A stretch of DNA of 64,000 nt from Hippasteria phrygiana (lineage: Eukaryota; Echinodermata; Asteroidea; Valvatida; Goniasteridae): the NCBI GenBank assembly GCA_037893225.1, contig JAZGUH010000141.1, forward strand, positions 744,001-808,000, written 5' to 3'. This document shows positions 1 through 64,000 of this stretch, one piece after another. The notes beneath the pieces are model-generated. The model saw only the letters and a list, made by a program, of their open reading frames with translations. It was not told the origin of the DNA and made no database searches. Both the position numbers and the translations under genes were made by a program. The stretch's first letter is position 1. Every line of letters begins with the position of its first letter.

Positions 1-525
1 AATATTTGCGTATGTATATTAAACAACTGAACTCGTTGCCAATGGCTAAATTGCGTCAACGTATTTTCCAATAGAAAACTCAGAAGAGTGTATAATAAAC
101 AAATACATAAACAGGCATAAGTAGGCCCTAAATAATAAAGAAACTATCCAACTTTAAGTACCCATACCAAAACAACGCTTGTAACGTCACAAAGACGAAT
201 TGACAAAAATCTATAGTGTACAAAAACAAGGCGCGACATCAGCATAATGTGTCATGGGCATGTAATTCTTTAACGATTTCTCATAGGGTCCAATCGCTGA
301 TCATTTTGAAAGTCCAATTCACGGTCTTACAGCTGTAAGTTAAGATTAGGAGTAAGCACAGTGACCAGCCCATGACACGTCATCATGCAAACCTAGACAC
401 TATGTTGTATGTCCAACAAAAGCCGGCCGCCGCAGCAATTGTGGGTATAATCAACACAAATTGTCTTGGCAACATTGTAAATGTTATTGACACTGTAACT
501 TATCCAGCAAAATCACCAGCAAAAT

Positions 526-764
<239 letters not shown>

Positions 765-828
765 CATTTATCACCGTAACGATTGCCATAATGTGTACTC
801 GTTGCTATCATCGGTAATAATTATCATC

Positions 829-948
829 ATTGTCACAACTGTCAGTATATATTACCCCCGTTGTCACAATCGTCACTCTTGCCAGTTGTCACAATCGTCA
901 CTATTGTTATTGTTGCCACAATTATCACAACTATCATTATTGTTATAC
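829..948 (+). repeat. Degenerate TTGTCACAATCGTCA minisatellite
   Basis: Imperfect repeats of a roughly 15-24 bp unit built from TTGTCACAA, TCGTCAC and TATTGTTATTG follow the CAG tract almost directly. Short overlapping open frames here are repeat artefacts. No function is apparent. Confidence 0.75.
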
Positions 949-1126
949 CACTATCAAGTTTGCCTGTACATATTCCCCTTCACCTGACGATCTTTCCTGC
1001 TTCAAGGGGAACGTTAATTCCTACCTCTTGTGTCTTTCATTTTTTTTTATAGCTCCGTAACTGGCTTTTAGCCTTGTTCGGGGCGAACTTGCATTAAAGA
1101 AACAAAAACAGAACGAGACGTAAGAT

Positions 1127-1156
1127 GTGTTTGTGGACAAACACAGAGCTGTTTCG
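1127..1156 (-). repeat. Relic of a hairpin also found in the 9-15.7 kb element
   Basis: GTGTTTGTGGACAAACAC followed by AGAGCTGTTT is the reverse complement of the AAACAGCCCTGTGTTTGTCC ACAAACAC motif that occurs near 12740 and 15438 in the large CRE-rich element. It is probably a solitary end or degraded copy of the same family. No long arm could be delimited around it. Confidence 0.5.
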
Positions 1157-3999
1157 TTACGTAATCGGTACGTGAAGTCTGAACGATCGAGGATTTGGAA
1201 AGAACTCGATCGTACGTGAAGTATGACTCGTGGCAAGACAGCCAAGATAATTCTAAGCACAATCACATTGACCGAGTGAGAATATGAACTAAGTGAATTC
1301 CATCAAGGCAAAAGGCAGCCCCACTTTCCCATGAAGAAACAAACCACACAGCCCGGGCCCGTGTATAGCACGCACTGCGAGGGAACTGACTTTTAATAAC
1401 TTATATTTTTTCCACTGCAACATCCCGCAAGCAACGGGGGGAAGAAATTACGGAGCTGCGCTCACGTTCGATCCTCGAGTATTCAATAAAACACTGCCAT
1501 ATATCCCCTGGTCTTGCCTGCAACTATCTGGCGCACAATATTAACACTGCCCCAGTCCTGTGTTCCAATTAGATCTACAAGTGTATACGGCCGTATAGCG
1601 AGCTATGAAATCATAATAGGAACAGACAGCAAATATTACATGTTGTTCTACTGACTTGCACTTGTTGCCCTAAGGGAAGAGAGAGTAAGAGAAGGAACAT
1701 GAACTTTTGGTTTAGGGAGCGACAAAGAAAATTACTGGGTGAGGTAAAGTACGGGCCCCGCTAGATACAGAGGACTGGAGAGGGGAGGTTTGTAGGACTC
1801 TTGATGAACTGCCACTGTGATTAAACAAATGTGGTGCAGTACCGTCCGTGCTTTCGGGAATCACCGTGAAAATAATTTTTCAAACTGAATCGCCAATTTG
1901 CACGCGTTTAATAAGTTATGGGTTTTCCATTGAGTTTCCACAAAACCAACGACCGACAAGTAACACCTTTATTAATTAATAAGTTTGAAATTTTGAACGC
2001 TCCTAATTCCCACAGTACCGTATTGATTCATATAAATCTTCGCGCGTTCCACATAATAAAACAGTATAATTAGGACGAATAATAGATACATTGCACATAC
2101 AGTGCTTTTTTTGTTCAACAGTAGTTTTCTTCCGTAATATGTTAGTATTTGGGAAATCCAAGTTCAAATTTTGCACTCAGAGTACGGAAAGAGCAGATTC
2201 AAAAGTTATGATATGGCATTGCTAGAGCCGACAATACAGTTACTTCGTGTGATTCAACATTTACATGAAATACAACAAAATATAAAAGTTTGAGATCAAT
2301 CCGTAACCTGGGTCACGAGAAAACAGTGACAAAAAATGATCCGTTTTAAGTTATCTTGCGCACGTTCATAATTATGCCCTTATTTGCCATGGCGTTTTCA
2401 CATGCAATTTCTCAAAGATTACAGATTTTTAGGGGGAAATATTTCTCAGGATTGGTACCTACTGACACCATTTTCATATACAGGATGTCCTTAAAACAAA
2501 CCTATTTTGTTTTATATATTATGATACCATTACATTTTTCATTTTTTAAGAAGCTCAACTTTGAAAAAAATCTGCTGTTCCGGTACCTGATCCTAAAAAG
2601 TGGTTGAGGTTAGACACATTAATAAGAGCTATCTACATGATCTATCAAAGACCTACTCCAGGCAGATGAAATTTAAATATATTAACCATCAGCTTACCGT
2701 TTCTTGGAAATAATATTAGTCTCAATACCTGAGATTGCATTTGCATCTGTGACATTGAGCGCGAAATTCTACGGAATCCATTCGATGACGTCATTATGAC
2801 TAAAATCAAATTGCAATTCCAGACGAAATGCTGTCACGTCGTCGAGAAAATGGCTGGAATTTCTAACATGGCTCGAGTTCGTTCGAGATTTCTGTAAACA
2901 TAATTTTCGAGCAGTTGCTACTTTTCTCAACCCTTCAGAATTCTGTCTGTTGGAGCTCGCATATGTCTCTGTCATTGATAAACGGTGCACTGAGTTCACT
3001 CAGAGGTTAACTGGTTTGTTGGTTGTATAACGAGAGGGCGCTAGACACGTTTTGCGATACAAAAATTAGGCGGCTTGCCTACAGACGCGTGGTGGCGCTA
3101 TAACACTTAGTTGAAGAAACTGTGTGTTCTCGTGCAAAATGGATAAACGCCTTGGACAAAATTAGGACGTACGTTACGAAGTAAGAATATAATCTTTTAA
3201 AAGAAGGAGCATTATTTCCCCTTTCCAGGTGATACTTTCCAGTATTATATATTGTTTATGAAACAACACAGTGGACATTCAGCTCAACTTGCTTTCACAC
3301 ATAATATAATTATGTGAAAGCAATATTATTACTATGTGTTACAATACAAACAAGAGCTAAATAGTTATTTTCATTGCAAGTGGAAAGAAAGGTTGTAGTT
3401 TGTTAATTCTCAGATAATTATTACATAAATTTATGCAAGAGGGCGCCGTTTTGTTTTTGTCTTACAAGGCACTCATTGTCAAAATAGCAAAAGTACAAAC
3501 TCAGTCCTTCATAATCACCCACCTACACAGTTTAGAAGAAATACTGGCCACTACTATTATCCAAACAAGCTGTTTAACATGAAAAATCAAAATAAATAAT
3601 TTAGTAAGTATTATAATTTTAGGAAGTAATTATCAAGCACACACGCCATTTTTAATATGCGGGCGTCGCGTAGAAAGTATGACGTTGTTAATTCCTCGAG
3701 TTTAGATTTTTTGCACTGCGAGAGTGCGCTATTTCACATTAACGGTGGCAGATTCGGGGAGCTGTACCCGTAAAAAATCACTGCCTGGTCAGTTCTCTCT
3801 GTTTGTTTTCATACATGGCTGCCTACCTGTTAACAAATTTCCACAAAGCTGGACTTGATATATTATACAAACTTGCAATAAAAATAAATTCATCCTCACT
3901 ACATGTTCACAAGGCACCAAAAAGTGAGCTGAGAAGTGGTTGACATCCAATTTTGCCTTCTCAAGACAATTGTGATGGACACAGGGGGCGCTTTTATTC

Positions 4000-4185
4000 T
4001 AGGCAATGGCTTCGGCTTTGTCTCCAGCTATTTCCAGTTCCATTGAATACTTGAACAAAATAAACAGGCTGCGGCTATGGGTTCAAAAGAAAGGCTTTGA
4101 TGTACATTTAGATAAAAAGGCCAAAGTCAAATGCCAAAGTCAAATGTCAAAAGCCAAAGTCAAATGCCAAAAGCCAATTTGAAAG
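4000..4185 (+). repeat. Diverged copy of the 8.16-kb MITE plus short tandem repeat
   Basis: The block from about 4000 to 4115 (ATGGCTTCGGCTTTG, CATTGAATACTTGAACAAAA, CAGGCTGCGGCTATGGGT, CTTTGATGTACAT) matches, with divergence, the interior of the element at 8164-8375. It is followed at 4119-4180 by about four imperfect copies of CCAAAGTCAAATG. No coding potential is supported. Confidence 0.55.
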
Positions 4186-5317
4186 ATGGCAGTGTATTCA
4201 CTTAAACCCAAACAGCACCCTCCTACTGTGTCATGCATATCTCAAGAAGACTAATAAGGCAAACAAAACCCCGTTGTGTTGCCCTCGGACCGACAGACCG
4301 TAAAAATCAACAGATTCAGGGTCGGGTTTTGTTGTTGTTGAAAAAATAACAGCCTCTCTGTCTCAAAAGTGTTTGTATTTGATGTACCTTCTCTTTACTA
4401 TGCGTATTGTTATGTAAAAAATGAAACCAGTGGGTTCGTCCAACGTTTAGGCCTACACATGCCCGGGTGAGCGTGAATATCGACGACTCCGATCCGTCGC
4501 GCTCGTCAAAGTTCCATCCGGGCTGAAGAGTAGCCTAACTAAAAACCCTAAATTTAGGTATGGGGAGGTCTAGCAAGAAAAAGAACAAGGACAACGCATG
4601 TGGAAATGCTATGTACATACAACCAATTTAATCTCTTTCAGACATGTATACATTGTAGCGGAAGAGTCGAATCGAATTGGCAAAAAACTTCGTCGTATCT
4701 CTCGATGTTTACAACAACCGAGAGAGAATTGCAACCAACTTGCTTCTTCTTCGAATCGGTCACATGACGGTATTGCTTAACCTCGTCCACAGGGCTTACT
4801 TTATTTTCAACCTCGTGTCCAATAAAATTAGATGAGCAAAAAAAAATATTCCGACCGACTGGCCCTCTTTTCCAATTTTACCTGTCCGAGAGCCACACAC
4901 ATTTTTTTGGGCCCTAAGGAATAAATCATGAAGACATAACAAAGACTATTAAGGCAATTAAAGAAACACAACCCAAACATCGTTACTGTGGGTACGATCG
5001 TGTCACACCGTGCTATTTCCCACCATGCCTTGATCCGCGGTATTGTGTAATTTAAATATCCATCTATTTTGGATATTTTAAATAAGTCTGCCAGCCAATC
5101 AGAAATTGCCATTTTTGTTTGCTGTTTTGTCATTTTGGGGTCAACACCTGCACAAACACCTGCTGAACTTTGGAAAATTGAGTATGTATAAATGATGACA
5201 AATCAGCATCGTTTACACCTTACGATGGTTAATGAAGGAACGTGAATTCAACCCAAGAGTCGAGAACTCCACCCTCAAGATGCTTGTCTTAAAAAGAACC
5301 TCGAGGAAGGAACCTAC

Positions 5318-5442
5318 CTCCATGGGGTATGCCTTGCCATTGACGGTATGTTCAGAGCCTCTGTCGTCCTCCTTCCCCCAGTGAAAAGTGAACTCGGCCA
5401 ACTCATATGAGGAGTCTGGTTCCAAGGGGCCTCCAGTCAGCA
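5318..5442 (-). CDS. CA8: Carbonic-anhydrase-related protein, CA8-type: exon 3
   Basis: This internal exon encodes [20 protein letters not shown], then [20 protein letters not shown] and ME. It matches the alpha-carbonic-anhydrase core (family pattern GGPL...YEL..F.FHWG...GSEHTVN.KA.PME) and is closest to CA8. In CA2 numbering the zinc ligands H96 (in FHWG) and H119 (in SEHT) are present, but the first ligand H94 is Thr (EFTFHWG; human CA8 has Arg here). The protein is therefore expected to lack CO2 hydratase activity. The acceptor is ATACAG at 5448-5443 and the donor is GAG|GTAGGT. Two bases complete a codon split with exon 2 (phase 1) and the exon ends in phase 0. The splice position after PME matches the vertebrate gene as I remember it. 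The vertebrate relative is a cytosolic partner of the IP3 receptor. Confidence 0.93.
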
Positions 5443-5743
5443 CTGTATGATCACAGAGATGGAAACAATATACGGCATTTAGTCTGGTACCATCGCAGGG
5501 GGTCAAACAAGCAAATCGGCTCTTTATGTGTGTTATTCCTTTTTATTTACAAATAATTTTGATATCACTTCATATCCCTTTCCCCTTACTTGAATGACTA
5601 AAATGATTCAGGGCTGGATCCCCCCCCCCCCCCTGCTCGTTGTCATTTGTTTGTTTTTTGCTTGATGGGGCCTACGCCTAAAGTTGCAAACCAGAAACCC
5701 TACATGTCTTATTTTGCCTATGGGTAAGAACAAAACAAAGTGG

Positions 5744-6027
5744 TTAAAGGCCGTGTACATGATTGGTCATTGTTGCAATTTTCAAAAATGGGCGGGTAGC
5801 CACGCGCGCCTTGACTAAAGGCTACATGGCAGTTTTCTAACGATTCCCAGCTGGAAATCGTTGGACGACGATATAAATTGCCACTTTTCTTGACAACGAC
5901 AGCACACCTGGTGCCATAATTTCACAGGATGATTGAGACTACTATTAACTTACAGTCTAGTAAGGTATTCTATAACAATTCAGTAAAAACAAATTGGAGA
6001 ATTACCAATCGTGTACACTACGTTTAA
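5744..6027 (+). mobile_element. TTAA-bounded MITE, family A, copy 1 (internally deleted)
   Basis: The left end is TTAAAGGCCGTGTACATGAT and the right end reads CCAATCGTGTACACTACGTT TAA, an inverted pair bounded by TTAA. Most of the left half seen in the 61968-62442 copy is missing: the sequence jumps from GCAATTTTCAAAAATGGGCG directly to GGTAGCCACGCGCGCC. No open frame is present. TTAA target duplications are typical of piggyBac and Kolobok superfamilies; assignment between them is not possible here. Confidence 0.8.
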
Positions 6028-6059
6028 ATGGCGCCACCAATAATGAGATGGTGTGTCAG

Positions 6060-6178
6060 CCCCCCCCCCCCCCTCCCCCTTGCTTGTAACATTTTTTTCG
6101 CAGACGCAACATTTTGGGAGTCACCTTTCTGGGCAAATTTCAGAAACCCCCCCTGCAAAAAATCCTGGATCCGCCCCT
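6060..6178 (+). repeat. C-rich fragment ending in CTGGATCCGCCCCTG
   Basis: A poly-C run (6060-6073) is followed by a segment that ends AAAAATCCTGGATCCGCCCC TG. The terminal CAGGGGCGGATCCAG-type inverted repeat is common in non-autonomous hAT-like elements of invertebrates and is also present at 60287-60511. Only the right end is convincing here, so it is annotated as a fragment. Confidence 0.5.
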
Positions 6179-6684
6179 GCATAAGTACACTTTTTATTAT
6201 TAGACGCCGTTATGAACAGAGCAAGTGAAACAATCACACGCAGATATTGTGAGTGACCAGCACAAAAACACCTGTTGATCTCTGAAAGCTGGATTGATTC
6301 ACGTATAATTTGACATAATTTACACTGTTTTGTAAAAGATGCTGTTCATAGTGAGAACATCAAGACAGGTATATCAATGATTAAGCACATATCAGTTGCC
6401 CCCTTCTCCGCAGCCCCGCCCCAGACGTCAGGATAGGTATTTTTTTCCTTCCCAAGGGTGAGTACTTTGGCCCATAAAATCAGCCCTATACTTTTGTACA
6501 GGAGAATGATTCCCAGGGGTGGGGATTTGGTCACTTCCAGAATGACAATCCCAACATTGGGGGTGAGGAAGTGCAGGGGAGGAGTGGGAAACCATTATTT
6601 GATTGGTGGTGCATTATAGCTCTATACACAGCGGCGGCGATTCCTCACCAATGTTGGGGGAGATGGAGGCAAAATCACATAGCC

Positions 6685-6895
6685 AACAATAATAATTGTT
6701 AAGCCTTTTGTACTCAGTGTCTCTTGCGTAGCCTATACTAGGAAATTTTGAAAATGTGTGTTGATCTTTGTGTGTTCTAGTGATCCATACTGGTCCATGT
6801 AAAAGCCAATGACCCATAAAATGTATATGACAAGTGGAAAATTATTGGGGGGCATAGCCGTCCCCCCCTCCCCCGGGATCGCCGCCCATGCAGCA
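6685..6895 (+). repeat. Dispersed repeat E, copy 1
   Basis: The segment shares collinear blocks with 59385-59632: AATAATTGTTAAGCCTTTTG TACTC, GTGTCTCTTG, GAAAATGTGT, TGATCTTTGTGT, CATGTAAAAGCCAATGA and GGATCGCCGCCCATG, in the same order and orientation. It ends in a C-rich tract. No coding potential is seen, and I do not recognise the family. Confidence 0.75.
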
Positions 6896-7068
6896 CGGGA
6901 AGAGAAAGTTAAACGCTATTTAAAGGCGTAGCCTACCTGATCTTGGGGGCGGTTCTGATTTCCCAAGGACAGCCATGACACCGTCTACAACACCAAAAGA
7001 ACAGTCACCGATATTGAAATCATTTCATCATAAATACAATCAATCTCAGTGCAGAAGTTCCTGAATGT

Positions 7069-7682
7069 GTGATCTATTATTTCGTCCCCGTTTTCACGAA
7101 GAGACACACATGTCAAAAATGACAATTTTGTAAGCAAAACATCATTAATTTAAAAATTACATTAATGATGCAAGGGGCAGGCATCTCGATAATTGCATTT
7201 TGCGTTTTCACGAAGACGCGAACATGCCTGCCCCTTGAACGCGTACAAAAGGTATTGCACGGAAAGGCGTCAAAGTAGGTCAACCGAGATTTTCGTTTTT
7301 AAGAAGAGACACACATCTTTGTTACATTCTCAGCTGTAAACACGCGCGCCCCTTCCATATGGAAAAACACATTGAACAGAAAGGGCCTCAATGTAGGAAA
7401 ACTTGAATTTTCGTTTTCACGATGTACGAAGGGACGCGCATCTTTACTAATTAATTTAGGCTAATTAACCACCGTGTTAATTCTAATTACTGGGTTCACG
7501 TAAAAATTCACCTCTCGTAGAATCATGTGAATGTTTCCTTACTGCACAAAGTTGTTGCAAACTAGGATTGTTTGCAGTTTTAAAATAGGAGAAACTTCTC
7601 TTGCGATTATCTCGAATTAATGCTTTTTCTTCAAAATCCACATGTGCGTCTCTTCGTGAAAACAGTGACGATTTGTGATCAC
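7069..7682 (+). mobile_element. Foldback element M with GTTTTCACGAAGAGAC termini
   Basis: The left arm starts near 7069 (GTGATCTATTATTTCGTCCC then CGTTTTCACGAAGAGACACA CATGT). The right arm (7636-7682) is its inverted counterpart, ACATGTGCGTCTCTTCGTGA AAACAGTGACGATTTGTGAT C. The motif CGTTTTCACGAAG recurs internally (about 7200 and 7415), so the interior looks built from the termini. There is also a short inverted pair CATCATTAAT / ATTAATGATG near 7140-7180. No open frame. Confidence 0.75.
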
Positions 7683-8163
7683 GCCCTCTGTTGACAGAAC
7701 CAAAACGATTTCATCAATCCAACTTGGTACATTATTTTGTCGTGATCACTGCACACTCGCGGAACAACATCGCAGGGCTACTATAGTAAGTTGCTTTGAG
7801 TAATCTGTTGGCAGTGGATGTCCCAAAGTTTGGGAATGAAAAAGACTTTTTACTTTAATCGGTCCGTGCTTTGAAAAAAATGTTTTCCTTCTAAATATTT
7901 TGTGTGCTAATTTTGAAATTGCCATTGATGACGTCATTCTGACTGACACTGTGATGGCGATCCACTTGTTTACCGTTTTCAAGGTAAACAAAGAAAACTG
8001 GCTGGAGCTGAACCTGTAACCTCCAGATTGGTGTACCGGTGGCCTACCAACTTGTGGTTTGTTTAATGACAAGTGCATTCTGAACCGTGATAGCTAGTCG
8101 ATCCAAGGTTTATCAAGAATCATCGGGGAATCGTAAAGGTCAGGGAACCAGACTAGAAAAAAC

Positions 8164-8375
8164 TATGGCCATTTCTCAAACCTTGGCTCCGTTTTGGCTC
8201 GGCTTCGGCTTCGGCTTCGGCTTGATCTATTCCCCAGCTCCGATGCCAATCTGAAGCATTGAATGCATGTACAAAATATACAGGCTCCTGCTCTGGGTAC
8301 AAGACTTTGATGTACCTCAAGCAAAAACAGTGCCTAGGTCTAGTCACATCTGAGGACCAAGGTTTGAGAAATAGC
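8164..8375 (+). mobile_element. MITE N, inserted beside the exon 2 donor of the CA8-like gene
   Basis: The left end TATGGCCATTTCTCAAACCT TGG (from 8165) and the right end CCAAGGTTTGAGAAATAGC (8357-8375) form terminal inverted repeats of about 20 bp. The interior includes a (GGCTTC)n run at about 8200-8222. On the transcribed minus strand the element begins at intron position +9, directly after GTAAATAA. A diverged copy lies near 4.0 kb. Confidence 0.8.
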
Positions 8376-8383
8376 TTATTTAC

Positions 8384-8578
8384 CGGCTTTGTATTTAACG
8401 CTGATCTGCACTGTGTTACCGGTGTTGATCATCTCACATTCCCGACATAGAGCATAGTCCTGGTTGAGGCTAGGCTTGTTCAGGGTGCCGTCGTACACCG
8501 CTTGGCGCGAGTTGATGTTGATGGGCGACTGGCAATCTCCACGGGCTTCTGGGAAGTGGAGGCCCCACTCAGCGGTAC
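8384..8578 (-). CDS. CA8: Carbonic-anhydrase-related protein, CA8-type: exon 2
   Basis: The exon encodes TAEWGLHFPEARGDCQSPIN followed by INSRQAVYDGTLNKPSLNQD, YALCRECEMINTGNTVQISV and KYKA. EWG..FP.A.G..QSPIN is the N-terminal signature of alpha-carbonic anhydrases, and the paired Cys in LCREC and the asparagine-glycine turn before TVQI correspond to CA8. The acceptor is CTTGCAG|GT (CAG at 8581-8579). The donor GCCG|GTAAAT ends the exon in phase 1, matching exon 3. The first two bases complete the Gly codon split with exon 1. Its length of 195 nt is close to the corresponding vertebrate exon. Identity as CA8 rather than CA10/CA11 rests on the short N-terminus without a signal peptide and on the exon 3 substitutions. 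Confidence 0.94.
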
Positions 8579-9163
8579 CTGCAAGACGAGGAGGTTGGAG
8601 AAATTGAGCAAGATGCGTTTGAATGATGGAAGTGGTTAAATCAAGAAAGGAGAATTTGTTTTCTATTCATTATACTGAGCTACAAGGGGCAGAAGGGCAA
8701 CATTTTAACAGAAGGGCAAAATGAAAACCATTTTCAAAGATATTTTGCACTGAATTCTTCCAAACTGCGCAAGCATAAAGTAAAGTGTGCTCTTTCACCA
8801 TTCAAAACGCTCAAGCTATTTACTGACATGTGAGGGCGCTGTTGCTTTGATGTCATGATAGTATACAGTTTTGGGCAGTACAAAAATAAGTCAAAATTTG
8901 ACTCATTGTAGCAGTTTGAACGATAAATCTGTTTACTGACTCGCTACGAAGCACTCAAATAAAGCAGAAACACAAACCTTAAGAAAATTGACCGCGGAAA
9001 CAGTGTTTTTTAAAGTTGCTACATTTTTTGGCACAAATCAGCCACGATACTGAAGCTTTCATCTTGTGTGACTTCGATCGTATGCTCGTGAATTTGTTAA
9101 TTCACATTTGTATAAAATCCAAGAGATTTTTTAAAGGGGCATACAAGCCTTCAGAAAGGCAAA

Positions 9164-9366
9164 GTAGTTGGGTCATCTCCAGAAATTCCGTGACCGTGGA
9201 GAGCGAAGGTTTGTTTCTCAGCGGATTTGTCTTCTATGAAGGTAACATTTTAGCCGGGGTGTCCCTCCCAAAAGTGTGGGCTAACTCCGGGAGGGGGGTA
9301 AATAGATTAATACAGGGGTCAAAACTGAAAAATGCTTCGATTGCTGTAAAAAGCAAAGCAAACTAT
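9164..9366 (+). repeat. Left terminal inverted repeat of element Z
   Basis: Runs from about AGTTGGGTCATCTCCAG to GTAAAAAGCAAAGCAAAC and pairs with 15484-15686. An open frame across it (9016-9399) is coincidental: its translation has no known domain, and the inverted copy does not preserve the frame. Confidence 0.8.
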
Positions 9367-9857
9367 CCGTCTAATCATAAAGATTTAAAGAAGGTATAGT
9401 TTCTACTATCTACGACTTATGGTTACGGAGATATGAGATAAAATGTATCAAATGTCAAAGGTCAACAGAAAAGGTCAAACCTCTTTAAAATGCTCCGATT
9501 TCTTTGCGAATAGGCTCAAATTGTTCATCTGGTCACATTGTACTGCCTACCAAGTTTCCTTCACTTTATTAATTGACTCAAAAATCAAAGGTCAATAGAG
9601 TTCAATGGTAATGACCTTGTTTTCCCCCTATCTCGGTATCCGGATATAATAGATGGTGCAAACTATTGTTGCTTTAATCCTGTGACTAAATGAAAAATTT
9701 GAGCCTATTTGCAAAGAAATCGGAGCATTTTAAAGAGGTTTGACCTTTTCTGGTGACCTTTGACATTTGATACATTTTATCTCACATCTCCGTAACCATA
9801 AGTCGTAGATAGTAGAAACTATACCTTTTTTAAATCCTTATGATTAGACGGATAATT
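9361..9857. repeat. Large hairpin inside element Z (arms ~165 bp)
   Basis: 9361-9528 (AACTATCCGTCTAATCATAA ... GAATAGGCTCAAA) is the near-perfect reverse complement of 9692-9857 (TTTGAGCCTATTTGCAAAG ... CTAATTATCC region). A ~160-bp loop separates the arms. Landmarks present on both arms are TAGTTTCTACTATCTACGAC, GATACATTTTATCTCA, AAAGGTCAAACCTCTTTAAA and ATGCTCCGATTTCTTTGC. It may be a separate foldback element nested in Z. Confidence 0.85.
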
Positions 9858-10013
9858 GGCTGTTTTGGAAACTTTTCCAAAACAGCCCTTGTTTTCGTTA
9901 AGATTTTTTTTTTTTTCTTTTTTTTTGGCTGTTTCGGAAACTTTTCCGAAACAGCCCTTGTTTTCGTTAAGATTTTTTTTTTTTGCTGTTTTGGAAACTT
10001 TTCCAAAACAGCC
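9858..10013. repeat. Three tandem perfect palindromes (GGCTGTTTTGGAAA stems)
   Basis: Three units of a 14-bp stem hairpin (GGCTGTTTTGGAAA, then CT, then the exact complement) lie at 9858-9887, 9927-9956 and 9985-10013. Each is followed by CTTGTTTTCGTTAAGA and a T run. The middle unit has GGCTGTTTCGGAAA on the left and the matching TTTCCGAAACAGCC on the right, so one T-A pair is replaced by a C-G pair on both sides and the palindrome stays perfect. The third unit lacks the outermost G. Confidence 0.93.
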
Positions 10014-10024
10014 CTTGTTTTCGT

Positions 10025-10030
<6 letters not shown>

Positions 10031-10067
<37 letters not shown>
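10031..10067 (+). repeat. Poly-T tract
   Basis: About 37 consecutive T separate the short palindromes from the CRE array. Similar but shorter T runs precede later modules at about 12791 and 14335, so a T run appears to mark module starts. Confidence 0.9.
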
Positions 10068-13000
10068 CCTTTTCAGACTTTTTCCCATAGCATTTGTACA
10101 CGTTTTCTTTCTTACCGGCACTTTGGCTACTTTTATGTTACCGATTGACTTCAAACTTGGCAGACACTTAGACTAACTGCTCAGAATGTATGCCGAACAT
10201 TTACGTCATGATGACGTCATCACGTGATTTTTTATGAATTTTTGAAATTTTAAAATCGTAATATTCTTTTTAATATATCTAGCGAACAAAACAAGATATT
10301 TTCAAAATTCTTTTTGTTATAGCTTTGGTATGTCTCAAAGATATGCACTAAAAAAAAAAAAAATGTGTGATGTCATGATGATGTCATCAAAAATGTGCTT
10401 TTTTAAAACACATATAAGGATAGGTCCGATCGTCATGAAAATTGGTGGGTAGGTAGATACTGGCACTAGGATGCAAAATCCAAAATGACGTCATGATGAC
10501 GTCATCACGTGATTTGTTATGAATTTTTGAAATTTTGAAAATCGTAACATTCTTTTAAATATATCTGGCAAACAAAACAAGATATTTTCAAAATTCTTTT
10601 TGTTATAGCTTTGGTAGGTCTCAAAGATATGCCCTAAAAAGGAAAAAAATGTGTGACGTCATGATGACATCATCAAAAATGTGCTTTTTTAAAACACATA
10701 TAAGGATAGGTCCGATCGTCATGAAAATTGGTGGGTAGGTAGATACTGGCACTAGGATGCCAAATCCAAAGTGACGTCATGATGACGTCATCACGTGATT
10801 TGTTATGAATTTTTGAAATTTTGAAATCGTAACATTCTTTTAAATATATCTCGCAAACAAAACAAGATATTTTCAAAATTCTTTTTGATACAGCTTTTGG
10901 TATGTCTCAAAGATATGCCCTAAAAGGCGAAAATTGTGTGACGTCATAATGACGTCATCAATTTTGTTTTTACGCATGTAAGGGTCGGTCCGATTAAAAA
11001 AATGTATACATTGAATTTTTCTCTACCTAATTCAACAATTTCGTGATCGTGGCTCACTCAAGTATTAAGAAATAACAGGCATCTGAAAATTGTGACCAAA
11101 TTCAATATAACACAAAGGAATTCTGGGAAGGACAGAAACCATGGCTTTCATGTGGCATGCTGTCTATAAAGAGTTGATCTCTAGTCTTTTTTTCAAGTCG
11201 TTAGACAAGTCGTAGGCAGACACTTACACCAACTGCTCAGAATGTGCGCCGAACTTTTACGTCATGATGACGTCATCACATGTCACGTGACGTCATCTTA
11301 AAGGGGCATTTTTCAGACTTTTTCCCATAGTATTTGTGCACGTTTTCTTTCTTACCGGCACTTTGGCTACTTTGGTGCACCCGATTGCCTTTAAACTTGG
11401 CAGACACTTAGACAAACTGCTCAGAATGTGTGCCGAACTTTTTGGTCATGATGACGTCATCACGTGATTTTTTATGAATTTTTGAAATTTTAAAATCGTA
11501 AAATTCTTTTCAATATATCTAGCGAACAAAACAAGATATTTTCAAAATTCTTTTTGTTACAGCTTTGGTAGGTCTCAAAGATATGCCCTAAAAAGGAAAA
11601 AAATGTGTGACGTCATGATGACATCATCAAAAATGTCCTTTTTTAAAACACATATAAGGATAGGTCCGATCGTCATGAAAATTGGTGGGTAGGTAGATAC
11701 TGCCACCAGCATGCAGAAGCCGAAGTGACGTCATGATGACGTCATCACGTGATTTTTTATGAATTTTTGAAATTTTGAAATCGTAAAAGTCTTTTAAATA
11801 TATCTGGCAAACAAAACAAGATATTTTCAAAATTATTTTTGTTATAGCTTTGGTAGGTCTCAAAGATATGCCCTAAAAAGGAAAAAAATGTGTGACGTCA
11901 TGATGACATCATCAAAAATGTGCTTTTTTAAAACACATATAAGGATAGGTCCGATCGTCATGAAAATTGGTGGGTAGGTAGATACTGGTACTAGGATGCC
12001 AAATCCAAAGTGACGTCATGATGACGTCATCACGTGATTTGTTATGAATTTTTGAAATTTTGAAATCGTAACATTCTTTTAAATATATCTCGCAAACAAA
12101 ACAAGAGATTTTCAAAATTCTTTTTGATACAGCTTTTGGTATGTCTCAAAGATATGCCCTAAAAGGCGAAAATTGTGTGACGTCATAATGACGTCATCAA
12201 TTTTTTTTTTTAACGCATGTAAGGGTCGGTCCGATTAAAAATTTATACATTGAATTTTTCTCTACCTAATTCAACAATTTCGTGATCGTGGCTCACTCAA
12301 GTATTAAGAAATAACAGGCATCTAAAAAATTGTGACCAAATTCAATATAACACAAAGGAATTCTGGGAAGGACAGAAACCATGGCTTTCATGTGGCATGC
12401 TGTCTATAAAGAGTTGATCTCTAGTCTTTTTTTCAAGTCGTTAGACAAGTCGTAGGCAGATACTTACACCAACTGCTCAGAATGTGCGCCGAACTTTTAG
12501 GTCATGATGACGTCATCACATGTCACGTGACGTCATCTTAAAGGGGCATTTTTGGAAACCATATATCTACAAAAGTACAAGTCACATTAAGTTAAAACGT
12601 GGTATTTAGTTATGCCAGCATGTGTTAGATGAAAATGTATGTGACGTCATGGTGACGTCATGATGACGTCATCGGCTAATTTTCTATGATTTTTTTCATT
12701 TTTGAAATTTCATTTAAATCACATAATTTTACACAAAAAAACAAAACAGCCCTGTGTTTGTCCACAAACACTGCACCAGATGTCTAGTTTCTTTTTTTTT
12801 TTCTTCTTTTTCAGCCAAATGCCCATTGCATTTGTACACGTTTTCTTTCTTACTGGCACTTTGGCTACTTTTATGGTGCCGATTGGCTTTAAACTTGGCA
12901 GGCACTTAGACCAACTGCTCAGAATGTATGCCGAACATTTACGTCATGATGACGTCATCACGTGATTTTTTATGAATTTTTGAAATTTCAAAATCGTAAA

Positions 13001-15440
13001 ATTCTGTTCAATATATCTAGCGAACAAAACAAGATATTTTCAAAATTCTTTTTGTTATAGCTTTGGTATGTCTCAAAGATATGCCCTGAAAGGGAGAAAA
13101 TGTGTGACGTCATGATGACATCATCAAAAATGTGCTTTTTTAAAACACATATAAGGATAGGTCCGATCGTCATGAAAATTGGTGGGTAGGTAGATACTGT
13201 CACTAGGATGCTGAATCCAAAGTGACGTCATGATGACGTCATCACATGATTTTTTATGATTTTTTCAAAATTTTAAAATCGTAACATTCTTTTCAATATA
13301 TCTAGCAAACAGAACAAGATATTTTCAAAATTATTTTTGTTATAGCTTTGGTATGTCTCAAAGATATGCCCTGAAAGGGAGAAAATGTGTGACGTCATGA
13401 TGACATCATCAAAAATGTGCTTTTTTAAAACACATATAAGGATATGTCCGATCGTCATGAAAATTGGTGGGTAGGTAGATAGTGCCACTAGCATGTAAAA
13501 TCCAAAGTGACGTCATGATGACGTCATCAGCTGATTTTCTATGACTTTTTAGTTTTATCCCAAATCCCATAGACTTTGTACACGAATTTTGTAAGAGCCA
13601 CTTTGGTCACTAAACAACCTCAGATCTTAATCAGGTTTAACTCAAACAGAGACCCTAAGCTAAGAATGTATGCCGAAGAGTGACGTCATGATGACGTCAT
13701 CACTTGTCATGTGACGTCATCTTAAAGGTGCATTTTTCAAGGGCACATATCTAGAGAACCGTAGGTCCGATTGCATTCAAACCTGCTATGGTGGTAGACA
13801 AGTACGTGTTATAGATGAAAATTGAGGTGACGTCATCATGACGTCATCATGACGTCATCATACGATTTTATAGTAATTTTTAAGTTTTTTAACCTTAAAG
13901 TTTCTTAAACCCATATCTCATCACCAGAACATGCTAAATTCAAAATTTTTTTTGTAATAGCTTTGTTAGCTTCTATATTCTTTCACATAAATGAGAAAAT
14001 GTGTGACGTCATCATGACGACATCAAAAATATATTTAAAAAAAAACACATATAAGGGTAGGTCCAATCGTCATAAAAATTGGTGGGTATGTAGATAGTGT
14101 GCCACAAGCATGCGGCAGCCGAAGTGACGTCATGATGACGTCATCGGCAAATTTTCTATGATTTTTTTTATTTTGTAAATTTTATGTTCCTCCCAACAAC
14201 AACATCCTAACCCCTCCGTCTTTAACTAACAAACACCTTTTACTATTATAAGCATATTACACATCCAAAATAACAAAACAACCCCGAAACAGCCCTGTGT
14301 TTGTCATAACGTGACAAACACATAGCATGTCTATTTTTTTTTTTTTTTTTTTTTTTTTCTTCTTTTTCAGCCAAATGCCCATAGCATTTGTACACGTTTT
14401 CTTTCTTACCGGCACTTTGGCTACTTTTATGTTACCGATTGACTTCAAACTTGGCAGACACTTAGACTAACTGCTCAGAATGTATGCCGAACATTTTCGT
14501 CATGATGACGTCATCACGTGATTTTTTATGAATTTTTGAAATTTCAAAATCGTAAAATTCTTTTCAATATATCTAGCGAACAAAACAAGATATTTTCAAA
14601 ATTCTTTTTGTTATAGCTTTGGTATGTCTCAAAGATATGCACTAAAAGAAAAAAAAATGTGTGATGTCATGATGACGTCATCAAAAATGTGCTTTTTTAA
14701 AACACATATAAGGATAGGTCCGATCGTCATGAAAATTGGTGGGTAGGTAGATACTGGCACTAGGATGCAAAATCCAAAATGACGTCATGATGACGTCATC
14801 ACGTGATTTGTTATGAATTTTTGAAATTTTGAAAATCGTAACATTCTTTTCAATATATCTGGCAAACAAAACAAGATATTTTCAAAATTCTTTTTGTTAT
14901 AGCTTTGGTAGGTCTCAAAGATATGCCCTAAAAAGGAAAAAAATGTGTGACGTCATGATGACATCATCAAAAATGTGCTTTTTTAAAACACATATAAGGA
15001 TAGGTCCGATCGTCATGAAAATTGGTGGGTAGGTAGATACTGCCACCAGCATGCAGAAGCCGAAGTGACGTCATGATGACGTCATCACGTGATTTTTTAT
15101 GAATTTTTGAAATTTTGAAATCGTAAAATTCTTTTAAATATATCTCGCAAACAAAACAAGATATTTTCAAAATTCTTTTTGTTATAGCTTTGGTAGGTCT
15201 CAAAGATATGCCCTAAAAAGGAAAAAAATGTGTGACGTCATGATGACATCAAAAATGTGCTGTTTTAAAACACATATAAGGATAGGTCCAATCGTCATGA
15301 AAATTGGTGGGTAGGTAGATACTGTCACTAGCATGCAAAATCTGAAATGATGTCATGATGACGTCTTCGGCAATTTTTTTTATGATTTTTGAAATTTTTG
15401 AAATTTCATTTTAATCACAAAATTTTACACAAAAAAACAA
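10068..15440. repeat. Satellite-like array of ~284-bp units rich in TGACGTCA
   Basis: The core ATGACGTCATGATGACGTCA TCACGTGATTT recurs near 10203, 10486, 10773, then 11448, 11727, 12010, then 12942, 13223, 13510, then 14500, 14782, 15068 and 15350, with spacing about 280-287 bp within runs. Each unit also has GATATTTTCAAAATTCTTTT TGTTATAGCTTTGG, CTCAAAGATATGCCCT, and ACACATATAAGGATAGGTCC GATCGTCATG. Modules start with TTTTTCAG...CCCATAGCATTTGTACACG near 10068, 11306, 12806 and 14360. The block 10931-11300 is repeated at 12171-12545 (offset about 1240 bp), which shows higher-order duplication. TGACGTCA (the CRE consensus) occurs more than 40 times, often beside CACGTG. Confidence 0.93.
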
Positions 15441-15483
15441 AACAGCCCTGTGTTTGTCCACAAACACTGTACCATATGTCTAG

Positions 15484-15686
15484 TTTGGTTTGCTTTTTAC
15501 AGCAATTTAAACATTTTTCAGTTTTGACCCCTGTGTTATGGATTTACCCGCTCCCGGAGTTAGCCCACACTTTTGGGAGGGACACCCCTGCTAAAATTTT
15601 AATTTAACCTTCATAGAAGACAAATCCACTGAGAAACGAACCTTCGCTCTCCACGGTCACGGAATTACTGGAGATGACCAAACTAA
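15484..15686 (-). repeat. Right terminal inverted repeat of element Z
   Basis: Inverted counterpart of 9164-9366, running from GTTTGGTTTGCTTTTTACAG C to GGAGATGACCAAACTAAA. Just inside it, ACAAAACAGCCCTGTGTTTG with CCACAAACAC repeats a motif also found at about 12740 and 14285. Confidence 0.8.
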
Positions 15687-15788
15687 AGGTTGCAAGTCAC
15701 AGTAAATTGGATGTACGTGTGTATATAGGCTTAACTATTTAAATACCATTTCAAATGACCTTTAATTCACCTCATATCACCCATAGTC

Positions 15789-15829
15789 CTTTCATTTTAT
15801 TTTATTTCATTTCATTTCATTTCATGTCA
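15789..15829 (+). repeat. (TTTCA)n microsatellite
   Basis: A run of TTTTA then TTTCA pentamers just outside the right end of element Z. Confidence 0.85.
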
Positions 15830-16953
15830 TTGACATCAGTAATTCCCATCCCTGGGACACAGATATCATACCACAAAACTTAACAAGAACCAAATATAAT
15901 TCTGTAGGCCTATATTCCGTTGCACAAAAAGTTCAGAATATAATTTAATGATGTTATTGCACACGCGCAACAAACTCATTATGCAGACGTCAAATGCGTT
16001 TTTTGGGGAGGAGTGTTTGTTGGGAGTCTGTCCTCCTTGGAAACATTCAATCTTTTTATGGAAGTCACTCAACACAAGGCTAAAAGCCACTCTAAGTAAA
16101 GGGCTACAACAGTGGCGGTGGGGTTGGCCAAATTGTCAGCCCTACCACCCTTGCGGTTTTCGTCGGTCCATTTCTAAATATAGGATAAATCTTCAATAGA
16201 TACCATAGAAATTATCCCAATTTTCAGACCTCATTTTGAATTGAGAAAGCGCAGACAATATAAATGGTAGAGGTACTATAAGGGGTTGCTTGCGGGGTTA
16301 CCAAAAGTTTGGTCTATCGGGCAATACATAGGTAAGATGTATGGGACCAGAGTCAAATGAATGATTTTTCTCCGCAGCTGTCAAGGCGGGGTATGGGGAC
16401 CTGCAGGCTGAGGGCCTAAGACCTGACCGCATGCTGCACTAGATTAGGTGGTACTAGATTAGGTGCGAGTTGGTGGAGTGCTTAAAAAGGAAGAACACTG
16501 GAGAAGGAGAATGCATCAGGAAAAGTTAAGACACCTCTTTAAATGTAGAGGGAGAAATGATGAAGGAAATCAAACAACATCTAGATATGACACAGAGAAA
16601 GCTGGCTATATCCAGGCTGTTGAACAATTCGGCCAACCGACATGCGATCCGAATCGTAGTACCCCCATACAACACCTAAGCCATACCGACTTATCGACTG
16701 ATAAACGAGTATAATGTTCGAGAAAAGACTCGTCCGACAATTGTCCGTGCACTATGACGTCACAATCTGTTTTCTTGTATAGGTAAAATATATCTTTCCA
16801 CAATAAGATCGATGGGTTCATATATTTGGTTAGGGCTCATGGGCCGGGAACGAACATACGATGAACTATTTGCATAATAATGCGAACGAGGATGCCACAT
16901 CTGTCAATGTCATTGTTTAATTTCAAATGACGTAACTGCTGCAAACTGACAAC

Positions 16954-17105
16954 CAATGGGAGTCTCTTGAGACGCTGGTGGCAGCAGACGTACCGTCCTT
17001 TCCATTCTTCTCACCAGTCGTGCGCATGCTCAGACCTACGCGCGCATGCTCAGAACTAGCAAAAAAGACCGGTATGTCTGCTGCCACCAACGTCTCAAAA
17101 CGGTA
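16954..17105. mobile_element. MITE B, copy 1 (GAGACGCTGGTGGCAGCAGAC termini)
   Basis: The left end CAATGGGAGTCTCTTGAGAC GCTGGTGGCAGCAG and the right end CTGCTGCCACCAACGTCTCA are inverted repeats. The centre holds palindromic GCGCATGC words with CAGAACTA. Copies lie at 44059-44294 and 54975-55133. Confidence 0.85.
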
Positions 17106-18680
17106 CACATTAAGTGTTTCGATCACGTGATATTATTTCTGCAAGTTACACTCTACAAAATTTCTCAAATTTCAAGTCCAAATGGTTACTCAAATCGGGC
17201 ACTTGAAGCACTGATATGATACAAATAAGGAAATATGCTCTACAAGACTTTCTAATTGTTTTGTATGTGACGACGTTGCTTTATTTGTCAAATAGGAATC
17301 AATAATAATATTATAAAGAAGAATCGACTGCACGAGCTAACAGAAAGCCAACTGTACCAGCCACTACCTTGGTGATCATAATTTTAAATCATAAATTGTG
17401 AGCAACCTCGCATTACGAAATTCCGCGCGTCTGCTGATTTGATAGTGAAAACTGCCTTTTGTGCGAAAGACCGTTGCCTGGCAACGGAGCCCGGTTCATC
17501 TGCTATTAGCTCTTTTTGTGATGCAAGTAACAGTGATTGGCGTCACGTAACTGGGAGGAACATGAGACATCGGTCGAATGCTTAAATACTACGGGCATAA
17601 CACCTTGATGAACAGCCTCACTTTCTTGTTTACAGGGATTCTGATTTTGGGAAAACAGCCAAACAATTAATGGCAATTTGCCAAAAACATATCATAAAAC
17701 AAATGGCAATGACTAAATTCTACCATTAATAGAAAGCTTTCCGCATTTACATGTCAACTGATCACGTTTCAGTTCCCCTGGCTTTTTCCATTCATTTTGG
17801 GGGAAGACGAGAACGCAATACTGTCTTCAATCTGTCCATGTCTATTCACGATGCCTTTATATATCTACTATTTTTCAATCTGCAATTATTATTTTTTCCC
17901 ACAAATATATAACTATTATGAGTACACTTGTGAATAATATCTATCTTGTAAGTAGAAATATGGAATGTAAAAAGTATGATATGAAATTGAATTTAGATCG
18001 TCTTTAGGCGATTATTTGAAGAGGTCTAGACCACTGTGCTCTTCTTCCTACACCAAGAAGAATCTGTCTCCAAAACTTTACGGCTTATACACGTTTACGT
18101 TTTACGTTTATATAGAAACAGGAAGTCTGACGATTTTCTTATGAGCCTTTGGGATGGAGCTTTTTTCTGATACAGTTGGCACAGCTTTGCTACTTAATAA
18201 GCAACCGTCTTGGGCGTCGCGGGGGGTGGGGGCAAGTGGGCACTCCTACCCCGGAAATAAAAAAAGGAGAAAAAAAGAAAGAAAAGAGGGTCGACGTCAA
18301 TGTCTTACTCAATTGAATGTATATTTAACACTCGAAACCTGCTGAAGGGGGCCTAAAATGCAGCTATATACAATAGGCGTAGGTATCGCGGTCTTGAACA
18401 GAGTCGAGTGATGTCCAGCACCCCCTCCCCTTTCGATTTTTCCACGGCTGCTGATTTCTCCCTTTGCTGCTTTCTGGTGAGTGCTCCCCCCCCCCCCCCC
18501 CGCCCCCCTAGAAAAATCATTACGACACCCGTGACAACCGTATGGAAAGTGAGCCAAGGTCCAGCCTCGTTAAGCTCATCTTTGAATCTTGGGAAACTCG
18601 TTAGTTCAAGTCCAGAATCTTGAATGCAGAGAAATTATAATACCATTCAGTTCATACCAAATGTCCTGCAAGCCAAAGGG

Positions 18681-18712
18681 TTGTTTGTTTGTTTGTTTGT
18701 TTGTTTGTTTTT
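18681..18712 (+). repeat. (GTTT)n microsatellite
   Basis: Eight consecutive TTTG/GTTT tetramers. Confidence 0.95.
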
Positions 18713-18985
18713 AGTGTCAATACCTTTTGAATGAATAGGAAAGGAGTGTCTTTGCCAGTTCCAAAGGTTTCTGCATTATATTTATGCAATCATATCGCTT
18801 TCTGTACCAAGGTTGCTATCTGACAAAGCACTAAAATAGAAACATTTTATGCTGGTAGGCTATATCACAAGTTCCAAATAGCACTCTTCAACCGTGCGTC
18901 TTTTTATCCCAGTGAAACGTTATTTAAATTTTCCATATTTATTTAACAACAGACCTGATATTTATTGCAATGAATGAGGGCTTCT

Positions 18986-19416
18986 TTAAACTGGTAGTAT
19001 ACAACATTTGCAAACATAAAAAAAATTATTACGAAATATACTAGACTGTAAGTAAATAGCAGTCTCAAGCATCCTGCGAAATCATGGCACCTGGTGTGCT
19101 GTCGTTTTCAAGAAAAGTGGAAATTTATATCGTTTTCCAACGATTGTCGGCCGAGAATAGTTGCACATAGTCTAGTTCCCAGATCGGATAATTCCCTGAC
19201 TCTATAAATTGCTCGGTTTTGTCTAAAGTACGGCCAGAGAACCAGACTGCTAGAACAAATTTTCTTTCTCTCTGTTTTCCCAGCATCCATGCAAACACAA
19301 AACTTTAAACAGGTCAGTGTTACAGTATTTGCCATAGCACGCTATAAAATACTAACCCCCAAATCCATTTATTTATGAAAATTACAGCAAAAGCAAATTA
19401 TGTATACTACATTTAA
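18986..19416 (-). mobile_element. TTAA-bounded MITE, family A, copy 4
   Basis: The ends are TTAAACTGGTAGTATACAAC and TGTATACTACATTTAA. On the minus strand the interior matches the 61968-62442 copy in the blocks GGATTTGGGGGTTAGTATTT TATA, ACTGACCTGT, CACTTTTCTTGA and CCATGATTTCGCAGGATG. Its centre differs from that copy and instead matches 60595-61014. No coding frame. Confidence 0.8.
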
Positions 19417-19501
19417 TCTTTGTATTATTTCCTTTTTTCGACATTCAAGGATAACAGTGTTCCTAAACTATCTCCGACCTATGTATTTACGGTGATCTGG
19501 G

Positions 19502-19521
19502 GTGGGGGGGGGGGGGGGGGG
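19502..19521 (+). repeat. Poly-G tract
   Basis: A run of nearly pure G (TGGGG then about 16 further G). Similar G or C homopolymers occur at 5621-5634, 27458-27474, 59579-59597 and 60477-60495. Confidence 0.85.
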
Positions 19522-20422
19522 ACATGTATCCCAATTTTTGCGAAGAACAGTAGAGGAATTTCACACATGCACCTATAGACTGTGTATACAAAAAAATTAA
19601 CAACTTGGTGTCCTACCAGAAATCACCGCACCTGACTTAAGTACGACTTGAGCCACGACTGAACAACACGACTGAATATATGTTTTTGTTTCAGTGGTAC
19701 TGTAAAATGAATTAGTAAAAGGAAAGACAAATGGAGAAAGAAAACAAAGCAAACACCACAAAATACTGAGCAAAGAAGATGCAAAATAATCCAAATAGAA
19801 CCAATTTATTCAAATTATCATTAGCATTGTTTTAATTGGTAAAAAAGAAGAAAAGGAGACTAATGGGAGACAAAATCCCAGCTGTTTGGATAGTTACAAA
19901 AAATCGCATTCCTTGTTGCTACTTGCTTTCATTACTTTTGCACGTGATCATGGAGGGTATTTGGGTTAGACAACCTGTCAACCTTGGTTGGCAATGCCTA
20001 TGATTGTGTGTATCAACTAGGACAGTCTGACATTTTTGGCCATGCTCCCTCCCTCTTTTCATTACTATGACCCGCCCACCGTGACAAACATTAAATACAC
20101 AGCGATGGCATGGCAATATTTACACATGTGCATTTATTATCGGGAACGGAATGCCACTGGTAATTCGTTTTGAATCATATGTCAAATGCCAGCCAGTGTT
20201 TGGGTCTGCTGTCTTTATTCAGGCTATGCATCAATTGTCGACTGCATTAAAATATCTCTAGGACTTAAACTATTATCCGACAGATGGAATAATTATTGTT
20301 CATGAATTTTTCTTTAATTTTAATCCATATTAAGGGCTCCACTGAAATGCTACAGATTCATCACGTGCATTTTGTATTTAAAATTCAGAAGGATTTGTAT
20401 ACCACTTCGTAACTGATAGGTA

Positions 20423-20574
20423 GTAAATTAGAACAGAGATTTTCTCTTTTGCCCTTTCCCGGTGAGCCTGTGAAAAATTCACAGGCTTACTCGGGCGGAA
20501 AGCACTTAGCATGCAGTGCTTAATATATTACGTCCGGAAAGGGAAAAACAGAAAAAATCTCTGTTCTAATTTAC
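20423..20574. mobile_element. Palindromic MITE K, copy 1
   Basis: GTAAATTAGAACAGAGATTT TCTC at the left is answered by GAAAAAATCTCTGTTCTAAT TTAC at the right. Internal landmarks are CCCTTTCCCGG, GAGCCTGTGAAAAATTCACA GGCTTACTCGGGCGG, AAAGCACTTAGC and CGTCCGGAAAGGGAAAAAC. The relative at 55830-55996 carries tRNA B-box sequence after GGCTTACTCGGGCGGGA, which is lacking here. Confidence 0.85.
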
Positions 20575-21179
20575 ATTATCATCCCCGACGCTAATTCCAT
20601 CTTCCCATTGATAGGTAGTACTGACGTTAATAGGCATCGGATGGTATAAACAGAGAATGCCATGCCACTGAAGTACAAAATGAGATTAGTTATTTTCATG
20701 GAGTTTCTAGGCACAAATATTTGCTTAGCATGAAAAGTCTTCATTTGTACAAACAGGATTAACAGCCAAATTTGCGTACGATGTATATTGCTTGTGACTG
20801 GTATTCAGCTGTTTGGTTAGCATGAAAATCACACGACGTTTTAGCTGGTAACCAATTTTTTGCACCAATTTTTGTGTAACCAAAAATAATTGTGCTCAGG
20901 AGCTCCATGAAATTGGCCGATGATGGAGTGGGAAATGTCACAGAAAAACAATATTCCTGCTACACAGAGCGTTGTAAAGGTTTTAAAAATATAATCACTT
21001 TTTGTACGTATTGACATTTCAAATGCTAATCACGCATACTATGGTTTGGTCCAAACAGAAAATGCCTTGAAACTGAACCGTATCAAACGAGAATCTGATG
21101 GCAGCTGGTAGCGAGAGAAATGTCGCAGTTGTAAAGGTTAATAGCTAAATCAATTCTGAAGAATTGTAGCCGTTTATGA

Positions 21180-21540
21180 ATATGATTTCTGCGCAGATTC
21201 CTGCGATGTCGTACATTTTATTGCAGATTTCTGCGCAGATTTCTGCGATGTCGTACATTTTATCGCACATTTTATCGCAGATTTTTTACAGATTTTTGCG
21301 ATGTCGTACATTTTATCGCACATTTTTTCGCAGATTTCTGCTCAGAAATTTGCAATGTCGTACATTTTATCGCACATTTATTTGCAGATTTCGGCCGTGG
21401 ATTCAGCCATTGATTCAGCCGCAGATTTACAATCTCAAACGCATCAAATAAAAGGTGGTCAACAAAGTGTGCTTTTTATACAAGTTTTTGGGGGTTTAAT
21501 CAACAAAATGTTTAAGGTTTTAGCAAAATTACACGTTATA
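21180..21540 (+). repeat. Minisatellite arm T, left (GCGATGTCGTACATTTTATC unit)
   Basis: Roughly 50-bp imperfect repeats built from CAGATTTCTGCGATGTCGTA CATTTTATCGCA occupy 21180-21400. They are followed by a unique tail (GATTTCGGCCGTGGATTCAG, CAAACGCATCAAATAAAAGG TGGTCAACAAAGTGTGC, CAAAATTACACGTTATA). The whole segment returns in inverted orientation at 23853-24150. Open frames across it have no known domain. Confidence 0.88.
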
Positions 21541-22168
21541 AAATAACGAATACATCCTGCATGCTCTAAATTTAGATAAGACCAATTAGGTTAGCTTCTA
21601 ATCAAAGGAATAATGAGAACTTTTCATTCAAAAGTGCAGTAAACTGCAGAAAACGTCAATGTGGACTTACCAAATAGCTATTTTTCTACATTCGCGCACA
21701 CCATGTACGTGCACAATGTACGTGCGCTGTATATATCTCCGAGGATAAGAGAAGAAAGGAAACACAAAGAAACCTTTCAGTCCTCGAACGTAGAGTCTTT
21801 TGTTGAAATCGGTCCTCTAACGTAAGGTACTTAGTCTATGGGGGTTGGTTATATTAAAGGAACAATAGGAAACACAAAGCATTGTCCTCGGACGTATTGG
21901 GGAAGTACGACTGTGTGTGTGCGCGCTCAGTGTGGACCTGCGAAATGGCCAGTTTTCTAGCTCGCTATTCCCCATACGTATGTGCATGGTCGGCGGTGTA
22001 CAAACACCGCCATATCGGGGGTCCAAACGGAATTTTCGTTATGGTCCCAAAGCTAGACTTTTGAATGAAAATTTATAATTAGCCCATTATTTAGAAGCTA
22101 ATTATTGAACGTACATGTAATCGGTCTTCTCCAAATTTTGAGCATGTAGAATATTATTCGTTATTTAG
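21541..22168. mobile_element. Foldback element C in the loop of the T arms
   Basis: The left end AAATAACGAATACATCCTGC ATGCTC..., with ATAAGACCAATTAGG and TTAGCTTCTAATCA, matches the inverted right end (AATTAGCCCATTATTTAGAA GCTAATTATTG, ATCGGTCTTCTCCAAATTTT GAGCATG, ATTATTCGTTATTT) over about 100 bp. The interior has CCTCGAACGTA/CCTCGGACGTA repeats and a GTACGTGCACAATGTACGTG CG motif. No open frame. Confidence 0.82.
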
Positions 22169-22175
22169 ACTATGC

Positions 22176-23852
22176 TTAAATATAGTGTACATGATTGGTC
22201 ATTGTTGCAATTTAAAAAAATGGGCGGATTTGGGGGTTTGTATTTTATAGGAAATAAATATTGTTCCACTGACCTGTTCAAAGGTTTGCGTTGTTGCATG
22301 GCGAAAAAAACAAGAGAAAAACGGCGCTCGTTTTACACCGTCGGGCGGATGATAGCCTTTAGTCAAGGCGCGCGTGGCTACCTGGACACGTGACGCGCCC
22401 CGAATGCCAGCGGGCGTATTCGAAACCCCGTTCTCGGGTAACCCGTGTTCTCTCAGGCTGGTTGCCAAATAAGGAGCATCAAAAGAGCGTGTGCACCCTA
22501 TACATTCCAATGGGCTACTAAATTATGCGCTAAATTAAAATAAATTTCCATACTAATTAGCTACAGCAGTGCTTGCAAGCAGGGCGTGCTGTTACATAAC
22601 ATGGTCATTTTCACGGCGTGCCCTTGCAGATTAGCCCTGGTGCTGAGTCATCATGTGCGGAGCCAAATAATGAAGTTTATATTCATACTAAAAAAAGAAA
22701 GTAGAAAAATCGAGTAAAACACAACCACTGAATAAGTATAATAGTTTAGGTTTTCGTCTGTTGTCTACGATATTTCTTCAGGTTGTTAAAACTCTGGGAG
22801 CTAAGAAATTTTAATTCCAAAAGGAACATTCTCATCCCATGAAATTCTTAATTTTATGCTCACTGGCAACATGTTCCCAGTGTAATTTGACACATACTGT
22901 GAGTTCTTTTAAAATTTCATTCTTTGGTTTTTAAAGATATTATCTGTATTTAGTCAGTATAATCATGGAGGAAGAAAACCTCCATGGTATAATATCATGG
23001 ACGTCCATGAATTCAAAATGACTTATTTTTCAAACTTATAATACATTGTTTACATCGTATTGTTTATGTTGTCAAGGATCCTCATTACTTATGCAAATAT
23101 TAATACTACGAATGAAAAGAAAGGAACATTTACGAGCTTAATACGAAAATAATTGAAATCTTGCAACAGCAATAATAATTGGCGAAGACAATCCCACTCC
23201 ATTGATCCCATTTTTAAATAATTATTTTATACTGTCCCTGGACTGCATGAGAGCTTCCTGAATTCCACAAAAATTAACGCAAGTTCCGGAAGGGCCTTAG
23301 TCCGCCATCTTTGTTCTTGACGTTCTTTATCTACTCCCCAGTAAGTGGGGAGTGAAAATCCTGTTCGTGAACACGGTTTGCGTTTTGGAAACTCTCTTTA
23401 GACTTGGACAAGTCGTTAGACAGCCCTGTTTTGTCCGTCGTACAGCGTGGCATATTATGATATTATGCCAGTGAAGCACACGCATGTTGGCAACTAATAG
23501 AGCGGTATGCGCTATACCCCAGACGAATATAATAAAACCGTCCAATTACCGACTTGATTTCAAGTCTAAAATCTCTTAAACACGCGAACGGGGTTTCGAA
23601 TGGGCGCGCCACTCGTCCGGGTAGCCACGCGCGCCTTGATTAAAGGCTACAGGGCAGTTTTCCAACCATTTCCAGCTGGAAATCGTTGAAAAACGCTATA
23701 AATGTCCACCTTTCTTGACAACGACAGCACACCTAGTGCCATAATTTCACAGGATGATTGAGACTACTATTAACTTACTGTCTAGTAAGGTATTTCGTAA
23801 TAATTCATACAAATGTTTTTGGGAGGATTACCAATCGTGTACACTACGTTAA
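22176..23852. mobile_element. TTAA-bounded element, family A, copy 2 (1.7 kb, long form)
   Basis: The left end TTAAATATAGTGTACATGAT TGGTCATTGTTGC and the right end GGATTACCAATCGTGTACAC TACGTTAA are bounded by TTAA. The left arm (to about 22437) and right arm (from about 23580) match the two halves of the 61968-62442 copy, and the arms extend further to ATTCGAAACCCCGTTC. About 1.14 kb of extra internal sequence (22440-23580) lies between them and shows no convincing coding frame. This could be a longer ancestor or a copy with an internal insertion. Confidence 0.8.
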
Positions 23853-24150
23853 AAACGTGTAATTTTGCTAAAACCTCAAACATTTTGTTGATGGAACCAT
23901 GGAGGTAGGAACCCCCAAAAAGCACACTTTGTTGACCATCTTTTACTTGATGCGTTTGAGATTCTGAGTCTGCGGCTGACTCCACGGCCGAAATCTGCAA
24001 AGAAATATGCGATAAAAGTGCGAAATCGCAAATATCTGCGCAGAAATCTGCAATAAAATGTGCGATAAAATGTACGACATCGCAGAAATCTGTGCAGAAA
24101 TATGCAATAAAATGTACGGCATCGCAGAAATCTGCGCAGAAATGTGCATG
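23853..24150 (-). repeat. Minisatellite arm T, right (inverted)
   Basis: The reverse complement of the arm at 21180-21540: ACGTGTAATTTTGCTAAAAC C, GACCATCTTTTACTTGATGC GTTTGAGATT, then several GCGATAAAATGTACGACATC GCAGAAATCTG units. It begins directly after the TTAA of element A copy 2. Confidence 0.88.
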
Positions 24151-24264
24151 TCCCTTTAGGGCCACGATATTATTATGTTTCTGCAGGCCCACATTATCGT
24201 TTGAATTAGACTAGTTCCAAGTCCATCATCGTTCTGACTTTGAATATGGGGAACTGTTAACAGG

Positions 24265-24369
24265 TAAAGGACCGGTCACACAGGCTACGTAATACGCGCG
24301 TGTCCCGTCCATAAAGCGTTTATTCGAATCGTTTTCGTTCTCGTTATCGCAGCCGGTGTGACCGGTGTC
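24265..24369. mobile_element. MITE D, copy 1
   Basis: TAAAGGACCGGTCACACAGG C at the left and GCCGGTGTGACCGGTG at the right are inverted ends flanking CGTTTTCGTTCTCGTTATCG. A better-preserved copy is at 54678-54860. Confidence 0.75.
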
Positions 24370-24477
24370 ATGAATATCCGACTTCCATGAATATCCGACT
24401 CTTTACCCATGATCCATTGCAACACAATTGTTCTTTTATAATAGACAATAATTCTTTTGGCAATGACGTACATTCAT

Positions 24478-24537
24478 CCCAACCCTAACACCAACCCTAA
24501 CCCTATTTCTCACCCTAATCCTCACCCTAACCCTTAC
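24478..24537 (-). repeat. Degenerate telomere-like repeats (CCCTAA-type)
   Basis: CCCAACCCTAACACCAACCC TAACCC, then CACCCTAATCCTCACCCTAA CCC: about eight imperfect CCCTAA/CCCTCA units, the complement of the TTAGGG animal telomere repeat. This is interstitial and degraded, with no chromosome end here. Confidence 0.75.
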
Positions 24538-25832
24538 CCCATGCATGTTTCTCATAGTTTTGGTGTACGGGGCCTACTGATCATGCGCAGTACATCCAAC
24601 AAGTCGGATATTCAGAGAGTCTGATATTCACGGACACCTACCTTTAATACTAGTTAGCATAAACCCGGGGAGTTTACGCTAATCCTAGTGTACGCTAATT
24701 AGGATCTTTATAATGACCCATAACACGTTGCGTTGTTTCCAACCACTGAACAAACAAATTACCATAACAGATCTTTGTTGATTAAAATAAATTTCTCAGT
24801 GATTCAGAATCATTAAAGATAGGCCTAATGAAAACAACATTCAACTGTTAAAAATGGCAAACAGCGCTTGCGCACACGATGTCCAATAAAAAGCGCCATA
24901 AGCTACCGATCCCCAAATTTTGGGCGAGAACCAGTCTATGTTGGAATGTACATATAAATTAAATTAGATGATTATGTTGGTACCCTAACTCATTTTTATC
25001 TACATATCCCGGTCCACGACATTGACATTTACAAGCCATATTTTCGCAAATCATTTAGCCATATTAAATCGTTTTTTTCACTGTCGTTACATTGCACCCT
25101 TACAATACCCAAATAATTATGTTTATCATGTATGTCAAACGTGCAGCCTTTATTCAGCTTTGATACATCCTGTACACGTAAGCCAACAATAACACACACC
25201 GTCTGTCAATGCTATATTTCACAGGAACAGAATATGCATATCTGTACACAGCGGCGGGTCCTGCATAGGCCTACAGTGAATTAGTCCCCCTGCTTTGCAG
25301 TACAAAACGCTAAAATTAATTACCGAGCGAAAGTGCTGGATAATGAACACGTCCAATTTCCTTCTTTTTCAATACTGAATTTTTAAGTGTTCCAGCACCA
25401 ATGAACTGCTAAACCCCATCATGCCTGATTGACAAGGATGGAATATAATAATTCAATGCCTTGGAAATGATTGATTTCAGTATACAGAGATAAAGAGATT
25501 CAGGCACAAATACTGGCAGTTGCTGTGATATAAAATCCTTCTAGCGTGGGTTAATCATCAAACCTCGAAGACGTTCACGGGACAATGTGAATGCTGCAGC
25601 GTGTATCTCCTGAGGCTATACTGCGCAGCGATAGGGATGTAATGCGCTACATTCTATTGAAGCAAAACTGTCACCACGTATCCGGACTGCTAGTTCTGCA
25701 TCTCATCACCGGCGCTATTGCAACATCACTCGGCGGGCTGTGAAAATGTGAGCACTGACGCACGCTAAACGCTTTGCAAAATTCGGGGCGACTGAGGTAT
25801 ATTTGTTAGATTGTTAGACAAGGACCACGTAC

Positions 25833-25869
25833 CGTCGTTGATGTATCTCCATTCCACCCCGTCCGCCAT
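25833..25869 (-). CDS. CA8: Carbonic-anhydrase-related protein, CA8-type: exon 1
   Basis: ATG at 25869-25867 opens MADGVEWRYINDG and ends in phase 1 at GACG|GTACGT. Joined to exon 2 this gives MADGVEWRYINDGTAEWGLH F, which parallels the vertebrate CA8 start (MAD..., GVEWGYEEG, EWG). The long acidic stretch of vertebrate CA8 is absent, so the protein begins close to the fold. There is no signal peptide, consistent with a cytosolic protein. Two in-frame ATGs lie upstream (25893 and 25902, adding MSVVEKTI or MHSMSVVEKTI), and an in-frame TAG closes the frame above them. I chose 25869 because it has A at -3 and G at +4 and matches the conserved MAD start. The three exons together give 119 residues, about 40% of a ~290-residue family member. 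Confidence 0.85.
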
Positions 25870-26855
25870 GATAGTTTTCTCCACAACTGACATGCTATGC
25901 ATTTTTTTAGAGTGTTGCTAGGCTGGTTGCTACGGAGAAGGTTCCAACGTACTACATGCAGGCAGCTGACGACGGGAAACCCTGTTCATTTGTTTCCCCA
26001 GCGAGCGGTCGATATACTCAGTACAGAACGCTTAGTGCGCGGTCGATGTGCCTTAGTGTATACATGTAGTCGAATAGTGAGAGAGACTGTGAGCGAGGCA
26101 ACAGCATCCCTCGTAACAACATCCCTCACGGGGTTACCATGACAACTAGAACGACTGTTAGACAGCCGTTCCTCTAGGAAAGCTGCTGACGATGACTTGA
26201 TAGCTCGAGTTGTCCGTGTTTGTGAGTAGACGTGGAGGGTATACTGCAGGCAGTGCGCCGTTAGCGTGGGCTGGCTTTGCTTTATACCCGCTGATCATGC
26301 ATCAGATAACAAAATGTTGACATTCACTTGCGAGGAAGAAATATGGCCAGACATAATAAATGGTCCTGGGCGAGAAAGTGACCCTTGCTCTTTTTTATTA
26401 TTACTATACAAGCCTTCTAAAAAAGAAACAGAAATAATACAACTGTTGAGGGGAGTGTTTGTTATTTTTCAGAGCTCTTCGATAATGCTTTTGTGGATCT
26501 GATTTTAAAATAGTTACAGATATTTTGTTATGCAAAGAGAAGTTTTGTTTCTTAATTATAAGGTAATGACCTAAACAAAGGCTTTTATTTTTTAAAATCC
26601 TGACAGATGGCCGGATTAACATTTGTCATTGGCTTTCCAAGTCCCACACGGCTCGTGCGTTATTTATAGTACAAGTTCGGGTCACTGGTCCGGGCCTGTG
26701 GCCTTTACAAATGCAGCGTTTGAGGGCGCCAGGGTACATAATATAAAGTCACTGTTCCCGTTCGACCAGTACAACTCAATTTCCTAAGTATTCCGCGCAA
26801 GTTGTGATGGATTTCACAATCAAACCAATTTGAAAGTATTAGAACAAAAAGTTAA
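25870..26855 (-). other. 5' flank of the CA8-like gene
   Basis: Expected to hold the 5' UTR and promoter of the minus-strand gene. I see no TATA box or initiator that I would assert. Open frames on the plus strand (for example 25897-26142) encode no recognisable domain. No repeat was identified in this stretch. Confidence 0.4.
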
Positions 26856-26861
26856 GATTTC

Positions 26862-27225
26862 ACTTTGATACCCCACCAAATTAGTCAAAATCAGACAAAT
26901 CTGATAAAATAACCATCCATTCATGTTTAGAATTGTATAAACACATGGCACAACCTTTAAGTTTGAGACTTGTCGGGAAAATGTCGTTCAATATAGGGAA
27001 GGAAGTTTGCGATTTCTGTGTTACTTGAAACAGTGAACGGTCACTCAAAGAATTCAATTCTTTTTCACAGATTTGGCCGACATAAATCTTGAAATAACAG
27101 GTTGTTGCACATGTTTAGACCGATGTTATCAAGGAGGGTTAGTTATTTTCTGAGAGTTTGCTGTTCCAGACCCATTTTTGTGGGGTATCAAAGAGCAATC
27201 TTCCCCAAATTTTAGTCTTTGAAAA
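26862..27225. mobile_element. Foldback element S, copy 1
   Basis: The left end GATTTCACTTTGATACCCCA CC and the right end TTTGTGGGGTATCAAAGAGC are inverted repeats. Further paired blocks are AAAATAACCATCC versus GGTTAGTTATTTTC, with CAGACAAATC-type sequence between. A second, related copy follows at 27355-27725. Confidence 0.65.
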
Positions 27226-27354
27226 GAGCTCCCGCTAGGATCAAAATACCGGGTCCTTGTAAATTTTTTCATTTGTATATTTTTAGGTAATTACAGGTGG
27301 CAAGCAGTTTGTAGCAGTACATGTATATTGCAAATGTTGGAAAACAATAACTTT

Positions 27355-27725
27355 AATAAGCCCACCCAAATTGGTTAGGAACTGCAAAACTTTGGAAAAT
27401 AACCAACCATCATGATAACAATCATTTACCAGGGGAGGCGGAACACTTTAAAAGTGGGGGGGGGGGGGGGGGGGCAAAACAGCGCCGCTGCCCTTTTCTA
27501 TGTTTTTCTTTATGCGGAACTGCCAAAAGTGGGGGAGGGGGGGATTTCCCCCAAGTGGAAAAAATGGGGGGGGGGGGGAGATCTTGACTAAAGTCACAAA
27601 ATTGAAGGTTGTGCCAAGTATTTAAACATTTTGAACACAAATGGATGGTTATTTTCCAAGATTTTTGCTGTTCCTGACTGATTTTGGTGGGGTATTGTTT
27701 AAAGTAAAATCTTTCCCAAATGTTT
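27355..27725. mobile_element. Foldback element S, copy 2, interrupted by a G-rich insert
   Basis: The left end CCCACCCAAATTGGTTAGGA ACTGC with TTTGGAAAATAACCAACC pairs with the right end GGTTATTTTCCAAGATTTTT GC and TTGGTGGGGTAT. Between them is a block starting CAGGGGAGGCGGAACACTTT (27430) with G homopolymers and a repeated AAGTGGGGG word, which looks like a separate MITE inserted into the copy. Right-end sequence AAGGTTGTGCCAAG also pairs with CACATGGCACAACCTT at 26941-26960, so the two copies can also fold together. Confidence 0.6.
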
Positions 27726-27875
27726 ACCACTCCTTGGGAAATATATTCTCACTGTGACCTCTTGCTGAGAATCTCATGGAAACTTAAACAATTTGTTAAA
27801 CTTCGACATGATCAACTCCGAAAAGAAATTTGTAATGGTTCGAAATCTGATGAAAGGGGGGAGGCATATACTTAC

Positions 27876-28035
27876 ATTTGTAGGCGGACCTCCCGCCCGG
27901 TACGAGCTCCCGAATCCTCGGAACGCAGATATTCTTAATGATGGACAGCCGCATGACCGTGCTCATAGCGGCCCGGGATTGCAGGCGTCTCTTGCGCACT
28001 CTATCCCGCCGTATGGGGTAGGCTCTGGACGACAT
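27876..28035 (-). CDS. Candidate coding exon of unknown gene (Arg-rich)
   Basis: The frame from ATG 28035 reads MSSRAYPIRRDRVRKRRLQS then RAAMSTVMRLSIIKNICVPR and IRELVPGGRSAYK, and meets a near-consensus donor (AAAT|GTAAGTAT, GT at 27875-27874). The segment is more GC-rich than its surroundings, and the frame is open a further 16 codons upstream. I recognise no domain; the peptide is strongly basic. No partner exon was found. It lies about 2 kb upstream of CA8 exon 1 on the same strand, so it could be a first exon of another gene or an alternative 5' exon. The opposite strand is also open, so chance cannot be excluded. Confidence 0.3.
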
Positions 28036-28099
28036 GTTGTTCAAAGATGACACCGGTGATTGTGATAATGCGTGGTCTGGCAATCGACTGACTTGTTTA

Positions 28100-28970
28100 C
28101 ACTATGGCTGCTCCTGGGTAGCCGTTCTTCTATAAAGGAATTTCAAATTAGCCCCTTCTGCGCACTTCCGGGTTGAAAGCGAGAATGTCAGTGGCAAACA
28201 AAACAACGCTTTTCAGCACATTCATTCATGCATGAATTAATCAGGCCATAAAAGGCAGCGCAGGCGCACGCTTAGCATAAAGTTGTTTACTGTGACATTG
28301 AGATCCTCGTTTTCAAACGCGGAAGTGCGCAGATCGGTGCTAAACTCGTCGTTGTGGGATTCCTCTTTACTTCACTCTGGAGTTGTTAAAGATCCTAAAC
28401 AATGGCAGCGTGACATTTCGAGAATGTCACCATTTGAAAAACATCTGAAGTCAATAGTCTAGCGCTTAATCCATCAGCGAGACAGAAACGGGTTATTACG
28501 TAATCTCTTTAAAAGCGCTTAAAATCGCTTAGACACTTTAGCCCAATACGACGACAATACAAATGGTAAATATTCATGTGTTTTTAAAACTCAAAACCAG
28601 TTGGGTTTAAATACTTGAAACAAAAAAAATGTTTAGTCTGAACAGTGTCATTTTATTACGAGACAGCGAGGCAAGTAGGAGTTACGCCCTCTTGTGGTAC
28701 ATTCAGTTCAACAGCTTGCCTGGAAAATAATTTTGCCGGTGCATGTTTCTGTTAAATGGCGCCCTCTCTCAACGACCATTATTAGCGAAATTATTCGACT
28801 TCAGACCAAGCAAACTGGTGGGCAAAAAAAACAAAATTAAAAAATTAAAATTGATTTGTTGTCATGGATTACGGACTTTTTAAATTCAAAACAACGAACC
28901 ATTACCCACAGGGGAGTTTTTGATGTCTTCTCCTCATTTAACATCTGGTGCCATTAAGGTATTATATATA
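28100..28970. other. Stretch without supported features
   Basis: Unique-looking sequence with no long frame, inverted repeat or recognisable exon on either strand. Confidence 0.5.
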
Positions 28971-28977
28971 GCTTTAG

Positions 28978-29003
28978 TAATAATAATAATAATAATAATA
29001 ATA
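28978..29003 (+). repeat. (TAA)n microsatellite
   Basis: About nine consecutive TAA units; a short echo occurs at 29297-29311. Confidence 0.93.
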
Positions 29004-29197
29004 AACATAACCCTAGATGGGACAGTTGGGAGACATTCCCATAGACTTGTGCACAACCTTTTTTTCCGACTTTGATGTAACCTAACCCAAATATCCCCTA
29101 TCCTACCCCCACAAATTTTGGTATACTAATGTTTTGGACCATTCTCTATCGATATAACTCACTTCCGACAGTAAAATTCTCAATATTTAAGGGGGCT

Positions 29198-29237
29198 GGG
29201 TACTTAGGGAGACATGAAAATGTCTCCCTAAGTACCC
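29198..29237. repeat. Perfect 18-bp stem hairpin (GGGTACTTAGGGAGACAT)
   Basis: GGGTACTTAGGGAGACAT, a GAAA loop, then the exact complement. The half-word TCTCCCTAA recurs at 29240-29249 and 29273-29281, and GGGAGACATT at 29027-29036, so this may be the core of a larger foldback element covering about 29010-29290. Confidence 0.85.
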
Positions 29238-29339
29238 TTGTCTCCCTAAGTTATGATTATGAACTACTAAATGTCTCCCTAATATCCTAAATAGACTAAT
29301 AATAATAATAAAATAACATGATTAGTTTCAATCTGAACG

Positions 29340-30935
29340 CTTACCGATTATAAAGATGATACCATATCAGTTCTCCTGAGAAATCTTCCGTCTGTAGTTC
29401 CGCCATCTACGGGAAAATTGTATCTGAAGATCTTCCAAATCGCCGTGGCTCGTTTCGATTTCAACAATCGAAATGAACACATATATAGGCCTACGAACGT
29501 GCAAAAAATCGCTGTTAAAACAAAACGAATTTTCACTGTTTACTTCTTCTTCTTGCGTATGCTAAAATGTATAGGTCGATACATTTCTCAAGCCAGTTAA
29601 CAGATTGAGAATCCAACAGCTGCAAACCAATGGCGCCGTGAGGTGGACGGTGTCTCAGGCAATGATCCAATAAGTGAGTGAGAGTCTGCTATCCGATGCC
29701 GCAGTCACAATAAGGGTCATCCACCATTCCCCATTTGAACAGGTTAGATCTCCATCTACCGACACCACTACGGATCCTATTGAGCTTGGTCCAGCTGCCT
29801 CTGGGGAGGTTGCTGCCTCCAACATGCTTGCTAGGCTCAGGGATGAACTGATGGAGGCTGGTGCCGAGTTGTTTCCATTCCTCCTGCCATCTCCTCATGG
29901 CAAATTCCTGGTGGGTCTCATTGGGTAGAGCCTTGTTTAGGATGTCTGCATGTGCCCTGAAGGGGTTTCTGGACACAAGGCGCTGAGGTTTGATGACTGT
30001 TTCGCCTTCATCATTACGTAACACATGGTGCAAGAGGTGCCCAGGGTTGTTGACAGCACGTCGAGCAAGTAAGACGGTGGACGCTTCTCTGCGAATATAG
30101 GGAGGCTGAATTCCACTGAGTACTGGCAGGCATTCAGTAGGTGTGGGTAGGAGACAGCCACTGACTGTACGGAGGGCAGAGTTGATGGCAGTGTCAACAT
30201 GGTGAGTGTGGGCACTTCTGGTCCAGACTGGAGCACAGTACTCTGCAGGAGCAATAACTAAGGTAGTTGTAGATATCCTAAGACTGTTGGGACTGGCGCC
30301 CCAGCCTGTGCCAGCGAGTCTTCTGATAAGGCTGCCTCCAGCTGTCACTTTTTCCATCAAGTTAATGAGATGAGGCCGGAAAGTCAGAGTCCTATCAAGT
30401 TTGACACCAAGATAGATTGGAGTGGCATCAAATGGGAGAGTGCTGTTGTTGACTTTGACCTTCAGCTCCCGATTTGCCTCCTTGTTGTTGAGGTTGAAGG
30501 CAGAAGTGACTGTTTACTAAATGACGCGGATGACGGATTGAGCTAAAACTTTTACAGGTTTATCTGTGTATATGTTGAATTACACAAAGTATGGACACGT
30601 ACTGCCCGAAATTGTGTTGTCAGCTCAACCAATGCTATTATCATATCTATAAAGTATGATTTGTGCTAAATAGACTCGAACTATATGGATCGAACTGAAT
30701 GATAAAAGCTTAGCGCCAGTATACTGAGTTCCAGATCACTGTAGGGGCAAGTCTGGCTCTAACACTGTAGAAGTATACACTCATCGTGCATGTGAATTGG
30801 CCATACTGAAGTGCATGATGTGTGGCAAGTTTGATGTGGTGATACTCAACATGTACTAAGCACTTTATCATAGGCACTAGTAAGAAGTGATTTACCAATC
30901 CCAAGGTACATGAGGTACATTACCATGACTGATAC
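29340..30935 (+). repeat. Dispersed repeat P, copy 1, split by a LINE
   Basis: 29340-29544 and 30519-30935 align in order with 48238-48720. Shared landmarks are TATAAAGATGATACCATATC, TGAGAAA, GAAAATTGTATCT, GTGGCT.GTTT, AATTTTCACTGTTTACT, GGATTGAGCTAAAACTTTTA CAGG, TTGTCAGCTCAACCAATGCT and, more distantly, TGAGGTACATT. The LINE at 29545-30508 interrupts the copy. The family is unknown. Confidence 0.75.
29545..30508 (-). mobile_element. 5'-truncated non-LTR retrotransposon (LINE), with target-site duplication
   Basis: The minus strand encodes the end of a LINE reverse-transcriptase protein downstream of the catalytic core: AFNLNNKEANRELKV, PIYLGVKLDRTLTFRPHL, RRLAGTGWGAS, APAEYCAPVWTRSAHTHHVD, LLPTPTECLPVLSGIQPP, RGSWTKLNRIRSGVGRWRSN, KWGMVDDPYCDCG, ending in an Arg-rich AYARRR tail. 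An in-frame TAG (about 29686-29688) interrupts the frame after DCGIG, so the copy is dead. The polymerase and endonuclease domains are missing through 5' truncation. The 3' end is an AAGAAGAAGAAG tail rather than poly-A. The sequence ACTGTTTACT flanks both sides (29535-29544 and 30509-30518), marking a 10-bp target-site duplication. Confidence 0.9.
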
Positions 30936-31199
30936 CTCAGTTAACTCATAGAGCAAGGTTAACTCATGCATGTGATGTGCCTCACATGTTTATGATTCTG
31001 GGACAGGTTCTAGTGCACAAATGCATGAGGAATTTTTTTAGTGTATGCACAATCTTGGAATGAGGTTAAACAGCTGGCTTAAGTGTATGTCAACTCGTTA
31101 CTTTTTTTTAGAGACTAACATTGGTTCAAGAACGGGATGTGATAGTCGTGTGGAGGCGCACTATACTACGTAGCGCACGCAAACACCGATTGACACACT

Positions 31200-31374
31200 G
31201 GCTGGGTAGGTTCGGGCGGTCTGTTCTTGACACGCGAAGACTCGTTCTCGCGCTCGAACGGCGGGAACGCGACCCAGGAACATTGCACTCGGAACAGGAT
31301 TACAGACCACCTATCCATCGGGGTTTTGCAAGAACAAGTTTCGCGTGTCAAGAACAGACCGCCCGAACCCAGCC
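31200..31374. mobile_element. Short foldback MITE H
   Basis: The left arm GGCTGGGTAGGTTCGGGCGG TCTGTTCTTGACACGCGAA (31200-31238) and the right arm TTCGCGTGTCAAGAACAGAC CGCCCGAACCCAGCC (31340-31374) are inverted with one or two differences. The ~100-bp loop is GC-rich. Open frames across it are coincidental. Confidence 0.9.
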
Positions 31375-31399
31375 ACTGACATCTTGAATCAAGACTAAA

Positions 31400-34280
31400 C
31401 CTGACGCAGAGAGAAATAGAGTTGCGACATAATGAAGTCCCAATAGTTGAAATAAAAATGTATTCAACACTATGAGCACACAAAGCTAAAACCGCATACA
31501 TCATTATAAGCTGTATAAGTGTCCCTTACTGGCGCCATTTTGCATATAAATATGTAATGTATAAAGATAAATTTCAAAACAATAACAGCGTCCTCTTTGA
31601 AGGAAAAACAACATAATGACGTATATATGCAGATTTCAATTTGACCTACAATGTAATGAGATTTGGCGGGAATATACGTACATACGTCCGGAGGCATTGT
31701 ATAGGAGCTACAATATGTGCAGCAATATATGAGCTACAATATTTTATGAAATTAACTTGTGAAGGAAACAATGGCATTTCAATTTACATTTTACAAATAT
31801 TACAAACGACCAATATAATTATGAAAAAATTGACCTCAAGTTCTGATGAATCCATCATTCATCTTGCTATCGGGTGAAGACATACTATGAATCGGTTGCT
31901 AGACTAGTCAGTGTTTGATACCAAGACGTTCACTTCAGAAGTGATGGTGAAGTCACGAGACTTGAACACTCTATAAACCCAGCCTGATAGCGCTGACTTT
32001 CTGACTCCCACAACATTCCCACGCGCACTTGTTTCCTTACTTCTCCTCTCTCAGAACAGTGCTTTCCCGCGTAATTTCGACCACTGCTGACAAATTGATC
32101 GGGGCCTTTAAAGATGATTGTCCCTGGGCCTAGCCAGCTAGCTCCGCCGCTGGCCAGGCATTCGGTGTGAGTGAAGCCCGGCAGATCAGAATGCCGTGCT
32201 TTCAAAAGCTGCCGGCCACCATAATTATTCACAGAGAGTATACGGGAAAAACATTAATCATCCTCTTTATGCTCTTAATGATACCCGGCACAAACTGAGG
32301 GGGAAATGGATGGGAAAAGGTCATGTTTTATGCTGGTGGTGAAAAGGGGATGGGATACCGAAGGGAATTGATTGGGCTGCGATAGTACAGTATATACTTT
32401 GAAACTCATTGGAAAACAACTGGAGTTTTTCATATTGGTCATTATGCATGGCTGACTGTGGGTAAAACAAGACGGTTGCAATATTATATTAATTGAAACG
32501 TCGGGCTGAGGAAACTATACAATATGATTTTTGACTTATAGGACAGCCTTCTTTAGTAACTACGTATTTCCACCTCTTTGTGGAAATCTAGGGAGCAATG
32601 TCAACATTTCGTTCATTATGCTCATGAATATCAATATTCATGTAAAGCATGACGTCACAATAAAGGCACAACAGCAGTGTCTCCGTAGCCTTGTGTGCAA
32701 ATGGAGTATGGTTCAAGTTTTACTTGATTTTTCATGTTAAAGAGCTTACTTCGACTTCTTTATAGCCAATATTTTATTAAAACTTTTACGGTGATGGGTT
32801 TATTTGAAAAAAAAAAATAGAATTGTTTAGAATTGACCTGATTCTTTTGACCATTTGCTCGGAGCCATTCTTTCCGGTTTAGGTTCTCACCGTGAGGACT
32901 CAAACGACAAAATACACGGTAAGCTGCATCATTGCACTGTTCTCCGCATCAGCCTGTTACCCTGGCAACACAACAGCGGTCCATGGAATGGCGTAACCAT
33001 GGTGAGATAAAATATGAATGATTCAATCAGTTTGGAATAAGGAGCGGATTTGGGGGCATACACGTGCCCACTCAATCGTGGAGCGCAACAAGACAAAAAA
33101 ACACAAAATTCCTCTCCATTAATAAAACTTTCATGCTGTGCGGTATTCCATACAATCAAAGTAACCAAGCTAAGACCACGGCAGTTTTCTACAAGAGAAG
33201 CGCCGTTTACAAACCACCTACAAGCATTTGTCAACCCAAATACCTTTTCTTTGCCTAGGAGAAACGTTCAAAAATAAACACGCTGCAAAGCCATTAGTCA
33301 CCTGATCGACGAAGAACAAAGCAAACGTGCAGTTCGTGTCACAAATTCTCACATTTTAATTACACAGCAATTAATTCATAAGGAGAAAACAAACAATGGA
33401 TTTCGTCGGTAAGATGTATTTTTAATCATTCATTTCCCGCCTCCGCATACATAGGTTTAGCGAAATACAAAAATTACAAGATATTAATATTGATAATAAT
33501 GTTGTATATTAAACAAATTCAGTCACGATTCGCGCACGGACGAAGGATATGTGGTTTGCGATTCTGTGTATGTACATTACAGAGCGGTTTAAATTCTAAC
33601 AATATTTCCGTTAATGCCTCATGTCGGTTTGTTCTTAATTAAAAGGACTTCTGTCGCTTTGGGCACAGTGACCACTGAAGTCTCTGCAAAAATGATTTGA
33701 TCGTTTTCACTTTCTACATGGGCGTTCTAGTAATCAACCGATAGTCCGTATTTTGGACGATCGAAGGCACTGTCTGACCAAAAAGTTGGGAGATAATTAC
33801 AAAAGAAAATCAGAAGTTTATTTGTCAATTTGTAAAGCGGTTCTGATACATTTTACAATATTCCTTTTTTGTCATTTGAGTAACAATTTAGCTTTTAAAT
33901 GTCGTTTTCCATCAGTCACTTTCTGCTGGAAAATTATTGTGGTTTTGTATGCATGTCCTGGGGCTACAGTGCAGGTATTCGATTCTTATTTTTCACCCAA
34001 AAAGTAAGAAAATTGTGCTCTTGGATCTTTAAAAAAAGGCGAAGTTGAAAATTAACAGTTAACAATTAATGTTTTGATTACTATATATTTGTATTTATTT
34101 TGATCATGAGTAAATGCAGTAGCTACTACGCCCTCAATCCATCACAAATATGGCCTATCGTGACATCCCATTATGACCTTTGACATTCAGTCAACCACAA
34201 TCACTATGAACATCTAACAAAAGAAAAACGGTGCTCTAACAATGAACATTGTAAGTGGCGGGTCTCCGCTGTTGGATATC
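31400..34280. other. Stretch without supported genes
   Basis: I see no convincing exon. A short segment near 31898-31955 (TTGCTAGACTAGTCAGTGTT TG) is echoed at 50630-50660, indicating a minor dispersed repeat. Open frames such as 31930-32232 and 32929-33234 carry no known domain. Confidence 0.5.
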
Positions 34281-34282
34281 GA

Positions 34283-34352
34283 AATAAATAAATAAATAAT
34301 TAATTAATTAATTAATTAATTAAATAAATAAATAAATAAATAAAATAAAATA
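34283..34352 (+). repeat. Compound AAAT/AATT microsatellite
   Basis: AAAT tetramers change to ATTA/TTAA units and back to AAAT, then AAAAT pentamers. The central (TTAA)n makes the tract self-complementary. Confidence 0.93.
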
Positions 34353-35304
34353 AAATAAATAACATCCATTGGCACTAACCCCTGTAGTGTATATAGTGGT
34401 TCATTGATTGAATAACAACAAAGCGCGAACGATAGCTAGTCGAACTATGGTGTCACTGGTCCCCGCTTCACTTGTTTAGTACAAGGCTACGAGCAACGTT
34501 GCTATTGATAACCAGTGCGACCATGCCCTGTAGGCTGGTTCCAAATGGTCGACTAGCCAGCGTTCGTGTAAAGTTAGTCCACAATCGTTGCTAACCATAG
34601 TCCTCGATAGAACTCAGTTACTCAAGCCGTTAAGTTACCAACATAGCAATACATGGACCCCTAAGTGCTACAATGGCAGAAAATATATTTTTCAATGAAA
34701 GAACCAAGCCCAGCCTACAACTTAAAGGGGAGGGACTTCAGCCAAGGTAGGACGTACTTAACCGGTAAAGAACCTGTAATTTCAAAAGACTCCTTCCATC
34801 TATTGGATAGACTTTTTATTATAAAATTAATTCGATTTACACAGTGTAGGTTAATAAATATGTTTATGTACAAGATTCATTTTTAGTTGTTATATGGGCC
34901 CATTCGTTTTACCATTTTAGTGTGTTGTATATTATACACTATATACACATTTGACACAAACATCGACACAAACGTTTTCCATCTGCGTCGCGGAAATTCT
35001 TGGAAAAGAAAAAACTCCAAACCCTTTCCACGATTATAGCACCACTAAGTACCGGTATGTTTGATTTATACCAACGGGAAAAACTATATACATCATTCGT
35101 AAATCGCGAACATAGGGTTAGATACAGTCTTGTGATCATACAATCTGAAGGAGACTGCATTTAACTTTAATACAATCATATATAATATTGACTTAAATAA
35201 GTCATTGCGTAATAGCTAATACACGTGACACAATGCTGGCTTTACTTCTGACTAGCGCCCACCCAAACAAAGATACTGACAATTTGGGAGACCGCCAACA
35301 TAGG

Positions 35305-35376
35305 GCAAGATAGCTCAGTTGGTAGAGCGCCGGTACGGTATACCGGAGGTCGCAGGTTCGAATCCCGCTGCGAATC
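35305..35376 (+). pseudogene. tRNA-like sequence (pseudo-tRNA or SINE head)
   Basis: GGGCAAGATAGCTCAGTTGG TAGAGC contains a good A box with a foldable D arm. CCGGT-ACGGTAT-ACCGG forms a perfect anticodon stem, but loop position 33 is C rather than T. GCAGGTTCGAATCCCGC contains a consensus B box (GGTTCGAATCC) with one T-stem mismatch. The 3' acceptor strand does not pair with GGGCAAG; instead GCGAATCCCGCT is duplicated. It is therefore probably not a working tRNA, and more likely the head of a SINE whose body continues to about 35860. Confidence 0.65.
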
Positions 35377-35639
35377 CCGCTTCTTTGAAAAACTTTATGT
35401 CTAGTTTGAAGGGCACAAATTTATTCATGTTCATCGTTCCATCTTTCATACAAAGTGTTTAAAGGCACGCATTACCCTGAAATCCCCCAGATCTTATCTC
35501 TTTGGTTGGTTACTTAACTTATTTTCAAGGTCTGAGTGTAAAAAGTTCTACAACAATGTGTACTATTTCCGGAGAAATGAGGGAAAAACCGAATAATTTA
35601 CATCTGACATTCAGACTGGCGTTGCACATAATGTAGCCT

Positions 35640-35860
35640 GTATAGACCGAAGCACTACAAACAAAGGGCACCCTTTTTAATGTTCAAATTTCCCAACGGT
35701 CTGACTTTTCCCCAACCAAACTGGCATCCCCAAAATGAACAATCGGCGCATTTTCAAGGGATGGTCGTGTGCGTTATATTCTACTTTTGAATGATCTTTC
35801 TAACAATAGCAATTTTAGGACGAACGCTTTTTGTAGCCCAATCGGGCGCCTCGAAGACAA
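35640..35860 (+). repeat. Dispersed repeat, SINE-like body, copy 1
   Basis: Shares ordered blocks with 57115-57330: AAGGGCACC, CCAACGGTC.GACTTTTCCC, AACCAAACTGGCATCCC, ATTTTCAAGGGATGGTC, ATAGCAATTTTAGGACGAAC GCTTTTTGTAGCCCAATCGG GCGCCTCGAA. It ends where element Q begins. Confidence 0.7.
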
Positions 35861-35861
35861 T

Positions 35862-37540
35862 GTGTCACACTTTCACGATTTTAACGTCGATAGCCCACGA
35901 TTCACAAAATCCGGGTGATTCGTGGACATACTCCGGGCATCTTGGTGAACCCTGATAAATCTTAATGAGTCGTGATGAATCTTTGCTGGTCGGGAAACTC
36001 CCCCGACAGTTTTGAACTGTTCAAAACCGTTGTGGCGGTGCTACGATTTTTTCAAACCTTAGGGCAGTCGCAGTGTGATCGCAACTCAATCGCGCACAGT
36101 AGCGCCATCTTGTAGGCATTCGTGGCCTTCCGTGGCCAATCTTGGTTCATTTTTATCGCGAATCACTTCGAATATCCACAACTGTTCTACGATGTTCTAC
36201 GCATATGCTACGGTTTCCCTACGGTTTAGCTGCGATTCCACTACGATACATGACGATAACACCACGACTAGTTCCGATTGACCACGACTACGCGACGATT
36301 GATGCCGATGTCTCTACGATTTATCAAGAATGCGCTACGATTCGCCACGATTGGCCTATGGTAGCGATACGATGGCGCTACGATTGTTCCCGAATCTTCC
36401 CGATGTCACGTGATGATCGGAATAAAAAGTGGGAGCGCCGCTGCTGGCCAAGTCATTCTACACGTTGAAATCGATGACTGACCAGATCCAGATTTTGGGC
36501 CCATATATATCGGAAATTCGCCTGGAATCGTAGTGAAGCTTGACAAATCTTGGTACGTCGTAGGTCCAACGTCATAAATCGTCGTTAATCTTAGCGCAAT
36601 CGTCTGTAATCGGCTGTAATCGTAGAGTAGTCTTGACTAGTCCTGACACTATCGTACTAGAACCGTAGTACACCGTAAAGGTGGCCTCAGGTCGACCTTG
36701 CGACGAAACAGAACAGTCTGCGATGACGTTTTAGGATCAAGCTACGCCTGCGCCACGACCGTCGGGACGACATCAGTCGCCGATTTGTTTTACCTGAGTT
36801 TAACTGCGACGATATTAAGATGATTGGCATCAGTTAGCGATAAAGAACATCACCAGTATAAGGAGATTGTTTACTACTCCTCGCGAGCGGCACACTACAT
36901 CATAGCTAGAGGGGTGTTTGAAAAACATGAAGTAGAAATTTTGAACAAAATCGATGATAACTTATAATTTTTGACTTGTTTCGACACTTTGACTCAATGT
37001 ATTTATGAATGAGAATATGCAAGTACGTTTAAGATCGTATCAGGGGAATGGGCGCTGATAATGACCCGAGCCGAACCGGCCAAGCACATATTTATTCCCT
37101 CATTGTTAAATAAGTCACATGACTGTCTTTGCTGTGGAATTGTCGTGGCTCGTCGCGTCGCGGGTGACATGAGCATGGTTGCGATTATTTTGCGTCGAAA
37201 TACCGCTTGTTCCACGAGAATCATACGATTTCTCAGTTTTGTGACCTGAGCATTACTTTTCTGCTTGATGCCGACGGTTACGTCGTGGCGCAAACAAATC
37301 GCAGGTCGACCTGAGGCCACCTTAATAGACCGTAGCAGGTCGTCATGAATCGGCTTCAAAATCGTACAGACATCGTCGATATACGTACGGAGGTCGTCGA
37401 TATTCGTAGCGCCATCGTAGAAGGACCGTGAGTATTCGTAGGAGGGTGCAATCGGGGCACTTTTCTTCCGATTCACCCCGATAAAAACTGCTACGACTAA
37501 TCGGGGGCTGTGGTCGCAAAAATCGTGACAGTGTGACCTA
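35862..37540. mobile_element. Element Q: inverted-repeat element of degenerate CTACGATT words
   Basis: The left end GTGTCACACTTTCACGATTT T and the right end AAAAATCGTGACAGTGTGAC CTA are inverted. Inside the left half the word CTACGATT (CTACGATTTTTTC, CTACGATGTTCTACG, CTACGATTCGCCACGATT) recurs at irregular short spacing. In the right half and beyond 36520 its complement AATCGTAG/CGTCGTAG predominates. A second element (36678-37324) is nested inside. Frames such as 36142-36468 and 37003-37560 are translations of these words and are not supported as genes. Confidence 0.75.
36678..37324. mobile_element. Element R nested in element Q
   Basis: AAGGTGGCCTCAGGTCGACC T at the left and AGGTCGACCTGAGGCCACCT T at the right are near-perfect terminal inverted repeats. 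A second paired block is CGCCACGACCGTCGG (left) against CCGACGGTTACGTCGTGGCG (right). It interrupts the AATCGTAG-type words of element Q. Plausible TA or TTAA target, not resolved. No coding frame. Confidence 0.8.
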
Positions 37541-37544
37541 GGCT

Positions 37545-38945
37545 TTAACGGGATTCCCATACAACCTCAAAACAAGATCACACGGTCTCCGAACCAAGGA
37601 CGTTTTCATGTTGAAGAAAATGTATTTGGTTGTGTTCGAACTTGGCTCTTATTAAACCATGGGCCCTTTAAAGATGGGTCACACCCCAGAGGGGTAAATC
37701 CATGACATAAAGTGGGAACCGTATTTTCTTTATACGCATAATATACACTGGCCTACAGGGAACGTAAAATTGTGTTTTGTGTTATGAACACAAAATCACA
37801 ATCTCCTCACGGGTGTTCTTGTTATGCCCCTTTAGGGAGAAAGAAAAACTGTAAATATTTAGTTAGATTTTTATCGATACTTGGGAGTCCGGCGGCGGTT
37901 TATTTGCAACTATAAAGCAGGAATCGATACTCTCTGCACGAAGACAATTTCCTAGTACAGATTGGATTCAGATCACGTACGAGCATGCATGCCCCACGGA
38001 CCGTAGGAAATACTTATATTGTGTAAGCAAGGTTCGCATTTCAGCCTTTTTACAGAGTTCCTGAAACCCGGGGGTAAAATCTGGGTTGTCCCCGCGCACG
38101 GCTGAGAGGCAGACTGTATACGCGTTCCGTATGAAAAGTGTGAATAAATATTTGTCGTGGTTTGCATTTTATTGAATTGTTTGCCAAACGTGTATGGGCA
38201 TTTGCAAATGTGAGAGGTGTGATGTTAAAAAGCCACACATCCCCACGTTCTTATCATCGATCTTTGGGTTCACAATGAACACAGATTTTACAGACTTAAC
38301 GCAGAAAAGAGGTGAACCCGAAATCGGAAATCGGAGTGGGTACACTGTAATTTGTAAAGAAAAAGCGAGTGCACTGACCCCCATGTGCCTCTGTGTTATT
38401 CCACAATCATGGACACTTGAGGCACATCCCAAAAAAATTCACTATTACTCTGAATCACATAGGCCCTACTGTACTTGATTAAGATGTGATTTTAGAAGCC
38501 TATTGACGAAATCATATTGTTCTAATCTCTTGTCCATTTTGAAAAGAAGATCACATAGAATTGTTCACAGTGAAACTCAATCTACTGCAGACATTGTGTG
38601 GATAAAGAAAGGATGAAGAAACAACACGTACACCACTCATGTCCTCAGAAGGAGATCCTTTTTTGAAAATGGTCCTCAGATGTTAAGATAAGCAGCTTAT
38701 GTGTGAATTTCACACGATAGGGAATATATAGCCATTAAAACGGGGCTGGGTATTGGAGTGTGCATCAATTATAACGAATAGGTCGATTAGCCATTAGTCA
38801 AATGGTCATCGCTACCCCAATAAATTAGGGCAACACGCCCAAAGTATTGGCGTGGAATTTATCACCCAAGGGGCTTGATGAACACATTTAGCGCCGGTCG
38901 ATGAAGTAGGAAAAATAAGCAGATTACGACTGACCGTTACGCCAT
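37545..38945. other. Stretch without supported features
   Basis: No exon, tRNA or strong inverted repeat recognised. Confidence 0.5.
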
Positions 38946-38950
38946 CACCA

Positions 38951-39050
38951 TTAGCCAAAAGGAGGGCGCTATTTGATTTGGGTATACCCATACAAAAGGT
39001 TTACCCAAATCAAATAGCGCCCTCCCTCCGCCATACCTCTAAAAGGCTAA
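38951..39050. mobile_element. Short foldback MITE J
   Basis: GGAGGGCGCTATTTGATTTG GGTA (38961-38984) is exactly complementary to 39002-39025, with a 17-nt loop. Outer TTAGCC (38951) and GGCTAA (39045-39050) extend the symmetry. Position 38967 onward also resembles the host phrase GGCGCTATTTG. Confidence 0.85.
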
Positions 39051-39059
39051 TTAACCTGA

Positions 39060-41590
39060 GAGCAAAGAAAATGGCGTCAGAGTAGACATGCTTTGTAATG
39101 ATCTCTAAACCATCGAAAGACCTCAGCGTACACAGTGCAGTGACCCAACATTTACTATTTGAGGTTCAAATTGCAAATAAAGCAAGGTAGGACAATGTTA
39201 TAAATGTTTGTGATGACGTCAACGCCAGAAAGAGGTATTTTTGTTGTCGGAGCACACCTCATGCTTTTTCCGTCCCAAGTCTCGATCAATTGCTGAAACA
39301 TAAACAAACGTGTATTTCTTATGTAATATCCCCGTTTCAGAGCCATTTACAGGCTAGGCCTTTCACATTTTGATTATTTGTGATATACAGGGATGGATTT
39401 GGGGGTGAAAAATTCCCCCTCTAACAATCGCGAGTGTGAATGTTTTATCTGTTCATATTTCGAGGCCTTCTGTTTACTACCGAAACTGGCTATGCACTTT
39501 CATGGAGTGATAAATGGATACAGCTTAGCACTTTGTTCAAAATAAGACAGACTGGAAGACAAGGTCAACGACGAAGAAGTGGAAGGACCGGGCGCTGCAC
39601 CAAAATAGGCATCGAGAGACGAGGACGGACTGACAAACAGACAACAAGACAGCCGCAGATAAACGTACAAACGCCAGGACAGAAGAAAGCAGACATGCTC
39701 TCGAGCCGATACCGTAGTAACCACAAGCTCCCTATTGCATTATTGTAGCTATCGAGGACTAGAGCAGCCATACGATTGACCGGATTTGAGGATTGCTGTT
39801 TTTGACCACCCAAGGACTCAATTTCTGGAGCTCTCGCAATATTATGACGGCTGAAATAACAACTAATTTACATCAATCCGTTGAGCTGTGACGTCATTGC
39901 ATGACCCACCTAATTACGAGGCGAAAATTGTATAAGCACACAGACCTAAATGATAATTATGGAAATATATCTTGTACATCTGTATAAGACATTAAATGAT
40001 ATTGATCATTATCACTGAGGAAAATCTAAATATACAATAGTTTAATGTATGTCACACATATGCATGAAGTAACAAGGAACAGGAAAAATACAAGGCGTCT
40101 TGTTTGTAAGCTTTCGCTCGCGACATCACATGCATCATTTATCAATGATTTTATGTCCTAAGGTTTTGCGTCAGACGAGTGCCACGTTGGTATCCATGGA
40201 AATAAAGGATCGTCTCTGGGGAAAAGAGTCATCATTTCATTCTAGTGAACAAAAACGGTGCAATATGTACCATGAATTCTTCATACTTCCCTGAATGATT
40301 TCATTGCCTGTCTGATGTTTCACGCGTTTTATATCCTGAATCAGCCACACACTGACATTTAAATTGCACTGGAAATCTTACATACAGCGCTGCGGTCAAA
40401 ACTTATTTTTAAAGCTTATATGTTTTTGTCTATTCCAAATTGTCAGTGTATCCATAAAATCATGTTTCAAAAGTCTTTAGTAATTTATGCATGCATAATC
40501 ATTTGGATTTGGTCTACATCTTTGGGATGAATCGGGAAATTGTTTTCAGGACTGCGGTGGATGTTAATTTTCGACTGCAACTGCATGAATTTGCTCTAAA
40601 AGATTGTACGATTCCGTGCGAAACTTCGCATTGAGACGCGTGGAGATAGATGATGCAAATGAAGAGGTTGGCTCTTCTTAATCATTTCAAATGTTTCAAG
40701 TGTCAGATGCTACTAACCTCTTTCGCACGGAACAGACCATCAGAGTATACAAATGTACGACGGCCATGTTTTTAGTACCGGTATGACGTTGAACAAAATT
40801 TCCACCAACGATCAGCACATAGTAAATAGGCCTATGGCTGTGAGAGTATCACTTTGGCTTTATAGTCTAAAAGACGTTTAAACGGGAAAGTAGCATCAAA
40901 GTAAATTGTAAACGCAGATACTGAAGCAGTATACAGGGTACAAGAAATCCGGACTGGTAAGCCAATGTTTATTAGCTTATTTTGTGGATTCCATTGCCAT
41001 TTCCCAAGGGCAATATCTGGGGCGGAGTTGATCGAACAAATCGATCTGGTTAAACGTAGACATCCAAAATGTTACAAAACATTTACCGCCAGCTCTAACA
41101 AAGTGATGACAACGACGTAACTGTTTTCGTCCCGTTTTATGAATGCATGTAAAGGGATAAGATTTTTGTTAATTATAAAAATATTTTGATCGTTGTTGTT
41201 CGATAGCATTATTACACAGAACGCACAATCCAATATTGCCAAGCTGGTAATTGCAAGGGCTCTTGTGGAAAGTGTTTTTCTCTGTTTTTTTTTATCTGGA
41301 GGTTAGCCGTGCAAGTGGAAATGCGTCCAGGTGTACAGGTAAAAAGCCTACTACTCATTGACAACATATTGATATCAAGATACATTTAAGCATAATGTTA
41401 AGAACACTTGTTACTTCATCTTTTTTGAAGTACAACTTTGGAGTGAAGACAAGCTCGCACCATTTGTGTCACTTAAATAGAGGAAGAGAAGACCTTTGAT
41501 ACTCTCGATGACAGTTATTGCGCATGCCCAGAAATCACATGAACAATATGGAAAAGACTGGGGATGACATCACTGTTGCTTGCGTGCTAT
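39060..41590. other. Stretch without supported genes
   Basis: Only short unrelated open frames. A pair TTCCGTGCGAAA (40613) / TTTCGCACGGAA (about 40722) is the one inverted repeat noticed; it may bound a ~125-bp MITE. No polyadenylation site for the RGK gene could be fixed with confidence. Confidence 0.45.
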
Positions 41591-41594
41591 TGGC

Positions 41595-41990
41595 CACTGC
41601 ACGGCTGGGTTGAAAGAGAGGCTACATTGGCAAGCTTCGGTTAATTCAACTGATTCTTACGTAAGACCTTAGTATCTTACGTAAAGTTACTAAGTAGGCA
41701 AACTACATAGTAACGACGTAAAGGAGTCTGTTTTGCAAGCGTAGCCTCGCTTTGTACCCATATGGCGAAACTGTACAAAGGGCGAATAGAGCAATAGGCC
41801 CTTTGCACCGTTGGGTTAAAAGAGAGGCAACACGGGCAAGCTTCAGCTATTTGAATGAATTCTTACGTAATAGCTTACGTCGCACCTTACGTAAAGCTAG
41901 TAACGACACGGGGTGTTTTTGTTTTCTGCAAGAGTAGCCTCGCTTTAGTTCCAACATGGCGAAACCTTGCCAAGGGCGAATACTTGTCTC
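41595..41990 (+). repeat. Two tandem ~205-bp units rich in TACGTAA
   Basis: Unit 1 (41595-41800) and unit 2 (41801-41990) share GGGTT.AAAGAGAGGC, GGCAAGCTTC, ATTCTTACGTAA, CTTACGTAAAG, TAGTAACGAC, GTAGCCTCGCTTT and ATGGCGAAAC...AAGGGCGAATA in the same order. They lie just downstream of the RGK stop codon and have no convincing coding content. The palindromic TACGTA occurs several times per unit. Confidence 0.8.
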
Positions 41991-42056
41991 CCATTTCGCA
42001 AACCATGCATTTTAACCTACTATTTTTAAGCAATTTACGAACTCAAATTTTTAGGT

Positions 42057-42397
42057 CTACAACACTTCCATGACGTGACATGACTTGGAACGTGCGCGGT
42101 AACCCGGCGGCTCGTCCGTACTTCTCCTTCGTAGTATCCGCTCCAACACCCCTCGCGCCCGGTTCAGCATGGAGGACCTCCGCCGCTTCTGCACGGTGCT
42201 CTGCCGGCAGGGGCTGTTGGCTTTCCCGGTGGAGTCCATGCTCCCTCTACTCCCGGACTCCTCCTCATCCGACTTGAGCCGGCTCCGGAGGCGGAACTGC
42301 CGGACTACGCCGTGGAAGAGCTGATCTACGTTGTGCGAGATGGCCGCCGATGTCTCAATCAGCTTGCAGTCGAACAGCGCCGCGAAGTGCTTCCCCT
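42057..42397 (-). CDS. RGK-family small GTPase (Rem/Rad/Gem-like): terminal coding exon
   Basis: The exon encodes GKHFAALFDCKLIETSAAIS, HNVDQLFHGVVRQFRLRSRL, a Ser/Glu-rich linker, then QKRRRSSMLNRARGVLERIL RRRS and finally RARSKSCHVMEVL followed by TAG. ETSAA is the G5 motif of Ras-type GTPases, and FDCKxIETSAAxxHNVxxLFxGVVRQxRLR is characteristic of RGK proteins. The C-terminus matches the RGK hallmark KSCHxxxVL, with no CaaX prenylation box. The basic helix before it corresponds to the calmodulin and membrane-lipid binding region, and RRRSSM resembles a 14-3-3 site. The acceptor is ACACAG (CAG at 42400-42398), and two bases complete a Glu codon with the previous exon. RGK proteins inhibit voltage-gated calcium channels and remodel actin. 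Which vertebrate paralogue is closest cannot be decided here. Confidence 0.93.
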
Positions 42398-42791
42398 CTG
42401 TGTGACAGTTACACGAAAGAAAGAGAGAAACAGAGAGAATTAGCCGGAGTGCGAGAACAATTACGGCTCGTTAGCGTCCGGGAGCTGCTTTTGGAGGGGA
42501 AAAGATTAGGAAAAGACAGCAGTAATCTGACTGGGAAGAGAAGGACGATCTCGAAGCCGACAGCTCGGAAATTATTTCAGTGAAGTTCAGTGAAGTTCAG
42601 CGAAGGTCAGCTCAGCCATCGGCCACTTACATTCAATTTCAACGCAAAAGGGAGAAAACAGAAAGGTAATACATGTACATGTAATTGAGGAGAGCTGTTA
42701 AATAGGTTACGAAGAGGAAGAAGTGTACCGGTATAGGGCCTACTCTAAAAATTGTCCGATTGTATGGCCAAGAGGAACTACAATCAAGTAC

Positions 42792-43997
42792 TTAAAGGGT
42801 GGCTGCAATGAAATTGTACCAACAAAAATAATTTTGTGTTGTATAACTCTTTTACAATATAAGAAATGTGATTAAAATGTGTTTTCCGTGTTTCTGCCCA
42901 TTTTTGGTGTTGAATTTTCCCGGAATAAAGTTCCCCCTTTCTCTATTGTTTCCGCGCCCCTAATTGCGTGACGTCATCTCGGGAACACGGAAACTCAGCG
43001 AGAGCAGTTTGATCACAGTGTGCGTGTGGGTTTGTATATGCCGGCAATCGTGGACCTAGGACAAAAGAATTCGAGCGTAGACAAAGGGGTCCACGTTTGA
43101 CCTAACGTCCACGATTGAAAATCGTGTACAAAACCAATGGGAGGCCTTCCGAAAAAGTTAGAGTATAAACAAAAGAGGAACAATGGGAGGTCCACGATTG
43201 CACCCGTTTACATGACTGTGTGTGTACGTGTGGATGTATGCCGTTGTTGAGGGAACCAGCCACGCGCGATTAAATAGCTTTGGATGAAGGGACCAGGGAA
43301 ACATTTCTCGTTGCGTTAAAATCTTCAAACAGAATCTTTTGGATCTGAATCTGACAATCAAGTGTCGATTTTAGACTTGTTGATTAAGACACTTCTTCGG
43401 AACATTATTGGGGCGAGGAAGATGAGGATCTTGGAGCTCGTCCGTACATGTATGAGCCAGAAGGTGAGAGTAACAGCGAAACTACTGAAGACTCCGAATC
43501 GGACTCCCGATGCGGAACGCGGTGAAAGACTAAAACAACGATTGCTAGCACTCTCGAATCCAAATACGACGGTATTTCGGTTCTACTGGAAAGAGGTGAA
43601 GGCTGACACCATCCTTAGTGGTGTTGCTGAATCCAGCAGCAATACAACGACGCGGTATTATCGACGAAAAACATTCGCAAAACACTGAAAGCTTTCCACG
43701 ACACAGCGAAAACACAATGCAACGCACGCTCGGTGTACTGTACTACATGTACGTACATGTCGCGTCGAGTCGTGCGTGGCCGACCATCCACCAGCCAGCT
43801 GGGTACGTTCCCGGGATGACGTCACATCGGCGTTACCACTTGATGGGCGGGGCTGACCCCCTCCCGCCTTAAAAAAAATATTTCTAAATGCTTACGCGAA
43901 ATAGAAATATACAAACAACACACAGTTGTGTGTTGTTTGTATACAACTTTATTTCATCGATATACACAATACAAATTCCATTGCAGCCACCCTTTAA
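42792..43997 (+). mobile_element. TTAA-bounded DNA element G
   Basis: The left end TTAAAGGGTGGCTGCAATGA AATT and the right end AAATTCCATTGCAGCCACCC TTTAA form terminal inverted repeats of about 20 bp bounded by TTAA. The 1.2-kb interior contains a decayed coding segment (43383-43690), a palindrome ACAAACAACACACAGTTGTG (about 43910-43940), and paired words CGATTG / GGTCCACG. TTAA targets are typical of piggyBac and Kolobok transposons. Confidence 0.78.
43383..43690 (+). pseudogene. Decayed transposon-type reading frame
   Basis: One frame reads DTSSEHYWGEEDEDLGARPY MYEPEGESNSETTEDSESDS before a stop. A frame shifted by one base continues PDAERGERLKQRLLALSNPN. The acidic stretch with a PYMYEPE motif followed by a Ser/Asp/Glu run resembles the N-terminus of a family of repetitive invertebrate proteins often labelled P2X7-like. 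This is from memory and the Cys-rich part of that family is not visible. The frame change and stop make it a pseudogene inside element G. Confidence 0.35.
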
Positions 43998-44058
43998 GGC
44001 ATTTGAGATGATTCAAATATCACATCATCTACAGTCCCTCGAATGCCAGATATTAACA

Positions 44059-44294
44059 GGAGACTTATGAGACGGGTGGTGCCTGCAGACACACCGGTCC
44101 TTTTCCATTGTTCTCACCAGTGGTGCGCATGCTCAGAACTAAGCACGCATGTTCAGAACTAAGCACACATGCTAAGAACTAAGCACGCATGCACAGAACT
44201 ACGCGCATGCTCAGAACTACGCGCGCATGCTCAAATCTAGCCAAAAGGACCGGTATGTCTCCTACCACTATATCATCTCAAAAGTCTCCCATTA
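44059..44294. mobile_element. MITE B, copy 2, with internal tandem repeat
   Basis: The left end GGAGACTTATGAGACGGGTG GTGCCTGCAGAC and the right end GACCGGTATGTCTCCTACCA C...AAAAGTCTCCCATT are diverged inverted repeats of family B. The centre (about 44125-44235) has six tandem 15-18 bp units of the form GCGCATGCTCAGAACTA, where copies 1 and 3 have one or two. Confidence 0.82.
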
Positions 44295-46159
44295 TAGCTC
44301 TTGCACATGGATTCAGACGATATATCTTGGGGTGTATAGTTTCGATAGAAAACAACGAATTCAAATGATATAATTCCCGAGTAACAAAATGTAATTATCA
44401 AACTATCACCGGGAAGTTTGTTGAAGTGAAGGGCAAATAGCAACACTATTCCATAAGCTGTTTGGAGAAAGTGTCAATACTCAATGCGCTGTGATAAGTG
44501 CGTTCTATCACTCAAACTCAACAAAGTGTGGCGTTTTAAAGGTTAATGAAATTCTTTACATGGGAATACTAAAATGAATTATTGGTAAAAGAACTCCACA
44601 GATTTAATCAGACAAAACTCTTCCAATTGAAAAAGAATTAGTTTGTGAATATTGTATGGCCTTCTTTCACCATAAGAGTGATATACTTTATTATACAGTT
44701 TGGTTGAGTGTCATGTTGGTAGGTTTCTTAGGGAATATAACATATATTCACAATTAGTTTGAATAAAGACCTAAATGCTAAATTACGATATATATATTTT
44801 TTTCAATGTAGCAAATATCGATTTCATTCACTCAAGTAAAAAAATGTTGTGTCGATAAGTACAAAACAATAAATGTTTCACATGTATTGAATAATAACGC
44901 GAACAAGGCTGGCACGAAAAAATATTTCATTCTATATTCCTATTGTAACAAACGTGAAACACCATATTCAACTTCAAGGTCTTACATGCATGTAATCTCA
45001 TGTATTTTAGTAATGCACATGTGAAAGGTTTAAATAAATCGATTAGTTTGGAATAAAACTAGATTCTAAACTTTACCACGGGATACGTTATTGAAATTAA
45101 AAGGAGTGATGCCGCTTATCATCAGGGGCATTTATCGAGTCGGCATTATGCAGCAAGGCCAGAAAAATCAATAGATGATATTTGCAGCGTAGCCATAAAT
45201 TTGCATTCAACTCAACCCACTGTAGTTTGTTGTGGAAGCGTTTGGAACACGTGGGATCCAAACTTGAATCGAATTCACACGAATCGGGACAGAAAAACAG
45301 GCTACAGATTTGGAACGCTTAAACTTGTGCTGATCTACAAACTGTGTTGTCAACAATTTCCAGCCGGGTGGGAATTTTCAATGTTTCCACTTTTTTTGTG
45401 GGTTTTCGCCCACCCCGTATTCAGCAAATAATTTAATATATTTTATATTATTTTGCAATTTATACTTTTAAGACATGAATTTTAACGTTGGCTATATTTG
45501 CAATTTAATTTCATTAACGATGTTGTATGGTTGTTGCTATCATGTAGTATTTTATGTTTATGTGTATATTAATTGTCTATGCAGGACTCCAATGTAAACC
45601 AGTTGTTCTGTTTGGGAATACCGTAAAGAAATGTAGTAAATAAATACATTTCACAGGAATCCAGGTCCCAGCGCATGAGTAATCTGTAATATTAGATCTG
45701 ATGGACTTCGCATATTGTGCCAGGTTTATCCAGGCATACTTGTGCATTAGAGAGAAATGTTGCCCATAATCACACGGGCTCTCCATGCTTTCCCCATATA
45801 TAGGCGTGCATGCTGAATTCTAATGTCTGGCCATATGTTGAGTTTTAGGTTATCCGCAAAAATCCCCCCTTACGTTTTCTTTCCAGAAATAGGTATGAAT
45901 TTGAATTATCTTTAAACAAGTGAAACCATTGTACTGCAGTAAGCATTACATAGCAAATGTACACGCTCAGCAAAAGGTATTTTGGCTGTTTTTGCGAAGC
46001 AGACTCTTTCTGTGATTCACCAGATTCTGTGGCTAGCATCTCGGGTCAGGAGCAGATTCTGACAGGTTATTAAACTCAACCTCTGTTTTAACAGAACGCT
46101 ACCATTAAGTTATTCGCGCACACCGTTATTGGATCATTTGCATATGGTAACTGTAAGAT

Positions 46160-46334
46160 AATATACAAATAATGAATGTTTATGACTGCGATGGTAAGAA
46201 TAATTTCATGAGGTGACAGATTGAATGTTCCATTCCACGAGGCAAAGCCGAGTGGAATGGGACATTCCATCTGTCACCGAATGAAATTATTCTTAACATT
46301 GCACGATTGTAAAACATTCATTATTTGTTTTATA
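46160..46334. mobile_element. Foldback MITE I
   Basis: The arms ATACAAATAATGAATGTTT and GGTAAGAATAATTTCATGAG GTGACAGATTGAATGTTCCA TTCCAC pair with CGAGTGGAATGGGACATTCC ATCTGTCACCGAATGAAATT ATTCTTAAC and AAACATTCATTATTTGTTTT AT. The loop is short, around GAGGCAAAGC. Nearly the entire 175 bp can form a single hairpin. Confidence 0.88.
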
Positions 46335-47733
46335 CAACACCTGAATAAATCTTCGTCGGATTGCATGCATGGATTTCTTTGTGTGCAACGTGCCGTTTAG
46401 AGCTTCAATTATTGCAGCCGAACTCTCCTCAAAATGCAAGTAAGAACTAGCTTAAGCCGCATGACGTACGAAAATGGAGTGGGCTGTTATATCGAATGTA
46501 AAGATGTGAATGTGAAAATTCTCAGAAAAAAATACTTAATAAAATGATTACGCGGGGTTAATACGAGCAAATATTATTGATCAAAATTATCAACTGCGGG
46601 GAGACGGTAAGATGTCTCTTGCTCGTCATCGCAGTATACAACCAATCAGTTGGGAAAACCTTCTAGACTAAGGTCTAAGGAGATCTTGGGGGCTAGATTG
46701 ACTATCAACTGTCTTTGATACGGATAAAAATATTCATACAACTCGATTTCGAAGGTCGGATTCAACAACTACGGTACTCAACGGACAAAACGTTTGAAAA
46801 TTACTACAAGTCAATACATTCTTTGGCAGAATTTGAGTTTAAAAGCCAAACCAAAAACCTTCGATCAAAACTCGACAGACATTAGGAAACATTATACAAT
46901 TTACAGCTTGGTTTAGTTTCAAATCCAAACTTTATATATTACCGAGGTTCATTATTTTGTCTATACACTTGAGCAATATTTAAACACCATATGCCTAGCG
47001 GCCATCCTCCTGAGTTTTGTCCTTCAAATTGTGTAACAATGTAAGCACAAAAGGCCTACACATGCCTATCCAGGAGTAACAAAGGCATTACCCTCTAAGA
47101 TGGCTGCCACGCATACGATCTATTCCCTATCACAACAAAGCTCGCACTGATGCATACAAATACAGTGGCGCAGTTCGCTTTCCCAAGAGTTTTTCTGAAC
47201 TTGATAGGGGATACGAAACAGTCTAATAGAGGAGTCTTTTAAACTTTTTAGAGCTCGGTTGTGGGACAGTTTTAGTAATTTTCAATTTTTAATCCATATA
47301 GTATTTTTTACCATATTTTTTTCTCGTTGGGTTCTGAACTCGTTGGGTTCTGTTGGGTTGTCCTCTCTAGTAATCTTTTGCTTTTTTATAATAAAAAAAA
47401 ATTATATACACTATATATATATATTTTGTACTGTTATTTGTTTACTTTTTACCTCAATTGTAATCAGGGGTTTGGATGAACACATCTCTTGATAACAGTT
47501 TTATACTTTTGTTCATTCCGTGACAGGCCTCTGCTTATCTTATTATATTTTCTCAATGTATTTCCTTATTATAATTATGTCTTCTTTTTGTATGTTGGTT
47601 TCTTAGTTTCTCTTTATTTTGTCATTATGTCTAAAGATTTAAAATTTTAAAAATGTAAAAAGTTAAATATTTCTGTAGGATAATCTGCAAATATCACTAT
47701 AGGGCCTACATCACCGCAGATGACAATACGGAC

Positions 47734-47938
47734 CTGCAAATGAAACCTCCCTGGACCGCTCCAAGTCCGTCTTGTTGCCCACCAGGATAATGGGCACCGT
47801 CTCGGTCTCTTTGGTCCGTTGTAGCTTGAACCGGAGCTCATTGGCCTTCTTGAAGCTGCGCCTGTCCGTGACGGAATATACCAGGAGGTAGGCGTCTCCA
47901 TCGGCCAGATATTGCTCCTCCTTCTCCTCGAAGTCGGT
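47734..47938 (-). CDS. RGK-family small GTPase: exon with G3-to-G4 region
   Basis: The exon encodes TDFEEKEEQYLADGDAYLLV, YSVTDRRSFKKANELRFKLQ, RTKETETVPIILVGNKTDLE and RSREVSFA. GDAYLLVYSVTDRRSF.KA.ELR..L matches the RGK consensus closely (GDAYLIVYSITDR.SFEKASELR). VGNKTDL is the G4 guanine-specificity motif, and RSREVS precedes the G5 exon exactly as in vertebrate Gem and Rad. The acceptor is CCCCACAG (CAG at 47941-47939), phase 0. The donor is GCAG|GTCCGT, phase 1, giving Glu across the junction with the terminal exon. Codon use is more GC-rich than the flanking intron. Confidence 0.95.
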
Positions 47939-50761
47939 CTGTGGGGAGGAGAGGATGGAAGGAAGATGAAAAACAGGAAAAGGCTCCCATATCACTGTTA
48001 TGGCGATGAGCTAGGCACTCACAGGAATCAACTTGCACCGCAACTTTCTTTTTCTGTACACTGCATTATGCACACCATACACGCGTTTGGTTCAATGAGG
48101 CGCACGGGGTTCTTCGGTCATATGGCAGAGGTGATGTATACACATCAAGTGATGCTCACAGATGTTCAAGGTGTGATAGAGCTTTGGTAATAATTAAATA
48201 CCAAACTGATTAGTTCCAAGCTGAAAACGTACTGTTTATAAAGATGGTATCAGCACCTATCCCCTTGAGAAACATTCCCATCTGAAGTGATGTCATATTC
48301 GAAAAAATTGTATCTCAAGGCCTCCAAAAATGATGTGGCTTATTTTGACGCAACAGTTTAAATAAACCTGAACTTGCACAAAATCACTGTGTTAAAAGGA
48401 GAATGGTTTTCGCTATTTTCTCATTACTCGGTTACCGGATTGAGCTCAAAATTTCACAGGTTAATTTCATCTTTATGTTGAAACACACAGAGTATAAACG
48501 CTTTCTGCAACTATATTGTCAGCTCTACCAATACTATATATATTATACCTTTAAATGCCCTTGACACACAGAAGTGATTTGGCTACACGCTTCCTCTGTT
48601 ACAACATATCATAGATAAAAAGTAACCTTATCCACTTCACGTTCCTGAGGTGTTCACGATTCACGGACAAATATATGCTAGTGCAGGTGCCTGAGGTACA
48701 TTCACGTTACACAGAGTACCAACGTATGTTTTGGTGATAAACAATTTTGTGTACTGATCAGCTTGATGAAAGTGGCCCAGGCCTGAGTGGGTGGATTCTC
48801 ATCTTCTTTCAGTTAATTAGGTCAACAGCTTTTTAGACAAACCCCGACTATCCTTAGGCCTATAGTCTCTTCTCTTTAATCTCCGCTCAACCATGAAATG
48901 AAATGACAAGTCTTTCCACAGAAAACAGTGAAGGAAAATCACATTGCAAGAACTGAAACAAAGCGAGGTTTGGCTGGTATATTGTTCAAGAACCCAGATT
49001 CCGATTTCACATAAAGCACAAACGGGACTCGTACCCAGGGGCCAAGTTCACGGAGCTGCTGAGCATGAAAATAATTTCGAAACTGGAACTCCAAAGATGG
49101 ATTAATGTAAATTGACTCTGGCACACGCCGTCGAAAAAAGAGGAGCTGTCACTAAAACGTCGCCAATAGTTATCGAGCGCAATTCCGGTGCAGACAGCCG
49201 ATACAAGTGTTTAATGGCCGTTTGGTTGACCAGGCCATCTACGGAATGCCAACGGTATCGTTATACGGAAAAAACGTGATTTGACACAACTACGGCATGA
49301 AATTTCAAGTTCCTGGAATTGTGTCTTCTTATTACGCTGTGGTGCGAGAAGCAAGTGTTTGAAATGGTGATAATTATGATACACGCACAACATTCACTTC
49401 ACATTCCAACTATAGTTCCCAGACACATGGTACGTGTATATCAGTGCATATCACAACACGGTACCAAACTACATTTTATTGAATGGACTATGCCGTATGC
49501 CTGAACATATTACATAGTAATTTAACAATTGTGGATTATCTGATAAAGAGTCCTTAAAAATAAGAAACATGACGGATATTTCTCAAGTTTTCGGGGATTA
49601 TTGAGTGGTATATTTAAATAGATGTTACATTCCCTTACGATTTATAATTTCCCCTTTCCCCGATGTGAAAATCAATCGGACTTTTGCTGTGATTTGTCAC
49701 GAACACTTATTCATCAATGCCTAGCCCAAGCACAAAAATGGGTAACGCCATTAAATTGCTTTCACACCCGAAGGAATACCGGAACAAGGATTTAAAATAA
49801 GCCTGTTTTGTGTTGTATGAGGAAAGTAACCTGGGGAGAATATAAGGCTCCAAAATAACATGCTTAGCGTCATATCATTTTCAAAAAAGGAGGACGCCCT
49901 CTTTTGTTCTTTACTTATTTTGCCAGACAGTATATTTTCCAAAATGGTTTCACTATTTTATTTCAAGATGGATTCCGCCAACAGTAGAGACAACAAGTCG
50001 ATTTAAAAGGTGCAACAGATCGATGGAAGGTATTTTCTCTCTTCATTTTGCATTTTTAATGGGATATTTTTGAGAATTTTGTTATTATATCTTCTAATAT
50101 ATAGTGTTGTAATATTCCAGGTTTTTAAGGACGTGACTAATGTGTACAGGCTCAGTTAACGGCACTCTATGCGTGTCTTACAAATCTTAGTTTGTGTTTG
50201 TTCTCTGAGTGGTTGGCAAGGAAATTGCACGTGTAGCTCAACAAGACGGTGCTGTAACACAACGTGTTACTGAGATTGACATAGCCCTTTATTGACAGAG
50301 CCCGACAAGATTGGGGGAATGTACTGTCCACAGAATAGAGCGTGCAAGTTGAACTCAAAATCCAACGAGGTTTGATGAGAATACATAATTCCGGGCATAT
50401 CGTATGTAGAACGACAACGTGGGCGGTGTCCTATAATTGTTTTCTAACTGGATTGAGCCGGGAAACGTCAATAAAGTGGCATTGTGAGAAAAGATGCATT
50501 TTAAGTTACAACATAAACAAAGAAAAATTGCAAACTGATGATCAACATAACAATGAAAAATGTGATTTCAACGTCCGATCAATCTATCTTTCACAATGCT
50601 ATAGGATATTTAGACGCCTAAAGAGTCCGTCGCTAGACTAGTCAGTGTTTGGTACAAAGATATTCACATAAAGAATGATAAAGTGATAGGGAAGTTGCTT
50701 TATAAAGGACTCATTATAAGGCAAAGATGATTACTGAGTAGTTTGGGAGAAATGCGCTTAC
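47939..50761 (-). other. RGK gene, 2.8-kb intron
   Basis: Donor GTAAGC at 50761-50756 and acceptor at 47941-47939, phase 0. It includes dispersed repeat P (48238-48720). From 48740 to 50700 I see no further feature except a short dispersed segment near 50630-50690. Confidence 0.85.
48238..48720 (+). repeat. Dispersed repeat P, copy 2 (uninterrupted)
   Basis: Aligns with 29340-29544 plus 30519-30935 and shows the uninterrupted state of the site hit by the LINE there: GGTTTTCGCTATTTTCTCAT TACTCGG continuing straight to GGATTGAGCTCAAAATTTCA CAGG. No coding potential. Confidence 0.75.
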
Positions 50762-50853
50762 CTGGCCGTAAGAGGGCGTGTCCAGAATATGTAATGTGGT
50801 GATCTGTCCATCGATCTCGACCGTCTTTTCGTAGAATTCGTCCTCAGGATTAT
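50762..50853 (-). CDS. RGK-family small GTPase: switch II exon
   Basis: The exon encodes NPEDEFYEKTVEIDGQITTL HILDTPSYGQ, preceded by a split codon (probably Asp). Y.KTVEIDG...L.ILDT is the beta2-beta3 strand of a Ras-type GTPase and lies where vertebrate Gem has TYERTLMVDGESATIILLD. The G3 position reads DTPSYG instead of the canonical DTAGQE or DxxG, in line with the divergent G3 of RGK proteins. The acceptor is ACACAG|AT (CAG at 50856-50854) and the donor CCAG|GTAAGC. The split codon predicts that the preceding exon ends in phase 1. Together with the two downstream exons this gives about 212 residues, roughly the C-terminal two thirds of an RGK protein. Confidence 0.9.
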
Positions 50854-52810
50854 CTGTGTAAAAAGTTAATATTGAAGTGATTTGAGACTCTCATTTTGAA
50901 AAAAATATGAACAATTTTCACGTAAATTGTTGCTATTTTTAAACATATAGGGGCACATTTTTCCCGGTAAAGTAATTGGCTGAAAATTGATTATTTGCAA
51001 TATAGACCACACTTTGACCCCCAAACAAGACATAACAAATAGACGAGTAACTTTCCTGTACAAAGTGATTGATGGAAAACGACTGATAGGAACGTGTTTA
51101 TGATTCTTGCAATTTCCAATTTAAGACAGGTCGTGCCTAGTACGAGACTGTCAAGGTCCACGTAGTATTTCACAACAAATCTTAAGCGGGAGAATATCAC
51201 AACGCTTACCCCGGTATTTCTTGAAAATAAGATCAACACGCTAACAATGCTTAATGTCCGCCAACCTAACTATAACCTCGTAGACTTCCATAGCCATAAG
51301 AAAAAACCAATATGTCTGTTATTATCAGTTTCAGGGGTTCGAGCTCTTTTTAAAATTACATTAAAACAATGGTCTACTTAAAAAAATAAAACTGAGGCAT
51401 CGAGGTCAAAATCGCTGAGACGTATTTAGGAAAGAAGATTGTTTATACTGTAACACCTGCCGCGTGCATATACCATGATGTGGAAGTTGTATATATAGTT
51501 CATCTATGTTATAAAAAGCGGCAATGTAGGGGTGATCAATCAAAAAGCTCAGGATTATTGGCAGATAAGGGCCCATCTTGCGGGAACGACCGCCAGTCCG
51601 TCGGCAAACCTTTAACAAGACTTGTGATGCATAATCGGGGATATCAAAATGCTATCTACCCCCGATAGCACCGAACTTTAACCGCGTGTAACAAGCGTGC
51701 GAGAGCTAACTGCCAAGATAAACCTCGTGTTCCCTCCATCCATTTCCATGCTTGCCGCTAGATCAGCTCTCTCGTGCGAGTAAATCGCACTGGGAAGGGA
51801 AAGTGTCTGTATGAAGTCCCAGGGGGTGGTCCTTAATCACTGTAAGTCGTGCCACATTACGTCCAATCGCCGTGATCCATTCCATGCACTTACATGGACA
51901 GTTTGGCGCATACATTGAACCCTGTCAATGCTTCTCATGTTACGACGAACGGCGCGGAGAGAGCTTGAAAGATGAAGGCAAACAATACGATGTTCTAGAG
52001 ATGGGCAAACATATCACTTATACGAGCTTTCAAAACAGTGCTGTCTAGCACATTCAGTCGATATTCACTGTTATTTCAGTTGATCTAAAGCGTTGTCTAA
52101 AATGATAATAAATGATAACAGACAGTGAGACACACCCCCCAATACAAAAGGGAAGTTAAAAAGAAAGAAGACCACTGTATTAAGTTAAGGTGTCATCGAA
52201 TTCATGCCCATATGCCAGTATTAGTTTATAGGTAATTGTTAATTTCCAGTTGGGTAATACACGACGAGCTGCCCTACATTCGGACTTAGTGTGGCGTTTT
52301 CAAAGACCCACCTGACACTTCATGGTTATTATACCAGTCCTTAAAACGCAGTCTAAACATGGAACTTGGTACTCCGTCCATTGTATAAAATAATCGCAGA
52401 CTAAATTTTGAGATTAGTTTAAATTCACTGCGCCTCTCAAATTACCGGAATAAAGTCAGCTTAGGGTGCCGTATAGAGGATAATAACTTTATAAGTGTAG
52501 TCTAAGTGGAAAAAGTTGCGACATGAGGGGTCCCGAAAGTTGGCACCAACATGGCGGATCGTATCAGAGAACATTGATTCGTAAACAAAAGCCGCACGTT
52601 CCACTATACACATACTGACAGCCATGTCTGTGCCAAAAGTATGAAGTTGTCTCAAATCCATATATCTATACGGCTATGATTTAATTTTCACATGGTCGCT
52701 TTTAAACAACTTCGAGGACTCCGCTCCAATGACAAACATCAATCTGTTTACGATATTTCCCGATGGATGTGGGAGGGGAGAGTAGGGAGTCAGCGACCGA
52801 GCGCGGCTCG
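50854..52810 (-). other. Upstream of the switch II exon; P-loop exon not found
   Basis: I searched the minus strand by eye for a GxxGVGK[ST] coding segment and found none here or further right to 64000. The P-loop exon is therefore outside the window, very diverged, or missed. No other feature is evident in this stretch. Confidence 0.4.
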
Positions 52811-53004
52811 TCAGCCCCTGTAGCTCTCCACGAAGGTCAGCTGGCTCAACCGGGCGGAAAGTCGCCCGTGATGCCGGTCGGATAGCAAGGCATAGCGCGT
52901 CAAAATCAAAGAGCCTTTACGGTTGAATCGAGGCAAGGATATTGATCCTTGTTTTCTTGGAAGGTTGTGCCTGGGGGATTTCTTTCTTGCAGCCGGCGTG
53001 CCCT
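52811..53004 (-). CDS. Candidate exon, possibly RGK N-terminal region
   Basis: After an acceptor-like TATATTGCAG the frame reads GTPAARKKSPRHNLPRKQGS, ISLPRFNRKGSLILTRYALL, SDRHHGRLSARLSQLTFVES YRG and a TGA at 52811. It is basic and Ser-rich, and RKQGS and RKGS resemble the 14-3-3/kinase sites found in RGK N-termini. It sits 2 kb upstream of the switch II exon on the same strand. Against this: no clean donor is visible, and a LINE fragment lies immediately upstream. It could equally be a terminal exon of another transcript or chance. Confidence 0.25.
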
Positions 53005-53064
53005 GCAATATAAATATTAGACTCACTAAGAGTTTTGTTTAACGCGGGTACATCTTTAATATCA

Positions 53065-53450
53065 TAATTTCAGCCATTATCAGCCCACTGCAGGGCGAAG
53101 ACCTCCCCAAGCTGGTGCCACTTCCATCTGTTCTTTACAGTTGTCGACCGGAAAATTTGACAATTTCATCCCCCCATCTAGTTTTTTTGTCTACCTTTAT
53201 TTTGTGAGCCTAACCTTGGTGTCCATTCTGTTAATCGTTTTGTCCATCGATTATCTTTCAATCTAGCAATATGTCCTGTCCACTTGAATTTCCTCCGTGT
53301 GTTGGCTTCTATTACACTTTGAACCCTGGTTTGTTCACGAATCCATTTGTTAGTTCTTTGATATATCGCTGTAAGTAATACAACTTGATTCCTTTGTCGC
53401 TGACTGGTGAGTTTGGAGTGTAAGAAGACGTTGTTGTTGAATGAGTATGG
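53065..53450 (-). mobile_element. RTE-like LINE fragment (C-terminal end)
   Basis: The minus strand reads NKWIREQTRVQSVIEANTRR, KFKWTGHIARLKDNRWTKRL and TEWTPRLGSQNKGRQK, the familiar tail of RTE-type reverse transcriptases (WIREQT..., W.GHIAR..D.RWT...TEW.PR). After a stop, similarity continues in broken frames to LGEVFALQWADNG and a stop near 53076. Endonuclease and catalytic RT domains are absent, so this is a dead 5'-truncated fragment. Confidence 0.85.
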
Positions 53451-53469
53451 TTGAATGATCATTTAGGAC

Positions 53470-54670
53470 TTAATATATTGATATCCAAAAGTACCTCTGC
53501 CATTCGTGATTAAATAATACTCAAAAGAGGAGTACAAACATCAACTGATTTGTGTACCCCGGTACGTAGTACATGTACATTCAAATCAAGAGTGGCCTTT
53601 TTTCTCTATATTGAATAAATTATCTGCCGGGGTTTACTGCTTGAAATGCGTACTGAAGGGAGAGAGTACCGGTAACCTAGCAGTTCCAACCACTCCAGAA
53701 CATCAAAGATTCGATTCTGCATCTTTAACGTCGTCCAAAGCAAGATGCTGACATGTTCTGTAAACATTTTCATATAAACCTAACTTATAAAGAAGAGAAA
53801 ATAAGAACACTGTCCTGTGATAAATTGGCTGTTTACACGAGCGATTCTGAACAGTGTATTGGCCTATACGGAGAGTGTGGTATTTGGCGCATGATATAGT
53901 GGGCGTCTATCAACAAACGTGCCAACAGGATGAAATAGCATCGCCCAAAGCGTGGAATTCTACAAATACATCAGATTTACATTCAGCCCTCATCGTGAGT
54001 AACAGATGTTTAAATCTACATGTAAAGCAGGGGTCTTGTATATGGGAAAAACATTGCTTTGCAGCATTCCGGTACGTGAGACAGCGGAAAGCATCTCGCA
54101 TTTGAGGAGGACACGTTCCAGCAGTGAAGACGGGCTCTGCCCGGGCCGCGGCCGTTTGGGTGCCATCCGCAAAGTGTATAAACTATAATCCTGGTAACAT
54201 GCCACTGAGTGCGTGCATCGTAATTCACATTTGCATCCAAATCGTGCTCTCGAGTGCATTTTCCTTGTGAAAAACGCATTAGGAAAGTCAAATATTCAAC
54301 AAACATAGACACAAGCATTTTATTCACGTGTGGGGTTTTTCTATCATTAATCTAAAAAGGCAACAAGAGCTGCTATTGATGAGTCGATGCCTACGATTGT
54401 ATCATTCACTTTGTTATCAACAGACGGAATTCTACTTGGGCCAATTCCGGCACGTACATCATTTGAACAGTTATGAGTCTCTCTGTTCCTGTTTTCGCAT
54501 GTACCAGTACTCTCTATCCAAGTGGCATTTGTGTATAAGACTTTGTAAGTTTCTGGAGAGGTTTTGATGTCCATTAATGTTGATTCGATTTTTTGCTTTT
54601 GCCGTCTGTCTAAAGAGTGTCCCATTAAAAACAAGTTAAATTTCTATAATTATGTTCATGGTTCGAAAAC
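53470..54670. other. Stretch without supported features
   Basis: Several overlapping short frames on both strands, none with a recognisable domain or a splice-supported exon. Confidence 0.5.
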
Positions 54671-54677
54671 TTCAAAG

Positions 54678-54860
54678 TTAAGGCCCGTCACACAGGCCAC
54701 GATAACAAGGACGAAAACGAAACCGATGCGAATAAATGTTCTCTATTGGTGGATGATGCGCGCGCGTATTACACGAGCGACAATTCCACCATTCAATGCG
54801 TTCCTTCTCACCGTTTTCGTTATCGTCGTCGTTATCGTGGCCTGTGTGACTGGCCCTTTA
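54678..54860. mobile_element. MITE D, copy 2
   Basis: The left end TTAAGGCCCGTCACACAGGC CACGATAAC and the right end GTTATCGTGGCCTGTGTGAC TGGCCCTTTA are inverted repeats flanked by TA. The interior has CGAAAACGA / CGTTTTCG and a GCGCGCGT run. Partial copy at 24265-24369. Confidence 0.88.
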
Positions 54861-54974
54861 TCAACAACAATTTTTCCCGACTGATATCGGCCGATTATAT
54901 TTCCATAATCTGTGAATTTAAAGTTTTTATTGGTTCAGTTTCTTGCTTTTTGAAACACAAGCAAAAACCCTTCC

Positions 54975-55133
54975 CAATGGGAGACTTTTGAGACGCTGGT
55001 GGCAGCAGACATACCGGTCCTTTTTTCTAGTTCTGAGCGCGCGCGTAGTTCTGAGCATGCGCACGACTGGTGAGAACAACGAAAAAGGACCGCTTACTCT
55101 GCTGCCACCAGCGTCTCAAAAATCTTTCATTGG
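54975..55133. mobile_element. MITE B, copy 3
   Basis: CAATGGGAGACTTTTGAGAC GCTGGTGGCAGCAG at the left pairs with CTGCTGCCACCAGCGTCTCA AAAATCTTTCATTG at the right. The centre has TAGTTCTGAGCATGCGCACG and GCGCGCGTAGTTCTGAG, the reverse orientation of the unit expanded in copy 2. Confidence 0.88.
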
Positions 55134-55632
55134 TAATTAATTTAGTGTTTATAGAAAATTAGGAAATAAAGAGGATGTCAGAAAAAGGACTGTTGGTTTA
55201 TTTATTTTGTTTTTAAACCAGCATCAAATTAAAATGAACCTAGAGCACCCTGCATTCTCACTCAAATTTTTAAATCAGACGCACGAATTAACCGTTACAT
55301 AAGTTTGGCTGGAGCGAAGCACATAGCCCGATATAACCATGTCTTAAAATAGCAATTCTTCAACGATTTATACACAGACGTCGTAATGGAAGACCACGAG
55401 CTCGTACCAGGAGCTTTTTGTCGGCTTAAAGGATTATCATAAACCATTTTAAGGCAGATCAGATACTTTCAAATAAAAAGTTAAATGTTTATATTTTATG
55501 TTTTATAGTACCGCTGTCACCGTGTTCATCTTTACATTGAACAATGATATAAATATTACATTAGAGCCGCAGATAGAGTTTCATGGTATAATGGAAGTCT
55601 GCAGTCTTTAAAATTGAAAGTTCACCTCGATT

Positions 55633-55673
55633 TCCTCTTACTGTCGTGAATATCCTCTTACTGTCGTGAATAT
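55633..55673 (+). repeat. Direct tandem duplication of 20 bp
   Basis: CTCTTACTGTCGTGAATATC is repeated twice head to tail. Probably a simple slippage event. Confidence 0.85.
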
Positions 55674-55829
55674 CTATTCCACCATGCAAAGCCTCAAAAC
55701 TTATATTCTATTTCTGTTTAAGGACAGACGTTTTAATAGTATAGTTAGTATCTTTTGTAAATTAGAAGAAAGATGTTTTCTCTTTTTCCCTGTCCCGACG
55801 TAATGTATAAAGCACTGTATACTCAGTGC

Positions 55830-55996
55830 TTTCCGAGAGCCTGTGTGAAAAAAATCACAGGCTTACTCGGGCGGGATTCGAACCTACGATTTACTGGAAT
55901 TTAACTAAGACGTCTGCACTAGTAAGCAGGAAGTCGTGGGTTCGAATCCCGCCAGAGTAAGCCTGTGAATTTTTTCACACAGGCTCTCGGAAAGCT
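55830..55996. mobile_element. Palindromic MITE K, copy 2, carrying tRNA B-box sequence on both arms
   Basis: The left arm TTTCCGAGAGCCTGTGTGAA, then TCACAGGCTTACTCGGGCGG GATTCGAACC, pairs with the right arm GGGTTCGAATCCCGCCAGAG TAAGCCTGTGA and TTTTTTCACACAGGCTCTCG GAAAG. GGTTCGAATCC is the RNA polymerase III B-box consensus and occurs on the plus strand near 55939; its complement occurs near 55881. GTCGTGGGTTCGAATCCCGC C looks like the T arm of a tRNA. Copy 1 (20423-20574) has the same terminal palindrome without the B-box part. No complete tRNA can be folded. Confidence 0.82.
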
Positions 55997-55999
55997 CTT

Positions 56000-57080
56000 T
56001 TCATTTTTGGAACAATTTTGTTTTATATCAGAAAATAGAACCTTAATCAGATGATCGATTGTGGTATTTTTAGAAAGCAAGACGGATATAATATGGATGT
56101 ATTAAGGCGACGAGGGAATGTCTGTATGGTCAATCTAACACGTGTTGGATTACGCATGCGAAGCATTACATCGAGTTTTAATTGCCTTAGCGGTATCAAA
56201 ATGGTCTCGGGACATCGATCTCTCTGTATTCAATGCACACAGTTGCGTCCATAATGTAAGACATATCACGTGTACGGCCTTACCTTGTCATAAATAGTCA
56301 TCTTTCTTTTTTGGAAATCGAAATTACAAAAGATGATGAATTTGTCACACCCAGCGATTTCCAGGAGGTAATTTACTGAAGGCGAATTAACGAGAAATAA
56401 ATGTGTTTTTCTTGCGACCTGATTGTAATACGTAGGGCACAAGTTAACGTAACGCACAAGCTTCAATATGTAGTTCGCATAATGAAAATGATCGTGTCTG
56501 ATGAAACAGATGGAACATATTCTAACTTCAGTGTTTTGTAAACTTGTTATAGGACTACGCATGCACGTAACCATAGACTATAAACACTGTGGTGTTAGAA
56601 TGTACAGCGTCTGTGAAAAATTTAACCCTTTCTTGGTGCTTATTTTCGGACAAGGCTATAGGTATTAATCAATGCCTAAATTTGTAATAGCAAAACAACA
56701 TCAATTTTGGTGTTTCATTTACGTTTTACAAACTCCAAAAACCCATTTAGACGGACGTCATCCATCCGGTTGTAAATCTAGTCGCTGGTGTTATTTTAAC
56801 ACCGATCTCAATAAATCTTACAAATCTAACACGGACGTTTTGGCACTGTAGAATGGACATTGATGACGTTTCACAAGCAGGCGAGTTACAGTACCGGTAG
56901 TTTACTTTTAGTAAACTTGTATCTTAAAATCGCGTGTACGTGTGTTATCATTTATGCACAGCAACTCAAAGCAAAATTTTGTTAGAAAAGGCGTTTACAT
57001 AAGTCGATCTGTATGTCAGCAGAACCATTTCAAGGAAAATTGCTTCAAGTTCACGGAGCCGACCAAAACCGTTCATAGGG
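56000..57080. other. Stretch without supported features
   Basis: No exon or repeat recognised. The frame at 56266-56574 has no known domain. Confidence 0.5.
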
Positions 57081-57084
57081 CAGA

Positions 57085-57330
57085 CTGCACATAGTGCAGA
57101 CTGGCGCCGCAACCAGTGCGCTACAGACCAAGGGCACCACTCTGAATTCCAACGGTCCGACTTTTCCCAACCAAATTGGCGTCCCAAAATTATTTTCATC
57201 AATGATTTTCAGACAAAAGGTGAATTTTCAAGGGACGGTCATATAGAATATTATATTGTTGTTTTGAATTTCCAGCCATAGCAATTTTGGCACGAACGCT
57301 TTTGTAGCCCAATTAGGCGGCCTCGAAAGC
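57085..57330 (+). repeat. Dispersed repeat, SINE-like body, copy 2
   Basis: Collinear with 35640-35860 (AAGGGCACC, CCAACGGTCCGACTTTTCCC, AACCAAATTGGCGTCCC, TTTTCAAGGGACGGTC, GGCACGAACGCTTTTGTAGC CC). Just upstream, the minus strand has an A-box-like TAGCGCACTGGTTGCGG, but no B box. Whether it belongs to the same element is unclear. Confidence 0.65.
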
Positions 57331-57334
57331 GTTC

Positions 57335-59380
57335 TGTCTTTTTATTTAAGTGTAACGTGCGCTCTAACACTATCAAGATTATGCATGCAGAAAGGGCGGG
57401 AAAGTGGGTGCAATTCAAAAGTTGCAGCTGTGCATGTGACCCCGAGTGGGCATCATACAAACAGACTCACTCTGAGAGCTATCAAGAGCATTGAGTGATC
57501 ACGCCCACCGACCAGTCTTGCACTCTCACGTGTCAACTTGTTTGTTATTTTCGGAAACGCTGGCTTCTATTTTGGGCCTGCCGACAGTATTCCAACCATC
57601 CCTGGGAACTATAAATATCCGTTGCTGACGTCAATCCAGTCAAGTGTGCTTGCCAAGGGCAGGCAGGCTGGCGCTCCGCTAGCTCCGGTAGCCAGGGACC
57701 GGTGTTGAGTGGCTGTATACAGTATAGTGATGAATATACGAATCGGTGATGAAAACAGCCGATGCAATTTAGGGTGTAATGAAGCTAGAGGGTATGTAGT
57801 CAGAGGCGTCGGGTTTATCCAGGCCACGCTTCGAGTCGCGCCGGTGATCTCTCGTTCCACCAACATTCCGATCGCAGCTACATGATTATTACTCTCGCTG
57901 TTTGTTTTCATTATGACTTTTGCAGTTGGATTAGACGGCCCATCAAGACCATGCAGCCGTGATTCGAGTGGCTGGAGGATCTACGTGCTCACGGAAACCT
58001 CCATGATACCAGAGCATACATTTCTGTATGAAAATTAAAGCTGAACCGTATTGGCGTTTAAATTGAGGCTAAGACCACGAGCGTAGTCTGTACGATTGTA
58101 ATAGGATTTATTTGCTAAACGACGCGTGGTAAAATAGATTAGCAACCTAAAGCCGATTTCATAGAGCTGCATATTAACAGTCAGGCTCAGCACAGAAAAA
58201 TATTGCTTAATAGCAAAACCAGATTACCAGCCAAAATGCCGCGTCATGTGTATTGCTTGTGGGTGGTTCACTGCAAATTTTTGCTGAGAAAATATATTTG
58301 CTAACCAGAATTTCCTATACTAACCCATCAAGAATGCTTTGAAGAAAACAGCAAATTAGACATAGATTACAAATGCGCTAGTAAACACGGAAATCAACTA
58401 AAACATGGACTCTTCTTCAAGAATATGGAAACAAAAGTTGACTTTTTAAACACAACGCTATGGAGGACCATTGCTGCGTATCTGATGACATCATACTTTT
58501 GGTAATGAATATTATGATAACTGTCATTAACATAAAAATATAACAAATTGCAAATATTCCCTAGAAATTCTAGTAAAATTTCAACAAAATATACCTTTTA
58601 AACAAGGTACCGGTATACCACGTAAAAACAATTTACTCTATTCATGTCATAAAAATCCTATCGCGTGTCCCTTTAAAGGAAAAACCCACATTCGTGTCTT
58701 GAATTGGTATGACAGAAACGCGTACATAGCTAACATCGACCCTTAACCTAACCAAGTGATGCTGCTTGTGACGTCATCATAGATAGCCGGCTCCATGTTT
58801 CGCGTGATCTCAAACTGTTGCCACGTTGATGGCCTGTTGCTGCTACACACGCAATGACAGGGTGTTAGTATGTTATATTACAACACCTCTGATGTTTACG
58901 GCTATCTGACTACAAGTCCAGACACGGAGCTAGCTATACCAGACACGCACCACATGAACTATTGTGACGCCTCGTCTGCAACATGATGCAAAGCCAGTCT
59001 TTAAACCCCCCCCCCCCCCCCGAAAAAAATGGCTACATTTTACATAATGTTCACGGTTTGGCATCAAGAATTACAGGCCTTCGTAGTAATTTTGAGATTA
59101 TTAAATTAGAATGTTGTTGTGGCAAACAGAAATATCGCCCGGAGCCTGAAAAAATGTGCCACTTCACTTTAAAAAATTATATGCACATTAAAAGACATTT
59201 AAAATATGAAGATAAAATAAACCTGATACATGTCTGGTGAAAACTACTTTATAAAATAGTGTGAAATATGTTCTTTTAATGGTTGAACACCATTAGTTTT
59301 GGCGACAGGCAAGACAATAATTACGACATCCAGCGGCAGTGATTTATCGTCAAGGTTAGGGGGACGGAGGAAAAAGCGCA
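57335..59380. other. Stretch without supported features
   Basis: No gene is supported. A poly-C run (59007-59020) and an AT-rich stretch are the only visible peculiarities. The minus frame at 57609-57911 carries no known domain. Confidence 0.5.
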
Positions 59381-59384
59381 CAAC

Positions 59385-59632
59385 CAACAGTAATTGTTAA
59401 TCATTTTGTACTCGGTGTCTCTTGTGTATCCTGGGAAATTTTTGAAAATGTGTCCTGATCTTTGTGTATTCTAGTGCATTCTGGTGCATGTAAAAGCCAA
59501 TGACTCATAAAATGTATGTGACCATGGGAACATTATTGGGGCGGGGCACTGCCATAGCCGTCCCCCCAAAAAAAACAAATGGGGGGGGGGGGGGGGCATG
59601 TCCCCCCGTCCCCCCCGGATCGCCGCCCATGA
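59385..59632 (+). repeat. Dispersed repeat E, copy 2
   Basis: Collinear with 6685-6895, ending in G/C homopolymers and GGATCGCCGCCCATGA. Contains a poly-G run at 59579-59597. Confidence 0.75.
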
Positions 59633-59825
59633 CGACATCTACGAGGGCTGAGACGAACGTTTGCTCAAAGCTGGAATGTTTTCTGACAAACACTTTTATG
59701 GCCAGATTTTGGGCTCGACGAAAATAGTCAATTTTCAGTTCACCAACTGTATATTAATGAATGTTGTTATCCTCTTCTTAAAAGCCATTTTAGCGAAACA
59801 TGGAAATTATACGACTGCGTCTATG

Positions 59826-59851
59826 TGATAAGTGATAAGTGATAAGTGATA
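59826..59851 (+). repeat. (GTGATAA)n short tandem repeat
   Basis: Nearly four perfect GTGATAA heptamers. Confidence 0.92.
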
Positions 59852-60286
59852 ATTTACTGGTTTTCATTTTACCGCCGTAAAAAATCGTTTTATGGCAATT
59901 ACTGTTTGGCTATTAATAGCATTTTCCACTTAGATTTATACGGTTGGGCCCAGGGCAGGGGAAGGAGTATAGCTGAAAGGAACGAGTTTACAGGAAAATG
60001 TGTTACGTAGTACGCAACCATCCCACAATTCCCCAAATATGAAGCTGCCGTAACTACCATGTTTGCACGATATCACAAATTAATGGTTTACACACAATGA
60101 CTTAACACGTGGCGTATCCTCAATTTAAACACTGCTTGACACAATGCGGTATCATTGAGCCCAATTAATATATCCGACTCTGACCAAGCTTTTGGGTGGG
60201 TGGGTGGGATGAATGCGGCAAAGATAGGAGGGTCATCCGTACAGTACAGTACAGTAAGCTACGTTTTGTATATAATTATAACTGTC

Positions 60287-60511
60287 AGGGGCGGATCTAG
60301 CCCTTCATTTAGGGAGGGGTTGTACCGGGGGCATACCCCTGGAAAATTTTGAAATCCAGGGCTTTCTCCTGCAATCGAAGGCATCTCAAGCACCGTTTGA
60401 AGCTACATAATTTTGTGGTTTTTAAAGAAGAATTTGCTCATATTGGGCTTATCACAACTTCAGGGGTTGCAACCTCCCCCCCCCCCCCCCCCCCCTGGAT
60501 CGGCCCCTGAC
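60287..60511. mobile_element. hAT-like MITE F (CAGGGGCGGATC termini)
   Basis: CAGGGGCGGATCTAG at the left and CTGGATCGGCCCCTG at the right are inverted ends. ACTGT is found immediately outside both (AACTGT|CAGG and CCTG|ACTGTA), suggesting part of a target-site duplication. CAGGGG-type ends are widespread in hAT-like non-autonomous elements. The interior has the phrase GGGGGCATACCCCTGGAAAA and no coding frame. Confidence 0.75.
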
Positions 60512-60594
60512 TGTAATCATTGGGAAAGTTCGATCAACCACTGTACAACTAATCCTGGACAGGCAAATTGATGGTCGACAATAGTTAACTATAG

Positions 60595-61014
60595 TTAAAG
60601 GTTATACAACATTCGCAAACATAAACAACCAAACAACGGAATTAGGCCTATTATGAAATACTTACTGGACTGTAAGTAAATAATAGTTTCAGGCATCCTG
60701 TGAAATCGGTGTGCTGTCATTCTCAAGAAAAGTGCATAAATTTCCAAGGATTGTCGGCCAACAATCGTTGGAAATGGTCTAGTTCCCAGACTTGATAATT
60801 CCCCGACGTCTATAAATTGTTCCGTTTTGTCTGAACTAGGGTCAACGAACCAGACTAAATGAACGGATTGTTTTCTCTTTTTCCCGGCATCTATGCATGC
60901 AAAATTTTAATCAGGTCAGTGTTACAATATTTGCTATAAAATACTAACCCCCAAATCCATCCATTTCTGAAAATTACAGCAAAAGCAAATGATGTAGAGG
61001 CCTACTCCCTTTAA
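60595..61014 (-). mobile_element. TTAA-bounded MITE, family A, copy 5
   Basis: The left end TTAAAGGTTATACAACATTC GC and the right end GATGTAGAGGCCTACTCCCT TTAA are TTAA-bounded. The interior is collinear with 18986-19416: GACTGTAAGTAAATA, GTGTGCTGTC, GATTGTCGGCC, TATAAATTG, CAGGTCAGTGTTACA, ATAAAATACTAACCCCCAAA TCCAT. Confidence 0.8.
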
Positions 61015-61019
61015 CTGTA

Positions 61020-61960
61020 TACATGTTTAAAAAGACTCCACACACAACATATTCTCAATTTAAAAATTGATCAACATTGCGTGTTATTGTCGTGTCCCAA
61101 TTTACAAACGCAGGAAACAACAATTCTCAGAAGTGGTGTAAAACTGTGGTGTAATTCAACACCGGTGGTGTAAATTCAACACCAGTGGTGTAAAATCACA
61201 GGTGTCAACTCATCATCTCGCAATAACAAAAGACAGTAAACCGTCAGTTTTACTGTGAAGGACTTGTGGGAGGAAGGCCTAGAAAGACGCCGGAAGGTGC
61301 CCGAGCAGGTATTAATCTTAAGGCCGTGATCCCTAGCCCCGTGCCAGATTAATTCCATGGAATAAATAACAAAATCCTACTAGAGAAAAATACAGGAATT
61401 ATGGGAATAGTGACGAATCCTTGCTTTCTCGCCCTGAGAAATTTCCCACAAATAATTACCAAAAACCTTCCATGATTACACGACCAAGGATAATTTCCTT
61501 TGGGAAATTGCCCCGGAAAAGTCCGAATTCATTTTATCATATATCCCCTGTTCTGTCCCCAGGTGTGAGTGGGTTCTATCGTCGGAAAGAGGTCACCAGC
61601 TTCCTCTGATTTTCCAGTAAAATGATCGGTTAACATCTTCAATAGGAATTTGATTTGGATCCCGATTTCGCGCTTATCTTAGAATGTGCCATGATCATGC
61701 GCGATTTTAAGCATAGCGAGCATGGTCTTAAACGATTCAGTGTTATTGAGGTGAGTTGGATATTTTGAACAAACAGGTAGACTATGTTTATTAGTTCTGT
61801 CTTTCTAAATCGATTTTACTGCAACAACTTTCAGTCCACTCCTTCCTTGAACATGTTAGAACGACTTCAACAGATGCCAGAGAAATTATCCCAAGTTATA
61901 TATCTACAGTCTTCATTCCAGGATTTTAAGCTAAATCACAGCGCTTCGGAACCAATTTGA
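61020..61960. other. Stretch without supported genes
   Basis: Contains a short triplication of GGTGTAA.TTCAACACC/AGTGGTGTAAA at about 61148-61200. No exon recognised. Confidence 0.5.
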
Positions 61961-61967
61961 TACCAAT

Positions 61968-62442
61968 TTATGATTGGTCAGTGTTGCAATTTTCAGAAAT
62001 TGGTGGATTTGGGGGTTAGTATTTTATAGGAAATATCGTTCCACTGACCTGTTCAAAGTTTTGCGTTGTTGGATGGCAAAAAAATGATGGAAAAACGGCG
62101 CTCGTTTTCAACCGTCGGACGGATGATAGCCTTTAGTCAAGGCGCGCGTGGCTACCTCAACGCATGACGCGGCCCGAATGCCAGCATGTCCGGGGCGCGC
62201 CACTCGTCCGGGTAGCCACGCGCGCCTTGACTAAAGGCTACAGGGCAGTTTTCCCAACGATTTTCAGCTGGAAATCGTTGGAAAACGATATAAATTTCCA
62301 CTTTTCTTGACAACGACAGCACACCTGGTGCCATCATTTCACAGGATGATTGAGACTACTATTATACAGTCTAGTAAGGTATTTCGTAATAATTCAGTAA
62401 ACAGAAAATTGGAGGATTACCAATCGTGTACACTACCTTTAA
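61968..62442 (+). mobile_element. TTAA-bounded MITE, family A, copy 3 (complete short form)
   Basis: This is the most complete short copy. Its left half (TGATTGGTCAGTGTTGCAAT, GGATTTGGGGGTTAGTATTT TATAGG, ACTGACCTGTTCAAAG, AAAACGGCGCTCGTTTTC, CCTTTAGTCAAGGCGCGCGT GGCTACC) faces its right half (GGTAGCCACGCGCGCCTTGA CTAAAGG, CAGCTGGAAATCGTTGGAAA, CTTGACAACGACAGCACACC TGGTGCC, CCAATCGTGTACACTACCTT TAA). The centre is therefore a hairpin. The left terminus is degraded. Confidence 0.85.
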
Positions 62443-62504
62443 GACAATACTAATAAATTCTTTAGAATTATCTGAAATCCCCTACCGTATTCACGTATCC
62501 ACAC

Positions 62505-62737
62505 TGGCAAACAGATTACCCAACGTTGGTACAATAGTCAGTTTGTTCAACCTTTGGTTAATTTTTCACGTAATTTACCAACTGCTGTACAACCACAGCT
62601 GTTGTTTAACCCCACTTTAACCAACAATTGGTTTGTGCACAGCTGTGGTTATACAACAGTTGGTAAATTAAGTGAAAAATGACCCAAAGGTTGAGCAAGC
62701 TGACTATTGTATCACGTTGGGTAATCCGTTTGCCCAT
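62505..62737. mobile_element. Foldback element L (arms ~100 bp)
   Basis: The left arm (CTGGCAAACAGATTACCCAA CGTTGGTACAATAGTCAG ... CAACTGCTGTACAACCACAG CTGTTG) is about 85-90% complementary to the right arm (CACAGCTGTGGTTATACAAC AGTTGG ... GTAATCCGTTTGCCCATC). A loop of about 33 nt separates them. No coding frame and no clear target duplication. Confidence 0.9.
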
Positions 62738-62749
62738 CAACTTTCTAAT

Positions 62750-64000
62750 AGTGCATGCAATTCCAAGCACACTATAATCACAACAAAATCATCCAAATCT
62801 TTTGGTACCGTATCATAAGCGCATTTTGTAATTCGTAGATTTATTCATTTAAATATATTATGCCGCTGCACTTCTTTTCCGACCTTCGGCTGAATTTGCA
62901 AATGGATATAACCATCGCATGCTGTGATGAATATTTTTTTCGAACGGTGAGTGGCTTATACCGAGAAATGACTTATCGGCTATCGATAGAGTGGAGGCTA
63001 TAACGAAATCCATCACATCACTTGTGGAGGATATGAGGGTAATTTATATGATAATTATTGAACCTCTTTCCACGTGGATTACATTCATGCCTCAGAGAGA
63101 TAAGAGAGTTCTACTCGTGAAATCACATTTTGATCCTAACCCGTATTCACATTTTATTCCTATAGCTTTATGTCCATTCGACTTCGTCAGCGCTGCATAA
63201 AAATAGAACCAAAAATCAATACCTACCAAACCAACCAACTAAACCAAACTAACCCAACCCAAATTAACAAACCAACTGAACATAATAAGTTTTTTTAATT
63301 GAAACCATTCCCCCCCCCCCGAAAAATTGGTTACGCACAAAATTGAATAACAAACGCACTAAATCCAAGTATATTTGACTGGATTTGTGAATGCACACAA
63401 CTTTACGCACTAGGAGTGTGTCATTCTGGAGTATGGATTAAAAAGATCGGCAGCGCGTACATACGCGCCCATTCAGTGTGCAAAAGCTGGGCGCCATTTT
63501 CGTGGTCTCTCATGGACGCACCAATAACTAACGTAAAATGTATCTTTCCTCCAGCACGTGACCCTCCATAGAAGAGCCGCTGCAGATCTAGTCATTTTAT
63601 TCCATATCTATGTTCTGGAGTCCAATTTACGCGGACGTAGTGCGTCTGTTGCCAAGACAAATTTTGTGTGTAGCTTAAAAAATCCTAGCCATCCCCCTCC
63701 CACAAAAAGAACACACCAAAAACAACGCCGAAATATTAACTACAGCTTCTGTGTCATATATATATTTATATATTACGCAATTAATGACACGTTCACATGA
63801 GACCTCGTGGAATTTATTTATATTAAAGGGGCTGTGTCGTCGCGCCATCTCGCGTTAACGAATCAAATATTGGAGTGCGCCCCCTTGCGCTTCATTTCGG
63901 TTAGGTGCTATTTTTAACCTCCATCCGTTTGTTATGGCTGTTCTGAGAATTGGCTTTTGGAAACTACACCCCCTGGAACACGCACGCATGTCCAGCGTCT
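62750..64000. other. Stretch without supported features
   Basis: No exon, tRNA or inverted repeat recognised. There is a C run at 63311-63320, and AACC/AACT-rich simple sequence at 63225-63280. Confidence 0.5.

Follow-up and report, generated by a model that had tools for sequence, protein, structure and literature searches.

A probable nested stack of HINE-type elements with paired cAMP-response-element repeats near a CA8-like gene of the sea star Hippasteria phrygiana

Closest described systems

HINEs, which are non-autonomous Helentrons, share a set of structural hallmarks in the two accounts drawn on here: a 5' subTIR, a complementary inverted repeat (IR) and a microsatellite on the left, and an inverted subTIR and a palindrome on the right (PMC7492417, PMC4067079). 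The same accounts describe repeats between the ends and insertion into T-rich sequence (PMC7492417, PMC4067079). In the description of mite HINEs, the inverted subTIR lies about 38-60 bp from the 3' end (PMC4067079), and in that of oyster HINEs, the microsatellites have units of 3-8 nt (PMC7492417).

Tandem repeats are also carried by other mobile elements. The bivalve Pearl elements CvA and DTC84 hold short arrays, and a conserved palindrome near the repeat junctions is described for DTC84 (PMC5139131); the record given there of palindromes at satellite junctions is for one mollusc satellite and is not a general rule (PMC5139131). In Tetris and the Xenopus miDNA4 MITE, as described in PMC9659126, inverted arms flank the tandem repeats.

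Here, we describe a 6.5-kb block at positions 9164-15686 of a window of 64,000 nucleotides, by which we mean the whole stretch analyzed (assembly GCA_037893225.1, contig JAZGUH010000141.1, positions 744,001 to 808,000, forward strand); all coordinates below are those of the window. The block looks like a stack of non-coding mobile elements nested one within another, and to judge from the sequence, the principal elements look like a kind already known, namely HINE-type non-autonomous Helentrons with central repeats. Like Cg_HINE of the oyster, HINE-Mo of the mite, and DINE-1, they have a subTIR with its IR, T-rich surroundings, a 3' inverted subTIR with a palindrome, satellite-like central repeats, and no coding capacity that could be seen, the likeness being to descriptions of structure and not to sequence. 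Unlike those three, they have a T-run in place of a microsatellite of 3-8-nt units and a CTAG-like 3' end, their repeats are built on paired blocks of the cAMP-response element (CRE), and they have apparently inserted into themselves to a depth of three. The likeness to Pearl elements, again by description, lies in the short arrays within a mobile element, whereas the palindrome here is a CRE pair that recurs in half-units. Tetris and miDNA4 are matched in the inverted arms on either side of tandem repeats; unlike theirs, the arms here adjoin separate HINE-like end modules and so look like those of an invaded host element.

A satellite built on paired CRE words

The CRE word TGACGTCA occurs exactly 58 times in the window, and 48 of these copies are inside the element, between its arms; 100 dinucleotide shuffles of the window gave a mean of 0.91 and a maximum of 6. 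The more than 40 CRE palindromes reported in the first-pass annotation are thus present, as is its array of ~284-bp units, for which TRF returned arrays with a period of 285-286 bp. Each unit consists of two half-units, and the spacing of CRE clusters is mostly 118 bp alternating with 156-168 bp, the gaps being longer or irregular at points where other modules lie in between. The element also contains 12 copies of CACGTG.

There are 31 paired-CRE half-unit sites between 10201 and 15366 on the plus strand, with a core of the TGACGTCATGATGACGTCATC type and an 11-bp offset; they are the 33 word clusters found with at most one mismatch, less those at 10146 and 14440, which are single TGACTTCA words in heads. 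The pairing of palindromes within units noted earlier is borne out by a scan for words 11 bp apart (at most two mismatches in each), which found 32 pairs in 30 of the 31 sites, two sites holding three words. The scan missed the site at 11441, where the first word has three mismatches. The one paired-CRE core that was tested is an inverted repeat with a 9-bp stem and a 3-nt loop on one strand, and none of 200 shuffles was as good.

Collections were also searched for these sequences. Exact-pattern scans of a viral contig collection, from which the genome of the window and its near relatives may be absent, gave no stretch for any of five patterns, and a pattern scan of a genome contig collection gave three single matches, all in bacterial contigs, that we regard as chance. 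A plasmid collection, where an animal repeat would hardly be expected, gave no match to a 1233-bp piece of the block. Five paired-CRE strings were found in no paper of the literature collection searched, a result that speaks for that search only.

Modules at the ends of the repeats

The block is heterogeneous. Besides the array, it contains a foldback element at 9366-9852, followed at 9856-10067 by three T-run/hairpin modules, and it has three hairpin ends as well. Stop-to-stop frames of at least 50 aa that overlap the block number 43, the longest being of 135 aa with its start outside the block; by this frame scan alone none is convincing, in keeping with the earlier remark that no coding capacity is visible.

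The three T-run/hairpin modules have the features of HINE 5' ends. They start at 9856, 9925 and 9982, and in each, a short middle separates (G/T)GCTGTTTYGG from its complementary sequence, after which comes a T-run. The first (HINE1, 9856-9924, plus strand) has the subTIR GGCTGTTTTGG and an IR forming a 13-bp stem, and the second (HINE2, 9925-9981, plus strand) has the subTIR GGCTGTTTCGG, likewise with a 13-bp stem. The third opens HINE3 (9982-12787, plus strand), which runs through a 5' module with a 12-bp stem, a run of 38 T's, a head, 285-bp repeats and a 3' module; in its 5' subTIR, T replaces the first G. Shuffles folded as well as these 12-13-bp stems in 0, 0 and 1 of 200 cases each. HINE3 ends in CTAG at 12784-12787 and contains an internal tandem duplication of ~1240 bp, with 226/228 identities in a 228-bp sample. 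A stretch of HINE3 at ~10998-11250 holds no CRE words, and the ~1240-bp duplication gives it a second copy at 12237-12490.

The remainders of the other two copies follow on the plus strand. That of HINE2 (12788-14333) comprises a T-run, head, repeats, a 3' subTIR (14284-14294), a palindrome (14297-14321) and the end GTCTA. That of HINE1 (14334-15483) has the same succession, with its 3' subTIR at 15437-15447, its palindrome at 15450-15467 and the end CTAG, the final 3 bases of which are also compatible with the right arm. The three 3' modules (12741-12787, 14284-14333 and 15437-15483) each combine an inverted subTIR word with a GTGTTTGT...ACAAACAC palindrome, and all three have an ATGTCTA end. 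Between copies, identity is 84-96% for heads and 73-93% for 3' modules.

For each 5' module, there is an inverted subTIR near a 3' end that matches exactly over 10, 11 and 9 bp, respectively, matches that were equalled by 3, 0 and 15 of 2000 mononucleotide shuffles; for this comparison, the segment taken for the third 3' module was extended three bases past its placed end. The last base of the 3' subTIRs of HINE1 and HINE3 is unlike that of their 5' subTIRs. Set against the published descriptions of HINEs, a 5' subTIR of 11-15 bp with a complementary IR is present in three of three copies, a palindrome 8-35 bp from the 3' end in three of three (here 12-16 nt before it), and central repeats of 285-286 bp lie between. 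The inverted subTIRs are 36, 39 and 36 bp from the placed 3' ends, two of them just short of the published 38-60 bp. Folding of the 3' modules was clearly better than that of shuffles in one case of three, the other two being equalled by 20 and 44 of 200 shuffles. HINEs go into TT or T-rich DNA and leave no target duplication; here, T-runs hold two of the 3 HINE copies, and the outermost lies beside a few T's.

Two other kinds of element were considered as the source of these modules. Standard Helitrons begin with 5' TC and end in CTRR, and they were set aside in view of the subTIR/IR structure and the missing TC start. A minus-strand poly(A) retroposon was likewise set aside because it leaves the paired subTIRs unexplained. 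Outside the block, an isolated look-alike of the HINE 3' module, recognized by sequence resemblance, lies at 1113-1160 on the minus strand and is possibly a remnant of another insertion.

Outer arms and the foldback element beside them

The inverted terminal arms of ~200 bp that were said to enclose the array exist. The left arm (9165-9365, plus strand) has its outer end at TA, and the right arm (15481-15685, minus strand) is its inverted copy; with the latter reversed, 185/199 aligned bases are identical. When the outer flanks were compared at lengths of 2-10, they matched only at the 2-bp TA, which is a possible target-site duplication and can equally belong to the arms. Superfamilies whose target duplications are longer, Polintons among them, were dropped as a source of the arms, since the flanks match at TA only. 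Within the arms, and abutting the inner end of the left one, is the foldback element, here called MITE2 (9366-9852, no strand assigned), which has TA on both sides and arms of 181 nt at 94% identity (168/177 in a second comparison).

We regard it as unlikely that the whole block is a single DNA transposon mobilized by these ~200-bp TIRs, with the CRE satellite as its cargo. The length of the arms, their similarity and the TA at their outer ends agree with such an element, and TIR elements that hold satellites are listed in PMC9659126. However, the HINE-type modules start 4 bases past MITE2 and finish at the right arm, and arms, MITE2 and HINE pieces together account for everything but three bases (9853-9855). 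This leaves no room inside the arms for a TIR transposon, except if the CRE-less stretch of HINE3 hides one. With MITE2 set aside, HINE-type 5' and 3' modules stand at or near the inner edges of the remainder, and for this reason the arms look like those of an earlier palindromic element (MITE1), ending in TA, that was later invaded, as far as can be judged from the sequence of this one locus. The first-pass annotation had taken them as the ends of the array's own transposon, a reading that the modules argue against at this locus. Its broader proposal of a mobile satellite is supported: the array does sit in structures bearing the hallmarks of non-autonomous Helentrons, a group known to carry satellite-like central repeats.

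Nesting order and insertion history

From left to right, the modules follow one another as three 5' modules, a set of head, body and 3' module, and then two sets of T-run, head, body and 3' module. Both internal 3' ends pass directly into a T-run and head, with no 5' module in between. This succession, three 5' modules and then three head-body-3' sets, is the order expected from serial insertion of each copy into the T-run of the preceding one. The subTIRs point in the same direction: a variant position reads T, C, T across the 5' modules and T, C, T across the 3' modules, which agrees with nested pairing, and the middle pair matches over 11 bases compared with 8 for the middle copy with other partners. 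The variant singles out the middle copy only: copy 1 matches the partner of copy 3 as well as its own, and copy 3 that of copy 1.

We therefore consider it likely that the block is a nested stack of HINEs in an older foldback element, with the paired CRE as the common joint of their central repeats. Anatomy, order and subTIR matches are read directly from the sequence, whereas the insertion history and rolling-circle mobility are what we infer from them, ends and history alike coming from one locus. The history may have run as follows. The starting point would have been MITE1, the earlier palindrome ending in TA, into which MITE2 inserted at a TA. A HINE, that is, a non-coding Helentron for which rolling-circle enzymes would be supplied from elsewhere, would then have landed beside MITE2 in a T-rich site. 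Next, a second HINE would have entered the T-run of this one, and a third that of the second; the central repeats of these HINEs would be the 285-bp CRE units. At the left junction, one base change (G to A) is needed to match the proposed target, the continuation of the arm.

The same three copies might instead have arisen as a serial tandem array, in which rolling-circle replication overran the 3' end signal and no copy was nested in another. Tandem Helitrons formed by bypassed termination are on record in the mite account (PMC4067079), and the T, C, T order of the subTIRs fits serial pairing equally. Such an array predicts repeats of 5' module, body and 3' module in turn, and the grouping of all three 5' modules ahead of the three head-body-3' sets makes this origin very unlikely.

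The paired-CRE core as a meeting point of modules

The CRE words had been thought better preserved than the rest of the unit. Half-units were compared by anchoring, a first MAFFT alignment having scattered the core. Between flank types, identity in the 19-bp core is 0.91, compared with 0.35 upstream and 0.36 downstream (347 pairs), the sites having been selected for their resemblance to CRE, which inflates the core value. Up to 31 separated sites share a core 14-mer, against a 95th percentile of 12 for words classed as non-CRE, an imperfect split in that the top "non-CRE" words (up to 31 sites) fall inside the core. In 8 comparisons of homologous, diverged half-units, the core retained 16-19 of 19 positions, and identity in the upstream flank was 0.64-0.85. 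Six of these comparisons (A-F twice, D-E, H-C, H-C2 and C-C2) gave 18-19/19, and two B-Bx comparisons gave 16/19, which was not significant. The Fisher p value for core versus upstream flank was below 0.025 in five of the eight pairs, and the other three gave 0.056, 0.19 and 0.29; the eight are not independent of one another. Among 8 register-defined 285-bp units (of nine copies, that at 15104 being left out), variable columns numbered 3/38 in CRE and 42/250 elsewhere (p = 0.23). Preferential conservation thus holds between half-unit types, an old divergence, and is not demonstrable among recent copies, the per-column test of register-defined units showing no significant excess.

Most half-unit types have little in common beyond the paired-CRE block, and some share the module of one side only. 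Among the upstream flanks of ten representatives, 10 of 45 pairs aligned with a z of at least 3. For H and C, the upstream sides align (z 7.0) and the downstream sides do not (1.2), whereas D and F align downstream (z 6.3) and not upstream (1.3); A and F share the upstream side strongly (z 14.0) and the downstream side weakly (1.5), and A and H are strong downstream (z 9.4) and weak upstream (3.4). When 50-bp upstream and downstream segments were clustered separately, 9 combinations were obtained across the 31 sites, with downstream class 2 found after three upstream classes and upstream class 5 before two downstream classes; the class threshold was chosen by the analyst with no null, and uneven divergence could mimic module exchange, above all for A and H. 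The one-sided sharing, which is itself a direct observation, and the combinations of classes indicate that the core is the meeting point of different modules.

Why the paired-CRE block persists is most likely explained by its being a node of recombination or template switching, an explanation that we favor over selection for CREB binding because CRE columns are not significantly more conserved among the register-defined units. Repeated recombination or template switching at the block during amplification would preserve it, and the core hairpin would matter in a single-stranded rolling-circle intermediate.

The selective alternative holds that paired CREs are retained for putative binding of CREB/ATF/Jun and for transcription that would benefit the element or host. 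It would account for the six of eight diverged pairs in which the core stays at 18-19/19 beside upstream flanks of 0.64-0.85, and within a cluster, the 11-bp offset of the two main words is close to one helical turn. The register-defined units and the two B-Bx comparisons speak against it, and in 7 of 9 type B sites the second word is TGACATCA, which breaks palindrome and stem, yet these sites have been amplified. Taken together, selection seems improbable as the cause, and the type B word argues equally against a strict requirement for either a hairpin or CREB.

Gene setting and possible significance

On the minus strand to the left of the block, matches to a human CA8 protein lie at 8573-8385 (32/63 identities) and 5509-5315 (31/65). 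The first of these matches contains a Carb_anhydrase domain (Pfam PF00194; E 1.6e-10). The block is therefore near a CA8-like gene, 5' of an exon encoding ~residue 35 onward. The first-pass annotation had placed it in CA8 intron 1, where the satellite might hypothetically seed or titrate CREB sites; the protein identities and Pfam match uphold the gene, and the intron is a plausible placement, as opposed to one upstream of the gene.

It is tempting to view the block as one of a rolling-circle family whose central satellite is a ready-made putative CREB/ATF enhancer array, which would spread dozens of paired CREs through an animal genome with each insertion, enlarge itself via its own T-run, and so assemble super-arrays of mobile CREs next to genes like CA8; from the sequence, we think this quite unlikely.

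If the anatomy holds, the locus would be a readable example of Helentron growth by insertion into the element's own T-run and of a satellite with modules joined at a palindromic transcription-factor word. Two questions could then be tested. One is whether such palindromes persist through a role in recombination or through protein binding; the other is whether mobile elements are a bulk source of dispersed CREB sites.

Elsewhere in the window, a CAG/CTG triplet array of ~80 copies with 97% matches occupies 526-764. A 223-aa frame on the minus strand at 29689-30360, which had no match in a Pfam search, is somewhat reminiscent of the C-terminal region of a LINE reverse-transcriptase polyprotein. 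Two arrays of 42-54-bp units (21185-21477 and 23917-24148), mutually inverted and ~2.5 kb apart, are accompanied by a degenerate AACCCT array at 24481-24539. Related sequences at 17041-17100, 44077-44233 and 54971-55136 are paired as inverted repeats, and the second of these includes an array (44126-44233) whose 20-bp unit is CGCATGCTCAGAACTAAGCA.
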